Below, piece by piece: positions 1-49,076 of a DNA stretch of 49,076 nt. A program made the translations under genes and the position numbers. Each line of letters begins with the position of its first letter. The first letter of the stretch is position 1. The notes under the pieces are model-generated. The model made no database searches, was not told the DNA's origin, and saw only the letters and a program-made list of their open reading frames with translations. The stretch is from Planctomycetaceae bacterium (GTDB lineage Bacteria; Planctomycetota; Planctomycetia; Planctomycetales; Planctomycetaceae), in the NCBI GenBank assembly GCA_020426325.1, contig JAGQQG010000044.1, positions 1 to 49,076 on the forward strand, in the 5' to 3' direction.

Positions 1-1115
1 CGATTGATTTCAAGACGTTCCGGCCGATCAGCTTTGGCGTGCCGTTGCTGTTGTTCGCCATCGACCAGATGGAACGCGGACGTCTGGCCACGATGGGACT
101 GTTATTCGTCGCCACGCTGACGGCCAAGGAAGATTTTGCGATCGTCATTGCCCCGCTCGGATTGTGGCTGGCGATCTCGACATGGCGGCAAGCAGAGACC
201 ACTCCTGACCGACGCCGAACGTTGATTGTCGGCGCGGTCACTGCGGTGCTGGCGACGGTCTATCTGCTGTTGGCTGTGAAGGTTTTCATCCCGTGGTTTC
301 GCAGTGGAGACACAGTCCACTACGCTCGCTATTTCAGCCGCTTCGGCGAGACGCCCACCGAAATTGTGACCAACATGATCACTCAGCCAGGACTGCTTCT
401 CGGTGAATTACTGACCACCGGCACGATCCTGTATTTCCTGCGGATCGTGGTCCCTCTCGGGGGGACTCCGTTACTTTCTCCGACTCGGTTGCTTGTTGGG
501 GGACCCCTGTTCCTGTTGTTGTGCCTCAATGAGATCGCACAATCGACGCCCGCGCCCGTGCACCATTTTCATGCTCCGCTGATTCCCATCGTGCTCTGGT
601 CTGCAGCAGCCGGGCTCCCGAATGCCCGACGGCTCATGAGTTGGATGAGGACAGACGCCATGTCAGCCGCCCGTCTGGCGTGCTGCTGTGCACTGTTCAC
701 GGGAGCGTGTCTTTCCTTTCATCCAATGTCGCTGCAGTTCTGGGATCCGGGACGATTGACCTACTGGCGGCGGTTGTACATTCCCGGGGAGCGGGCGACG
801 CAGTTCGCGAAAATCGAGTCGCTGATCCCTCTTGATGCCCGCGTGGCCTCGACGGACTTCGTACACCCCCGCTATACCCACCATGCACGCTCGTACGACT
901 ACAGCAAGTATCCCCGCAAGGTCGCGAACTATGAAGACAAGGTGCCGGATGACACCGACTACATCGTGATCGACACGCAGCACCCCTACAGTGAGATCAA
1001 GACTCCGGACCAGGTGCGTGAACTTCGCCAACATCCCGACGACTGGGAACTCCTCCCGGACGAGACAAATGGGTACTTCATCGTGCTCAAACGTCGAACA
1101 GGGAGCAGGGAATAG
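1..1115 (+). CDS. DUF2079-family membrane protein, 5'-truncated by window edge
   Basis: The frame is open from base 3, so the gene starts upstream of the window and only the C-terminal part is visible. The residues just before the first in-frame start candidate (IDFKTFRPISFG) read as protein. The sequence alternates hydrophobic membrane segments with short loops, and an early KED (LTAKEDFAIVI) fits the DUF2079 family, integral membrane proteins often grouped with glycosyltransferase-like multispan proteins. The last 100 or so residues are soluble and include a HPRYTHHARSYDYSKYPR stretch and a DYIVID core, as expected for the extracytoplasmic tail. The last codons (RRTGSRE) run into a low-complexity spacer, so the natural end may have drifted. 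Function unknown. Family assignment is from recognition, without a search. Confidence 0.7.
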   Translation, partial: IDFKTFRPISFGVPLLLFAIDQMERGRLATMGLLFVATLTAKEDFAIVIAPLGLWLAISTWRQAETTPDRRRTLIVGAVTAVLATVYLLLAVKVFIPWFRSGDTVHYARYFSRFGETPTEIVTNMITQPGLLLGELLTTGTILYFLRIVVPLGGTPLLSPTRLLVGGPLFLLLCLNEIAQSTPAPVHHFHAPLIPIVLWSAAAGLPNARRLMSWMRTDAMSAARLACCCALFTGACLSFHPMSLQFWDPGRLTYWRRLYIPGERATQFAKIESLIPLDARVASTDFVHPRYTHHARSYDYSKYPRKVANYEDKVPDDTDYIVIDTQHPYSEIKTPDQVRELRQHPDDWELLPDETNGYFIVLKRRTGSRE

Positions 1116-1167
1116 CGAACAGGGAACAGAAACTACCAACTGAAAACTGAGCACCCTCAACCCTCAA
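1096..1167. repeat. low-complexity spacer with short direct repeats
   Basis: The stop of the DUF2079 gene and the spacer before the dehydratase contain the 9-mer GAACAGGGA twice (1096-1104 and 1117-1125) and the heptamer CCCTCAA twice in tandem (1154-1167). This looks like slippage-prone intergenic sequence rather than a regulatory site. No promoter was recognised here. Confidence 0.4.
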
Positions 1168-1175
1168 CCTAGACT

Positions 1176-2861
1176 ATGACTGAACTCAACTGGAACAGCA
1201 AGAACCTGACCCACGGCTGGCAACGCGGTGTGACCGCATTCTACTACGGCCTGGGTTTCACGCCGGAGGACTTTGACAGGGCTCAGGTCGGCATCGGCGT
1301 ACCTCTGCTCGAAGGCAACCTGTGCAACATGCACTCTTATGGCCTTGGGCAGGAGATTGCAGCCGGCTGTCGTGATGCGGGGCTGATTGGATTTCCGTTC
1401 GGGACGCCGGGGGTCAGCGACAACATCACCCAGGGTCAGGAGGGAGGTAACGGGTCACTGCCGTCGCGGAACCTCATCGCCAACTGTGCGGAACTGGTCG
1501 TCGGAGCGCATGGTTACGATGCGATGGTCGGCCTGCATTGCTGTGACAAGAACGGTCCCGGTTTCGCGATGGCATTGGCGAGACTCAACTTTCCGGGGCT
1601 GATCGTCTCCGGCGGCAGCATCGCTCCCGGCTGTCACAAGGGGCAGGACATCTCAATCCTCGACGTCTACGACTCGCAAGCTGCAGCAGCGGTCGGAGCG
1701 ATGTCAAACGACGAGGCTGAGGAGATACTGCGTACAGCTTGCCCCGGCGCAGGGGGTTGTGGAATCGCAGCATCGTTCAACACCTGGGGGATCGCTTGCG
1801 AGGCACTGGGCATCATGCTGCCGTTCAGCAGTTCGATTCCGGCTGTTGGTGAAGACAAGCTCAAGGAGTGCCGACAAGTCGGTCACGCCCTACGAATGTT
1901 GTTGGAGAAGAATCTGCGTCCCCGTGACATCCTCACGCGAGATGCCTTTGCCAATGCAACAGCGGTCATAGCAGCAGCCGGCGGTTCCACGAACGGCATT
2001 CTGCACCTGCTGGCCCTGGCACGCGAGGCCGAGGTCGACTTCGGTCTCAGGGATATGCAGCCCATTCTCCGAAAGACTCCGGTCTATTGCAGCTTTGCCC
2101 CTCGTGGCAAAAAGACGATGTACGACCTGCACCACATCGGCGGGACCCCTCTGCTCCTCAAACATCTTTTGAAGGCTGGGATTCTCAATGGCGAATGCAT
2201 GACAGTGACCGGCAAGACACACGCCGAGAACCTTGCTGATATCCCCGACGCACCAACGGACGGTCCCGATGATCTGATCGCTCCGCTCGATGCTCCGTTC
2301 AAGCCGCATGCGGATATGCAGATCTGTTTCGGCAACCTGGCTCCCGATGGTGTCGTTTACAAAGTCTCCAGCATGAACGACTCGACATTCCGCGGCACCG
2401 CAATCTGCTTCGATGATGTCCGCAGCGTGGTCAAAGCTGTCGAGGAGAAGCGAATCAAGCCGGGTCACATCATTATTTTGCGGAATCTGGGTCCCGTCGC
2501 CAGCGGCATGCCGGAGGTGCTCGTCGCGACAGCCGCATTGGCGACGCCCGAGTTGGATGGAAAGGTCGCCTTCCTCTCCGACACCCGCGTGAGCGGTGTC
2601 AGTCATGGTGCGATCGGTGTCCATTGTGCCCCGGAATCTGTTGTCGGTGGACCGATTGCCTTCGTCGAAGATGGCGATGAGATCAGCTTTGATCTGCTCG
2701 CAGGAGATCTGACTTTGCATGTCGACGATTCAACGTTGGGTGACCGTCGTTCCCGATGGCAGCCAGCGGTCATCAAACACAGGCGGGGCTACCTTGCAGA
2801 CTTCTCTGCGACCGTCACGCAAGCCAACGATGGCTGCGTGAGCGGTGCCGCAGGAGGATGA
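1176..2861 (+). CDS. ilvD: IlvD/Edd-family dehydratase, probable dihydroxy-acid dehydratase
   Basis: 561 residues, full length for the family. Family enzymes carry an Fe-S cluster and remove water from dihydroxy acids; IlvD makes the 2-oxo acids that precede Val, Ile and Leu. Visible signatures are [12 protein letters not shown] (Cys50), HCCDKNGPG (Cys122/123), a CPGAGGCG loop (Cys189 and Cys195), GGSTNGILH and a C-terminal [13 protein letters not shown]. Several blocks differ from textbook [15 protein letters not shown] replaces the usual [19 protein letters not shown] replaces the MYTANTM block, and [11 protein letters not shown] replaces TDGRFSG. It therefore belongs to a divergent branch, and a sugar-acid dehydratase role cannot be excluded. 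ATG start. The stop lies one base before the tdk start, so the two genes are co-transcribed and probably coupled. Confidence 0.8.
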
Positions 2862-2862
2862 G

Positions 2863-3474
2863 ATGGCCAAGCTTTACTTCTACTACTCGGCAATGAATGC
2901 CGGAAAGTCGACCACGCTTCTGCAAGCCTCGTACAACTACCGGGAGCGCGGGATGCATACGCTGGTGCTGACCCCGGAGCTTGATCGTCGGTATGGGATT
3001 GGCAAGGTCGCCTCACGCATTGGATTGCAGTCGGAAGCGATCACTTTTCAGTCCCATACGAACCTTCGCATCCTATGTGAACGTGAGCATCTTGCTCAGA
3101 CGTTGCATTGTGTGTTCGTCGATGAGGCTCAATTCCTCACCAGACAGCAGGTCGACCAACTGACGGATGTTGTTGATGAGTTGAATATTCCGGTGCTGGC
3201 GTATGGCTTACGGACAGACTTCCTCGGCAACTTGTTCGAGGGGAGCCAGTATCTCCTCGCCTGGGCGGACAGTCTGCAGGAGATCAAGACAATCTGCCAC
3301 TGCGGTCGCAAAGCCAGCATGGTGCTTCGGATCGACGCGGAAGGCAAACCGCTGCGGGAGGGTGAGCAGATCAAAGTCGGCGGCAACGAGTCGTACGTCT
3401 CGGTCTGTCGACTACACTACAAAGAGGGGATGTCGACCCGCCGCACGGACGAGTTGCCGTTTACGGCGGAATGA
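2863..3474 (+). CDS. tdk: thymidine kinase
   Basis: Phosphorylates thymidine to dTMP in the salvage pathway. 203 residues from the ATG at 2863, close to the usual length of about 200. An AGGAGG ribosome site at 2852-2857, inside the end of the upstream gene, fixes this start over the in-frame GTG at 2845. Visible features are the P-loop SAMNAGKST near residue 9, the Walker B-like FVDEAQFL with the catalytic Glu, and a zinc-ribbon lasso made of CHC (ICHCGRKA) with a second pair in CRLHY near the C-terminus. The spacing to ilvD is one base, so translation is probably coupled although the pathways are unrelated. Confidence 0.93.
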
Positions 3475-3877
3475 TTCGAAAGACGTCTGGGTTCGTCTTC
3501 GACGATGAGCACGATTCGCGGCGGGCTCCTGAGTCTCAAATTTCGACATTCCCGCGCTCAACACTTCACTCAAAACCTCAGAGAACGGGGGTGGGACGGA
3601 CGGCTGATTCGCTTGCCGCGACATCGATGCGGAGTCAAAGGAGCGAACGTCACTGTGGTGCGGCTCTCCTGGTGCTAACTCTCGTTGCATGAGAAAGAGT
3701 CGTCCCCGTTCCCGTATGGGTGTCAGCGTCGTGTGACTCCCGTTCTCTGAGGGGGGAGGTCAGTGGTCGAGTGGCAAGGTGGCAGAGTGGCAAAGTGAAA
3801 GTTCACTCAACGTTTGATGCGACGGACCTCACCCCGGCGGCATTCATTTCTCCCTTTGTTACTCTGCCACACTCGCA
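3475..3877. other. gene-free interval between tdk and csrA
   Basis: No convincing gene. A perfect 14-bp inverted repeat (CCTCAGAGAACGGG at 3576-3589 and its complement at 3739-3752) spans 149 nt, and a weak stem-loop (CGAAAGACG with CGTCTTCG) follows the tdk stop without a clear U-run. At 3775-3800 the sequence stutters around GTGGCAAG / GTGGCAGA / GTGGCAAA. The two flanking genes converge, so terminators would be expected here. Confidence 0.4.
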
Positions 3878-4135
3878 TCAAACTGCCCCGAACTTCACTG
3901 TTTTACCGGCATTCATCGCCGGCTTGGTAGGGGGGGCGACACACGTTGACGGCTGAGCCTGGCTTGTTGAGACATGCTGCTCTGCTTCCTCGGCGACCTC
4001 GCCTCGCAGGACTCGCACGGCTTTGGGAGCTTCGACACCGATCTTGATACTTCCGCGTCCTGTCTGGACAACTTTGATGATGATGTCGTCGCCGATGTGA
4101 ATGGTTTCAGATTGCTTGCGAGTCAAAACGAGCAT
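3878..4135 (-). CDS. csrA: carbon storage regulator CsrA (RsmA)
   Basis: Dimeric RNA-binding protein that recognises GGA motifs in mRNA leaders and usually represses translation. The N-terminus MLVLTRKQSETIHIGDDI and the block IKIGVEAPKAVRVLRGEV match the CsrA core, including the Arg of the RNA-binding strand (VLR). The core ends near residue 55; a further 30 residues, rich in Ser, Thr, Gln and Pro, make this 85-residue version longer than the 60-70 typical of the family. AAGGAG six bases before the ATG supports the start. It stands alone, away from the flagellar genes that often accompany csrA. Confidence 0.93.
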   Translation of the reverse strand: MLVLTRKQSETIHIGDDIIIKVVQTGRGSIKIGVEAPKAVRVLRGEVAEEAEQHVSTSQAQPSTCVAPPTKPAMNAGKTVKFGAV

Positions 4136-4518
4136 GGGTTTCTCCTTCGTGAGTTGTTATCTCAGCCGTCGATTGCTGAGTTGATTGTTGGTCTGGAACT
4201 CCCAGTTCCTCGAAAGTTGTTGCGGGCGTCGATCGCCCCTTTGATGCGGGTGAACAATTGCAGACGGCGTGCCAGTCGTTCCGCCACAGCCGGAGATTCT
4301 TTGTGAACTGTCTTAACCTGTTCGCATTCAAAACGAAGCGTCACGAAATGTCAGTTTGATGATCCGGCAAAGTCTGCCGAGGATCGCGGATGCTCCCGAG
4401 AATCGTTGACGACTTTGCAATGACTCACCGGGAATTGTTGTAAATCAGGTCGGCTGTCCGACCGGTTGCAAGTTCGTGTTCGTCCTCTCACAATGTGAAG
4501 TCGATGTGGGAGCGAATC
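4136..4518. other. divergent promoter region between csrA and map
   Basis: Shared upstream region of csrA (reverse) and map (forward). A 60-residue reverse frame with a GTG start at 4344 ends at 4162, 26 nt before csrA. It has no clear ribosome site and no recognisable family, so it is not called. A small GGTCGGC/GTCCGACC-like stem lies around 4450-4475. No convincing promoter hexamers were picked out. Confidence 0.35.
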
Positions 4519-5325
4519 ATGCGAGGTTTGACGCGCGGCAAAAGGCCGCCGATTTATAATGAACGACAACGGCAGTGTTTACGTGCCGCAGGGCGATTCA
4601 ATGCGCAGCTGATGGACTTCATCCGTCCTCATGTCCAGCCGGGCGTGAGCACGAACGAACTTGATCGACTTGTCGCAGAGTACACGCGCGATCACGGTCA
4701 TACCCCGGCCTGCCTGGGGTACAAGGGGTTCCCCAAGCACATCTGCACGAGTGTGAACGAAGTGGTCTGTCACGGCATCCCCAGCGACGATGTGTTGAAG
4801 GAGGGGGATATTGTGAACGTCGATTTGACGACCATCGTCGACGGTTGGTTCGGCGATTCGTCCGAGACATTCATGATCGGCGAAGTCTCGCCTGAAGCTC
4901 TGCATCTTGTCCAAGGGACCTTTGATGCAATGTGGCGAGGCATTCGGACTCTCAAACCGTTCAGCAGTGTGATCGAGATCGGCTATGCAATCGCCAAGTT
5001 TGCCAACCAGCAGGGACTCGGGGTTGTCGAGGAGTTTCAGGGACATGGACTTGGTCGACAGTTCCACCAACCGCCCGGAGTGCCACATTATCCGGTACCG
5101 CAAGCCAGTCGTGACATCCTTGCTCCTGGGGTTTGCTTCACGATCGAACCCATGTTGAATCTCGGGTCGAAGGCGACCTCGCCTCCTGAGAAGGACGGCT
5201 GGACAGTCCGAACCGCAGACCGCTCGCTGTCCGCTCAGTTTGAGCACACGATTCTGATGACGGAGAACGGGCCAGAGGTACTTACAGTAACGCTCGACGG
5301 ACCCCAGGAAGGGCATCGGTTTTAA
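4519..5325 (+). CDS. map: methionine aminopeptidase, type I
   Basis: Removes the initiator Met from nascent proteins with a two-metal pita-bread fold. The metal ligands are recognisable in order: Asp in IVNVDLTT, Asp in WFGDSSETF, His in [10 protein letters not shown], Glu in TIEPML and Glu in [12 protein letters not shown]. Substrate-pocket residues lie in [11 protein letters not shown]. The ATG at 4519 with GGGAG upstream is preferred (268 residues); in-frame GTG 4495 and ATG 4504 would add only a few residues. The N-terminus has a short Arg/Lys-rich segment before the catalytic domain and no Cys-pair zinc finger. Its TAA overlaps the ATG of the next gene (TAATG), implying coupled translation. 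Confidence 0.92.
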
Positions 5326-6116
5326 TGTCGGAGTCACCCGTCGATCCACAAGCTGTTTCAGAGGCTCCCCGTGGTCGGGTCGTGGCCGTCATGCCTGCGT
5401 ATAACGCAGCTCGGACTCTCAAGAAGACGGTGGATGATATCCCCGTCGGCAGCGTGGATGAGATTGTGCTCGTCGACGATTGCAGCTCAGACGACACGGT
5501 CGCGCTCGCCCGTGATCTGGGTCTGACTGTTATTCCACACGAGAAGAACCTGGGCCCCGGGGGCAATCAGAAGACTTGTTATCGGACGGCTCTCGATTCC
5601 GGGGCTGATTATGTTGTGATGATTCATCCGGATTACCAGTACGATTCCCGAGTGATCCCCGTTGCTGTCGAGATCCTGCGGCTGGGGATTTGTGACGTCA
5701 TCCTCGGGTCTCGGATCCGGACGCGACGGGAGGCGCTCGACGGTGGCATGCCCGGCTGGAAGTACATCGCCAATCGCTTTCTCACCACAACCGAGAACAT
5801 CGCACTGGGCCAGAACCTGGGGGACTTCCACAGCGGCTTTCGTGCTTATCGCCGTGAGGTGCTCGAAACCATCCCCTGGCAGAACAACACGGACGACTTT
5901 GCCTTCGACAGCCAGTTTCTGGCTCAGTCGGTCTATTTCGGATTCAAGCTGGGCGATATTCCAGTCCCGGTGAGATACTTCGATGAGATGAGCAGTATCA
6001 ACTTCCGCCGCAGCGTGAAGTACGGCAACACGACGCTCCTCATCCTCGCCCAGTTCTGGCTGCAGAAGCTCGGGTTGAAGCGGTTCGCGATCTTCGACAA
6101 GCAACGCTCAAAGTAG
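5325..6116 (+). CDS. family 2 glycosyltransferase (dolichyl-phosphate-mannose-synthase-like)
   Basis: 263-residue GT-A glycosyltransferase. [12 protein letters not shown] begins the nucleotide-binding strand near residue 20, [11 protein letters not shown] supplies the nucleotide-contacting Asp pair, and MIHPDYQY is at the position of the metal-binding Dx[16 protein letters not shown] is the acceptor-side motif typical of the DPM1-like subgroup. No clear membrane segment is present, so it probably works at the inner face of the membrane on a lipid-linked acceptor. The start codon overlaps the map stop. A strong terminator follows 28 nt after the stop. The sugar is unknown. Confidence 0.85.
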
Positions 6117-6143
6117 CGAGTGAATGAAGTCTCTCTACAAATG

Positions 6144-6182
6144 CAACAACCGACAGGAAGGCCTGTCGGTTGCTGCGTTTTC
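6144..6182 (+). terminator. Rho-independent terminator after the map-glycosyltransferase pair
   Basis: A perfect 11-bp stem (CAACCGACAGG at 6147 and CCTGTCGGTTG ending 6172) closes on a four-base loop and is followed by a T-rich run. It may serve both the forward pair and the convergent gene ending at 6230. Confidence 0.85.
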
Positions 6183-6229
6183 CCGTTGATGTGTTCAGCC
6201 AATCCCAGGAAGCAGCCGAGCTCTGACGC

Positions 6230-7777
6230 TTAGAACTCAACACTGTAACGTTGGGTCATCTCTCTGCGGATCTCTGCGGTTGCATTGTCGATCAGCCGCC
6301 ACCCTTCTTCCCGGACCGACGTTGCACGGTTTTGTTCCTGCCGCTCAATCTGCGTCATCGCACGTTGTGTTTCACCACCCCGGTCCGGTTGCGGGACACC
6401 GACGGTGCCAGTCCCATAAGCATATCCGGCACGATAACCATATCCGGCTCCGCCGTAACCATAAGCGTAGTTTGTGTAGGTACCGTTTTCCCAACCACCT
6501 GCCGTGGGAAGCGAGGACTTACGGACACCCGCGGTGAGTCCCGCATCCTTTCGCTTTCCGGCCATGTATCGCAGTGTTTCTGCAGTCTTGGCTCCGTAAT
6601 CGAGGAGATCCTCATCGACATACAGGATCGGAAGTCGATCGATCTTGCGGGCGTAACGTTCCAGCCAAACGGCATCATATCCACCGCGAGTGTCCTGCTT
6701 TTTGCGATCTCCGCGCAGGTCGTCCAGAAGGGTGTTCACGGACTTAAAATAGGTCTGCGAGTTTTCAGCCATGTCTCCTGCAGAGGGGGCCTTGTCCGAG
6801 TTGACGGACTCCTCCTCGAGTTCGCTGAACTTTGTGGTTGGTACCTCAACCACGCTGAGCAGTCGTCGCAGTCCCCCCTTGGAAATCTCTCCTTCGATGA
6901 AGATCGATTTTCCGACGACGGAATACTTGTGATCTGCAAAGTCGTCGATTTGACTGCCCAGTCGTTGCAAGGCTTCGAGAACGAGACGTTTTGCATTGGC
7001 ATCAGAAAGCGTGATCGGCTTTTCGAAATCAATTCGTGATTTCGCGTGAACGCTGGAATCGATGGTCAATTCCAGTGTCGCTCCCCGAAGTGATGTCAGC
7101 ATCGCGACCACGTCTTCGACCTTCAAGGTGGTCTTCTCGATCGTCTCGGATGCGGCCCATCGCTGTTCGGCGAGGTGGGGATCAACCATATTTCTGAGAT
7201 CGACCGCCATGACGATCGGTGTTTGTGCAGTAATCTTCGCGAGTGCCAGTTCCAGATATTCGGACAGGCCATTGGCACTGTTCTTTGCCGCCTCGTCGAT
7301 CCAATTTGCAACGGCTTGTCGCTGAGCGGGGTAGATCACTCCCACCATTTGAGGCTCAAGTGCGACAACGTACGCATTACTCGGCGTCCAGACGATCTCT
7401 TTCCCGTTGATTTGATCGACGTATCCCCCTTCAGCTCGGGCAACGTCTGTCATCTTGACCGGCTCGGACAGTTTCATCAGGGCCAGCTCCCACGCCTCTT
7501 GAAAGTCGTTTCCGGGAGCGATTTGACTGGTGATCAGGAGTTTCTCCGCTTCCGGGGGCAGAAAGATGGCTCGGTCGACGTAAGCTGCTTCCAGCTTCTT
7601 CGTCCATCCGTTTTTCTGAGCCAGTTCGGTTGCTTTGAGAGCCGTCGCGTCGATGCCGACGACTGTGTTGGCCCCCTTGTGAACGCGGCCGGTGAGTTCC
7701 GTGAACTGACCGAAGACGGGCGTCGGGAGGAGCAGGCACACTGCCAGAATCAATGGGTTGTTCAATCGAAGTTGCAT
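6230..7777 (-). CDS. secreted hypothetical protein with Gly/Tyr-rich C-terminal patch
   Basis: 515 residues. A signal peptide is clear (MQLRLNNPLILAVCLLLPTPVFGQ), so the mature protein is exported. The body is mixed alpha/beta with no family I recognise. It contains a motif-like stretch VVGIDATALKATELA near the start and a segment that could be helical, with VEVPTTKFSELEEESVNSDK in the middle. Near residues 425-455 it is rich in alternating Gly and Tyr (NYAYGYGGAGYGYRAGYAYG). The last 60 residues are charged and probably helical. A weak GGGAAG precedes the ATG. It is the last of three reverse-strand genes (nhaA, HDOD-kinase, this one) but lies 290 nt from its neighbour, so it probably has its own promoter. 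Confidence 0.75.
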   Translation of the reverse strand: MQLRLNNPLILAVCLLLPTPVFGQFTELTGRVHKGANTVVGIDATALKATELAQKNGWTKKLEAAYVDRAIFLPPEAEKLLITSQIAPGNDFQEAWELALMKLSEPVKMTDVARAEGGYVDQINGKEIVWTPSNAYVVALEPQMVGVIYPAQRQAVANWIDEAAKNSANGLSEYLELALAKITAQTPIVMAVDLRNMVDPHLAEQRWAASETIEKTTLKVEDVVAMLTSLRGATLELTIDSSVHAKSRIDFEKPITLSDANAKRLVLEALQRLGSQIDDFADHKYSVVGKSIFIEGEISKGGLRRLLSVVEVPTTKFSELEEESVNSDKAPSAGDMAENSQTYFKSVNTLLDDLRGDRKKQDTRGGYDAVWLERYARKIDRLPILYVDEDLLDYGAKTAETLRYMAGKRKDAGLTAGVRKSSLPTAGGWENGTYTNYAYGYGGAGYGYRAGYAYGTGTVGVPQPDRGGETQRAMTQIERQEQNRATSVREEGWRLIDNATAEIRREMTQRYSVEF

Positions 7778-8067
7778 GGTGCTTCCCGCAGTTGGATGGT
7801 CGAAAATCGCTGATGAACACCGTCCTTGAGAGGAAGTTCACCAGCCGAATACGGAGATTTCAGATGATGTGTGCTATTTTAAGACCCTCGATGATAACCT
7901 CACTTCGAGAGGGGTTCCACTATCTTCTGCAATCTGCCTGAGTAAAGGGAGCATCCGGTTCCAGCTGAGACCGATTCCCGGCAGACGCTCCGAATGTGTT
8001 GACCTTGTGTTGATCAGGAAAACGGCCTGAACACGAGGCATTCCGAGTCGACTCAACCGGTGAAGCG
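7778..8067. other. gap between HDOD-kinase and secreted protein
   Basis: 290 nt without a gene, upstream of the reverse-strand secreted protein. An A/T-rich patch (CTATTTTAAG near 7870) could hold a -10 element for the reverse gene. Nothing stronger is visible. Confidence 0.3.
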
Positions 8068-10035
8068 TCAGTGAATCGAAGGGGTTCCTGCTCGAGCAGT
8101 CGAGGTATTGGAAATGACCAGGTGAGTCTGAGAGGTCGAGCCCAATGCCAGATCACTGCAGTCAATGATTTCCGGTCGCATCAACTCCAGAGAGTAACGC
8201 GAATCACGTGAATTGTCGTGCTGAGCCCACCATTGTCGGGCATCGGCAAAAGACCACTGGTTGGCGGATGGACACCGAGAAAGTCTTTCTGCGACTTCGA
8301 GAACGCAGCCAGGCCTTTGTTCCAACGGCTTCTGGAGGCACTGCATGATCAGTCCTTCCAGATCGTCCGAGATTGGCTCGCCAAGCAGTTCTGAAGGAGT
8401 TGGTGGAATCTCGTGCACTTGTGCATGAAGCACATTGGTAATGTTCTTCCCCGGGAACAAAGGCATGCCGGTCAGCAGGTAGTAAGCGACGGCTCCCAAT
8501 GCGTAGACATCCGTACGCCCGTCGATGTGCTCGGGATTCAGGATGGCTTCCGGAGCCATGTAAAGCGGCGTTCCCTGAATGGATTTGCCACCAGACTTCT
8601 CCGCATGCCCGCCCACAACTTCTACCAATCCGAAATCAAGCAGTTTGGCGAAGTCACACACTCCGCCTGAAATGGACAAGACGATATTGTCCGGTTTCAC
8701 ATCTCGGTGGATCAGTCCCTTTCCATGTGCTTCCGCGAGTGATCCGCAGACTTGGGAAAGAATGTGGATGACCCGACCTTCCGGGATTGGGCCGTAGGTT
8801 TCGATCAACTCTCTGAGGCTCATTCCATCCAAATATTCCATGACGTAGAACAGCACGCCTTCGGAAGTCGTCCCATAGTCGTAGACCTGTACGGTATGAG
8901 GGCTGGAGAGTTCGCTGGTTGTCTGGGCTTCCTTTTCGAATCGCAGGATGGCTTCCGGGTTCAAATGTGCGATCGACATCAGCTTGACGGCTGCCGGTCG
9001 GCGAAGCATGGAGTGACGTGCCCGGTAGACTTCGCCCATGCTGCCCTGGCCGATCTTCTCTTCCAGGGTGTACCGGCCGATCGTTTTCCCCAGCCAGTTG
9101 GTTTGGGCTCTTTTCTGTTCGACAACACCCACCGCCAGCCTGGAGAGGTGATCGCACAGCGAGATCCGGTGAAACAGCTGTCCATCCGGTTGTCCGAATT
9201 CATCGTCGACTTCTGCTGCGATCTCGATGAACCGGAAATCGGGAATGGCCTGTTGCACGTGGAACAGCTTGAGAACCCCTTCCGGCTCCTGCTGAAAACC
9301 ATCTGGCAACAGCGCGCTCAGCGCCGGCGCAATCAGTCCTGATGTCCGTAGGTGGTCGACCTGCAGAATCTTCTGGATCTGGTGATGGTAGGCGACGCAG
9401 CAGACGACATCTGTGGGAAAATTCCAGGACTTCAGAATCGTGGCGGCCATCGTGGCGTGGTCCCACCCAAACCGTGCCCGCTCCAGTTGATCAAGTGGTT
9501 CTCCGTCTCTCAAGAACTCGTTGTAGTCGTTGGGATAGGCATGTTGCAGGAATGGCAACAGTAAATCCTGCAACAACGCAGCGACGTACGCAGCCTCTGC
9601 GTCAACATTCAGGGTCATCGCCGTTTGACGGGCGAAGATCGCGCGCTCGAGTGACTTGGCGAGGAATCCATCGGCACCATCAAAACCCTGATTGGCAGAT
9701 GTCATCGATGCTGCCAGGGCCGCACTCATGAGCATCACCTTGCATCGACGATGTCCTAGAAGAGTGATTGCTCGCGGAATGGATGTCACGCGCTGTTTCA
9801 GGCCGAATGCACTGCTGTTGATCAGACGGAGCACCTGAGTTGTCAGTTCCGTATCCCGCTCGATCGCCTCCGTCACTTGTTGGAGTGTTGATGACGAGCT
9901 TCGGGCGATTTCCAGGAACTCCGTCACCGATTTCGACGGCCTCGGGATAACCAGTCGCGCCGGAAGGTCCGGCAGCTGACAGTCCCCCAGACATTCCTCG
10001 TACAGCTTTGACCAATCCAACATGACCCGGCTCAT
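8068..10035 (-). CDS. HDOD domain - Ser/Thr protein kinase fusion
   Basis: 655 residues. Residues about 20-230 form an HDOD domain: LPARLVIPRPSKS, the helix ending LRLINSSAFGL near 75, SIPRAITLLGHRR near 86-97, and HHQIQKIL near 217. Residues about 319-590 are a Hanks-type kinase: glycine loop GQGSMGEV 329-336, lysine in AAVKLM (Lys351), catalytic loop HRDVKPDN 443-450, DFGL 467-470 and APE 494-496, so all key catalytic residues are present. No transmembrane helix separates the halves, so it is probably cytoplasmic. HDOD domains in other bacteria serve signalling output roles; here they could sense a partner and gate the kinase (inference). It lies 58 nt downstream of nhaA on the same strand. 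ATG at 10023 is an alternative start. Confidence 0.88.
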   Translation of the reverse strand: MSRVMLDWSKLYEECLGDCQLPDLPARLVIPRPSKSVTEFLEIARSSSSTLQQVTEAIERDTELTTQVLRLINSSAFGLKQRVTSIPRAITLLGHRRCKVMLMSAALAASMTSANQGFDGADGFLAKSLERAIFARQTAMTLNVDAEAAYVAALLQDLLLPFLQHAYPNDYNEFLRDGEPLDQLERARFGWDHATMAATILKSWNFPTDVVCCVAYHHQIQKILQVDHLRTSGLIAPALSALLPDGFQQEPEGVLKLFHVQQAIPDFRFIEIAAEVDDEFGQPDGQLFHRISLCDHLSRLAVGVVEQKRAQTNWLGKTIGRYTLEEKIGQGSMGEVYRARHSMLRRPAAVKLMSIAHLNPEAILRFEKEAQTTSELSSPHTVQVYDYGTTSEGVLFYVMEYLDGMSLRELIETYGPIPEGRVIHILSQVCGSLAEAHGKGLIHRDVKPDNIVLSISGGVCDFAKLLDFGLVEVVGGHAEKSGGKSIQGTPLYMAPEAILNPEHIDGRTDVYALGAVAYYLLTGMPLFPGKNITNVLHAQVHEIPPTPSELLGEPISDDLEGLIMQCLQKPLEQRPGCVLEVAERLSRCPSANQWSFADARQWWAQHDNSRDSRYSLELMRPEIIDCSDLALGSTSQTHLVISNTSTARAGTPSIH

Positions 10036-10093
10036 AGGACACGCTTCTTACCATTGATGTGCATCAGGGGAATCCGCTACCTCAGGCAGCAGG

Positions 10094-11443
10094 TCACGAC
10101 ATTGACAATGCCGGTTCGTGAGTCTGGTTGTCCAACACCTCTGCGTCAGCTTCGGTATTCGAGACAACCGCAAATTCCCGTCCGGGATGCTTCATCGCGG
10201 GAACAGGATGACTGGCCGGGTGGAATCCGGTCGCCCATTTGGCGGCGTACGCGAGAGCCGCAGCTGCGACCGAGAACACGGCCCCCATTTTCGCAGCTCC
10301 CTGGACGACCGGATCCGTGAATGCTTCTCCGGACACGAACAAGGCAACTGTCAGTCCCAGTCCGGCGACGAGACTGGTGACAAACACCTGTCGCATCGAC
10401 ATGCCATCTGGCAGTGAGAACCCAAGTCTACAGGCCAGCCAACTGCAACTCGTGATGCCCAGCATCTTCCCCATGAGCAGAGATGTGAGGATGATCCAGG
10501 TCAGCCCGTTGATCTCTGAGAACGGCACTCCTGCATTCGCGAAGGCGAAGAAGAACAGACCGAAATCAACCACTCCCTTGAGATCATGTTCAAATCGCTC
10601 CAGACAACTGTGGCTGACCGCGTGATGATTGATGTCAGGTACGTCCATGCTTGGGTTATCCTCGTACAGACCGAGGTCGGTTTTGGGGCCGGGCAAGAAC
10701 GGAACGATGAACACCAAGGCCAATGCCGGGTGCAGGTGAGCACTGTGCAACCCCCACCAGGCGAGCGTCCCACCGATCGTGATGTATGGAAGCCAGGCAC
10801 GAACCCCGAATCGTCGCAGAAGGTAAGCGGTCGTCATTCCCGGCAGAATCCAAAGGACGTTCTGCCACACGGTCGGGTGATGTGGATCGGGATAGCCGAT
10901 CGCGATGATTCCTAATCCGATGGCGTCATCTGCAACGGCCAGCAACAGCAGGAAGCTCACTGCAGGATGCTGTTTGCCAAACAGAAACCGGGCCACGAGC
11001 CACGCTAACGCAATATCCGTTGCCGTGGGCACACCCCATCCCGATTGCCAGGTCGGCATGCCCATGACCGAATTCAGACAGAGAAACACACCGATCGGTC
11101 CTAACACTCCGCCGATCGTCGCAAACAGGGGGTTGATCGCTTTGGTAACCGGATTCAACGCCCCGTTTGGTAAACAGGCTTCGGTGATCTCTTTTGCTGC
11201 GATTCCGAAGAACAGCACCATGAACAGGTCGTTTACGAGAAAGTGCAGGGTGAGAGAGTGTGCCCAGCCCTCGTCTGCGGCGGCTGAGACATGTTCGGCA
11301 TGGCTCGCTCCCCACTGGGGAATCCGAGTGTGGACGAATGAGTGATAAGCCTCCGGATCGACATTCGCAGCCACGAGAGCTGCAACAACTCCCATGATCA
11401 ATGGAACGGAGAACTCCTGGAGCCGTGCGACAGTTTTCTTCAT
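10094..11443 (-). CDS. nhaA: Na+/H+ antiporter NhaA
   Basis: Electrogenic antiporter that expels Na+ in exchange for H+. The NhaA hallmarks are present: GWGVPTATDIA at 135-145 and an Asp pair in VADDAIG (Asp172/173), corresponding to the ion-binding Asp163/164 of E. coli. About 11-12 membrane helices run through residues 12-410. The 449 residues are longer than the roughly 390 of E. coli because of an insert around residues 185-280 and a C-terminal soluble tail. No clear ribosome site precedes the ATG. The divergent aroF leader lies upstream. Confidence 0.92.
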   Translation of the reverse strand: MKKTVARLQEFSVPLIMGVVAALVAANVDPEAYHSFVHTRIPQWGASHAEHVSAAADEGWAHSLTLHFLVNDLFMVLFFGIAAKEITEACLPNGALNPVTKAINPLFATIGGVLGPIGVFLCLNSVMGMPTWQSGWGVPTATDIALAWLVARFLFGKQHPAVSFLLLLAVADDAIGLGIIAIGYPDPHHPTVWQNVLWILPGMTTAYLLRRFGVRAWLPYITIGGTLAWWGLHSAHLHPALALVFIVPFLPGPKTDLGLYEDNPSMDVPDINHHAVSHSCLERFEHDLKGVVDFGLFFFAFANAGVPFSEINGLTWIILTSLLMGKMLGITSCSWLACRLGFSLPDGMSMRQVFVTSLVAGLGLTVALFVSGEAFTDPVVQGAAKMGAVFSVAAAALAYAAKWATGFHPASHPVPAMKHPGREFAVVSNTEADAEVLDNQTHEPALSMS

Positions 11444-11782
11444 GGGGAAACCTGTTGGAGAAACAGAGCGAGAGAACTGAACCTCGAACGAGGACAGCGG
11501 TCTCTGATCGATGTGAAGGCCGGAAACTTGCGTCGTTTTGATCAGTCACCACGACATTTCGGATCACAGCGACTTGAAGGAACGGTCCTGTCGGTTGTTC
11601 CGAACATGCCGTCCACGAAAATGCACGGAGCAGATGGACTGAATCATGATCAACTATTCGTCCGAACTAAGCAGGATCAGCGGGCCATTCTGATTAGTGA
11701 CGCATCGAAGATGCGGCCCCCCTCTGAGCATGTCATCCCAGAATGAAACAAACATCGGCCCTGCTGTCGTGCCGCTTGCCAA

Positions 11783-11811
11783 TTGACGGACGAGTCTGCC
11801 CGGCGTACGAT
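11783..11811 (+). promoter_or_regulatory. predicted sigma-70-type promoter for aroF leader
   Basis: TTGACG (11783-11788), 17 nt spacer, TACGAT (11806-11811). This is a near-consensus arrangement and would start RNA around 11818, giving a leader of roughly 255 nt before aroF. Confidence 0.6.
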
Positions 11812-11865
11812 GAATTTCACATTTTTGATCGTTCATCGATCCTGACTATCCGTTGATGTAATTCG

Positions 11866-11961
11866 ATGACCCCGTCCCGAAGCTTTACCGGTCGAGATTG
11901 GTTTCGTTTCTGGTCCTTGACGACCAGAACGGGATTCCTGTGCCGAGGGGCAGCCGACTGA
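11866..11961 (+). CDS. candidate aroF attenuator leader peptide (31 aa)
   Basis: Short frame from ATG 11866 to TGA 11959-11961, between the predicted promoter and the terminator hairpin. Of 31 codons, two are Trp and four are Phe, with five aromatic-region codons in a row reading W-F-R-F-W at 11899-11913 (context DWFRFWS). The Trp codon at 11911 sits inside a perfect 8-bp hairpin (TTCTGGTC 11908-11915 with GACCAGAA 11922-11929). The stop falls 25 nt before the terminator stem. This is the architecture of ribosome-stalling leader peptides for aromatic amino-acid genes. No Shine-Dalgarno sequence is obvious, so translation is inferred. Confidence 0.55.
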   Translation: MTPSRSFTGRDWFRFWSLTTRTGFLCRGAAD

Positions 11962-11985
11962 GACGTTGGCGAATACGAAACACCT

Positions 11986-12025
11986 CAGGCCCTGAAATCC
12001 CGGAGATTTCAGGGCCTGTTTTCTT
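11986..12025 (+). terminator. intrinsic terminator in aroF leader (probable attenuator)
   Basis: Perfect 14-bp stem (CAGGCCCTGAAATC 11986-11999, complement 12005-12018) with a five-base loop, followed by TTTTCTTCTC. The T-run is on the forward side only, so it acts on forward transcripts. No complete upstream forward gene exists (nhaA runs away from it) and aroF starts 55 nt later, so it would stop aroF transcription itself unless relieved. A competing pairing is possible: 11931-11940 (GGGATTCCTG) can pair with both edges of the 5' arm (CAGG 11986-11989 and AATCCC 11996-12001), leaving six bases bulged. Confidence 0.75.
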
Positions 12026-12072
12026 CTCACATCTCTTGTATTTGGAATCACACCCAGCCTCGGAGTACAACC

Positions 12073-13086
12073 ATGATCGTCGTGATGAAGTCAGGCACCA
12101 GCGAGGATAAGGTGCAAAGTATGGTCGAACGCATCGAAGCCATGGGGCTGAAGGCTCACGTGATCGTCGGAACTGAGCGGACGGTCGTGGCGGCAATTGG
12201 CGAGAAACGGGATGGTAACCGGGAGACGCTGGAATCCCACGAAGATGTCGAAAAGGTCGTGCCTATTCTGGCTCCCTACAAGGTCGCGAGTCGAGAGGCC
12301 AAAACTGAGCCCACGACAGTCGAAGTGCTCGACCTGAAGGTCGGTGGCGGACATATCGGCATCATGGCGGGACCTTGCTCAGTCGAAAGTGAGGAGCAAA
12401 TCCTTTCAATCGCCCGGGCTGTGAAAGCAGCGGGGGCGAAGGGCCTGCGTGGCGGAGCGTTCAAGCCTCGGACCAGCCCGTATTCATTCCAGGGGATGAA
12501 AGAAGACGGACTCAAACTCCTGGCAGCGGCACGCGACGAAACGGGACTGGCCGTCGTGACCGAGGTGATGACTCCCGAGCATGTGGAACTCGTCGGCAAG
12601 TACGCGGACGTGCTGCAGATCGGTGCCCGCAATATGCAGAATTATCATCTCTTGCAGGCAGTCGGTGAGTCCAACAAAGCAGTCCTGCTCAAGCGGGGGC
12701 CTTCCGCGACGATGGACGAGTTCCTGCTGGCCGCTGAATATATTCTGGATCAGGGGAACCAGCAGGTCATCCTCTGCGAGCGAGGCATCCGCACATTCGA
12801 AACTCACACCCGCTTCACTCTGCCACTGGCCTCGGTCCCCTACCTGAAGGAGAGGACCCACTTGCCGATCGTGATCGATCCCAGCCACGGGACGGGGATT
12901 GCATCACTGGTTCCCCCCATGTGCACTGCCTCGATTGCTGCCGGAGCTGACGGACTCATTGTCGAAGTCCACCCCGACCCGCCGAATGCCGCGAGCGATG
13001 GAGCTCAGTCACTCACTCCGAAAGCCTTTTCTGCGGCCATGGATCAGTGTCGCAAGGTTGCAGCAGCACTCGGATACGAGATGTGA
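12073..13086 (+). CDS. aroF: 3-deoxy-7-phosphoheptulonate synthase (DAHP synthase), type I beta with N-terminal regulatory domain
   Basis: First enzyme of the shikimate pathway: condenses phosphoenolpyruvate and erythrose-4-phosphate. 337 residues. Residues 1-70 form a ferredoxin-like domain ([15 protein letters not shown]), as in the Thermotoga enzyme, where it mediates feedback inhibition by Phe/Tyr. The barrel follows with AGPCSVES (metal Cys102), [38 protein letters not shown] and DPSHGTG (metal His). All metal and phosphate ligands I can place are intact. CTCGGAG eight bases before ATG 12073 supports the start. The long leader carries a probable attenuator, so both transcription and activity could respond to aromatic amino acids. 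Confidence 0.94.
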
Positions 13087-13115
13087 CGGTGCGTATTCAG
13101 GCGATCAATCTGGGC

Positions 13116-13856
13116 TTACTTCTGTGGTCCGCCCTGTTCCAGCGATCTTTTGAGGGACGTCAGCAGAGAATGCACATTGGCAGCCGCCATATACACCCGA
13201 GTGGAGACTGCCGATCGTGGGTAGATGTTCGTGATGAAGTCCAGGCAGAACTCTGTCGGAGAATGACGGATCAGCACCGCGTTGGCATAACGACCGCTGA
13301 GCATCGAGTCGGGAAGACGCAGATCATCGTAGATCTGGTCGATCGGCGGTCCAGATGATGCCGACACGACTTCTGGTTGCGCAGGCGAGGTTGGTGTGCC
13401 ACTCTCAAATCCTTCTCCGGCGATCCCTTGAAACGGTGTCTCGATGCCTTCGTGGATCGGTTCCGGGCTGAGGGAATCAGAGGGATGGTTCGGTGGAGTC
13501 GGTTCGGAACGCGAACCCGGAACATTTGGTTGCGGCGGGCGGGGAAGAGCGCCAAAACGGGACTCGAAGTTCGCGACGTTCTGAGACAGGGCCTGCACAA
13601 ACTGGCTGGTGACCTGTCTCGGCAGAACAACACGGGCGACGATCCGGGGAGCCTCACTCAACCGGTTGACGAAATCGAGCACAATCTCGAATGGCCCGGT
13701 CAGGACCATGACTCCGTTGCTGAAACATCCGTCCCCGACCTCATCCGGAACGCGGGCACTGACTTGCGAATATCGCACTTGACCGTGAATCGGTTCCTCC
13801 CGAGGATCGCGAGGCTCATTTTCAGGATGGTCTGGCATGATTCGAGCAGGTTTCAA
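13116..13856 (-). CDS. protein with two DUF3467 domains
   Basis: 246 residues. Two copies of the small DUF3467 fold are visible. The N-terminal copy (about 25-105) has GVMVLTGPFEIVLDFVNRL and ends FESRFG; the C-terminal copy (about 180-243) has YANAVLIRHSPTEFCLDF and ends LTSLKRSLEQ. They are joined by about 75 residues rich in Pro, Ser and Glu. DUF3467 proteins are usually single-domain, short and of unknown function. No signal peptide. It converges with aroF, 29 nt apart, with no terminator recognised between them. Confidence 0.8.
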   Translation of the reverse strand: MKPARIMPDHPENEPRDPREEPIHGQVRYSQVSARVPDEVGDGCFSNGVMVLTGPFEIVLDFVNRLSEAPRIVARVVLPRQVTSQFVQALSQNVANFESRFGALPRPPQPNVPGSRSEPTPPNHPSDSLSPEPIHEGIETPFQGIAGEGFESGTPTSPAQPEVVSASSGPPIDQIYDDLRLPDSMLSGRYANAVLIRHSPTEFCLDFITNIYPRSAVSTRVYMAAANVHSLLTSLKRSLEQGGPQK

Positions 13857-14062
13857 ATTGCGATGAAATCGAGGTAATTCTCCCTTATTTATTTCATTGG
13901 ACGGGTTTCACCTCGTTCCGTCAAGTAGTGCTCTGACGATGAATTCAGGCTTTCTGGCTCGGTCGGTCGGGTCAGAGAAAATCCGTACGAGACAGACTGA
14001 ACACTGTTGAACCTGTCCGAAAGAACCGCTAACCTCTTGTGCTTCCATAAGTTCGATGACCT

Positions 14063-14081
14063 GCCCCGTCAAACACGGGGC
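14063..14081 (+). promoter_or_regulatory. small GC-rich hairpin in rplM leader
   Basis: GCCCCGT-CAAAC-ACGGGGC forms a 7-bp stem 30 nt before the rplM start. Ribosomal protein L13 represses its own operon in some bacteria through leader structures, so an autoregulatory role is possible, but there is no specific evidence. It has no T-run and is not a terminator. The rest of the 13857-14110 interval shows nothing firm. Confidence 0.35.
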
Positions 14082-14110
14082 TGAATAATGAGATGTTGAG
14101 GAGTTCGCCT

Positions 14111-14590
14111 GTGAGCAAATCGTTCATGGCAAGAAAAGAAACGTTCCAGCCCGAGTGGTTCGTGGTGGATGGCGACAATCAGGTTGTCGGCCGTCTGGCA
14201 ACCCGTCTCGCGACCGTCCTGATGGGCAAGCACAAACCAACTTACACGGCACACGTCGACACGGGTGACTTCGTGGTTGTCGTGAATGCCGATAAGGTTC
14301 GATTCTCGGGCCAGCCCTTGGCACATGACACGCATCCTTATTTCACGAAAAAGATGCTGACCAGAACCTACGAACGGTACAGCGGTTATCCGAGTGGTCG
14401 CACAGTGGAAACAGCTGCAGACCTGCTGGAGAAGAAGCCCGAAAAGATTCTTCGAGAAGCCGTCCGTCGAATGCTGCCGAAGAACAAACTCGGACGTCAG
14501 ATGCTGAACAAATTGAAACTGTATGCTGGCCCCAATCATCCGCATCAGGCGCAAGAGCCTGTTGAGATGCCTGCACACCTACTCGCCTGA
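14111..14590 (+). CDS. rplM: 50S ribosomal protein L13
   Basis: Large-subunit protein that binds 23S rRNA early in assembly. Recognisable blocks are WFVVDGDNQVVGRLATRLA, LMGKHKPTYTAHVDTGDFV, VNADKVRFSG, YSGYPSGR and GMLPK-like RRMLPKNKLGRQML ending KLYAG. GAGGAG at 14098-14103 lies seven bases before GTG 14111, making this the preferred start (159 residues). ATG 14126 is the alternative. It forms the conserved rplM-rpsI pair with the next gene, 48 nt downstream. Confidence 0.95.
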   Translation: MSKSFMARKETFQPEWFVVDGDNQVVGRLATRLATVLMGKHKPTYTAHVDTGDFVVVVNADKVRFSGQPLAHDTHPYFTKKMLTRTYERYSGYPSGRTVETAADLLEKKPEKILREAVRRMLPKNKLGRQMLNKLKLYAGPNHPHQAQEPVEMPAHLLA

Positions 14591-14638
14591 CGGTCTCCGC
14601 TGCCCGACCTGATTTAATACGTATCCCCAGAGTCACTG

Positions 14639-15208
14639 ATGACAGACGAAACGCAGAATCCAGAAGAAGAACAAGTTTCAGAAGACGTCGCGTCCACTGA
14701 GGTGGAGACTGTCGACTCGGCTGAGACTGTAGATCAGCCGCTGCTTGATATCGGCTCACACAATGATGGTGACGACGCCGGAAGTGCTCATGCGCCTCTG
14801 ATTCGTGGTCGAGTCGACAAGCATGGCGTCGCGATGGGAACAGGTCGGCGGAAGACGTCTGTTGCCCGAGTTCGGATTTCCGATGGCAATGGCAAGCTGA
14901 CGATCAACGGTCGTGAGTTTACCGAGTATTTCCCCCAGGAACGCGATCAGAAAATGATTCAGGCTCCCCTGAAAGCGACGGGGACGTTGGGGAACCTGGA
15001 TATTTGGGTTCGTGTGAACGGCGGGGGAACCACCGGTCAAACTGGAGCCGTGCTCTTGGGCATCGCCCGTGCCCTGCAGGTCAAAAATCCCGAACTCCAC
15101 GGGAAGCTCAGCGAAGGTGGATATCTCACTCGTGATGGCCGCATGGTCGAACGCAAGAAGTACGGCTTCCGCAAAGCACGCCGGAGCTTTCAGTTCTCCA
15201 AGCGATGA
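14639..15208 (+). CDS. rpsI: 30S ribosomal protein S9 with acidic N-terminal extension
   Basis: 189 residues against about 130 in most bacteria. The S9 core begins near residue 65 (GVAMGTGRRKTSVARVRI) and ends with the basic tail KKYGFRKARRSFQFSKR, which reaches the P-site tRNA. The family's usual C-terminal end is KR, present here. The first 60 residues are strongly acidic (Glu/Asp/Thr/Ser-rich, few basic residues) and probably disordered. An internal start at the core is not supported by a ribosome site, so the extension is likely translated. A terminator follows the gene. Confidence 0.95.
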   Translation: MTDETQNPEEEQVSEDVASTEVETVDSAETVDQPLLDIGSHNDGDDAGSAHAPLIRGRVDKHGVAMGTGRRKTSVARVRISDGNGKLTINGREFTEYFPQERDQKMIQAPLKATGTLGNLDIWVRVNGGGTTGQTGAVLLGIARALQVKNPELHGKLSEGGYLTRDGRMVERKKYGFRKARRSFQFSKR

Positions 15209-15252
15209 TCGGCTGCCCCTGGTAGCGATCTGATCGACATTTCGATTTAACG

Positions 15253-15284
15253 CCCCGACAGGCCCACGCCGGTCGGGGTTTTTT
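15253..15284 (+). terminator. Rho-independent terminator after rpsI
   Basis: CCCCGAC / GTCGGGG stem (15253-15259 and 15272-15278) with an inner GGC/GCC pair, followed by six T. It ends the rplM-rpsI transcript; mgtE starts 47 nt later. Confidence 0.88.
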
Positions 15285-15330
15285 GCTGAACATCGACAAC
15301 GCAAGTCCACAGGTGACGAAGGAAGTTCTC

Positions 15331-16695
15331 ATGGAAGGTTCCGTGTTCCACACGCTGTTGCTTCCAGATCTTCGCCAGATGCTGGATGAGAAAGACGGCC
15401 CCGCACTCAAGGAGTTCTGCGAAGCGCTCCATCCAGGTGTAGCTGCGGAAGTTCTGGAGGACCTTGATGCGGCGACTGCCTGGGAAGTCCTCACTCATTG
15501 CGGCCCGAGGACACAGGCAGAGATTCTCGGCTTCCTGCCGCTGCCGTTTCAGGTTCAACTCGTCCGTTCGATCGATGGTCAGAACCTGACGAGACTGGTC
15601 GAAGAGATGTCGCCCGACGATCGCGTCGACCTGTTGGAACGGATGGAGCCGGAAGAAGTCGAATCGCTGCTTCCACTGCTCGCGCATGCGGAACGTGCTG
15701 ACATCCGCAAGCTTCTCTCGTACCCGGAGTACAGCGCCGGGTCGATCATGACCACGGAGTATGCATCACTCCCGGCGGACATCACTGTGGGGGACGCCCT
15801 GCAGCGATTACGGAAGCAGGCCCCCAGCCGCGAGACCATCTACTACGTCTATATCACCGACGAAGAGAGGCACCTCCGGGGGTTCCTTTCGCTTCGGGAC
15901 ATGATTCTGGCCAAGCCGGACACCCGGCTCGAGCAACTGATGGAAACGGACGTGATCTCCGTCCGTGTCGATGACGATCAGGAACGCGTCGCCCGCGAGA
16001 TCGCGAAGTATGACTTCATCGCCATTCCTGTCGTTGACAACCAGAACCGGCTGGTGGGGATCGTCACACACGACGATGCTGCGGACGTCCTCCTCGAAGA
16101 AGCAACGGAAGACCAGCAGCGTCAGGTCGCCGTGGAGCCGCTGGAAGACGGATATCTGCAAACGGCAGTCCGCACGCTGATCTGGAAGCGAGGGATGTGG
16201 CTGATCATCTTGCTCGGCGCCTCGTTCCTCACCGCATACATCATCAGTCTCTTCATCGGCGAGGGGAAAGGCATTACCTGGATGGCCATGTTTCTGCCAC
16301 TCGTCCTGGCCAGCGGAGGCAATGCCGGTTCGCAATCGGCCACATTGATCATTCAGGCCCTGGCTCTGCGAGAGACGGCTCAAGGCGACGCGACACGGAT
16401 CTGCCTCAGGGAACTCTTGCTCGGCTCACTGCTGGGAGCGGGACTTGCCAGCGTTTCACTTTTAGTCGCCATGACTCTTGTCGATTTCTACTGGCAGGCA
16501 ATCGTTGTCGGTCTGACGGTGTTTGTCGTTGTTATCACGGGAAACGTGGTCGGGGCCATGCTGCCGATCGGGTTCAAGCGACTGGGCGTCGATCCGGCTT
16601 TGATGTCGAATCCTCTGATTTCAGCACTGGTCGACATGCTGGGCGTGATCCTGTACTACAACATTGCTCGAATGACCGAATCTGTCGTCGCATGA
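15331..16695 (+). CDS. mgtE: magnesium transporter MgtE
   Basis: Mg2+ channel gated by cytoplasmic Mg2+. Residues about 15-120 are the MgtE N domain (LHPGVAAEVLEDLD, LLERMEPEEVESLLPLL). Residues about 125-250 are a pair of CBS domains (GSIMTTEYASLPAD, VDDDQERVAREIAKYDFIAIPVVDNQNRLVGIV). The C-terminal third holds about five helices with the pore segment LASGGNAGSQSATLIIQALAL near 330. ATG 15331 with AAGGAAG upstream gives 454 residues, standard for the family. An in-frame TTG at 15283 overlaps the rpsI terminator and is unlikely. No M-box-like leader fits in the short spacer. Confidence 0.93.
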   Translation: MEGSVFHTLLLPDLRQMLDEKDGPALKEFCEALHPGVAAEVLEDLDAATAWEVLTHCGPRTQAEILGFLPLPFQVQLVRSIDGQNLTRLVEEMSPDDRVDLLERMEPEEVESLLPLLAHAERADIRKLLSYPEYSAGSIMTTEYASLPADITVGDALQRLRKQAPSRETIYYVYITDEERHLRGFLSLRDMILAKPDTRLEQLMETDVISVRVDDDQERVAREIAKYDFIAIPVVDNQNRLVGIVTHDDAADVLLEEATEDQQRQVAVEPLEDGYLQTAVRTLIWKRGMWLIILLGASFLTAYIISLFIGEGKGITWMAMFLPLVLASGGNAGSQSATLIIQALALRETAQGDATRICLRELLLGSLLGAGLASVSLLVAMTLVDFYWQAIVVGLTVFVVVITGNVVGAMLPIGFKRLGVDPALMSNPLISALVDMLGVILYYNIARMTESVVA

Positions 16696-16738
16696 TCGGA
16701 GATGCGGGCGGCCCTGAGTGATTTTATCTCGAGGTCTC

Positions 16739-17032
16739 TTATGGTGGCAGCGGCACTGCGCCGCTCGCCGGGGTCCCCTTCCCGGCTCGGATGTAGGCCG
16801 CTCGATCGCGGGCGTAATCAGTTGGAGTCACAGCGTCTTCAGCGACGCTTCCGTGTGCTTCGTAATCAGCAAAGTATTGTTTGAGATAGGCGACGCACCA
16901 TCCGCACCCGGTTCCCGCTCCGCCACACTGGCTGAGTTGACTCGCCCGCCGGGGCTGATGCACGCGGAGATAGTTGACGATCTTCCGTTTTGAGACATGA
17001 AAGCAGTAGCAGATAGTATCGTCGAGTTGCAT
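16739..17032 (-). CDS. BFD-type [2Fe-2S]-binding protein
   Basis: 97 residues from ATG 17032. The BFD/NifU-middle type fold is shown by four Cys in two pairs: CYC near the start (ICYCFHVSKRKIVNYL) and CGGAGTGCGWC (with Cys spaced to bind 2Fe-2S). A helix KQYFADY follows and the tail ends YIRAGKGTPASGAVPLPP. Family members such as bacterioferritin-associated ferredoxin shuttle electrons for iron mobilisation. The upstream frame is open to a TTG at 17197, which would add 55 unremarkable residues and is not preferred. It converges with mgtE and is divergent from the kinase-FGE gene. Confidence 0.78.
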   Translation of the reverse strand: MQLDDTICYCFHVSKRKIVNYLRVHQPRRASQLSQCGGAGTGCGWCVAYLKQYFADYEAHGSVAEDAVTPTDYARDRAAYIRAGKGTPASGAVPLPP

Positions 17033-17248
17033 GCGGGGATCATAGTGCAGGAATCCGGGGAACGAAATCGGAAGGTGTCTTTCCAGCTTTCGTAAGCGTT
17101 CCGAATGCAGCGACAGAGTGCGGTGAACAATTGATCGAATGGGAGAATCATCGCGATCCCCCTTCCGTTCTCGGCTTGAATTGCGAGAATGAGGCAAGGA
17201 TGGTACTGACCAGCGGGTCAGCCCACAGTGGAAGGATCAGGCTTCGCA

Positions 17249-20200
17249 ATGAGCGACAAAACCTCACATACCCCAGACCCAGACGACGTTGGCCAAACCC
17301 TGCAATCGTGGCCACGCGACGAAGAGGACGCAACATTCGTCGAAGAAGAGGGACCTAACAGTCCCAAAGATTCCCGCGCGGAGCCGACGCTGCTGATGCC
17401 CGCTGCCGATGAATCTGTGGATGCCACGCATGCGCAGACATTTCTACAACACCCCGCCTCTGATGCGTCTCAGACTTTTTCCGAGGGAGCTTCTGATGAT
17501 TCCGCGACTATGGGAGACAAGCAAGCGGATGATGTTAACGCGACCCTGAACATGGTCGTCGGGGACACGTCGGAAGGTGAGGACCTGACCACGGCTCAGA
17601 CCATCGCCGGGCCGATCGAAACGGGATACGAACGACCATTTCCGCTTGATCCGACACTGCGCGATTCCCTTGCAAAGTCGGGACGCTCTCAGGACACATT
17701 TCCTCTGGATTCCGACGGACGAGAGCCAATCGAACGGACACTCGCTGCGGATGCGTCGGTCGACACCTCGCAGTCCGATGATGCTGAAGGAGGGCAGATC
17801 TTTCCCAAGCTGGGGCGTTATCAGATTCTGAAAGTTTTAGGGCAGGGAGCGTTCGGGACCGTCTATCTCGCCAGAGATCCACACCTCGATCGGAAGGTGG
17901 CCATCAAAGTTGCCAAGACGGGCGTGCTCTCCGGCAAGCAGGACGTCGACCGCTTTATGCGTGAGGCGAAGGCCGCTGCCCAGCTGCGTCACCCGAACAT
18001 CGTCCCGGTGTACGAATACGAACGTCTGCCGCATTCGAGCTACATTGCCTACGAATTCATCGAGGGTCGCACGCTGGGCGACTTGATGAAGGAGAAGGGA
18101 AAGCTGACGTGCGAGGAGGCAGCTGAGTATCTGATCAAGCTGGCGATGGCCCTTGATTATGCTCACTCGCACGGCATCGTTCACCGGGACATCAAGCCAG
18201 AGAACATCCTCCTGGATGAGCATGGCGAACCACACATCGCTGACTTTGGTCTGGCCCGCCGTGATGATGAGGACACGCTACGGACACGCGAGGGGATGTT
18301 TATGGGGACGCCATCCTACATGAGTCCCGAACAGGCCGGCGGTAAGGCACACCTTGCAGATGGGCGTACAGACATCTGGAGTCTGGGCGTCATCATGCAT
18401 GAGATGCTCACGAAAGTCCGCCCGTTCCGGGGGAGAGTGACCGAAGTGCTCGTCGCCGTCCAAAACTGGGAGCCGCCGCCACTCCGACAGCTCGATGAGA
18501 CATTACCACGCGACATCGAGACCATCTGTCAGAAGTGTCTCACCAAGAAGCTCGATGAACGTTACCTGACCGGTAAGGAACTGGCCGAAGAGTTACAGCG
18601 ATGGCGGGATGGCCACCCCATCAAGGCACGTCCGGTCAGTCTGTTTAACCGCACGTGGCGTTGGGCCAAACGAAATCCCGGAATCGCAGGAATGCTGGGT
18701 GTCGTGCTCGCGACGTTCCTGATCGCAGCAATCGTCTCGACCTGGTTCGGGGTCGAAGCCAAGCAGAGCGAACAGGCACTCAGAGACACACAAACGCAAC
18801 GTGCGCTCGATCAACTCCATTCGTTGGGAGGAGCTGTCTCCGCATCAGTACCGAACATGATCGAATATCTCCTGCCGTCCAGGAAAGACATTGCACCACA
18901 GCTGGATCAGGAGATCGCATCACCGGACACCAGCGATGCCTCCCGCGCACGCCTGCTGATGCTCAAGGCGGCAATTGCTCCCTCCACGAAAGAAGGTCCG
19001 ACGGAGTTGATCGACCGTATCTGGCCGCAACTGCTCGAATCCGACGCTCAGGAATCAATCATGCTGACTGGATTGCTCAAGGAGTATGGCTATGCCGGTC
19101 TGGTGGAGTTGCCCTTGTGGCGGGAAAGTCAGCAACCATCTGAGGATCGGATTCGAGAATTCCGGGCCTTGGCCGCATTGGCCGCACTCGACTCCGAAGT
19201 GCCCGAATGGGAACAAGTCAGCAGCGACCTTGTGGCTCAGATGCTGACGATGAGTTCGACCAAACTCACCCCCTGGCTCGTCAACTTTCGCCCGATCCGT
19301 GAGGAACTGGAGCAACCGCTAAAAGAGCAGTTCTTGAACGGCTCCGATCGGCTAGTGCAGTTCGGGGCGGCCACCGTGCTGGCGGAGCTGTTCGACGACT
19401 CGTTAGAGACACTGATGTCCCTCGTCCCGGAGGCCAAACCGGAGCAACTGACACCTTTGCTCGGCGTGCTCAAGCCTCGTGCGGACGAAGTGACTGAAGC
19501 ATTGGCTGCTGACTTGCAGGCCGAACTCGTCCTGGAGGAGACCCCGGAGAGAAATGCTCGTATCACCAACTTCGCGGTCACCCTAATCGCCTTGGGGCAG
19601 GGTGAGTCGATCTGGCCTCTGCTGCGGGCGTCGAAGAATCATGGAATCCGCACCCGCTTGATTCATGCCATGGCTCCCGCAGGCGTCCCCTGGCAAACAG
19701 TGAATGCCCAACTTGAGACGGAAACCGATCCGCCAACTCAAGCCGCTTTGTGTCTATCGTTGGGAGAGTACGGCTTAGGGGACCTGCTACCGGGGGACCG
19801 TGACCAACTCGCGAGGTCGCAGCTGCACGATCTGTTCGCAACTCATCCGGATGCCGGTGTTCATGCGGCTGTCGAGTGGCTGCTCCGAACGTGGGGACAG
19901 GGGACGCAGGTCGATGAAACGATCGAAGCTCTGCAAACAGCAGATCTCAATCCTGACATGGGCTGGCATGTTGATCCTCAAGGCGTGTCCTTTGCTCTCT
20001 TTGATGGGCCGATCGAATTCGAAATGGGATCTCTCCCCTCGACCCTGCATCATCAGCCGAACGAGATCGCGCACAAACGGCTCATTCCTCGATCGTTCGG
20101 CATCGCCACTCACGAAGTCACGGTCGCCGACTACACACAATTTCTGACGTCAGTGGGGATGGATACCCGTCGTGAGCTGTCAACGTACGCTCCCTCGCCA

Positions 20201-20812
20201 GACTCTCCTGTCGTAATCCTGAGCTGGTATCAGGCGGCCATGTACTGCCGATGGCTGAGTGAGCAGGCCGGAATCGCTGAAGACCAGATGTGCTATCCCT
20301 CGCTGGAGGTTTTGAAGGAATCGCAAGAAAACCTGAGTTCCACCATCAAGCTGCCCGATGACCTCCTGGATCGGACCGGCTATCGACTTCCCACGGCTGC
20401 CGAATGGGAGTACGCGTGTCGCACTGGAACCGACACGGCATGGTCCTTCGGAAACGAAGCGGCCTACCTCACCCATTACGGATGGTACAGCGAGAACTCC
20501 CAGGACCAGGCGTCGCCAGTTGGTCGGTTGAAACCGAACTCATGGGGATTGTTCGACATGCACGGTAACTCAGTGGAATGGTGCCAGAGCTTCTTTTTTG
20601 ATGACTACCAGGATCCGCAGAGTGGAACCGATGTGGTTGTTGACGGAAGTGACTCTCGCGAAGGTATCGACCGCGAGATGCGGGGAGGTGGTTTCGCGCG
20701 TCCGGAGTCGGATACCACATCTGCTTTTCGCTGGTCTGATCGTCCCAGCTTCATCTATATCGACTACGGGTTTCGTCTGGCCCGGACCTATCCACCGGCG
20801 GCGAGTGAGTAG
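17249..20812 (+). CDS. Ser/Thr protein kinase - transmembrane - FGE-like (SUMF1) domain fusion
   Basis: 1187 residues from ATG 17249 (GTG 17228 is possible and adds seven). Residues 1-185 are acidic and low complexity with repeated Thr-Leu/Thr-Phe spots. The kinase follows: glycine loop GQGAFGTV near 198, AIK lysine near 220, HRDIKPEN near 312, DFGLARR near 332 and GTPSYMSPEQ. One membrane helix (about 480-501, GMLGVVLATFLIAAIVSTW) places the rest outside. About 400 residues resembling helical repeats lead to a C-terminal FGE-sulfatase-like domain with YRLPTAAEWEYACRTG, WGLFDMHGNSVEWC and a FRLAR ending. Such domains often bind or modify peptides; the formylglycine chemistry is not shown here. 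Typical of planctomycete receptor-like kinases. Confidence 0.9.
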   Translation: MSDKTSHTPDPDDVGQTLQSWPRDEEDATFVEEEGPNSPKDSRAEPTLLMPAADESVDATHAQTFLQHPASDASQTFSEGASDDSATMGDKQADDVNATLNMVVGDTSEGEDLTTAQTIAGPIETGYERPFPLDPTLRDSLAKSGRSQDTFPLDSDGREPIERTLAADASVDTSQSDDAEGGQIFPKLGRYQILKVLGQGAFGTVYLARDPHLDRKVAIKVAKTGVLSGKQDVDRFMREAKAAAQLRHPNIVPVYEYERLPHSSYIAYEFIEGRTLGDLMKEKGKLTCEEAAEYLIKLAMALDYAHSHGIVHRDIKPENILLDEHGEPHIADFGLARRDDEDTLRTREGMFMGTPSYMSPEQAGGKAHLADGRTDIWSLGVIMHEMLTKVRPFRGRVTEVLVAVQNWEPPPLRQLDETLPRDIETICQKCLTKKLDERYLTGKELAEELQRWRDGHPIKARPVSLFNRTWRWAKRNPGIAGMLGVVLATFLIAAIVSTWFGVEAKQSEQALRDTQTQRALDQLHSLGGAVSASVPNMIEYLLPSRKDIAPQLDQEIASPDTSDASRARLLMLKAAIAPSTKEGPTELIDRIWPQLLESDAQESIMLTGLLKEYGYAGLVELPLWRESQQPSEDRIREFRALAALAALDSEVPEWEQVSSDLVAQMLTMSSTKLTPWLVNFRPIREELEQPLKEQFLNGSDRLVQFGAATVLAELFDDSLETLMSLVPEAKPEQLTPLLGVLKPRADEVTEALAADLQAELVLEETPERNARITNFAVTLIALGQGESIWPLLRASKNHGIRTRLIHAMAPAGVPWQTVNAQLETETDPPTQAALCLSLGEYGLGDLLPGDRDQLARSQLHDLFATHPDAGVHAAVEWLLRTWGQGTQVDETIEALQTADLNPDMGWHVDPQGVSFALFDGPIEFEMGSLPSTLHHQPNEIAHKRLIPRSFGIATHEVTVADYTQFLTSVGMDTRRELSTYAPSPDSPVVILSWYQAAMYCRWLSEQAGIAEDQMCYPSLEVLKESQENLSSTIKLPDDLLDRTGYRLPTAAEWEYACRTGTDTAWSFGNEAAYLTHYGWYSENSQDQASPVGRLKPNSWGLFDMHGNSVEWCQSFFFDDYQDPQSGTDVVVDGSDSREGIDREMRGGGFARPESDTTSAFRWSDRPSFIYIDYGFRLARTYPPAASE

Positions 20813-20983
20813 CGTCCACTCATCAGAGATCAGCCGGGATTTCTCCACGAGAATGATGACTTCTCGAAACGTGCTCCGTTCTTTGAGCTATGGTTGAGCT
20901 CAGGTGGGACATTGTGCCCGTCGATCAGCCATTACAACCCTCAGTATCTCCCCAACACGACCGGTTGCGACGGAGGACACGTC

Positions 20984-22426
20984 ATGAGCGACATCACAGG
21001 AGAAGCAAAAGGCTGCCCGCAGTGTGGAAGCCAATCGGACTGGGGAGCTTCCTCCTGGTGCCCTGATTGTGGCTTCTATCCGGCGATCGGTGCCCTCGTT
21101 GAAACACCGAAGTTTGAATGTGAGGAGCAGATCTACGACCACTGGTGGGAGGCGGTTCCCGAGTGGTTGTGGGTTCTTGCTGGCGGCGTCGGAGTGATTT
21201 TTGTCACAAACGTCCTCGGAAGAGTCATCTTCGGTGAGACAATTCGACTCTACTGGACCATCGGCCAGATGGTCCTGGGGCTGATCGCATTCGCGACTTG
21301 CCACTTCCTGGCCTACATGTTCGCTGCCTCCAAAAGTGATCGCATCGGACCGATGGACGCATTCCTCAAACCGATCGCGACATGGCAGCCTGTGCTCCTG
21401 TCGATGCCCAAAACGACAAAGCTCCTGTGGGGAGCGACATGGGGCATGACCGCGATTTTCTTCGGATTCCTGATCGTGGGAGGAATCAACATCCAGGAAC
21501 TTGCGGAAGCACACCGACAGGCACACGCCGACGAGCCCAAGAAAAAGCGTGCCAGCCCGATGGCTTTCATGATCAAGTCGGCAACGATGGTTGCCAAGGC
21601 ACAAGGAAACCTGCCCTCAAATGCCGAATCGCCAGCGTCGATGGAGGACGCGCTCGCTGAGTTCACCGGAGCCGCTGGAGTTGGTGAAGATGGCAGCTTG
21701 TCCTTCGGCGGGGAGAGTATGTCTGATACCGTCGGCTCCATCGGGGCAGCTGCTGATCCGGACGCTTACATCGCCGAACAAAAACGGATCGCTTCAGGAG
21801 GGTCTGCCGGAGGTGAATCCGACGGCGGTGGATCACATGGCGGAGGAGACTCGGGCGACTCCAACGATGGAGGATACGAAGGAGGTGAGGACTCATCTGG
21901 CGAGGACGACGATTCCACAGAATCTCACTCGACGACCAGCACCGTGTCTGTCAACAAAGGTCCGAAGTCCTCTTCGGCTTCCGGTTCGAAGTCATCCACG
22001 ACAACACGGTCAGGTGGGGCAAGCGGAGGAGGGACATCAAACACTTCTCCCGGAACATCTGCATCCAGCTCACGCTCCTCGATCAGACGCGATGAAAAAC
22101 TTCAATGCCTGGTCTTCGGCTATACGACAAATGCTCAAGGCGACGCCCGCTCGTTGCTGCTGGCAGCACCTCAGCATGGGGGATTGAAGTTCGTCGGAAA
22201 AGTCTCCGTAGAAGACGTTGATCCAGATGCTCTGTCGAAGATGACCGAACGGTTCTCAAGTCTGCAGCAACGTTTCCCTACGGTCTACAGTCCCTACGGA
22301 GGCCGCTGGCTGAAGCCGGAATTGTTCTGCGAAGTGGACTTCTCCGGATGGTCCATCAACGGCCGACTTAACAACCCCTACGTATCCAATTTCGCTTTCG
22401 TTACTCCCGAAGTCAGCCCTCAGTAA
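20984..22426 (+). CDS. zinc-ribbon membrane protein with Gly/Ser/Asp-rich linker
   Basis: 480 residues from ATG 20984, supported by GGAGGA six bases upstream; the longer reading from 20894 lacks this. A zinc ribbon is first (CPQCG ... CPDCG, residues 10-35). Three membrane helices follow: WLWVLAGGVGVIFVTNVLG, the GQMVLGLIAFATCHFLAYMF region, and WGMTAIFFGFLIVGGI. Residues about 265-375 are almost entirely Gly, Ser, Asp and Thr and probably disordered. The last 100 residues form a compact domain beginning LQCLVFGYTTNAQGDARSLLLAAP. No family recognised. It follows the kinase-FGE gene by 170 nt on the same strand, so it could share its transcript. Confidence 0.75.
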   Translation: MSDITGEAKGCPQCGSQSDWGASSWCPDCGFYPAIGALVETPKFECEEQIYDHWWEAVPEWLWVLAGGVGVIFVTNVLGRVIFGETIRLYWTIGQMVLGLIAFATCHFLAYMFAASKSDRIGPMDAFLKPIATWQPVLLSMPKTTKLLWGATWGMTAIFFGFLIVGGINIQELAEAHRQAHADEPKKKRASPMAFMIKSATMVAKAQGNLPSNAESPASMEDALAEFTGAAGVGEDGSLSFGGESMSDTVGSIGAAADPDAYIAEQKRIASGGSAGGESDGGGSHGGGDSGDSNDGGYEGGEDSSGEDDDSTESHSTTSTVSVNKGPKSSSASGSKSSTTTRSGGASGGGTSNTSPGTSASSSRSSIRRDEKLQCLVFGYTTNAQGDARSLLLAAPQHGGLKFVGKVSVEDVDPDALSKMTERFSSLQQRFPTVYSPYGGRWLKPELFCEVDFSGWSINGRLNNPYVSNFAFVTPEVSPQ

Positions 22427-22746
22427 ATCGTTCTGCAAAACTAGGCGAACTGGAGCAACTCGAAACAGGCTCAGATGCATGCACTAATGTTGATGTTTCG
22501 TATCTCATTGCCCTAATGTGCTTTGCGTCTGAGGTCACTGGCTTTCGCAATCTGATCGTAGCTTTAAATCTGCTATGATAGAGGCCCCCCAAGCAGAACA
22601 GGTGACATTCGGGAAGCTGTCTCAGAAAACTTGAAAATCACAATCTCAACGCTGACTGAGACCTGCGCTGATTGAGTGGCAATGCGGTCGGATAGCACGC
22701 TGGTTCATCCTTGACGATCCGCACTTGGCTGATATTTTGGGGACGC
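22427..22746. other. upstream region of mraZ
   Basis: 320 nt without a gene. An A/T-rich patch (CTTTAAATC then TATGAT at 22574) could hold a -10 element; the matching -35 is poor. The MraZ boxes follow 170 nt later, so an additional promoter nearer them is possible. Confidence 0.3.
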
Positions 22747-22782
22747 GTGGAGCAGGGTGGGGGCAAGTGGAGGCTTGGTGCT
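22747..22782 (+). promoter_or_regulatory. MraZ operator: 10-bp-phased GTGG boxes
   Basis: GTGGAG at 22747, GTGGGG at 22757 and GTGGAG at 22767, exactly 10 bp apart, with a degenerate fourth (GGTGCT) at 22777. MraZ is known to bind tandem direct repeats of this type with the same helical spacing upstream of its own gene. The array ends 50 nt before the mraZ start, which fits autoregulation. Confidence 0.8.
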
Positions 22783-22831
22783 CTCGTTCCTGCGCGGTCC
22801 ATCTTGGTGCTTCTGATTCTTGACGTAAACG

Positions 22832-23269
22832 ATGTCTCTGACAGGGACTTATCTCAGAACTGTCGATGACAAGCAGCGTCTGGCAATCCCGAAGAAGCTC
22901 AAGGAAGGACTCACTTCAGAGACAGATTACACGGTTTACCTCGCACCGGAAACCGATCGGGCTTTGACTCTCTATTCCGGGAGCGAGTTTGAGCGGCGAG
23001 CGAGTCTGTTGGTTGACTTGGCAGCTCAGCGAGCCGAGGTCCGGAACTATCAACGTTTGTATTACTCGCAGGCAGAACAGATCGAGATCGACGGTCAGGG
23101 GCGTATTCGGCTTCCCGAAAGGTTGATTGAGTTTGCCGGGATTGAGCAGGAAGTGGTGTTGTTAGGCGTGCATAATCGCGTCGAAATCTGGGATCGTGTC
23201 CGTTGGGATGACTTCCTTGAAGGGCATCGTGAGGATTTTGACAAGATGTCGAGTGCTGCACTTGGGTGA
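22832..23269 (+). CDS. mraZ: MraZ, transcriptional regulator of the division/cell-wall cluster
   Basis: 145 residues, standard length. Two SpoVT/AbrB-like halves, each with the DxxxR signature: VDDKQRLAIPKKL near residue 12 and IDGQGRIRLPERL near 87. Family members form ring oligomers that bind GTGG-type repeats in front of mraZ; these repeats are present 50 nt upstream. First gene of a reduced dcw cluster (mraZ, rsmH, LysM protein, FtsL-like, ftsI). The ATG at 22832 has no strong ribosome site. Confidence 0.94.
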   Translation: MSLTGTYLRTVDDKQRLAIPKKLKEGLTSETDYTVYLAPETDRALTLYSGSEFERRASLLVDLAAQRAEVRNYQRLYYSQAEQIEIDGQGRIRLPERLIEFAGIEQEVVLLGVHNRVEIWDRVRWDDFLEGHREDFDKMSSAALG

Positions 23270-23617
23270 TCAGGGGTAGATGGGATGAATTGTCCTGCTG
23301 CATTGCAGGTGACAGATCAGGAGACATGGGAGATCCGCTGGCTACCGGGCTCGCGGAAACGGCGGTCATGAGGACATGCCACACTGGTGATCGGCTGAAC
23401 TTCGCCGATTGCCGCCGTTCGCTTCGCAATTGGCTGTATGGAGGCAGCTTCGAAGCGAACGGCTTTTTTGATCTTTCCCCATGCTGCTTTTACCGCTAAA
23501 AATCGCGATTCCGTCTCGGCCTCTCCCAACAAAGTTGTCTATCGGAGAGCCCGATCAGTTCACCTCTTCTCAGTTCCCGTGACGGTTTCATGACCGTCGA
23601 ACACGAATTATCTCCTC
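23270..23617. other. long mraZ-rsmH intercistronic region
   Basis: 348 nt between two genes that are usually adjacent. It holds the terminator described separately. Upstream, AACGGCGG (23358-23365) can pair with CCGCCGTT (23412-23419), which overlaps the terminator's 5' arm, so an alternative fold exists. A small GACGGT/ACCGTC stem sits about 20 nt before rsmH. A 77-codon frame overlaps the mraZ stop (GTGA) but has no recognisable features. Confidence 0.5.
23414..23469 (+). terminator. Rho-independent terminator between mraZ and rsmH
   Basis: Perfect 13-bp stem (GCCGTTCGCTTCG 23414-23426 with CGAAGCGAACGGC 23451-23463), 24-nt loop, then six T. It would separate mraZ expression from the rest of the cluster unless read through. 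Confidence 0.85.
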
Positions 23618-24520
23618 ATGCGTCCTCCCCGACGCGATCCGTTCCCGATTCATCAACCTGTATTGCCACACGAGGTTCTTGATCTCCTCGACCTGCGACC
23701 CGGACTCAAGGTGGTCGATGCCACGGTCGGGGCTGGGGGACACAGCCGTGACATCCTCGAACGGCTTCAACCGGGTGGATTGCTGATAGGAATTGATCGT
23801 GACCCCATGATGCTCGAACTGGCCAGTCGGACACTGGGTCTCCCTCACCCCAACGTGGTCCTGCATCAATCAAGTTATGTCGAACTGCCGAACATCCTCG
23901 CGGAGCATGAGATCGACGGCGTCGACCGGATCCTGGCCGACCTCGGTCTTTCTTCCGATCAACTCGCTGATACCAGTCGAGGGTTCAGTTTTGAGGCGGA
24001 CGGTCCACTCGACCTGCGTTTCGACACCTCCACCGGAAGTCCAGCGTCGGAATTGCTTGCCAACCGCTCTGCCGAAGACCTGTCTCATATCTTTGACGAA
24101 TACGGTGAGGAGCCGTTCAGCAGGCAGATTGCCACAGACATCGTCAATTCAAGGCGACAAACACCTATTCAGACCTCTCGTGACCTGGCAGCGGTCGTTG
24201 AATCGGCCATTCCTGGTCGAGCGCGAACATCCAGACATCCGGCCACACGGGTCTTTCAGGCTCTGCGAATTGCTGTCAATGAAGAGTTGCAGCACGTTGC
24301 AGACTTTGTCGATCGGGTCCTCCCGAACGCTCTCGTTCCCGGTGGTCGAGCGGCGATCATCACCTTTCATTCACTGGAGGACCGAGTTGTGAAACGGGCC
24401 TTTCGCAACAGAGAAATTTGGCAACCGGTCACATCGAAACCGGTCACTGCATCCTCCGTCGAACGTCGCCAGAATCCCCGATCACGCTCAGCCAAACTCC
24501 GAGTCGCGGTGCGATTATGA
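23618..24520 (+). CDS. rsmH: 16S rRNA (cytosine-1402 N4) methyltransferase RsmH (MraW)
   Basis: Methylates C1402 of 16S rRNA in the P-site using S-adenosylmethionine. 300 residues. The SAM pocket is clear: VDATVGAGGHSRDIL (motif I, residues 34-48), GIDRDPMML, and DRILADLGLSSDQL near 110. The C-terminal part has RIAVNEEL and IITFHSLEDRVVKRAF, family signatures. The stop overlaps the next gene's ATG (ATGA), showing translational coupling. No Shine-Dalgarno sequence is seen before the ATG. Confidence 0.95.
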   Translation: MRPPRRDPFPIHQPVLPHEVLDLLDLRPGLKVVDATVGAGGHSRDILERLQPGGLLIGIDRDPMMLELASRTLGLPHPNVVLHQSSYVELPNILAEHEIDGVDRILADLGLSSDQLADTSRGFSFEADGPLDLRFDTSTGSPASELLANRSAEDLSHIFDEYGEEPFSRQIATDIVNSRRQTPIQTSRDLAAVVESAIPGRARTSRHPATRVFQALRIAVNEELQHVADFVDRVLPNALVPGGRAAIITFHSLEDRVVKRAFRNREIWQPVTSKPVTASSVERRQNPRSRSAKLRVAVRL

Positions 24521-26331
24521 GCCAAGAATCATCCAACGGCCCCTCCCGACGTCCTCCCAAGGATGGTGCACCCACCAGCGGTGCGAAGGACAAGGACAAC
24601 GATTGGGGTTTTGCAAACGAAGAAGAGGAGAAGACGCTTGAACCACGTTTGGGCGTCGTGCTCGTCGCATGCTTGCTGTTGATGTTCGGGTTTGTGCTCT
24701 ACAACAAATATCAACAGACCAAGGCAGGATCGTCAGAGTTGGTCGCCGAGAAACCGGGGGAAACAGATCCCTTGGCAGGGAACCCGTCTTTCGAGGGGCA
24801 GCAATCGACCGAGTCATCAGATCAATCGCTCGTGAGTTCGTCACCGAATCCGTCGGCAACGCCCAGCCGCATGTTCGATCCGTTTGGTGGAGCCAAATCA
24901 CCTTCCTCGGGACCGAGCTTAACGGAAGACACACCTGTCAGTAATCCGGCTTCTTCCAGCTTCAACCCATTTTCTGGTGATCAGGTTGCCTCCACGAGTG
25001 ACTCACCTCAGAGATCGTCGCTCCCCTCACAAGCCGAGCCTTCGCCATTCAATGATGACCCGTTCCCGGAGTCTGCAGGATCAGCTCCTCAGGAGGATTT
25101 GTTACTGGCTGACGATTCTGTTCCTCCACCACCGCAGCAGGAAATGGTCTTTGACTTTGAGCCATCATCGGATGAACAGGAACAAACGTCGACCAGCGAT
25201 GATGCGCAATTCGACCCATTTCCAGAGAGTGAGGAAGTCGCACAATCGAATCCTGAGCCTGACCCTTTCGGATTGGCACCATCGTCCGACTCACTAGAAG
25301 CTGACAGTGAACTCGCCGAGCAACAGGAACCGGAGCCTCTCGAATCGATGGATCTGGCGATGCCTTTGGCTCCTCAGTCCAATGACCTGGACCCTTTCGC
25401 AGGTGGGGACATAAACGAAGAAGCTCCTCGTCAAACCAATGTGGAACCGAACCCGTTTGGGGACGTTGCTGGCCTCAACGGCTCTTCACAGACACAACAG
25501 GTCGACGAGCTTGCCTTCCCTGGAGATGCATTACCCGCTCCAACTCAGCCTGACGTTGAGCAAACACAACCCGACCCGTTTATCGTTCGTGAGGAGCCGA
25601 TGCGGGCTCCCTCACTGCCTGCCCTTCCAGCCGCGACACCGACTCAGGAAACAGTTGCTCAACGCGATGTCGGCTGGGATCTGGAACCGGTCCCAACGAT
25701 TCGCGAGCAAGAGCCGACGTTCCAGCAGTCACCGCCCGAACCAACACTTGGAGCCCTGTCAGAACTGCCCGCCAGTCGTCCGCAGACAACGCCGTTCACA
25801 ACATCGGCCCCTGAAAGCGTTGTCGGTGAACGAGAACTCACCGTATCGAAGAATGACAGTCTCTGGTCGATCGCTCAGGAAGCGTACGGGACTGCACGAT
25901 ATGTGCCCGCTCTCGCCCAGTACAACCAGGATCGCGTCCCTCATCCGGACAAGCTGAAGGTTGGAGTTAAACTGCGAATCCCTCCGCCGGAGGTGTTGGA
26001 GACCCGTTTTCCAAACTTGTTTCGCACGACGAACCGTCGCGATACGATGATCGCACCGGTGGGAGGACAATCACCGAATTCCGCAGCAGCGGCACAATCC
26101 GAACTCTTCAGGGATCGGCAGGGGCGTCCGGTTTGCCGGGTTGGTGAAGATGACACGCTCAGCAGTCTAGCACAGCGATACCTGGGACGTTCATCCCGCT
26201 GGACCGAAATATACGGCATGAACGGTGATCAACTGAAGAGTCCCGAAACCCTGAAACCCGGCATGATTCTCCGGCTGCCTGCTGATGCGACCCGCATTGC
26301 GGTCGACCGGAAAGACCCATTCGGTCGATAA
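24517..26331 (+). CDS. membrane-anchored LysM protein with repeated Asp/Asn-Pro-Phe motifs
   Basis: 604 residues from ATG 24517, which overlaps the rsmH stop. One N-terminal membrane helix (about 46-64, GVVLVACLLLMFGFVLY) follows an acidic cytoplasmic segment. The long middle (about 70-430) is Pro/Ser/Glu/Gln-rich and probably disordered; it carries eight D/N-P-F motifs (FDPFGG, FNPFSG, DDPFPES, FDPFPES, PDPFGLA, LDPFAGG, PNPFGDV, PDPFIV), and a ninth ends the protein (KDPFGR). Two LysM domains follow, near 455-510 (NDSLWSIAQEAYG) and 550-600 (DTLSSLAQRYLG); LysM binds N-acetylglucosamine polymers. It sits where ftsL often lies, so a role in linking the envelope glycan to the division machinery is a reasonable inference. 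Confidence 0.85.
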   Translation: MSQESSNGPSRRPPKDGAPTSGAKDKDNDWGFANEEEEKTLEPRLGVVLVACLLLMFGFVLYNKYQQTKAGSSELVAEKPGETDPLAGNPSFEGQQSTESSDQSLVSSSPNPSATPSRMFDPFGGAKSPSSGPSLTEDTPVSNPASSSFNPFSGDQVASTSDSPQRSSLPSQAEPSPFNDDPFPESAGSAPQEDLLLADDSVPPPPQQEMVFDFEPSSDEQEQTSTSDDAQFDPFPESEEVAQSNPEPDPFGLAPSSDSLEADSELAEQQEPEPLESMDLAMPLAPQSNDLDPFAGGDINEEAPRQTNVEPNPFGDVAGLNGSSQTQQVDELAFPGDALPAPTQPDVEQTQPDPFIVREEPMRAPSLPALPAATPTQETVAQRDVGWDLEPVPTIREQEPTFQQSPPEPTLGALSELPASRPQTTPFTTSAPESVVGERELTVSKNDSLWSIAQEAYGTARYVPALAQYNQDRVPHPDKLKVGVKLRIPPPEVLETRFPNLFRTTNRRDTMIAPVGGQSPNSAAAAQSELFRDRQGRPVCRVGEDDTLSSLAQRYLGRSSRWTEIYGMNGDQLKSPETLKPGMILRLPADATRIAVDRKDPFGR

Positions 26332-26494
26332 CCTTTCCGGGTACGGCGCGCAATCGCTTCTTTCCATCCTCCTGAATGGATCTAGGAGATTTGTGACTCG
26401 ATTGAGGTGTCCATCTCGATCCTCGGTCATGTAGGGATGCCCGCTTAACGTTCTTCAGACGGAAGCAGCTTGCAGTCAAGGCTGAGAACCAACC

Positions 26495-26722
26495 ATGCTG
26501 ATCTTCCGCTTCACCGCAGGCCTCATTTTGATCCTGCTCGTGTCAATGATAGGGATCAAGCTGGAGAAGGATGAACTGGCTCTCAAGCGGACGATCAGTC
26601 TTCAGCACTATCGAATGGATCAACTGCTGGAAGAGCGCTCTCGCTTACGGATTCGAATGCACGAACTGACCGGTCCGTCTGTGAGGATGGCCGATCAAAC
26701 CTCCGATGAGACTGATTTGTGA
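26495..26722 (+). CDS. FtsL-like small bitopic protein
   Basis: 75 residues. One membrane helix near the N-terminus (LIFRFTAGLILILLVSMIGIKL) is followed by a charged, heptad-like helix (KDELALKRTISLQHYRMDQLLEERSRLRIRM broken here as KDELALKRTI, then QHYRMDQLLEERSRL). This is the topology of FtsL, which pairs with FtsB and recruits FtsI/FtsW. The gene overlaps ftsI by GTGA, exactly the place FtsL occupies in dcw clusters. FtsL is too variable for firm assignment by eye, so no symbol is given. A 163-nt gap separates it from the LysM gene. Confidence 0.65.
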   Translation: MLIFRFTAGLILILLVSMIGIKLEKDELALKRTISLQHYRMDQLLEERSRLRIRMHELTGPSVRMADQTSDETDL

Positions 26723-28440
26723 GCCGTCGTCTGCAACTGCTGACTGCCAGTCTACTCCTGATCTGGGGGATGATCGCTGGTCGCCTGATCCATCTCCAGC
26801 TGACACAGCATCTGAAATTCTCCGATCATGCGATCTCTCAACAGACCTACGATGAGAGAATCCCAGCCCGACTGGGAGACATTGTTGACCGCAACGGTCA
26901 CCTGCTGGCTACGTCATCGACGTGTTTGAGTCTCTACGTTGATCCGAGCCGACTCAACGATCCTTCAGCCTTCGCGGCCCGTGTTGCGAAGGTTCTTGAA
27001 CTGGATGAGGCAAACCTGATCACGAGAATCGAAGCCCAGCGTTCACGTCAGTTCATTTGGGTGCAAAGGCGGCTCAGCAACGAGAACGCAGCGGCGATCC
27101 TGAAGCTGGATCTTCCCGGCAAGGGATGGGGATTACGAGAGGAGTTGCGACGTGTTTATCCCCATCAGACGTTAGCGGCCCATATCCTCGGGTGGCGAAA
27201 CATTGATGGAGTCCCTCAGGCAGGGCTCGAAAAGTCGCTGAATCAGGTGTTGCAGGGCGTTGATGGAAGCCGGACACTCGTCCGCGATGCCCGGGGGTAT
27301 GTCATTGAGGTGCTGGAGGAAGTCACGCAACCACCCCGGCATGGCAGCACCGTCGTTCTCACACTCGATGCAGATGTGCAACGTGCCACGGAACTGCGTC
27401 TCGACGAACTTGTTCAGGTCTGGCAACCACGTTCGGCCTCCGCAGTAGTTCTGGACCCACAGACCGGTGAGATCCTCGCAATGGCGTCTCGTCCGACCTT
27501 TGATCCTGCGGCCCCTTCCACGGCGCCAGCCGGAGCGTGGACAAACCCGATCGTGTCCTCAGCCTTTGAACCGGGGTCGACAATCAAGCCGTGCCTTGCA
27601 GCATGGGCGGTCGACAGGAACATCGTTTCACGCGAGGAAACGTTCTCCTGTCTGGGAACCTACCGGATGGGGACACGCCTGCTGCACGACCATCGTACGT
27701 TCGGCAAGCTCGATGTCACGGGCATCATCACCCATTCCAGTAACATCGGGATGGCTCAGATTGGCCAGCGCATGGGGAATGACCGGTTGTATGCAGCCAT
27801 TCGTGCATTTGGTTTTGGACGAAAAACGGGAATCGAATTGCCCGGAGAAGCTGCTGGGATCGTTCGACCTCTGGAGCGTTGGGATGACTACTCGACGGGA
27901 TCTGTCCCGATGGGACAGGAACTCGCGGTCACTCCGCTGCAAATGGTGACTGCGCACTCGGCCCTGGCAAATGGAGGCAGATGGCTGACGCCTCATCTCG
28001 TGCTTCATTTGTCCGAGAACGCCCCTCAACCGCGTGACGTCTTGGCGACATCAATCCTCAGCGAGGACGTTGCCCGTTGGATGACGACTGGCCCGCTGGT
28101 CAACGTCGTGGAGCGGGGAACCGCCAGACGCGCAGCGATCAACGGCATCAATGTGTTCGCGAAGACCGGTACAGCTCAGAAGTATGACGCCGAGTCAGGA
28201 GCCTACTCCGATACGCGATACGTCAGTTCATGCATCTGCGGAGCTCCGGCGGAGGCTCCCCGCGTGCTCGTGATGGTCACGGTCGATGAAACCAGCACAG
28301 CCGACGAACCCGCGGGTGGCAAGGTCGCTGCCCCCGCCGCGTCAGACATCCTGAAGGCTGCCTTGAACGCGATCCAGTCGTCTTCACCCAGCCAGCGGCT
28401 ACTGCAGATAGCGACAGAAGAATTCGGCACTGCGAGATGA
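26719..28440 (+). CDS. ftsI: peptidoglycan DD-transpeptidase FtsI (PBP3 type)
   Basis: Class B penicillin-binding protein, 573 residues, that cross-links septal peptidoglycan. N-terminal membrane helix (LTASLLLIWGMIAGRLIHL), then the pedestal domain with RLGDIVDRNGHLLATS. Catalytic motifs are intact: Ser287-Thr-Ile-Lys290 in EPGSTIKP, Ser340-Ser-Asn342 in THSSNIG, and Lys482-Thr-Gly484 in AKTGTAQK. No PASTA domains. The GTG start overlaps the stop of the FtsL-like gene. The cluster stops here: no murE, mraY or ftsW follow; the next gene is convergent. Confidence 0.93.
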   Translation: MSRRLQLLTASLLLIWGMIAGRLIHLQLTQHLKFSDHAISQQTYDERIPARLGDIVDRNGHLLATSSTCLSLYVDPSRLNDPSAFAARVAKVLELDEANLITRIEAQRSRQFIWVQRRLSNENAAAILKLDLPGKGWGLREELRRVYPHQTLAAHILGWRNIDGVPQAGLEKSLNQVLQGVDGSRTLVRDARGYVIEVLEEVTQPPRHGSTVVLTLDADVQRATELRLDELVQVWQPRSASAVVLDPQTGEILAMASRPTFDPAAPSTAPAGAWTNPIVSSAFEPGSTIKPCLAAWAVDRNIVSREETFSCLGTYRMGTRLLHDHRTFGKLDVTGIITHSSNIGMAQIGQRMGNDRLYAAIRAFGFGRKTGIELPGEAAGIVRPLERWDDYSTGSVPMGQELAVTPLQMVTAHSALANGGRWLTPHLVLHLSENAPQPRDVLATSILSEDVARWMTTGPLVNVVERGTARRAAINGINVFAKTGTAQKYDAESGAYSDTRYVSSCICGAPAEAPRVLVMVTVDETSTADEPAGGKVAAPAASDILKAALNAIQSSSPSQRLLQIATEEFGTAR

Positions 28441-28511
28441 CTCTGCTACGACACGCAACACACAACCGAATGGCAGTTTGCTCACCCGGAAGTCATGAGG
28501 ACCAATCACCC

Positions 28512-29861
28512 TCAAAGCAGCTCGGTGATTGCCTGGCCCTCGGATAATACAGCCGCTGGGCGCCCTCTTTGGTCAATAAACTGTCGGGCAGGGTCGATCC
28601 CAAGAACGTGGTAGACCGTAGCCAGCAGGTCGGCGGGCGTAATTGGTCGAGTCACCGGTTCCTCACCCTTTAAGGTCGTGGCTCCCACGATCTGTCCTCC
28701 CTTCACGCCTCCTCCTCCCATCAGTATAAATCCGGCTCGCCCCCAGTGATCGCGTCCCCCACGCTCGTTCATTCGAGGCGTTCGACCGAACTCGCCACAG
28801 ACGATCACAAGAACGCGATTGTAAAGCCCCCGGTCGACAAGGTCATCCAGCAGTGCTGCCAGCATCTGGTCGTAAGCAGGGAGTTGCCTGTCCAGTCCCT
28901 GCTTGAGATTGCCGTGATGATCCCACATGTTCGATGATGAGTCCGTGTTCAGCGTGACGAACGTTGCACCCGCCTCCACGAGTCGCCGACAAAGCAACGC
29001 ACCCTGCCCCCAAGTGTTGCGACCGTACCGGTCGCGGACGGGATCGCTCTCTTGAGAAAGATCGAATGCCGACTGGCCTGCTGCACTTGTGATGAGGCCG
29101 ATCGCTCGTTGATGCTCAACCGACAGGGGAAGTTCCTGATCGACGTCTGCGACCAGTTCCTTGCGATCACTCAGCGTCTGGCACAATTCGAGTCGCTCGC
29201 GGAGCCGGTCAACCGTCATCTCATCCAGTGGCTTCAGGTCTCGCACGTTGACCGATTGATCGGCGTTGTAGAAGGGGAACGGCATCGTGACCGGAAACGG
29301 TGCGAACTGCTGACCGAAGTAACTGGCGTTGAACTGTTGTGAATACAACTGAATCGGCAGGTCGGGAAGAATGTGCACGTATGGCAGCATCCCCTCGACG
29401 TTCGCCCCGCGCAACCGGGCCGTCACGGAGCCTGCGGACGGATGCGTCGGATCAGGGTTCTGAGATGTCGGCCCGAGGTGACCTGTCTGCATCACGTGTG
29501 TGCCGGTCACATGATCGTTCGACGGATGCGTCAGCGAGCGGATCACCGACAGTCTGTCCATCCGAGTTGCCTGTCTCGGCAGCAGTTCGTTGACCTCCAG
29601 ACCTGCAACATTCGTCGAGATCGGCCGATAGACACCTCGACACTCCGCAGGCGCCTCCGGCTTCATGTCGTACAGATCAATGTGACTCGGCCCGCCTCCC
29701 AGCCAGATCTGGATGACAGCCGTATCTGTGCACCGGCTCGCGGATGCAGCATGGACCAATCTCGTCCCCAGACCGGCCCCGACTCCCACCTGCACGAACC
29801 CCCGTCTGCTCAGTGGCAGCTGAGTCCCTCGACGATGATGGCCTGATGTCGTCGATCTCAT
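28512..29861 (-). CDS. DUF1501 protein with Tat signal
   Basis: 449 residues. Twin-arginine signal SRRGFVQVGVGAG near residue 19 indicates export of a folded protein. The body follows the DUF1501 pattern: IWLGGGPSHIDLYDMKP, SLTHPSNDHVTGTHVMQTG, and VIVCGEFGRTPRMNERGGRDHWG near 360. The family resembles sulfatase/alkaline-phosphatase-fold proteins, abundant in planctomycetes and often paired with a DUF1549/DUF1553 cytochrome-like partner. No such partner adjoins it here. Function unknown. It converges with ftsI, 71 nt apart, with no terminator recognised. Confidence 0.88.
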   Translation of the reverse strand: MRSTTSGHHRRGTQLPLSRRGFVQVGVGAGLGTRLVHAASASRCTDTAVIQIWLGGGPSHIDLYDMKPEAPAECRGVYRPISTNVAGLEVNELLPRQATRMDRLSVIRSLTHPSNDHVTGTHVMQTGHLGPTSQNPDPTHPSAGSVTARLRGANVEGMLPYVHILPDLPIQLYSQQFNASYFGQQFAPFPVTMPFPFYNADQSVNVRDLKPLDEMTVDRLRERLELCQTLSDRKELVADVDQELPLSVEHQRAIGLITSAAGQSAFDLSQESDPVRDRYGRNTWGQGALLCRRLVEAGATFVTLNTDSSSNMWDHHGNLKQGLDRQLPAYDQMLAALLDDLVDRGLYNRVLVIVCGEFGRTPRMNERGGRDHWGRAGFILMGGGGVKGGQIVGATTLKGEEPVTRPITPADLLATVYHVLGIDPARQFIDQRGRPAAVLSEGQAITELL

Positions 29862-29961
29862 GGGGAAATCATACCACCGGGATTCAGAGGAAGACAGAGC
29901 CGGTTGATGAGATCGGATGTCGTTGAGTGGGAGATCTCAGATCGACGCCAAACAACCTTCA

Positions 29962-31629
29962 TCATGCAATCTGTGGATGGCTGCGTTCGATGATGCGTGT
30001 GAATTGCACGTCCGGCGAGAGCGTGCCGAACACATGACCGTGATCTCCTGCCAGTCGTGACGCACAGAAGGCTTCAGCCACATGAGAGTCGCCATGCTGA
30101 AGCAGGAGTGATCCTTGAAGTGCAAGGGCCATCTGCTCGACCAGTCGTCGGGCACGAAACTGGATTCCGTACTGATCTTGCAGTCCCTTCTGAATCTGAC
30201 TGACGAGCGTATCCATTCGCTTGTCGACTCCGGATGCCTTCTGCAGTTCAGAGTCAAACGCTGCGAGTGACTCCGGCTCGCGGGACATGGCTCGCAACAC
30301 ATCGAGACACATCACGTTGCCCGAGCCTTCCCAGATGGAGTTGAGTGGCGCTTCACGATACAGCCGGGGCATAATCGACTCTTCGACATACCCGGCCCCG
30401 CCGAGACACTCAAGGGCCTCAGCGACGTGTTGCGGAGTCCGTTTGCAGACCCAGTATTTCGACACGGCGGTCGCGATCCGAGCAAACGCCTGCTCATACC
30501 GATCGTCTGTCGAATCAAAAGCACGCGCCAGCCGCAGCATCAGAGTCGTCGCTGCCTCTGTCTCGATGGCCAGATCGGCCAGCACGTTCTGCATGGCAGG
30601 TTGGTCGATGAGCAACTTGCCGAACGCCTTGCGATGTGCTGTGTGATGGATCGCCTGCGCGAGCGCGTGACGCATGAGACCTGCTGAGCCCGCAACGCAG
30701 TCGAGCCGCGTGTGCTGAACCATTTCGATGATCGTTGGCACGCCCCGCCCTTCATCGCCGACCATGACGGCCCAGGTGTCGTGGTACTCGATCTCGCTGG
30801 AGGCATTCGAATGGTTCCCCAATTTGTCTTTGAGCCTCTGGAGAAAGAACCGATTGCGAGTACCGTCCGGCAACCAACGTGGGAACAGAAAGCAGGATAA
30901 CCCGGACTCCGTTTGTGCGAGTGTCAGGAACGCATCGCACATGGGGGCTGAGCAGAACCACTTGTGCCCGGTGAGCAGGTATTCTTCTCCGCGACCTCCC
31001 TTCCCAATGGGTCGTGCTGTTGTCGAGTTTGCACGCACATCGGAACCGCCCTGCTTTTCAGTCATAGCCATGCCGAGCAATGCCCCAGACTTCTGGTCGA
31101 CAGGCAGGTTGCGTCCATCATACTCTGTGGACGTGAGTCGCTTGACCCATTGCTCGCCGAACGTCCCTTCCTTTGCCAGTACGGGCACCCCGGCGAACGT
31201 CATCGTCAGCGGACAGCCGACGCCGCTTTCAATCGGGAAGAACAGGTAATTGAGCGCTGCCCGAGCAACGTTTGCTCCCGGCTGACGATGATTCCATGGC
31301 AGCGCGTGAGCTTCCGCTTCGACGCCGATCCGCATCAGCTCATGCCATGACGGATGAAACTCCACCTCATCGATCCGATGCCCGAAGCGGTCATGCGTCC
31401 GCAGAACTGGACGATTGCGGTTCGCCTGGAATCCAAGCTCGATGAATTGCTGACTGGTCGTCCGTCGACCGAACTCGGTCAGCCGTTCGATGGCCCAGCC
31501 GCCCCCCTCCCGCTTCACTCCCTCGACCAATGCTGCATCCGCGCCGAAGGCATCGTAGTCCAGCAGTGGCGGTGGCTGGTTCTCGACCTGATGCGTCATG
31601 CACACATCGGAAACATCGGCGGAGGGCAT
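29962..31629 (-). CDS. AidB-like acyl-CoA dehydrogenase
   Basis: 555 residues (545 if Met11 at 31599 is the start). FAD-dependent acyl-CoA dehydrogenase of the AidB/isovaleryl-CoA type. Visible blocks are AMTEKQGGSDVRANSTTA (flavin site, near 198), LTGHKWFCSAPMCDAFLTLAQ, TRLDCVAGSAGLMRHAL, and ECLGGAGYVEESIMPRLYREAPLNSIWEGSGN, which holds the substrate-end region and flavin contacts. AidB in E. coli (541 residues) binds DNA and protects against alkylation; a DNA role here is not shown. The aldo/keto reductase gene lies 14 nt upstream on the same strand, so they form an operon. Confidence 0.88.
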   Translation of the reverse strand: MPSADVSDVCMTHQVENQPPPLLDYDAFGADAALVEGVKREGGGWAIERLTEFGRRTTSQQFIELGFQANRNRPVLRTHDRFGHRIDEVEFHPSWHELMRIGVEAEAHALPWNHRQPGANVARAALNYLFFPIESGVGCPLTMTFAGVPVLAKEGTFGEQWVKRLTSTEYDGRNLPVDQKSGALLGMAMTEKQGGSDVRANSTTARPIGKGGRGEEYLLTGHKWFCSAPMCDAFLTLAQTESGLSCFLFPRWLPDGTRNRFFLQRLKDKLGNHSNASSEIEYHDTWAVMVGDEGRGVPTIIEMVQHTRLDCVAGSAGLMRHALAQAIHHTAHRKAFGKLLIDQPAMQNVLADLAIETEAATTLMLRLARAFDSTDDRYEQAFARIATAVSKYWVCKRTPQHVAEALECLGGAGYVEESIMPRLYREAPLNSIWEGSGNVMCLDVLRAMSREPESLAAFDSELQKASGVDKRMDTLVSQIQKGLQDQYGIQFRARRLVEQMALALQGSLLLQHGDSHVAEAFCASRLAGDHGHVFGTLSPDVQFTRIIERSHPQIA

Positions 31630-31643
31630 GGTCGGTCCTTACA

Positions 31644-32645
31644 TTACAGAGTCTGGCCCGCACGGATCGGATCGGGTTGCTGCCAGGGAGGCGGACAGAT
31701 GGCGTCGAGCTTTGCAATATGCTCATCGGGAATCTGCACCTTCGTGGATGCGATTGCGTCGATGATGTGACGCGGCTGTTTGACCCCGACAATCAGCGAC
31801 GACATGGTGGGCTGCCGCAGCGCCCATGCCAGGGCATACTGTGACATCGGCACATCGATCTCGTTCGCCAGCGCCTCAATTGCCTCCAGTTGATTGAATC
31901 GGCTGTCATCAAATGCCCACAACCAATCCGGCTTTTCTGCAGCCCGTGAGTCCGAGGGGTATGCCTGACCACGGTGGTACTTGCCTGTCAGCATCCCCCC
32001 CTGCAACGGCTGATAGGGGGTCACCCCAATGTTGTGACGTTCGCAGAAGGCCAGATCGTGGTGGAACTCACGACGGAGCATGCTGTAGGGGATCTGTGAA
32101 GAGACGACTCGCGGGCCGCCTTGTCGGTCAGCGATCCAGAGCATTTCACACAACTGAGCCGCATTGAAGTTCGACGCTCCGATGCAGCGGGCCTTTCCCT
32201 GACGAACGATCGTCTCCAACGCAAAGAGCGTCGTCTCCAGCGGGACGTGCTTGTCCGGCCAGTGCATGATGTACAGGTCGATGTAGTCTGTCTGCAATCG
32301 TTTCAGGCTGCGGTCGATCTCGCGCAGGATGTGACTCGGCGACAACCCGCGATCCTGCGGCCCATCGCCTAGAGGGGCTGCGACTTTGGTCGCCAACACC
32401 ACCTCATCTCGCCGGCCTTTAAGTGCTTTGCCGACGATCGTCTCTGCCACTCCCCCTGGGCTGCCGAGATAACGCGCATAGCCCTCATAGTTGTTGGCTG
32501 TGTCGATGAAGTTGATCCCGAGTCCCAACGCCTCGTGAATGAACGCAATCGAGTCCTCCTCGGAGACCGGATCACCGAACGTCATTGTGCCCAGACAAAC
32601 GGGCGTCACCAGCAGTCCACTGGCCCCTAACTCGCGAAGCTGCAT
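31644..32645 (-). CDS. aldo/keto reductase
   Basis: 333 residues, NADPH-dependent oxidoreductase with the catalytic tetrad Asp48 (FIDTANNY), Tyr53, Lys87 (LATK) and His128 (MHWPD). CIGASNFNAAQL and PYSMLRREF are family blocks; the C-terminal cofactor site is SSLIVGVKQPRHI. The start MQLRELGASGLLVTPVCLGTMTFG is typical. Probably co-transcribed with the downstream acyl-CoA dehydrogenase. Substrate unknown. Confidence 0.92.
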   Translation of the reverse strand: MQLRELGASGLLVTPVCLGTMTFGDPVSEEDSIAFIHEALGLGINFIDTANNYEGYARYLGSPGGVAETIVGKALKGRRDEVVLATKVAAPLGDGPQDRGLSPSHILREIDRSLKRLQTDYIDLYIMHWPDKHVPLETTLFALETIVRQGKARCIGASNFNAAQLCEMLWIADRQGGPRVVSSQIPYSMLRREFHHDLAFCERHNIGVTPYQPLQGGMLTGKYHRGQAYPSDSRAAEKPDWLWAFDDSRFNQLEAIEALANEIDVPMSQYALAWALRQPTMSSLIVGVKQPRHIIDAIASTKVQIPDEHIAKLDAICPPPWQQPDPIRAGQTL

Positions 32646-32687
32646 GTTCTGTCTTTCGTTTCAAGATCGATTGTTGATGCATTTGCT

Positions 32688-32760
32688 CGTAGCTGGATTC
32701 GCCAGAATTCAGCAGGAGGGATGCTCGTCAGGGTTCTGAACTCTGGCGAGTTCAGCTACG
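32688..32760. repeat. imperfect 25-bp inverted repeat
   Basis: Arms 32688-32712 and 32736-32760 (CGTAGCTGAACTCGCCAGAG type) match at 22 of 25 positions around a 23-nt loop. It lies between the aldo/keto reductase and the propeller gene, both reverse. The sequence looks like an interspersed repeat unit rather than a terminator, since no T-run follows. Confidence 0.6.
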
Positions 32761-32785
32761 GACAATCACTTGGCGTCTTGGTGGT

Positions 32786-34057
32786 TCATCCCACGATCTC
32801 ACTAATGTCAATCAGGTGCAGTTGCCGCCCTTCGTTCTCGTGGGGCGAGTCGATCACGATCAGCTTGCCGTCTCTGCTGAAACGGGGGTGCGTGTCGCAT
32901 CGCCATTCCCCCGTGTACTCCTTCGGCGAGTGGAAGTGGCCCAACTCCACGACTCGTTCCGTCTCCACGTGATAGAGGTAGGGCATCTGATTTCGCTCCT
33001 TGTCGGGGTAGGTGTCGTTGAGAATCCACTCCGCTCCCGGCAGATACGTGCAGTGTCCGTCCTGTTTCATGAGTTCGTTGCCGACAGGCGTCACCTCGCC
33101 CCCTTGTCGATCTTCAAGCAGGAAGAATCCTCGTCCGTGGGGCTGCTGTTCCGAGAAGGCGAGGATGTGCTGGGGGTCACGCCAGATGAAGTGTGACGTC
33201 AGCCCGTTGTCATCGATGGTGCGAATGTCGCTGCCATCGGGGCTAGCAGTGAACATGCGGGTCAAGCGGTTCCCCTTGGGATACTGCCAGCGGTGCAGAA
33301 AGATGAAGCGTGAGCCATCCGGGCTGAACAGCAGATGATTGAAGTAGTGCTTGATCCCAGGCTCCTTGCGAGGAATTATTCCCATTTCCGCGATGTCTTT
33401 GAGCGAGATGATCAGCTCAGTCTCACCCGTTTCCAGATCGACGCGGGTGATGCCCGCATCCTCAGGAGCGAGATCATCAGCATGCGGGTCTGCAAATCCG
33501 ACGTACCCATAACCGGGTCGGACATCATTGATGCGGCGGAAGTCAGCAGTCACCGCGGTCTTGCCGTCTGCGCTGACGGTGTAAACCGGTGACGGAATCG
33601 TCCGCTGCTCGCCGGTCTGTACATCAAGCAACCGGCTCACGTACTGCCCGTTCTCACGATCGTTCCAGATGATGGTCGCCTCAGTCCCCGGTACCCATTG
33701 CAGCATGCACCCCTGTTGCCATCCCCATGCAGTGCTCTGTCCGAGTTCGGTCCATTTATCACCGTCCTGCAGGTCGACCATGCCGATTTTGATCACATCG
33801 TCCGGCCGTGGTGACCGATGCTCGAAGTCGACCTCCATGCCGAGCACGTAACGGTTGGTCGGATCGAACTCCCACTTGTCGTAATAGCCGAACCAGTGAT
33901 GCTTTGGCCCGTGCGTGATGACCCGCGTCTGAGGTTTGATCGCTGCTGCCTGTAACTCACGACCTGAGACAAAAGGAGCCGCGGCCAGGACACCCGCAGT
34001 CGTCTTGATCCATTCACGTCGGCTCAGGGAGGAACCCAGGTGTGCTGCATCATTCAT
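32786..34057 (-). CDS. Tat-exported beta-propeller protein (oligogalacturonate-lyase/TolB-like)
   Basis: 423 residues. Twin-arginine signal SRREWIKTTAGVLAAAPFVSG at residues about 12-32 (SRREW then a hydrophobic stretch). The rest shows repeated WD/TolB-type blades: YYDKWEFDPTNRYVLG, LLFSPDGSRFIFLHRW, FTASPDGSDIRTIDDNG and HPRFSRDGKLIVIDSP. The order of blades and ending are reminiscent of oligogalacturonate lyases, but the catalytic residues cannot be placed by eye, so this is a weak call. It is likely co-transcribed with the ceramidase-like gene 71 nt upstream. Confidence 0.72.
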   Translation of the reverse strand: MNDAAHLGSSLSRREWIKTTAGVLAAAPFVSGRELQAAAIKPQTRVITHGPKHHWFGYYDKWEFDPTNRYVLGMEVDFEHRSPRPDDVIKIGMVDLQDGDKWTELGQSTAWGWQQGCMLQWVPGTEATIIWNDRENGQYVSRLLDVQTGEQRTIPSPVYTVSADGKTAVTADFRRINDVRPGYGYVGFADPHADDLAPEDAGITRVDLETGETELIISLKDIAEMGIIPRKEPGIKHYFNHLLFSPDGSRFIFLHRWQYPKGNRLTRMFTASPDGSDIRTIDDNGLTSHFIWRDPQHILAFSEQQPHGRGFFLLEDRQGGEVTPVGNELMKQDGHCTYLPGAEWILNDTYPDKERNQMPYLYHVETERVVELGHFHSPKEYTGEWRCDTHPRFSRDGKLIVIDSPHENEGRQLHLIDISEIVG

Positions 34058-34128
34058 CTGTCAACTCCATGAGGGATGGGATACTGCCACCATAGCAACT
34101 TGGCGCAGCGCTCGCTCGCCGAGAACGA

Positions 34129-35541
34129 TCATGGCAATGTTGCATGCAAGTCGTTCAATAATTCAATCGCCACGTCGACCATTTGCTCGCCGCTGCCGGG
34201 GACGACGCGGGAGTTGACGGTTTCGTAGCTCCCTTCCGCAAAGGCCTTGCGTGTCGGAATGTAGCCGGGGGCATCGTTGGTCAGTTCGACGATGAGCGAG
34301 GTCTCGAAAGGCGAGGCTTGCTTGATGGCCAGTCCCAAGTCGACGAACACTTCGCCGGGCAAAGTCACGATGGCCACGTCGTCACTCAGTCGAAACGCCT
34401 GCACCTCCAGTCCGATTGTGTCGCTGCCACGAAGTTGTGCTGCCATAATCGAATACGCTTTGACCCGCTCAAGAAACGGCACGCCTGAGTCATCAACGCG
34501 GTCCATCATCGCTCGGGCCTCTTCGATTTCTCCAGCGGTGTACTTCTGCAGATCGACTTCGACAACGGAACGTGCGACGGCCAGCGATGGCTGCGAGACG
34601 TCGTTCAGCTGCGGTAGTGCCTCAGCGACCGTTTGTCCCAGCATCGTGCCGATCTCATTCGTCTTCCGGCGACCTTCGGGCGCGGGTTTCGTGACATCAA
34701 CATGATTGATATCCCCGCATGTTCCAGCGCCGAAAAGCGACACGAACTCGTCTCCGTAGCTCTCGCGGAGAACCTCCTGCACGTAACGGGGATAATCGGC
34801 CGAGTACAGCGATCCCCCCAGCGTATCCAGATGCAACGCAAAAGACACGATTGCCGCCTGCGGAGACGAGGTCCCCTCCGACGTGAACGAGATCAACCCG
34901 ACCTCCGGATCAATCGGCCCGGCCGGTCGAATGATATCAGGATTCAAATGCCCCGGATTGAACCGCACCGGGCCGGACTTCATGTGAAACCGACGATTGA
35001 ACGACAGCCGGTCTTCCTGTGCGTAACCCGCGTGCAGGGTGACAGGCTTCAGATTCTCCTGGGCCATCATCACCGCCCGGACCAGCCGACCGGCCAACTC
35101 GGTCGGATAGTCGGTCACCTCGTACGGGTCGAGACCCTTCTGTGCAACGAGTCGGTCGTGAAAGTGCTGACGTAAGGCACCAAAGTACATCGGTCCGGTG
35201 TGCGAGTGGGTCGCTGCGATGGCGATGTGTTCCGCAGGGATGCCGGTTACCTCCTGTGCTTGCTCGCGTGCCCGTTGTGACACATCGAGTGAGATGCCGA
35301 TAAGATCACAAAACACGATCGCTGCCTGCGTGTCCCCCTGGCGCAGCACGACGGCCTTGGCGAGCAGCGGGTCAATCGTCCCTGTGTTCAATCGCTCGCT
35401 AAAGTAGCCGCTCATGCGATACCCGGACACCGGAGTGATATCGATCACCCCTACACCCGCTTCGAACATTTCGTCCGCACACGTATCAATCGGCGCATGC
35501 AGTAGGCAGATCACCAGTGAAACAGTGCTGAGCAGCCTCAT
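34129..35541 (-). CDS. neutral/alkaline ceramidase-like secreted protein
   Basis: 470 residues from ATG 35541, with GAGGGA upstream. A longer frame to 35751 runs into a repeat element and is rejected. Signal peptide MRLLSTVSLVICLLHAPIDTC. The mature start EAGVGVIDITPVSGYRMSGY, followed by ATHSHTGPM near 125 and GTCGDIN near 275, matches the N-terminal catalytic domain of neutral ceramidases, where the His cluster binds zinc. The family hydrolyses amide bonds; the natural substrate in bacteria without sphingolipids is unclear. Shorter than full ceramidases (about 650-700), lacking the C-terminal immunoglobulin-like domain. Confidence 0.82.
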   Translation of the reverse strand: MRLLSTVSLVICLLHAPIDTCADEMFEAGVGVIDITPVSGYRMSGYFSERLNTGTIDPLLAKAVVLRQGDTQAAIVFCDLIGISLDVSQRAREQAQEVTGIPAEHIAIAATHSHTGPMYFGALRQHFHDRLVAQKGLDPYEVTDYPTELAGRLVRAVMMAQENLKPVTLHAGYAQEDRLSFNRRFHMKSGPVRFNPGHLNPDIIRPAGPIDPEVGLISFTSEGTSSPQAAIVSFALHLDTLGGSLYSADYPRYVQEVLRESYGDEFVSLFGAGTCGDINHVDVTKPAPEGRRKTNEIGTMLGQTVAEALPQLNDVSQPSLAVARSVVEVDLQKYTAGEIEEARAMMDRVDDSGVPFLERVKAYSIMAAQLRGSDTIGLEVQAFRLSDDVAIVTLPGEVFVDLGLAIKQASPFETSLIVELTNDAPGYIPTRKAFAEGSYETVNSRVVPGSGEQMVDVAIELLNDLHATLP

Positions 35542-35637
35542 GATAGATTCCCTCAAGTGTTCTTGATGAAGAAAGAACATCGTATGATGTGATGACAGAA
35601 GTGGAAAGCAGGCGTCATCTATCGGTTCCTTGTTGAG

Positions 35638-35684
35638 CGCGGGTGGCCCAGACGCCCCTGCGTCTGGGTCGCAGGGCGACAGGA
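35638..35684 (+). repeat. REP element copy 1 (left arm of island)
   Basis: Begins CGCGGGTGG, then hairpin CCAGACGC-CCCT-GCGTCTGG, then a second hairpin TCGC-AGG-GCGA and CAGGA. The first 32 nt (35638-35669) are identical, inverted, to copy 6 at 39351-39382. Follows the start side of the ceramidase gene. Confidence 0.8.
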
Positions 35685-35701
35685 GGCGTCGGTGCAGCCG
35701 G

Positions 35702-35776
35702 GTAGGTCCGGCTTTCGCCGGACGCAACAACCATGTGCGTTCACACCTCATCCTCGTCCGGCACAGCCGGACCTAC
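35702..35776. repeat. inverted repeat of two mini-hairpins next to the Rhs toxin
   Basis: GTAGGTCCGGCT (35702-35713) and its exact complement (35765-35776) face each other. Each contains its own small stem (TCCGGC-TTTC-GCCGGA and TCCGGC-ACA-GCCGGA). The right end supplies the in-frame stop at 35778-35780 that truncates the Rhs reading frame. Confidence 0.75.
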
Positions 35777-35843
35777 CTGACTCCGAGACAGCTATGCTGA
35801 AGCACTGAAAGCTGGCGCGGGTACGGCAGCCGTACTGTCTGAA

Positions 35844-36362
35844 ATGTACGTGACCGGTCTGGTTGAACTGACACCGACCGGCTGGATTGTTGTCACAACA
35901 TACCACCTTGATGAAGAAGAGTATGGCCAAGCAGCCCTTGCAGCTTTGCCTGGAGTTTTCTTAGTGATTGCAAAAGGAGACGAGGCTCTCAAGCTCGTAG
36001 TTCCGAAAAAGCGGTGGTTTGCCCCGGTTCGTAGGTCATTCGATGGCGAACCATCGGCGATTACCTTAGCTGAAGACTTGATTGTCTACCGCCATTGGGG
36101 TGGTGAAGCTCCGGAGATCGGTTCACTTTGGTTTTCACCAAAGAGCTACAGTCGTCCGGGCAATGCACGCAGATATCTTGCTTTGCCAGCGAATAATACA
36201 GCAGAACGAGTTACTGCATTCCGTATCAAGAAAGGCACTACAATACTTTATGGCAAAGTTGCTGGACAAAAAAGCAAGTTGGGTTTTGGTTCGTATGCCA
36301 CTGGAGGTGGCATTCAGATCTATGTTCCCGATCCATTTAGGCAAGCATTTCCGATTCGATGA
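35844..36362 (+). CDS. orphan Rhs C-terminal toxin, probable ADP-ribosyltransferase-type domain
   Basis: 172 residues from ATG 35844. The frame stays open back to 35781 and those codons read like protein (DSYAEALKAGAGTAAVLSE), but no start lies there; a repeat element supplies the stop. VTGLVELTPTGWIVVTTY resembles the Rhs/Hint linker before polymorphic toxin tips. The tip (about 75-172) has IVYRHWGG, a LALPANNTAERV block, KKGTTILYGK and GGGIQIYVPDP, the layout of ADP-ribosyltransferase-like toxins (inferred from motif order; catalytic residues unproven). No ribosome site precedes ATG. Followed after 7 nt by a small gene, as expected for toxin-immunity pairs. Could be a silent cassette. Confidence 0.6.
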   Translation: MYVTGLVELTPTGWIVVTTYHLDEEEYGQAALAALPGVFLVIAKGDEALKLVVPKKRWFAPVRRSFDGEPSAITLAEDLIVYRHWGGEAPEIGSLWFSPKSYSRPGNARRYLALPANNTAERVTAFRIKKGTTILYGKVAGQKSKLGFGSYATGGGIQIYVPDPFRQAFPIR

Positions 36363-36369
36363 GGACTGA

Positions 36370-36621
36370 ATGATGACAATCGACGAATTACTCAGTCACG
36401 TTCGAGTGGCAATGCAGGGAAAGCAGCCCCACAGATTCTTACCGGAGGTTGAAAGAACCTTGTTGCAAATGAAGACTCAGAAAGATGAAGACCCGCTCAT
36501 TCGAGAGGATCTTTCACGAATACTGGGCAGGCTGGTTCTCGATGATATTACGTTCGCTGAGTCTGAGATTGGCGATCAGCTTTTGGCTTTTGCTGATGAA
36601 TATGCAGAGGACGCCGGATAG
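36370..36621 (+). CDS. putative immunity protein for the Rhs toxin
   Basis: 83 residues, acidic and predicted all-helical (IDELLSHVRVAMQ, DPLIREDLSRILGRLV, IGDQLLAFADEYAEDAG). No family recognised. The function is inferred from position only: it begins 7 nt after the toxin stop, has GAGGA at 36361-36365, and its small size and charge suit an immunity protein. ATG 36373 is an alternative start with better spacing. Confidence 0.55.
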   Translation: MMTIDELLSHVRVAMQGKQPHRFLPEVERTLLQMKTQKDEDPLIREDLSRILGRLVLDDITFAESEIGDQLLAFADEYAEDAG

Positions 36622-36653
36622 CCAAGTAGCGACTGTCTTGAGAATCAAGGGTG

Positions 36654-36749
36654 TCATGGTGTTTGGTTCCATGATTTTCCTTCTCGGATCATGACATTGA
36701 GGATGGTGAGCAGTTTTCTCATGGAGGCGATGAGGGCCGCAGGGTGGCC
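36654..36749 (-). pseudogene. 3' remnant of an IS110-family transposase
   Basis: The reverse strand encodes GHPAALIASMRKLLTILN, continuing to a stop at 36654. This resembles the C-terminal end of IS110-type (DEDD) transposases (consensus ...RKLLTILNAM...). Upstream sequence immediately becomes REP copy 2, so the rest of the transposase is missing. Confidence 0.55.
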
Positions 36750-36783
36750 CAGCCGTTTCAGGCTGGGTGACGCAGTCACAAGA
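36742..36783 (+). repeat. REP element copy 2
   Basis: GGGTGG, hairpin CCCAGCC-GTTTCA-GGCTGGG, second hairpin TGAC-GCA-GTCA, then CAAGA. Same layout as the other copies but with a different stem sequence. It truncates the IS110 remnant. Confidence 0.7.
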
Positions 36784-36789
36784 CGAACG

Positions 36790-37356
36790 TCACTGCGTGA
36801 ACGATCCTCCAAAGACTGTCGGACACGGAGTGTGAATCGTCCTGTCGCTTCGCGACCCAACCGTCGTTACCTCCGGTCGGGCCACCCAGCGGTCCAGATT
36901 CCCCGCCGGGTCGTAGTACAGCCGGTATCCGACCGGACTGGTCGGCGGCGTCAGGCCGGTGATCTGGTTCACTTGGTTCGCGCTACGGGTCTGCTCCAGA
37001 TCCCAGGTGCCGTTGCCGTCATTGTCCGTGCGGAAGCCCATCCAGTTCCCCGTCTCGTCCAGTGAGAAGCACTGCGCGAAGCTGGTCGTCGTCAGGGCCG
37101 TGTGGCCCGTGTTGAGCGTCCCCCGCCCCATCTCGTGCAGACGGTACAGGCCGTCGTACTCGTACAGCTCGTCGAACGCTTGGCTCTGCGACGTGGCCAC
37201 CGTGTCCTGGCGCCACAGGCGGTTGCTCGCCCGGTCGTAGCCGTACTTGAACCGCGCCACGTCCGTCGGACCGGTCGTGTCGAGCCAGCGGCAGTCCTTG
37301 ATCCGCCCGAAGCGGCAATCACTGGCCTTCAGCATTAGGCTTTTACTTTTTGACAT
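36790..37356 (-). pseudogene. Rhs core fragment
   Basis: Reverse-strand frame with YD-repeat protein features: RFGRIKDCRWLDTTG, FKYGYDRASNRLWRQDT, LYEYDGLYRLHEMGRGTLN, SFAQCFSLDETGNW and YRLYYDPAGNLDR. These are internal pieces of the Rhs barrel. There is no convincing start and the 3' end runs straight into REP copy 3, from which the tail [16 protein letters not shown] is read. It lies on the strand opposite to the orphan toxin, so the locus was rearranged. Confidence 0.8.
36840..36887 (-). repeat. REP element copy 3
   Basis: On the reverse strand: GGGTGG, hairpin starting CCCGACCGGAGG and closing CGGTTGGG, second hairpin TCGC-GAA-GCGA, then CAGGA. Shares most positions with copy 4 at 37922. 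Confidence 0.8.
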
Positions 37357-37819
37357 TATTGCACCACAAACTGCACGCAAGTGCCGCACCAGCATGTGGA
37401 GCACCAACAATCGCAGAAGTTAGACACCCTAGCGACGCCACTGCACGCACTACAAATAGTCCAGAGTCTACACTTGTCTGGATGCTACCAGCAATCACCC
37501 AAACGACTGCACATAGGACGCCGAATGCACCCGCCACATAGCTGGTCGCTCTCACAGCGCGTCCGAGACTTGCGATTCTCGTAGAATTGGCAGAAAGTGG
37601 ATCCCACATCTGCCGCAGAAGACTCCAAAGCCATAGTACCCCACCAACTCCGCCCCCAGCTATGAACGGGATGATGAGGTCGCGGTGATTCCCGCTCAGC
37701 ACAGTCGCAACTGCCCCACATGCACTAATCACCAGAAGTCCCGTAAACTTGTGGAGTGGACGCATGGCTAACAACACTGCGACAACCCCACACCCTAGCA
37801 CTACGATAATTACTCGCAT
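37343..37819 (-). CDS. small multispan membrane protein
   Basis: 158 residues with about five hydrophobic segments (VIIVVLGCGVVAVLLAM, LLVISACGAVATVL, IIPFIAGGGVGGVLWLW, VAGAFGVLCAVVWVIAGS and a Cys/Gly/Ala-rich last one). No family recognised. It lies directly upstream of the Rhs core fragment on the same strand. In Rhs loci, immunity genes are often followed by a leftover core fragment, so it may be the immunity gene of a lost toxin tip (inference). AAAGG upstream gives weak support for the ATG. Confidence 0.6.
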   Translation of the reverse strand: MRVIIVVLGCGVVAVLLAMRPLHKFTGLLVISACGAVATVLSGNHRDLIIPFIAGGGVGGVLWLWSLLRQMWDPLSANSTRIASLGRAVRATSYVAGAFGVLCAVVWVIAGSIQTSVDSGLFVVRAVASLGCLTSAIVGAPHAGAALACSLWCNNVKK

Positions 37820-37921
37820 CTACGATGACCTTTGCCGGAATATGACCGGAGGACTGACAGAATGGGTCAAGGCTGCAGCGACATCGACAAAAAACAAGAA
37901 CGCGACCGATCTAACGTCGCA

Positions 37922-37969
37922 GGGTGGCCCGACCGGAGTTTACGACGGTTGGGTCGCAACGCGACAGGA
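37922..37969 (+). repeat. REP element copy 4
   Basis: GGGTGG, hairpin from CCCGACCGGAGT to CGGTTGGG, second hairpin TCGC-AAC-GCGA, CAGGA. Lies 40 nt beyond the 3' end of the first RAYT gene, in the opposite orientation to it. Confidence 0.8.
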
Positions 37970-38008
37970 TGATTGACACTGTGGGTTCGGGCCTCTGCAA
38001 AAACGTTC

Positions 38009-38527
38009 CTACTCCATTCCCGGAGGCCAGCAAATTGGCAGGCCGACAGATTTGTGCTGCTCGTACCAGCGAGCTGATGAGTACGGCCATTCGATGGCCT
38101 TCTCCACAAAACCTGCTCGCACCGGATTGAGATGCAGATACGTTAACTTTTCTTCCAGCTTCTCTCGGCTGAAGACATTGAACCCATCATATCTGGGTTG
38201 CCACACTGTCGTCCGTTCGACTTGTGACCAGTATTGTGGAAACCTTGACTCGTACAATTTCCGGATGGCTGCCGACGATTGACTCTTCCACTCGTTCATG
38301 AATCGGCTCAACTGCTTGATCTCCGGAAACCAGACGAGTGCGTGTACGTGATCGGGCATGATGACGAACCCGATGCAGAGGCCATTTCGATTGGTCAGTT
38401 TTGCGCCCAGATGTCCGATGACAATCCGTTTGGCCTGATCGTGCTCCAGCAGTGTGCGACGTCGATAGCGCGAAAACGTGACGAAGTGAGCATGTCGTTC
38501 TGAGTCGTACACACGCCGTGCAACCAT
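38009..38527 (-). CDS. REP-associated tyrosine transposase (RAYT) 1, intact
   Basis: 172 residues, Y1_Tnp/TnpA_REP family, single-strand DNA transposases that act on REP hairpins. The HUH motif is in [12 protein letters not shown] near residue 59. The nucleophile Tyr lies in [12 protein letters not shown] near 130, encoded TAT. The N-terminus [13 protein letters not shown] and the C-terminal [10 protein letters not shown] are typical. Both active-site elements are present, so it may be functional. REP copy 4 lies just beyond its 3' end. Confidence 0.88.
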
Positions 38528-39297
38528 GGTGGGGTCCAGAACTTGAAGTGCAGGTTTTCCAAAGATGGTAGCACAGTGTGGTTCGTCCAGGGCTTACGCA
38601 CCGATTTCGACCGTCGGAACCGCTGATTCCATCCTGTTTGTAGGTCATCTGGGGTTCGGTGCAGCGCTGCCATGCCCTGAGCAGTGGACCCAGATGACTC
38701 TGAGCCAATCAAATCTGCGGAAAGTATTGCATTTATGGGACTTCCGTTGTGAATTCGATGCGTAAGCCCTGGGTTCGTCCTGTCGCTCCGCGACCCGACC
38801 GATGCCGGTCGGGCCACCCTGCGGTTGTCGTAACAGCGGGCCGAACTCCACGGCCAGTCGATCGCTTTTTCCACCAACCTCGCTCGCACCGGGTTCAAAT
38901 GCATGGAGTCCAGTTTCTCACACAGCTTCACTTCGCTGTGGATGTGAAAAGTATAATACTTCCTTTGCCAAAAGGGGCCACCCGCGTCCGTCGCCGCGGC
39001 ATATTGGGGAAGCTCCTGATGCAGGAACTGTTTGATTGCAAACGACGAACGCTGCTTCCACTGTTTCATGAACAAACTCAACTGGTGCGGCTGCGGAAAC
39101 CAGACGACCGCGTGCACGTGATCCGGCATCACAACAAACCCCACACATCTTGCGGACTGTTTGGCCAGTTGAGAGTTGAGGACACCCAGGACGATCCGTT
39201 TCGCCCGATCGTGGTCCAGTCGTCGGCGACGACGATAGCCGGAAAACGTCACGAAGTGTGCATACAGTTCATTGTCATAGATACGCTGCTTTCCCAT
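38395..39297 (-). CDS. REP-associated tyrosine transposase (RAYT) 2, probably inactive
   Basis: The homologous part is residues 1-160 (39297 to about 38818): [16 protein letters not shown] motif in [12 protein letters not shown] near 57, and [12 protein letters not shown] near 131. The catalytic Tyr expected before -xHLNPVRA is Ser (codon TCC in place of TAC), a single-base change. From residue 161 the frame reads through REP copy 5 ([14 protein letters not shown]) and then about 120 codons of noncoding sequence, overlapping RAYT 1 in another frame. The real protein probably ends or ended near 38818. About half its residues match RAYT 1. Confidence 0.75.
38778..38819 (-). repeat. REP element copy 5
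   Basis: Reverse strand: GGGTGG, perfect hairpin CCCGACC-GGCAT-CGGTCGGG, second hairpin TCGC-GGA-GCGA, CAGGA. It begins exactly where RAYT 2 homology stops. Beyond it, GCGTAAGCCCTGG (38760-38772) is repeated inverted near 38587-38599. Confidence 0.85.
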
Positions 39298-39333
39298 CGA
39301 CCCACTGTAGGCAGCACGACGTCCTCAAGAAAG

Positions 39334-39382
39334 CCTCCCGTGCCTCCGGCACCCAGACGCAGGGGCGTCTGGGCCACCCGCG
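39334..39382 (-). repeat. REP element copy 6 (right arm of island)
   Basis: Reverse strand: CGCGGGTGG, hairpin CCAGACGC-CCCT-GCGTCTGG, second hairpin TGCC-GGA-GGCA, then CGGGAGG. Bases 39351-39382 are the exact inverted match of 35638-35669. Lies 37 nt upstream of the RAYT 2 start. Confidence 0.8.
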
Positions 39383-39519
39383 TACCCTTTTATCCCCCTG
39401 GATGGCGAGTTGAAAGAACGTTCGAATTCCGACATCAGCGGTTTGCTCCACACGAGCCAGGTTGTTGCATACGATGGTCACTCAACCCTCTAACCCCGAA
39501 TGAGACTCGGAGCCTCACG

Positions 39520-40677
39520 ATGCCTGAAGCTGTCATACTCGATGCTGTTCGTACTCCCTTTGGCCGTCGCGGGGGTGTGTTTCGCGAAGTGCAGCCCAAT
39601 CAGCTGCTGGCCCATGCCCTCGATGGACTGTGTGAGCGAGCGGGAATCGCTCATGAGAAAATCGAAGATGTTGTGACAGGTGTCGTCTCACAGGCACAGG
39701 AACAGGGAGCCAATGTCGGGCGGCAGGCTGTGCTGCTGGCCGGGTTCCCGGTTGAGGTTCCCGCTGTCACGCTGAACCGCATGTGCGGTTCCAGTCAGCA
39801 GGCGGTGCACTTTGCTGCTCAGGCAATTGCAGCGGGAGACATCGACTATGCGATTGGTTGTGGTGTTGAGAACATGACGCGAGTCCCCATGTTCTGCGAC
39901 ATCGACGGAGACTTCGGCACACTCAACCCGGACCTGCTTGCGAAGTACGACCTCATCCACCAGGGTGAGTCAGCTGAACGACTGGCCGACCGCTGGGAGA
40001 TCTCGCGTGACGAGGTCGATGCCTTCGCAGCGGAAAGCCATCGCAAAGCCTACGCAGCTGCAGAGGCTGGTGACAACACGGAGATTCTTCCGACTCAAGG
40101 CCTTGATGGCGACGGAAAAAAGATCACCGTAACTCGGGACGAGGGGATTCGTGCTTCGATCGATCCGTCGAAAATGGCTGAGCTGAAAACTGTATTTCGT
40201 CCCGCTGGAAATGGGGTCGTGACAGCAGGGAACGCCAGTCAAATCTCCGACGGGGCCTCAGCCGTCCTCGTGGGAAATCGTGAGGTTGCAGAGGCAGATG
40301 GCTTCAAGCCTCGGGCCAGATTCCTCGCCCGAGTGGCCGTCGGCGACGACCCCACGCTGCAATTGGCCGGCGTCATCCCAGCAACTCGCAAAGCTCTTAA
40401 GAAAGCGGGCATGACGATCGACGATCTCGACTGGATTGAAATCAACGAAGCCTTCGCGACCGTTGTCCTCTCCTGGGCTCGCGAACTCAAGCCGGACATG
40501 GACAAAGTCAACCCCTGGGGCGGAGCGATCGCACATGGACATCCCCTCGGCGCGACGGGCGGCGGCCTGATGGCCAAACTTGTCACAGGACTGCAAGCGA
40601 CCAACAAGAGCACCGGCCTCCAGGTCATGTGCATCGGCCACGGCATGGCCACGGCAACGATCATCGAACGGCTGTGA
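39520..40677 (+). CDS. thiolase (acetyl-CoA acetyltransferase family)
   Basis: 385 residues from ATG 39520, with CGGAG seven bases upstream. The frame is open far upstream through the repeat island, but that part is noncoding. Family enzymes form or cleave acetoacetyl-CoA or longer 3-ketoacyl-CoA. Nucleophile Cys89 in [15 protein letters not shown], His341 in [10 protein letters not shown], and Cys371 in [10 protein letters not shown]. The last motif is normally C-x-G-G-G; here the middle Gly is His, an unusual change next to the active site. Ends before aguB with a 174-nt spacer. Confidence 0.9.
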
Positions 40678-40851
40678 TTCGGCTGCCCCTCGTGATTTCG
40701 CACCTCTCGGCTTGTCAGCCTGCCGCCCCCGCAGGAGTTCGCCGTCGCAGCAGAGCAACGTGGATTGTGAATCATTTTTGCTGAGTTGACGCAGCCATCA
40801 CATGATCCGCTACGATTCAGCCATTCATCATTGCAGGAAAGGAGCGTGGAC

Positions 40852-41748
40852 TTGGCTGAAAAGGATAAGTTTGTCGTAGGGCTGGTTCAGATGCAGATGT
40901 CGACCGATGCTGAGGAAAATCTGCATCGGGCAGCGGAGTTTGTCGAGCAGGCCGCGAAGGACGGTGCTCAGGTCATCTGTCTGCCCGAACTGTTTCGGTC
41001 GCAGTACTTCTGCCAGCGAGAAGACGCATCCCTGTTTGACCTCGCTGAACCGATTCCCGGTCCGTCGACGGAAGCTCTCGGACGTGTGGCGAAGGAGCGA
41101 GGAGTGACCATCATCGCCTCGCTGTTCGAGCGACGGGCAGCGGGGCTGTATCACAATACGGTTGCGATTCTCGACACAAAAGGCGAAGTCTCCGGGAAGT
41201 ATCGCAAGATGCACATCCCCGATGATCCGGCCTACTACGAGAAGTTCTACTTCACCCCCGGCGACCTCGGATTCCGTACCTTCGCGACTCCCGTCGGAAA
41301 GATCGGCACACTGATCTGCTGGGATCAGTGGTATCCCGAAGGGGCCCGGCTGACGAGTTTGCGGGGAGCGGAGATTCTATTCTATCCGACAGCGATCGGC
41401 TGGCATCCGCACGAGAAAGACGAATTCGGCACCGCTCAACGAGATGCGTGGCAGACCATCCAGCGCAGCCATGCGATCGCGAACGGCTTGTACGTTGCAG
41501 GTGTCAACCGCGTCGGACACGAACAGCCCGATCCCGACAATGCGGGGATTCAGTTCTGGGGCACCACGTTTCTCGCGGACCCGTTTGGAGTCGTGATCGC
41601 GGAAGCCTCCATGGATCAGGAAGAGGTCTTGATTGCAGAGGTTGATCGCCGGCGCATCGAGGATGTCCGCCGCAACTGGCCCTTCCTCCGCGACCGCCGC
41701 ATCGACGCCTATCAAGGCCTCGATCAACGATTCCTGGACGAAGCTTAA
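40852..41748 (+). CDS. aguB: N-carbamoylputrescine amidase
   Basis: Hydrolyses N-carbamoylputrescine to putrescine, CO2 and ammonia. 298 residues from TTG 40852, chosen because AGGAAAGGAG (40835-40844) is spaced seven bases from it; GTG 40846 is too close. The nitrilase-superfamily triad is Glu46 (LPELF), Lys119 (YRKMHIPDDP) and Cys156 (LICWDQWYPEG). HIPDDPAYYEKFYFTPGD is characteristic of this subfamily. The partner aguA is 173 nt downstream with a repeat between. Confidence 0.93.
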   Translation: MAEKDKFVVGLVQMQMSTDAEENLHRAAEFVEQAAKDGAQVICLPELFRSQYFCQREDASLFDLAEPIPGPSTEALGRVAKERGVTIIASLFERRAAGLYHNTVAILDTKGEVSGKYRKMHIPDDPAYYEKFYFTPGDLGFRTFATPVGKIGTLICWDQWYPEGARLTSLRGAEILFYPTAIGWHPHEKDEFGTAQRDAWQTIQRSHAIANGLYVAGVNRVGHEQPDPDNAGIQFWGTTFLADPFGVVIAEASMDQEEVLIAEVDRRRIEDVRRNWPFLRDRRIDAYQGLDQRFLDEA

Positions 41749-41779
41749 CACATCGACCAAGGAAGGGGCTTCACTTTGG

Positions 41780-41871
41780 GGGGTGGCAAGGCGTCACGGC
41801 CCAAGCCGGGTCGCCATGCTCTCAGTACACACAAGAACATGCTCACCCGCCATGAGGCGTGAGAGCATGCC
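41780..41871. repeat. 91-nt two-hairpin repeat, copy A
   Basis: GGGGTGGCAAGGCGTCACGG start, hairpin closing at GCCGGGTCGCCATG, then a second hairpin CATGCTCACCCGCC / GGCGTGAGAGCATG. It is the inverted counterpart of 46161-46251. It lies between aguB and aguA, is not a terminator type, and is distinct from the REP family at 35-39 kb. Confidence 0.75.
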
Positions 41872-41921
41872 ACACCAGTTTCTGGCGAAATCTGCCGGAC
41901 TGACCGTAGACGAAAACTCAC

Positions 41922-43004
41922 ATGACCTCAGAAACGAACTTGACCAACACCAGTTACCACATGCCTGCTGAGTGGGAGACCCACGCTGCGACGTGGCTTG
42001 GATGGCCACACAATGCGGATGACTGGCCGGGTAAACTGCCCACAATTCAATGGGCCTATGGAGAGATCGTCCGGCATCTGGCATCCGGTGAAGTCGTGCG
42101 TCTGCTTGTGAACTCAGCCGAGCATGAGCAGCAGGCACAAAACCTCCTGTCGCGAGTGGGAGTGGACTCGAGTCAGGTGGAGTTCTTTCGCCATCCGACC
42201 AACCGGGGCTGGACGCGAGACTTCGGACCGATCTTTGTTCGCAGCGATGACGGAATCAAGCTCGCCATCGCCCGGTTTCGGTTCAATGCCTGGGCCAAGT
42301 ATCCCGACTGGGAACTGGATGGCCGCATTCCCGATTTGCTGGCCAACGACCTGAGTGTCCCTGCAATCCCGATCCAATTTGAAGGGCGTGATATCGTCCT
42401 GGAGGGGGGCGCCATCGAAGTGAACGGGTCGGGGACTGTGCTCACGACGGAGGAATGTCTGCTCGATCAGGAAGTGCAGACCCGGAATCCCGGACTGAGC
42501 CGCGAAGACATGGAGTCCGTGCTGTGCGGATCATTCGGCGTGCGAAACGTCATCTGGCTCGGGAAAGGCATCGTCGGTGATGACACACACGGACACGTCG
42601 ATGACCTGTGCCGCTTCGTGAATCCGAGAACCATCGTGCTCGCAGAGGAAAAAGACTCACACGATCCCAATCATCACATTCTGGAAGAGAACCGCGAACG
42701 GCTGGAACAGGCGCGGTTGGAGGACGGTTCGCCTCTCGAAGTCGTCCGACTCCCGATGCCGGCCCCGCTCCACTTCGACGGCGTCCGGCTCCCCGCCAGC
42801 TATGCCAACTTCTACATCGCCAACGCAGCCGTCCTCGTCCCCACCTTCAACGACCCCCACGACCGCATCGCCCTGGGCATCCTCGCAGACCTGTTCCCCG
42901 ACCGCCCGGTGATCGGCATCCACGCCGTCGACCTCGTCTGGGGCCTCGGCACCCTGCACTGTTTGACGCAACAGCAACCAACAGTTGCCGGAATCACCGA
43001 TTGA
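41922..43004 (+). CDS. aguA: agmatine deiminase
   Basis: Converts agmatine to N-carbamoylputrescine. 360 residues, normal length. PAD-fold signatures in order: AEWETHAATWLGWP, NRGWTRDFGPIFV, VLEGGAIEVNG, GDDTHGHVDDLCRF and SYANFYIAN, with the catalytic Cys347 in GLGTLHCLTQQQP. With aguB it gives the two-step route from agmatine to putrescine; arginine decarboxylase is not in the window. Codon third positions between 42760 and 42960 are almost all C. Confidence 0.95.
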   Translation: MTSETNLTNTSYHMPAEWETHAATWLGWPHNADDWPGKLPTIQWAYGEIVRHLASGEVVRLLVNSAEHEQQAQNLLSRVGVDSSQVEFFRHPTNRGWTRDFGPIFVRSDDGIKLAIARFRFNAWAKYPDWELDGRIPDLLANDLSVPAIPIQFEGRDIVLEGGAIEVNGSGTVLTTEECLLDQEVQTRNPGLSREDMESVLCGSFGVRNVIWLGKGIVGDDTHGHVDDLCRFVNPRTIVLAEEKDSHDPNHHILEENRERLEQARLEDGSPLEVVRLPMPAPLHFDGVRLPASYANFYIANAAVLVPTFNDPHDRIALGILADLFPDRPVIGIHAVDLVWGLGTLHCLTQQQPTVAGITD

Positions 43005-43084
43005 CTATTAGAACAATCCAACTCATGCTCTCCCCGTGACGTAGTCTCACTGTGCACACGCTTGTCGAGTCGGAGGCGTCTGAA

Positions 43085-45289
43085 ATGAAATCGGTGATTC
43101 TCTGTCTGCTCGCTGTCAGTTTCTGTGGGACCTCTCCTGCGTCGGCGATCGATCTGACGCAAGTCCCCCGGACGATCAACAAGGAACCCGCTTATCAGGG
43201 GGACCCCAAGTACGCTTTGCTCGTCTTCGGTCCGGAGGCCACAACCCGCGTCTGGCTCGTCCACGACGGCGACACACTCTACGCAGACCTCAACGGCAAC
43301 GGCGATCTGACGGAACCGTCCGAACGCTTCGCTGCCAACGAGTCCTCGAATCCCGATGACGGCACCTATCGATTCGACCTCGGCGAAGTGCAAGAGGGTG
43401 ATCGGCGACACCAACGGTTGAGCGTCTACACAACTAATCTTCAACATCTGATTCATAGCGACTCGCGGGTCAAATCAAAGCTGACGAAGGATCCGAAGAC
43501 TCGCTTTTACTCATTGCATATCAATCTCGAAATGACCGGCAATCACGGTCAAGCAGCGGATGGACGGGTCGAATGCCGCGTCTCTCCGTTAGACAGGACG
43601 GGACTACTGCTCTTCTCCGGGACGCCGGAGGACGCCCCGATCATTCATTTCGGTGGACCGTGGCAGATTGCATTGTATGACCAGACGACGTTGACCATCG
43701 GACGCCAGAAGGAAGTGTATCTCGGCGTGGGGACCCCCGGACTAGGCCCCGGTACCACAGCCTATGTGGAGTATCGCAAACTCATCCCCGAGGGCTTGTT
43801 CCCCAAAGTGCAAATCACCTTCCCCGGTGACAATGCTGATACGACGGAGCACGTCTTTCGCAAGCGGTGCTGTTATGTCAATTTTCACGACGGCGTCCGC
43901 GTGCCGACGGAGATCCAGGCCGGGGAAGCGACCGTCACGGTGTCGTTTGATGAGTGGCTTGCCGGCAATGTGGCCCCGACCACCCACCTGGTCAAGGTCG
44001 TCGAGCCGGAAGTCAAGATCACGCTCGAACCTGTCTCATCCCGTTTGAAATTCTCGCTGACCCACCCGGTGCGTGATGGGAAACTCGTCGGGATTGCATA
44101 CTCTCCTGATGGGAAACAGATCCTTGCGGGCGACGACATGACCGGGGTCATCCAGGTGTGGAACGCAGAGACAGGAGAGCAGCTGACGACCATCGAGACG
44201 GGGCATGGATGGCCCTTCGATGGGAACTTTCATCATTCACTGGACTGGACGACGGTTGTGGTTCCAAAATCGGAATCACACTATGAACAGGTTGAAGTGG
44301 ATGGCAAAGTCATGCAACGCTGGACATTTGAAGGTGAGATCCGCGAATGGGATCTGGCAACTGGGCAATTGCTTCGCACGCTTCACCATGACCCACCACG
44401 TGGAATCTTCGGAATCAATCCGTCGAAAGATGGTCGCTTCTGGGTGACGGGTGAAAAAGTCTCAGGGACCTATGAACACGGTTGGCCTCTGTCTTTGAGC
44501 TTGTGGAACGTCGAAACAGGGAGGGTGCAGGTCCTTTGTGAAAACTGTATACCTGAGTCCGTTTACTCACCCGATCAAAACACGCTGGCGATCAGCAATC
44601 TGGATGAGTCCTCGACGACCTCGATCGATCTGATCGATCTTCAGTCAGGCCGGGAAACTCTGACGATCCCGATCAGTGAGTCACGCACAGTCGCGGTCGT
44701 GACAGGGTTCTCGCCAAATGGTCATTTGATGTATGGCCGCTTCGAGGAGTATGAAGGCGAAAGTAGCCGGAGTTTCAAGCGTGCCTTCATGAAGTTTTGG
44801 GAAGTCGCAACCGGACGTGAGATCAGTGCAATCCCGATTCAGGAAAGAGAAAACTTCTCCTGGCCGCCTGTCGTCTCGCCATCAGGTGAACAGATCGCGG
44901 TGACCAATTGGTACGGGGAGTCACCCAAGCTCTTCTTCATTAATGTCACCAATGGCCAGCTGATCCGAACAATTGATCTCTCCAGCGTTGTTGCGAGAAA
45001 GGCCTCCACAGTGAGAGCTTCATCTTACAGTCCGGATGGACAGTGGATTGCGATTCTGACACATGACTTTCCGAAAGGTGACCCAAGATACGTGGCAGCG
45101 GTCGACCTGCTGCAACCACGCATTCACTTGATCCATGTCGCGACTGGTGAGATTTGTGAAACGATCATATCCCCACAAGCCATTGCCCAGTCACTGACAT
45201 TCAGCCCAGACGGCAAGACTCTTGCCAGCGGTGGCAATGGTCAAGTCCTCATGTGGGATCTTTCAACTCCACCCACCTTGAAGAGATAA
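43085..45289 (+). CDS. secreted WD40-repeat protein
   Basis: 734 residues from ATG 43085, with GGAGG eight bases before it. A signal peptide is clear (MKSVILCLLAVSFCGTSPAS). Residues about 20-320 form a beta-rich domain with an EF-hand-like loop DLNGNGDLTE near 70. From about 335 it carries WD40/YVTN-type blades: VGIAYSPDGKQILAGDD with VIQVWNAETGEQL, ASSYSPDGQWIAIL, and a final SLTFSPDGKTLASGG ending VLMWDLS. Probably a periplasmic binding scaffold; ligand unknown. Ends five bases before the crotonase gene. Confidence 0.85.
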   Translation: MKSVILCLLAVSFCGTSPASAIDLTQVPRTINKEPAYQGDPKYALLVFGPEATTRVWLVHDGDTLYADLNGNGDLTEPSERFAANESSNPDDGTYRFDLGEVQEGDRRHQRLSVYTTNLQHLIHSDSRVKSKLTKDPKTRFYSLHINLEMTGNHGQAADGRVECRVSPLDRTGLLLFSGTPEDAPIIHFGGPWQIALYDQTTLTIGRQKEVYLGVGTPGLGPGTTAYVEYRKLIPEGLFPKVQITFPGDNADTTEHVFRKRCCYVNFHDGVRVPTEIQAGEATVTVSFDEWLAGNVAPTTHLVKVVEPEVKITLEPVSSRLKFSLTHPVRDGKLVGIAYSPDGKQILAGDDMTGVIQVWNAETGEQLTTIETGHGWPFDGNFHHSLDWTTVVVPKSESHYEQVEVDGKVMQRWTFEGEIREWDLATGQLLRTLHHDPPRGIFGINPSKDGRFWVTGEKVSGTYEHGWPLSLSLWNVETGRVQVLCENCIPESVYSPDQNTLAISNLDESSTTSIDLIDLQSGRETLTIPISESRTVAVVTGFSPNGHLMYGRFEEYEGESSRSFKRAFMKFWEVATGREISAIPIQERENFSWPPVVSPSGEQIAVTNWYGESPKLFFINVTNGQLIRTIDLSSVVARKASTVRASSYSPDGQWIAILTHDFPKGDPRYVAAVDLLQPRIHLIHVATGEICETIISPQAIAQSLTFSPDGKTLASGGNGQVLMWDLSTPPTLKR

Positions 45290-45294
45290 CAATT

Positions 45295-46119
45295 ATGGAT
45301 TTCAACTCAGACGTCTTCACTCTTGATCGCGACCGCGGTGTGGCGGTGTTGTGGTTGGACAATCCGGATGAGCGGAATGCGATGGGGCCGGGGTTTTGGG
45401 CGGACCTGCCGCGGGCGATGGAGGTTGTTGCGGGGGAGGACGATCTGCGGGCGGTGGTGATTGCTGCGCGGGGGGAGGCGTTCAGTGTGGGGTTGAACCT
45501 CAAGACGATGGGACCGCTGTTGATGCAGTCGGGGGCGTCGGGGTCTGCGGTGCAGCAGCGGCGGACCTTGTATCGGGAAGCGAAGCGATTGCAGGCTGCT
45601 ATCAGTTCGGTGGCGGACTGTCCGAAGCCGGTGATTGCAGCCGTACATGGGTTCTGCCTGGGAGGCGGGATCGATCTGATCACCGCCTGCGACATTCGCC
45701 TTGCTGCCGCCGATGCAGTCTTTTCGGTGCGGGAGACGAAAATGGCACTCACGGCTGACCTTGGAACGCTGCAGCGTCTGCCCCGAGTCATCCCGGCCGG
45801 ACATGCCGCTGAGTTGATCTATACCGGCAAGGACATCACAGCCGAGCGTGCCCGTGAGATCGGGCTGGTCAATGATGTCTTCCCGGATGCCTCTGCGGTC
45901 TTGGAAGCCGCCTTGGCGATGGCGAAGGAAATCGCAGCCAACTCTCCCTTGGCTGTTCAGGGCTCAAAGGCTGTCATGCGGGCCGGTGAGGGTCGCACGG
46001 TGCAGGAAGCGCTCGATTACGTGGCCCTCTGGAACTCGGCCTTTCTCCAATCTGACGATCTGACCGAAGCGGTGACGGCCTTTCTGGAGAAACGGCCTCC
46101 CAAGTTCACCGGGCAGTGA
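45295..46119 (+). CDS. crotonase-fold enzyme, delta3,5-delta2,4-dienoyl-CoA-isomerase-like
   Basis: 274 residues from ATG 45295. Oxyanion-hole segments are ARGEAFSVGLNLK and VHGFCLGGGIDL. Three acids align with the residues of the mammalian dienoyl-CoA isomerase ECH1: Asp127 (GGIDL), Glu147 (VRETKM) and Asp155 (LTADLGTLQRLPR), with the same 20- and 8-residue spacings. The TADLGTLQRLPR block is distinctive of that group. Probably shifts double bonds of unsaturated acyl-CoAs for beta-oxidation. Coupled tightly to the WD40 gene. Bases 45340-45570 are extremely G-rich in the third codon position. Confidence 0.88.
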   Translation: MDFNSDVFTLDRDRGVAVLWLDNPDERNAMGPGFWADLPRAMEVVAGEDDLRAVVIAARGEAFSVGLNLKTMGPLLMQSGASGSAVQQRRTLYREAKRLQAAISSVADCPKPVIAAVHGFCLGGGIDLITACDIRLAAADAVFSVRETKMALTADLGTLQRLPRVIPAGHAAELIYTGKDITAERAREIGLVNDVFPDASAVLEAALAMAKEIAANSPLAVQGSKAVMRAGEGRTVQEALDYVALWNSAFLQSDDLTEAVTAFLEKRPPKFTGQ

Positions 46120-46134
46120 ATTCAGAGGTGTCCA

Positions 46135-46297
46135 GCGAGTGTCAAGAATTTCCGGTGGAAGGCATGCTCTCACGCCGACAGGCGGGTGAGCATGGATTCA
46201 GTGACTTCCAAACATGGCGACCCGGCTGTCGCCGTGACGCCATGCCACCCCAAATATCGATGCACGACGGGCTACTCGCGAGTGTCAAGAATTTCCG
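46135..46297. repeat. 20-bp direct repeats bracketing the second repeat copy
   Basis: GCGAGTGTCAAGAATTTCCG occurs at 46135-46154 and 46278-46297, 143 nt apart, with the 91-nt repeat between them. The interval 46120-46428 has no gene and consists largely of these repeats. Confidence 0.75.
46161..46251. repeat. 91-nt two-hairpin repeat, copy B
   Basis: Inverted counterpart of copy A at 41780-41871. Hairpins: CATGCTCTCACGCC-GACAG-GCGGGTGAGCATG and one bounded by CATGGCG and CGCCATG. Ends GCCACCCC. Confidence 0.75.
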
Positions 46298-46428
46298 TCT
46301 GGGGCGGCCGAGACACCAGACTTCGGCTTGAATGCCCGTGAGCCCCGTCGAGCGGTTTGACCCTGATGCCGTCGGGTCTAGAATGAAGTTCGTATGAATC
46401 CGGCCCGATGGAACCTGGGAGTTGACTG

Positions 46429-47151
46429 ATGCCGCTGCGATTTCTGACCGCTCTGCCGGTCTACAATGAAGAGTCGCACGTCCTGGATGTGCTTGCGGAA
46501 GTCCGGCGGCATGCGGATGATGTGATCGTTGTCGATGACGGGTCTTCAGACAGAACCCCCTTGCTGCTCAAGGACTTGGAGGGAGTGCAGGTCGTCACAC
46601 ACCCGGTCAACCGGGGGTATGGGGCTGCCCTCGTCTCGGCCTTTGAAACTGCGATCGAGGGGGGCTACGACGCCCTTGTGACGATCGACTGTGATGGCCA
46701 GCATCAGCCGCACATGATTCGCGAGATGGTTGCTCAGCTCTTTCCCGAGAGCGGAGAACGAGTCGATATCGTCTCAGGCAGCCGATACATGCAGATTTTC
46801 GACGGCGATAGCGTCCCGCCTGAGGATCGGCGGCGGATCAACGTGGAAATCACCGAACAATTGAACGAACGGCTGGGCTTTGACCTGACCGATACCTTCT
46901 GCGGTTTCAAAGCTTATCGGACAGACGCGCTGAGAAAGCTGGACATCACGGAGTTCGGGTACGGGATGCCGCTGCAACTCTGGGTGCAGGCTGCGAAAGC
47001 CAACATGCACATCATCGAGTTTCCCGTGCCGTTGATCTATCTGGAAGAGGAGCGTTCCTTTGGTGGGGCACTCGACGATGCGGAGCGCCGACGCAAGCAC
47101 TATCAGGAGATCATTGATCGAGAGTTGGCCGCGTGTCCGAACAGTCTGTAA
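46429..47151 (+). CDS. family 2 glycosyltransferase
   Basis: 240 residues. GT-A fold: ALPVYNEESHVLDVLAEV near 8, VIVVDDGSSDRT near 33, NRGYGAALVSAFE near 60, TIDCDGQHQP (the DxD site) near 85, SGSRYM and DTFCGFKAYRTDAL. DPM1/undecaprenyl-phosphate-type family, acting on the cytoplasmic side. No membrane helix. The stop overlaps the possible GTG start of the next gene by 19 nt, so the two may be translated together. It is a second member of the family in the window, not close in sequence to that at 5325. Confidence 0.87.
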   Translation: MPLRFLTALPVYNEESHVLDVLAEVRRHADDVIVVDDGSSDRTPLLLKDLEGVQVVTHPVNRGYGAALVSAFETAIEGGYDALVTIDCDGQHQPHMIREMVAQLFPESGERVDIVSGSRYMQIFDGDSVPPEDRRRINVEITEQLNERLGFDLTDTFCGFKAYRTDALRKLDITEFGYGMPLQLWVQAAKANMHIIEFPVPLIYLEEERSFGGALDDAERRRKHYQEIIDRELAACPNSL

Positions 47152-48842
47152 GTCGAGCTGCCATGAATGTCAGCTCTCTCGAAACTCCTCGCTGGTCTCC
47201 GTTGTACCTCAAGGTTCCACGGACCGATCGCAGTTTGCTGTGCGTCCCGCCACTTGAAGAGGCCATCCCTGCGGCCGAGGCGAATGCCCTGCTGTTGAAC
47301 AACGACACCTTGAATGTGCAAGGGCGGCCGCTATCACATCTGCGTCGCTGGTCACGTGAAGCATGTCTTCGATTGGCTCAGGAGTATACCGAACAATTAC
47401 TTGATGGCGTGTCGCTCAGAGATGGGGCAAGTCAGGACCTGGCAGAACGTCGTCTGTTCGTTTCCGGGCACCAGCCGTCGCTGTATCACCCCGGGGTGTG
47501 GGTGAAGAACTTTGCCGTCGACCACATGGCACGGGCTGCAGGTGGGATCGGGCTGAACCTTGTCGTCGACAACGACATACTCTCGTCGACATCGCTGCGG
47601 GTGCCAACAGGGACTCGAGATGAACTCGACGTCGTTCGCGTCTCATTCGATGCTCCACGTCCGATGCAGCCTTGGGAGGATGCAGAGGTCATTGACAGGG
47701 AACAGTTCCGATCGTTTGCAGAGCGCGTGGCACAGACGATGGGAATGAATCAATCCTCGCTGTTGCTCGATGACCTTTGGAGAGATGCGATCGCTGAGTC
47801 CGAGAAATCGTCTCGACTGGTGGATTGTCTGACGACCGCGAGGCATCGTCAGGAACGGCGGTGGGGGCTCCAGAATCTGGAACTGCCCATCAGTCGAATG
47901 TGTGAGAGTGAGCCGTTTCTCTGGTTTGCGTCGCACCTACTGGCCCATTTGCCTCGATTTGCGGAGTGTCATAACACGGTGCTGGAAGAGTACCGCGAGC
48001 TGAATCACGTGCGCAGTCGCAGTCATCCGGTGCCTGCTCTTGATTCACGTGACGGTTGGAGTGAGGCGCCGTTCTGGGTCTGGCGGCGAGGAGCGCATGT
48101 CAGGCGTGCCGTGTATGCCCGCCAGCAGCACCACACCCTCACCCTCTCTGACGGAACGGATGAGTTCGCGCGGCTGCCACTCACACCGGAGATGGACGCT
48201 TGTTGTGCTGTCGAGGAACTGAAGAAGCTGCCTGCCCGCGGCATCCGCCTTCGCACGCGGGCACTGACCACGACGCTCTTCGCCCGGATGTGTCTGAGCG
48301 ATCTGTTCGTACACGGCATCGGTGGTGCGAAGTACGACGAAATGACGGATCAGATTATCGCTCGATTTTTCGGTCTCACGCCGCCATCGTTCGTCACGAT
48401 GTCAGCAACTCTCTACCTGCCGCTCACGAAGTCCTATGACGTCTCACTTGAGGACAGGCGTCAACTGGAGCATCAGTTGCGGGACCTCGATTTCAACGCA
48501 GGCCGTCATGGCCTGGGACCGAAAGCGGATTCGCTGATTGCCGAGAAACGCGAACTGATTGCCGCACAAAAGGGAGCCCAGACAACCGGCCTGACCCGAC
48601 GCGAACGACGCCTCCGCACTCCTGCGAACCGGGAACGATTCCAGCAACTGACTGCCCTTAGCGAGAAGCTTGCAGCGCTCGCGGGTGAACAACGTGCGAG
48701 ACTCCATCAACAGCTGGCCGATGTGGATCAAAAGCTCGCAGTCAATCGGATCCTTTCGGATCGCGAGTTCTCACTGGCACTCTACCCGCCGGAAGTCATT
48801 CGCGGGTTTTACGAGTCAGCACTCGACGTCTCAACGAGTTGA
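47133..48842 (+). CDS. conserved hypothetical protein, distantly BshC-like
   Basis: 569 residues from GTG 47133, or 559 from ATG 47163; the ribosome-site evidence does not decide between them. No family recognised with confidence. FVSGHQPSLYHPGVWVKNF near 110-130 recalls the TGQQ-type N-terminal block of BshC, the cysteine-adding enzyme of bacillithiol synthesis, and HGIGGAKYDEMTDQIIARFF near 390-410 recalls its C-terminal GG block. The last 120 residues are helical and rich in Arg, Leu and Gln, consistent with a coiled coil. The start overlaps the glycosyltransferase. Confidence 0.7.
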   Translation: MSEQSVSRAAMNVSSLETPRWSPLYLKVPRTDRSLLCVPPLEEAIPAAEANALLLNNDTLNVQGRPLSHLRRWSREACLRLAQEYTEQLLDGVSLRDGASQDLAERRLFVSGHQPSLYHPGVWVKNFAVDHMARAAGGIGLNLVVDNDILSSTSLRVPTGTRDELDVVRVSFDAPRPMQPWEDAEVIDREQFRSFAERVAQTMGMNQSSLLLDDLWRDAIAESEKSSRLVDCLTTARHRQERRWGLQNLELPISRMCESEPFLWFASHLLAHLPRFAECHNTVLEEYRELNHVRSRSHPVPALDSRDGWSEAPFWVWRRGAHVRRAVYARQQHHTLTLSDGTDEFARLPLTPEMDACCAVEELKKLPARGIRLRTRALTTTLFARMCLSDLFVHGIGGAKYDEMTDQIIARFFGLTPPSFVTMSATLYLPLTKSYDVSLEDRRQLEHQLRDLDFNAGRHGLGPKADSLIAEKRELIAAQKGAQTTGLTRRERRLRTPANRERFQQLTALSEKLAALAGEQRARLHQQLADVDQKLAVNRILSDREFSLALYPPEVIRGFYESALDVSTS

Positions 48843-48861
48843 CGGACGCTGTCGTGAAATG

Positions 48862-48893
48862 GCAAAGGCCACTCTCGTGAGAGTGGCCTTTGC
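48862..48893. terminator. bidirectional terminator between convergent genes
   Basis: Perfect 14-bp stem (GCAAAGGCCACTCT with its complement) around a four-base loop CGTG. It lies between the convergent stops at 48842 and 48942; T-runs are weak on both sides. Confidence 0.75.
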
Positions 48894-48941
48894 GAAATCT
48901 CAATCGTCTGACTCACTGAGCCGTGACGAGGAACGTCCGAA

Positions 48942-49076
48942 CTATTCAGCTTTGTGAGGAGCAGGAAGTTCGCCCTCAGCGAGCATTTCGCCGTAGGTCT
49001 TGTCGCTGCCTTCGGGCTTCATCTCAGCGACGGTATCGAAGGCTTCGTCGATGGCGTCAGCGTCCTTCTGGTTCTT
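48942..49076 (-). CDS. 3' end of a hypothetical protein, 5'-truncated by window edge
   Basis: Reverse-strand frame open to the window edge and stopping TAG at 48942-48944. The 44 visible residues include AFDTVAEMKPEGSDKTYGEM and end LPAPHKAE. It is acidic and Glu/Lys-rich with no recognised family. It converges with the 569-residue gene and shares a terminator. The real size is unknown because the start is outside the window. Confidence 0.6.
   Translation of the reverse strand, partial: KNQKDADAIDEAFDTVAEMKPEGSDKTYGEMLAEGELPAPHKAE

Follow-up and report, generated by a model that had tools for sequence, protein, structure and literature searches.

Organization of the aroF locus

We analysed a 49,076-nt stretch of DNA from a Planctomycetaceae bacterium (assembly GCA_020426325.1, contig JAGQQG010000044.1, forward strand), the whole of which is referred to as the window. 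It encodes AroF, a DAHP synthase that carries a ferredoxin-like domain and has 4grs, 1rzm and 1vr6 as best solved chains; DAHP synthase catalyses the first step in the synthesis of aromatic amino acids. Its neighbour upstream, a Na+/H+ antiporter gene, is divergent and lies on the minus strand, which leaves no evident upstream gene for the terminator before aroF to end, and a plus-strand frame upstream of aroF (11342-11746) had no Pfam match. Downstream, a minus-strand frame matches DUF3467. The aroF gene probably forms a transcription unit by itself, since the next larger downstream frame with a family match is on the minus strand. Genes for ribosomal proteins L13 and S9 are found downstream on the plus strand (window positions 14093-15208). 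The same genome holds a second AroF paralogue (L002, contig C166), 53% identical to the first, which has no aromatic leader and is preceded by a frame that by eye resembles the C-terminus of PheA.

The preliminary description of the region in front of aroF had listed a promoter, a 31-codon frame with a W-F-R-F-W run, an 8-bp hairpin, a 14-bp terminator with a U-run and then aroF, all of which proved correct base for base (Table 1). The two Trp codons of the frame are W12 (11899-11901) and W16 (11911-11913), and hairpin 1 overlaps the codons for F15, W16 and part of S17. The leader stop codon falls in the loop of a 6-bp hairpin that itself sits inside the antiterminator loop. No clear Shine-Dalgarno sequence was seen by eye upstream of the leader ATG. 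A further pairing of the ribosome-free fold, GUUUCGU with ACGAAAC (11901-11907 with 11975-11981), was dropped, as by eye it is not kept in the closest relatives.

Table 1 Features of the aroF leader and gene in the window.
Feature	Position	Strand	Evidence
Sigma-70-like promoter of the leader transcript, TTGACG-N17-TACGAT	11783-11811	+	Scan; same site type in relatives
Leader peptide frame, 31 codons (ATG at 11866) plus TGA (11959-11961), translated as MTPSRSFTGRDWFRFWSLTTRTGFLCRGAAD	11866-11961	+	Translation; equivalent frames in relatives
Regulatory codons W12 F13 R14 F15 W16	11899-11913	+	Translation
Hairpin 1, 8 bp, TTCTGGTC (11908-11915) with GACCAGAA (11922-11929)	11908-11929	+	Pairing in five close relatives
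Antiterminator 5' arm	11930-11948	+	Folding; matched versus mismatched duplex comparison
6-bp hairpin, 11953-11958 with 11965-11970	11953-11970	+	Folding; covariation
Antiterminator 3' arm, overlapping the terminator 5' arm	11983-12002	+	Folding; duplex comparison
Intrinsic terminator, perfect 14-bp stem (11986-11999 with 12005-12018), then U-run; TTTTCTTC behind the stem (11986-12018)	11986-12026	+	Scan, folding
aroF, type I-beta DAHP synthase with FXD domain	12073-13086	+	PF00793, PF18152, NF006421

In a crude scan of 2.5 kb of the window alone, the counts were one promoter-like site (0.9 expected) and two terminator-like sites (1.6 expected). Of shuffled regions, 13% contain a frame with four or more aromatic residues (W, F or Y) in eight codons. 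By itself, the window leader is weak and only suggestive evidence for attenuation, and it is the relatives that decide.

Conservation of the leader among AroF relatives

One scan of named genome contigs found 117 AroF relatives, 80 of which were kept. Whole-genome searches detected AroF in 219 of the 294 phylum genomes at E up to 1e-60 and in 236 of the 297 class genomes at E up to 1e-100. We compiled 201 upstream regions, comprising the window, the 80 named loci and 120 regions from the whole-genome searches, the last hand-picked at about one per genus among the matches listed. Removal of four regions with less than 250 nt upstream left 197, and removal of 21 near-duplicates left 176. Four of these loci lie outside the phylum by record title (L077, L079, L080 and L082), and none of them carries the arrangement described below. 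One locus, L072, is on a contig titled as a Candidatus Nealsonbacteria MAG; its aroF is planctomycete-like (69% identical), the predicted attenuator is present and the record may be misassigned.

Each region was searched for a small frame with at least four W, F or Y in eight codons, followed by a terminator, upstream of aroF. This combination was present in 113 of 176 regions compared to 8 of 880 shuffles and none of 176 reverse strands, a frequency that is no unbiased census, because 120 regions were hand-picked among the matches listed, and that is probably a floor, because the 63 regions without the combination include the probable cases L006 (a shorter run) and L036 and L038 (a terminator tail that starts with A). 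Raising the threshold to at least five aromatic residues left 96 regions, with no shuffle and no reverse strand, while the frame alone, with at least five W, F or Y in eight consecutive codons, was found in 101 of 176 regions; dinucleotide shuffles contained it in 1.9% of cases, and reverse strands in 2 of 176. A promoter of the form TTGACN-16..18-TANNNT preceded the aromatic run at 39 of the 113 attenuator loci against 0.42 expected. Conservation in relatives thus places the leader architecture far above chance. Loss of the aromatic frame with retention of the terminator, the pattern that the preliminary description had set against its own reading, characterized a minority of regions: 25 of the 138 with a terminator had no qualifying aromatic frame before it.

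Amino acids encoded by the leader

In the best 8-codon windows, 69% of in-frame codons specified W, F or Y, a value biased upward by the selection of these windows for aromatic content; the two remaining frames gave 14% and 17%. Both Phe codons (227 TTT and 70 TTC) and both Tyr codons (110 TAT and 71 TAC) were used, which indicates that amino acids rather than bases are conserved in the run. All 113 leader peptides contained F, 108 contained Y and 96 contained W; eight of ten Pirellula-like leaders examined had no W. Trp and Phe had been put forward as the sensed residues; they are the aromatic residues of the run in the window, and in the relatives the set predicted to be sensed widens to W, F and Y. 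The pathway that aroF begins leads to these three amino acids, and the mixture fits a DAHP synthase common to all three aromatic pathways. At some loci the RNA itself appears to be under selection, as the nucleotide motif CCGGGATTTCCGGG is translated in different frames in L012 and L007. The leaders of anammox bacteria (L194, L195, L196 and L199) have a short F/Y-rich run (e.g. FYYFRYY) and a terminator of only 10-11 bp.

Covariation and geometry of the antiterminator

We compared duplex energies between the leader sequence following the onset of the aromatic run and either its own terminator 5' arm or the arms of other loci. Across the 113 leaders, pairing with the own arm averaged −19.9 kcal/mol and with other loci's arms −16.1 kcal/mol (0 of 5000 permutations), and the difference was retained in 66 leaders with dissimilar peptides (−19.4 versus −15.7 kcal/mol, 0 of 5000). 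The terminator 3' arm, used as a control, was slightly better than chance in the 113 leaders (−13.0 versus −12.5 kcal/mol, 28 of 5000) and gave −12.6 versus −12.2 kcal/mol in the 66 (246 of 5000). Within groups, the own-arm signal was found in families f1 (12 loci) and f2 (10 loci) and in the named loci (51), with 0 of 5000 permutations each, and was absent within the nine loci of f93, Isosphaeraceae (1792 of 5000). That the leader segment pairs far better with its own terminator arm indicates that the antiterminator is maintained by compensatory change. Examples are GGATTTC.GGG opposite CCCTGAAATC in several Planctomycetaceae, AGGTTACC opposite GGCCCTGTAACC in the Gimesia-titled L018 and GGCTTCGGGGCC opposite GGCCCTGAAGTC in L016. 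The trp/phe-like attenuation first suggested for the window thereby gains support: in the aroF leaders of relatives the W, F and also Y codons are kept, their frame recurs, and the alternative stems co-vary through compensatory changes.

The position of the antiterminator was also constrained. Its start lay a median of 32 nt from the first aromatic codon (10-90% range 23-43), and in medians the arm started 9 nt past the end of the run, while its own end preceded that of the stop codon by 8 nt. In 97 of 113 leaders, and in 54 of 66 of the reduced set, the terminator 5' arm had its best partner between aromatic run and stop; this zone takes up 24% of the searched stretch on average. The ribosome was assumed to cover positions −15 to +13 relative to the A site. 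Placed at the first aromatic codon, it left the paired bases of the antiterminator arm all free in 108 of 113 leaders; placed at the last, it covered no more than a quarter of the arm in 94 of 113.

These observations bear on an explanation in which the terminator is constitutive or otherwise controlled and the small frame either encodes a functional aromatic-rich peptide or is incidental. The 25 terminator-bearing regions without the frame would be expected in that case; the co-variation of the leader segment with the terminator arm and the steady distance between run and antiterminator would not. The likeness of the peptides across clades in their aromatic run and in little else also speaks against this explanation, which we regard as very improbable.

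Folding of the window leader

With a ribosome at W12 or W16 and the RNA made to 12002, the minimum-energy fold joins 11930-11936 to 11996-12002 and, across one bulge, 11942-11948 to 11983-11990; two isolated pairs lie between these helices. The antiterminator of the preliminary description is thus recovered in the fold, and its extent of 11931-11940 with 11986-12001 proved too short, being 11930-11948 with 11983-12002. With a ribosome at the stop, the terminator alone forms. Antiterminator alone and terminator have predicted energies of −19.6 and −25.4 kcal/mol, respectively, and as soon as the RNA includes the terminator 3' arm, the terminator prevails in all states that were folded, so that read-through must depend on timing, as it does in known attenuators. 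The antiterminator also forms in the ribosome-free state, as long as the RNA stops short of the terminator 3' arm; an untranslated leader may therefore read through, and hairpin 1 does not mask the antiterminator arm in the fold model. The antiterminators of the f44 leaders were weak (−10.8 to −14.1 kcal/mol).

The prediction that a ribosome at the stop covers the antiterminator segment holds in the window fold, and across the 113 leaders at least half of the arm was covered with the stop codon in the A site in only 47, so melting by the passing ribosome must contribute. A trans-acting RNA-binding protein, or Rho, whose access is influenced by leader translation, would be another route to attenuation. 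U-run intrinsic terminators stand directly behind the frames, and two mutually exclusive RNA structures account for the pattern without further factors, which makes this the least probable of the alternatives that we considered.

Accessory hairpins

Hairpin 1, proposed as the first hairpin of the attenuator, stays 100% paired among five close relatives; one of its pairs differs there on both sides, and its covariation score was reached by 59 of 500 shuffles. Across the phylum the corresponding signal was slight: in 62 leaders, base pairing between run region and antiterminator arm showed an effect of −0.9 kcal/mol (37 of 5000 permutations), four of the 66 having been set aside with an antiterminator arm less than 12 nt from the run. 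A protector pairing of general occurrence thus appears weakly supported, and hairpin 1 may act as a pause hairpin. In the same five relatives the stop-codon hairpin is 93% paired, with two pairs changed on both sides in L005 and a covariation score reached by 16 of 500 shuffles. The terminator is invariant among these relatives, which are therefore uninformative on it.

Proposed mechanism

We propose, with a probability of roughly 0.88 as judged from the sequence comparisons, that the aroF leader is a ribosome-mediated transcription attenuator. RNA polymerase would start near 11818, with a ribosome following on the leader frame. When charged tRNA-Trp or tRNA-Phe (in relatives also tRNA-Tyr) is short, the ribosome would stall at 11899-11913 and leave 11930-11948 free to pair with the emerging 11983-12002, by which the terminator would be blocked and aroF transcribed. 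When aromatic amino acids are plentiful, the ribosome would reach the stop at 11959 and cover or melt 11930-11948, and the terminator (11986-12018) would then end the RNA after about 200 nt. The leader parts, their conservation and the co-varying pairing are direct observations; the start site is a prediction, and ribosome stalling, read-through and the response to amino acids are what these parts would be predicted to produce.

Comparison with known leaders

T-box leaders report aminoacyl-tRNA supply by binding tRNA directly, without a leader peptide. A metabolite- or tRNA-binding leader of this kind (riboswitch or T-box) could use the same terminator with the frame idle, and a T-box (RF00230) indeed precedes aroF in a Firmicute relative, L082 (Alicyclobacillaceae, positions 968-1204, 103 bits), as a different aminoacyl-tRNA sensor. 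In the window, however, no Rfam 15 family, Trp_leader and Phe_leader included, matched at gathering score and nothing relevant at a relaxed threshold; a search of 12 further loci (nine of them planctomycete loci with the element) gave the T-box of L082 as its single match, so that RF00230 was unmatched in the planctomycete loci tested. The in-frame enrichment of W, F and Y would also have no role in such a leader, and we rate this explanation as even less probable than a constitutive terminator. T-box-like motifs were seen by eye in L079 (Pelotomaculum), with no Rfam match at gathering score.

The proposed ribosome-mediated attenuator shares with the enterobacterial trp and pheA attenuators its regulatory codons, the alternative antiterminator and terminator hairpins and a biosynthetic gene downstream. 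Those attenuators mostly have single-amino-acid runs and a firm 1:2 protector hairpin, whereas the planctomycete leader has mixed aromatics and a weakly conserved protector. Two further aroF leaders, the closest in the literature searched and one of them from the actinobacterium Corynebacterium glutamicum, were set beside the planctomycete leader by their descriptions. The aroR-aroF leader of C. glutamicum is reported as a site of ribosome-mediated attenuation (Neshat et al. 2014, cited in PMC7356990); in the passages of PMC7356990 it likewise has a leader peptide before a DAHP synthase gene and phenylalanine control, but phenylalanine is the one effector named there and its control is called translational, whereas the planctomycete leaders mix W, F and Y before a terminator. 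The uORFC-13-1 motif upstream of aroF, with 24 representatives in Acholeplasma and environmental sequences, is similar in that a predicted upstream frame with Phe codons stands beside an apparent intrinsic terminator, and differs in its at least one Phe codon and its restriction to Acholeplasma and environmental sequences, as described in the passages of PMC8632094, the main text of which does not contain the string 'planctomyce'. The preliminary description knew of no established planctomycete example, and no report of an amino-acid attenuator in Planctomycetota was found in the open-licence literature searched: passages of PMC4833913 tally planctomycete leader genes by distance and lack the word 'aromatic', and PMC12125101, as far as its passages go, concerns C. 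glutamicum. The aroF leader is thus predicted to be a new, widespread and well-supported occurrence in planctomycetes of a known mechanism, ribosome-mediated attenuation.

Distribution across Planctomycetota

The predicted attenuator occurs in Planctomycetaceae, Isosphaeraceae, Lacipirellulaceae and anammox bacteria. Frame and terminator were found together in 51 of 75 named loci and, by family code, in 12/16 regions of f1, 10/18 of f2, 9/13 of f93, 4/10 of f94, 5/5 of f100, 4/4 of f3, 3/3 of f103, 4/4 of f44, 2/2 of f58 and 1/2 of f65, as well as in the single regions of f33, f66, f92, f96, f99, f102, f106 and f109. They were found in none of the regions of f49 (1), f51 (2), f75 (2), f76 (3), f95 (1), f97 (1), f98 (1), f101 (1), f104 (2) and f105 (2). 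The f1 family (Planctomycetaceae) includes Thalassoglobus neptunius (L087, near-identical to L010), and f100 (Lacipirellulaceae) includes Botrimarina colliarenosi (L166, near-identical to L083). We identified f93 as Isosphaeraceae because it contains Singulisphaera acidiphila DSM 18658 (L148), which has the attenuator, and Aquisphaera giovannonii (L149), which has the terminator and no frame at the threshold used. Similarly, f44 was identified as anammox bacteria because hydrazine synthase (PF18582) was present in all seven f44 genomes tested, including four with the leader, compared to none of 14 control genomes.

Four loci of f94, by elimination probably Gemmataceae, carry the attenuator. 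No aromatic leader was found at 16 divergent aroF loci of 12 f94 genomes (AroF 49-52% identical to the query; eight further matches were left out of this examination), and the sole frame over threshold among them, at L213, was rejected since by eye it reads like a PheA C-terminus. The attenuator was not found in Stieleria (L055) and Roseiconus (L054), nor upstream of aroF in a Planctomyces- and Kuenenia-titled group (L024, L029, L031, L032, L035, L043 and L056). In this group a different conserved frame stops some 77-177 nt ahead of aroF, which has perhaps joined another transcription unit.

Other biosynthetic genes had no shared attenuator, as assessed at trpE-type genes (20 loci in 15 genomes) and at the hisG and ilvB genes of the window's own genome. 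One frame with at least two W in eight codons was found at 6 of the 20 trpE-type loci (L228, L230, L232, L237, L238 and L239), of which L228 and L238 also reach four aromatics; the six frames are mutually unlike. The own trpE-type locus (L225) had no frame with at least two W in eight codons, and own hisG and own ilvB (396 nt upstream) had no leader at the thresholds used.

Implications for transcription-translation coupling

Ribosome-mediated attenuation needs a ribosome close behind RNA polymerase, and since it works only with the ribosome trailing closely, an attenuator under selection is a natural readout of coupling. In Gemmata obscuriglobus, separation of transcription and translation has been reported (passages of PMC5394234 and PMC6212462, both citing Gottshall et al. 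2014). The attenuator has no direct bearing on Gemmata, as the probable Gemmata-type divergent loci are without the element. Within the lineages that carry it, we lean towards the view that aroF in Planctomycetota has long been regulated by an attenuator reading all three aromatic amino acids, which has been kept by compensatory change and constitutes evolutionary evidence for physical coupling. If so, it would have been kept from Planctomycetaceae and Isosphaeraceae to anammox bacteria, and its selection in many planctomycete lineages would be indirect evidence for coupling in those lineages. The aroF leader is also a candidate RNA family for annotation. It is present in the isolates Singulisphaera acidiphila DSM 18658, Thalassoglobus neptunius KOR42 and Botrimarina colliarenosi Pla108, where the attenuator would be a ready-made reporter of coupling.
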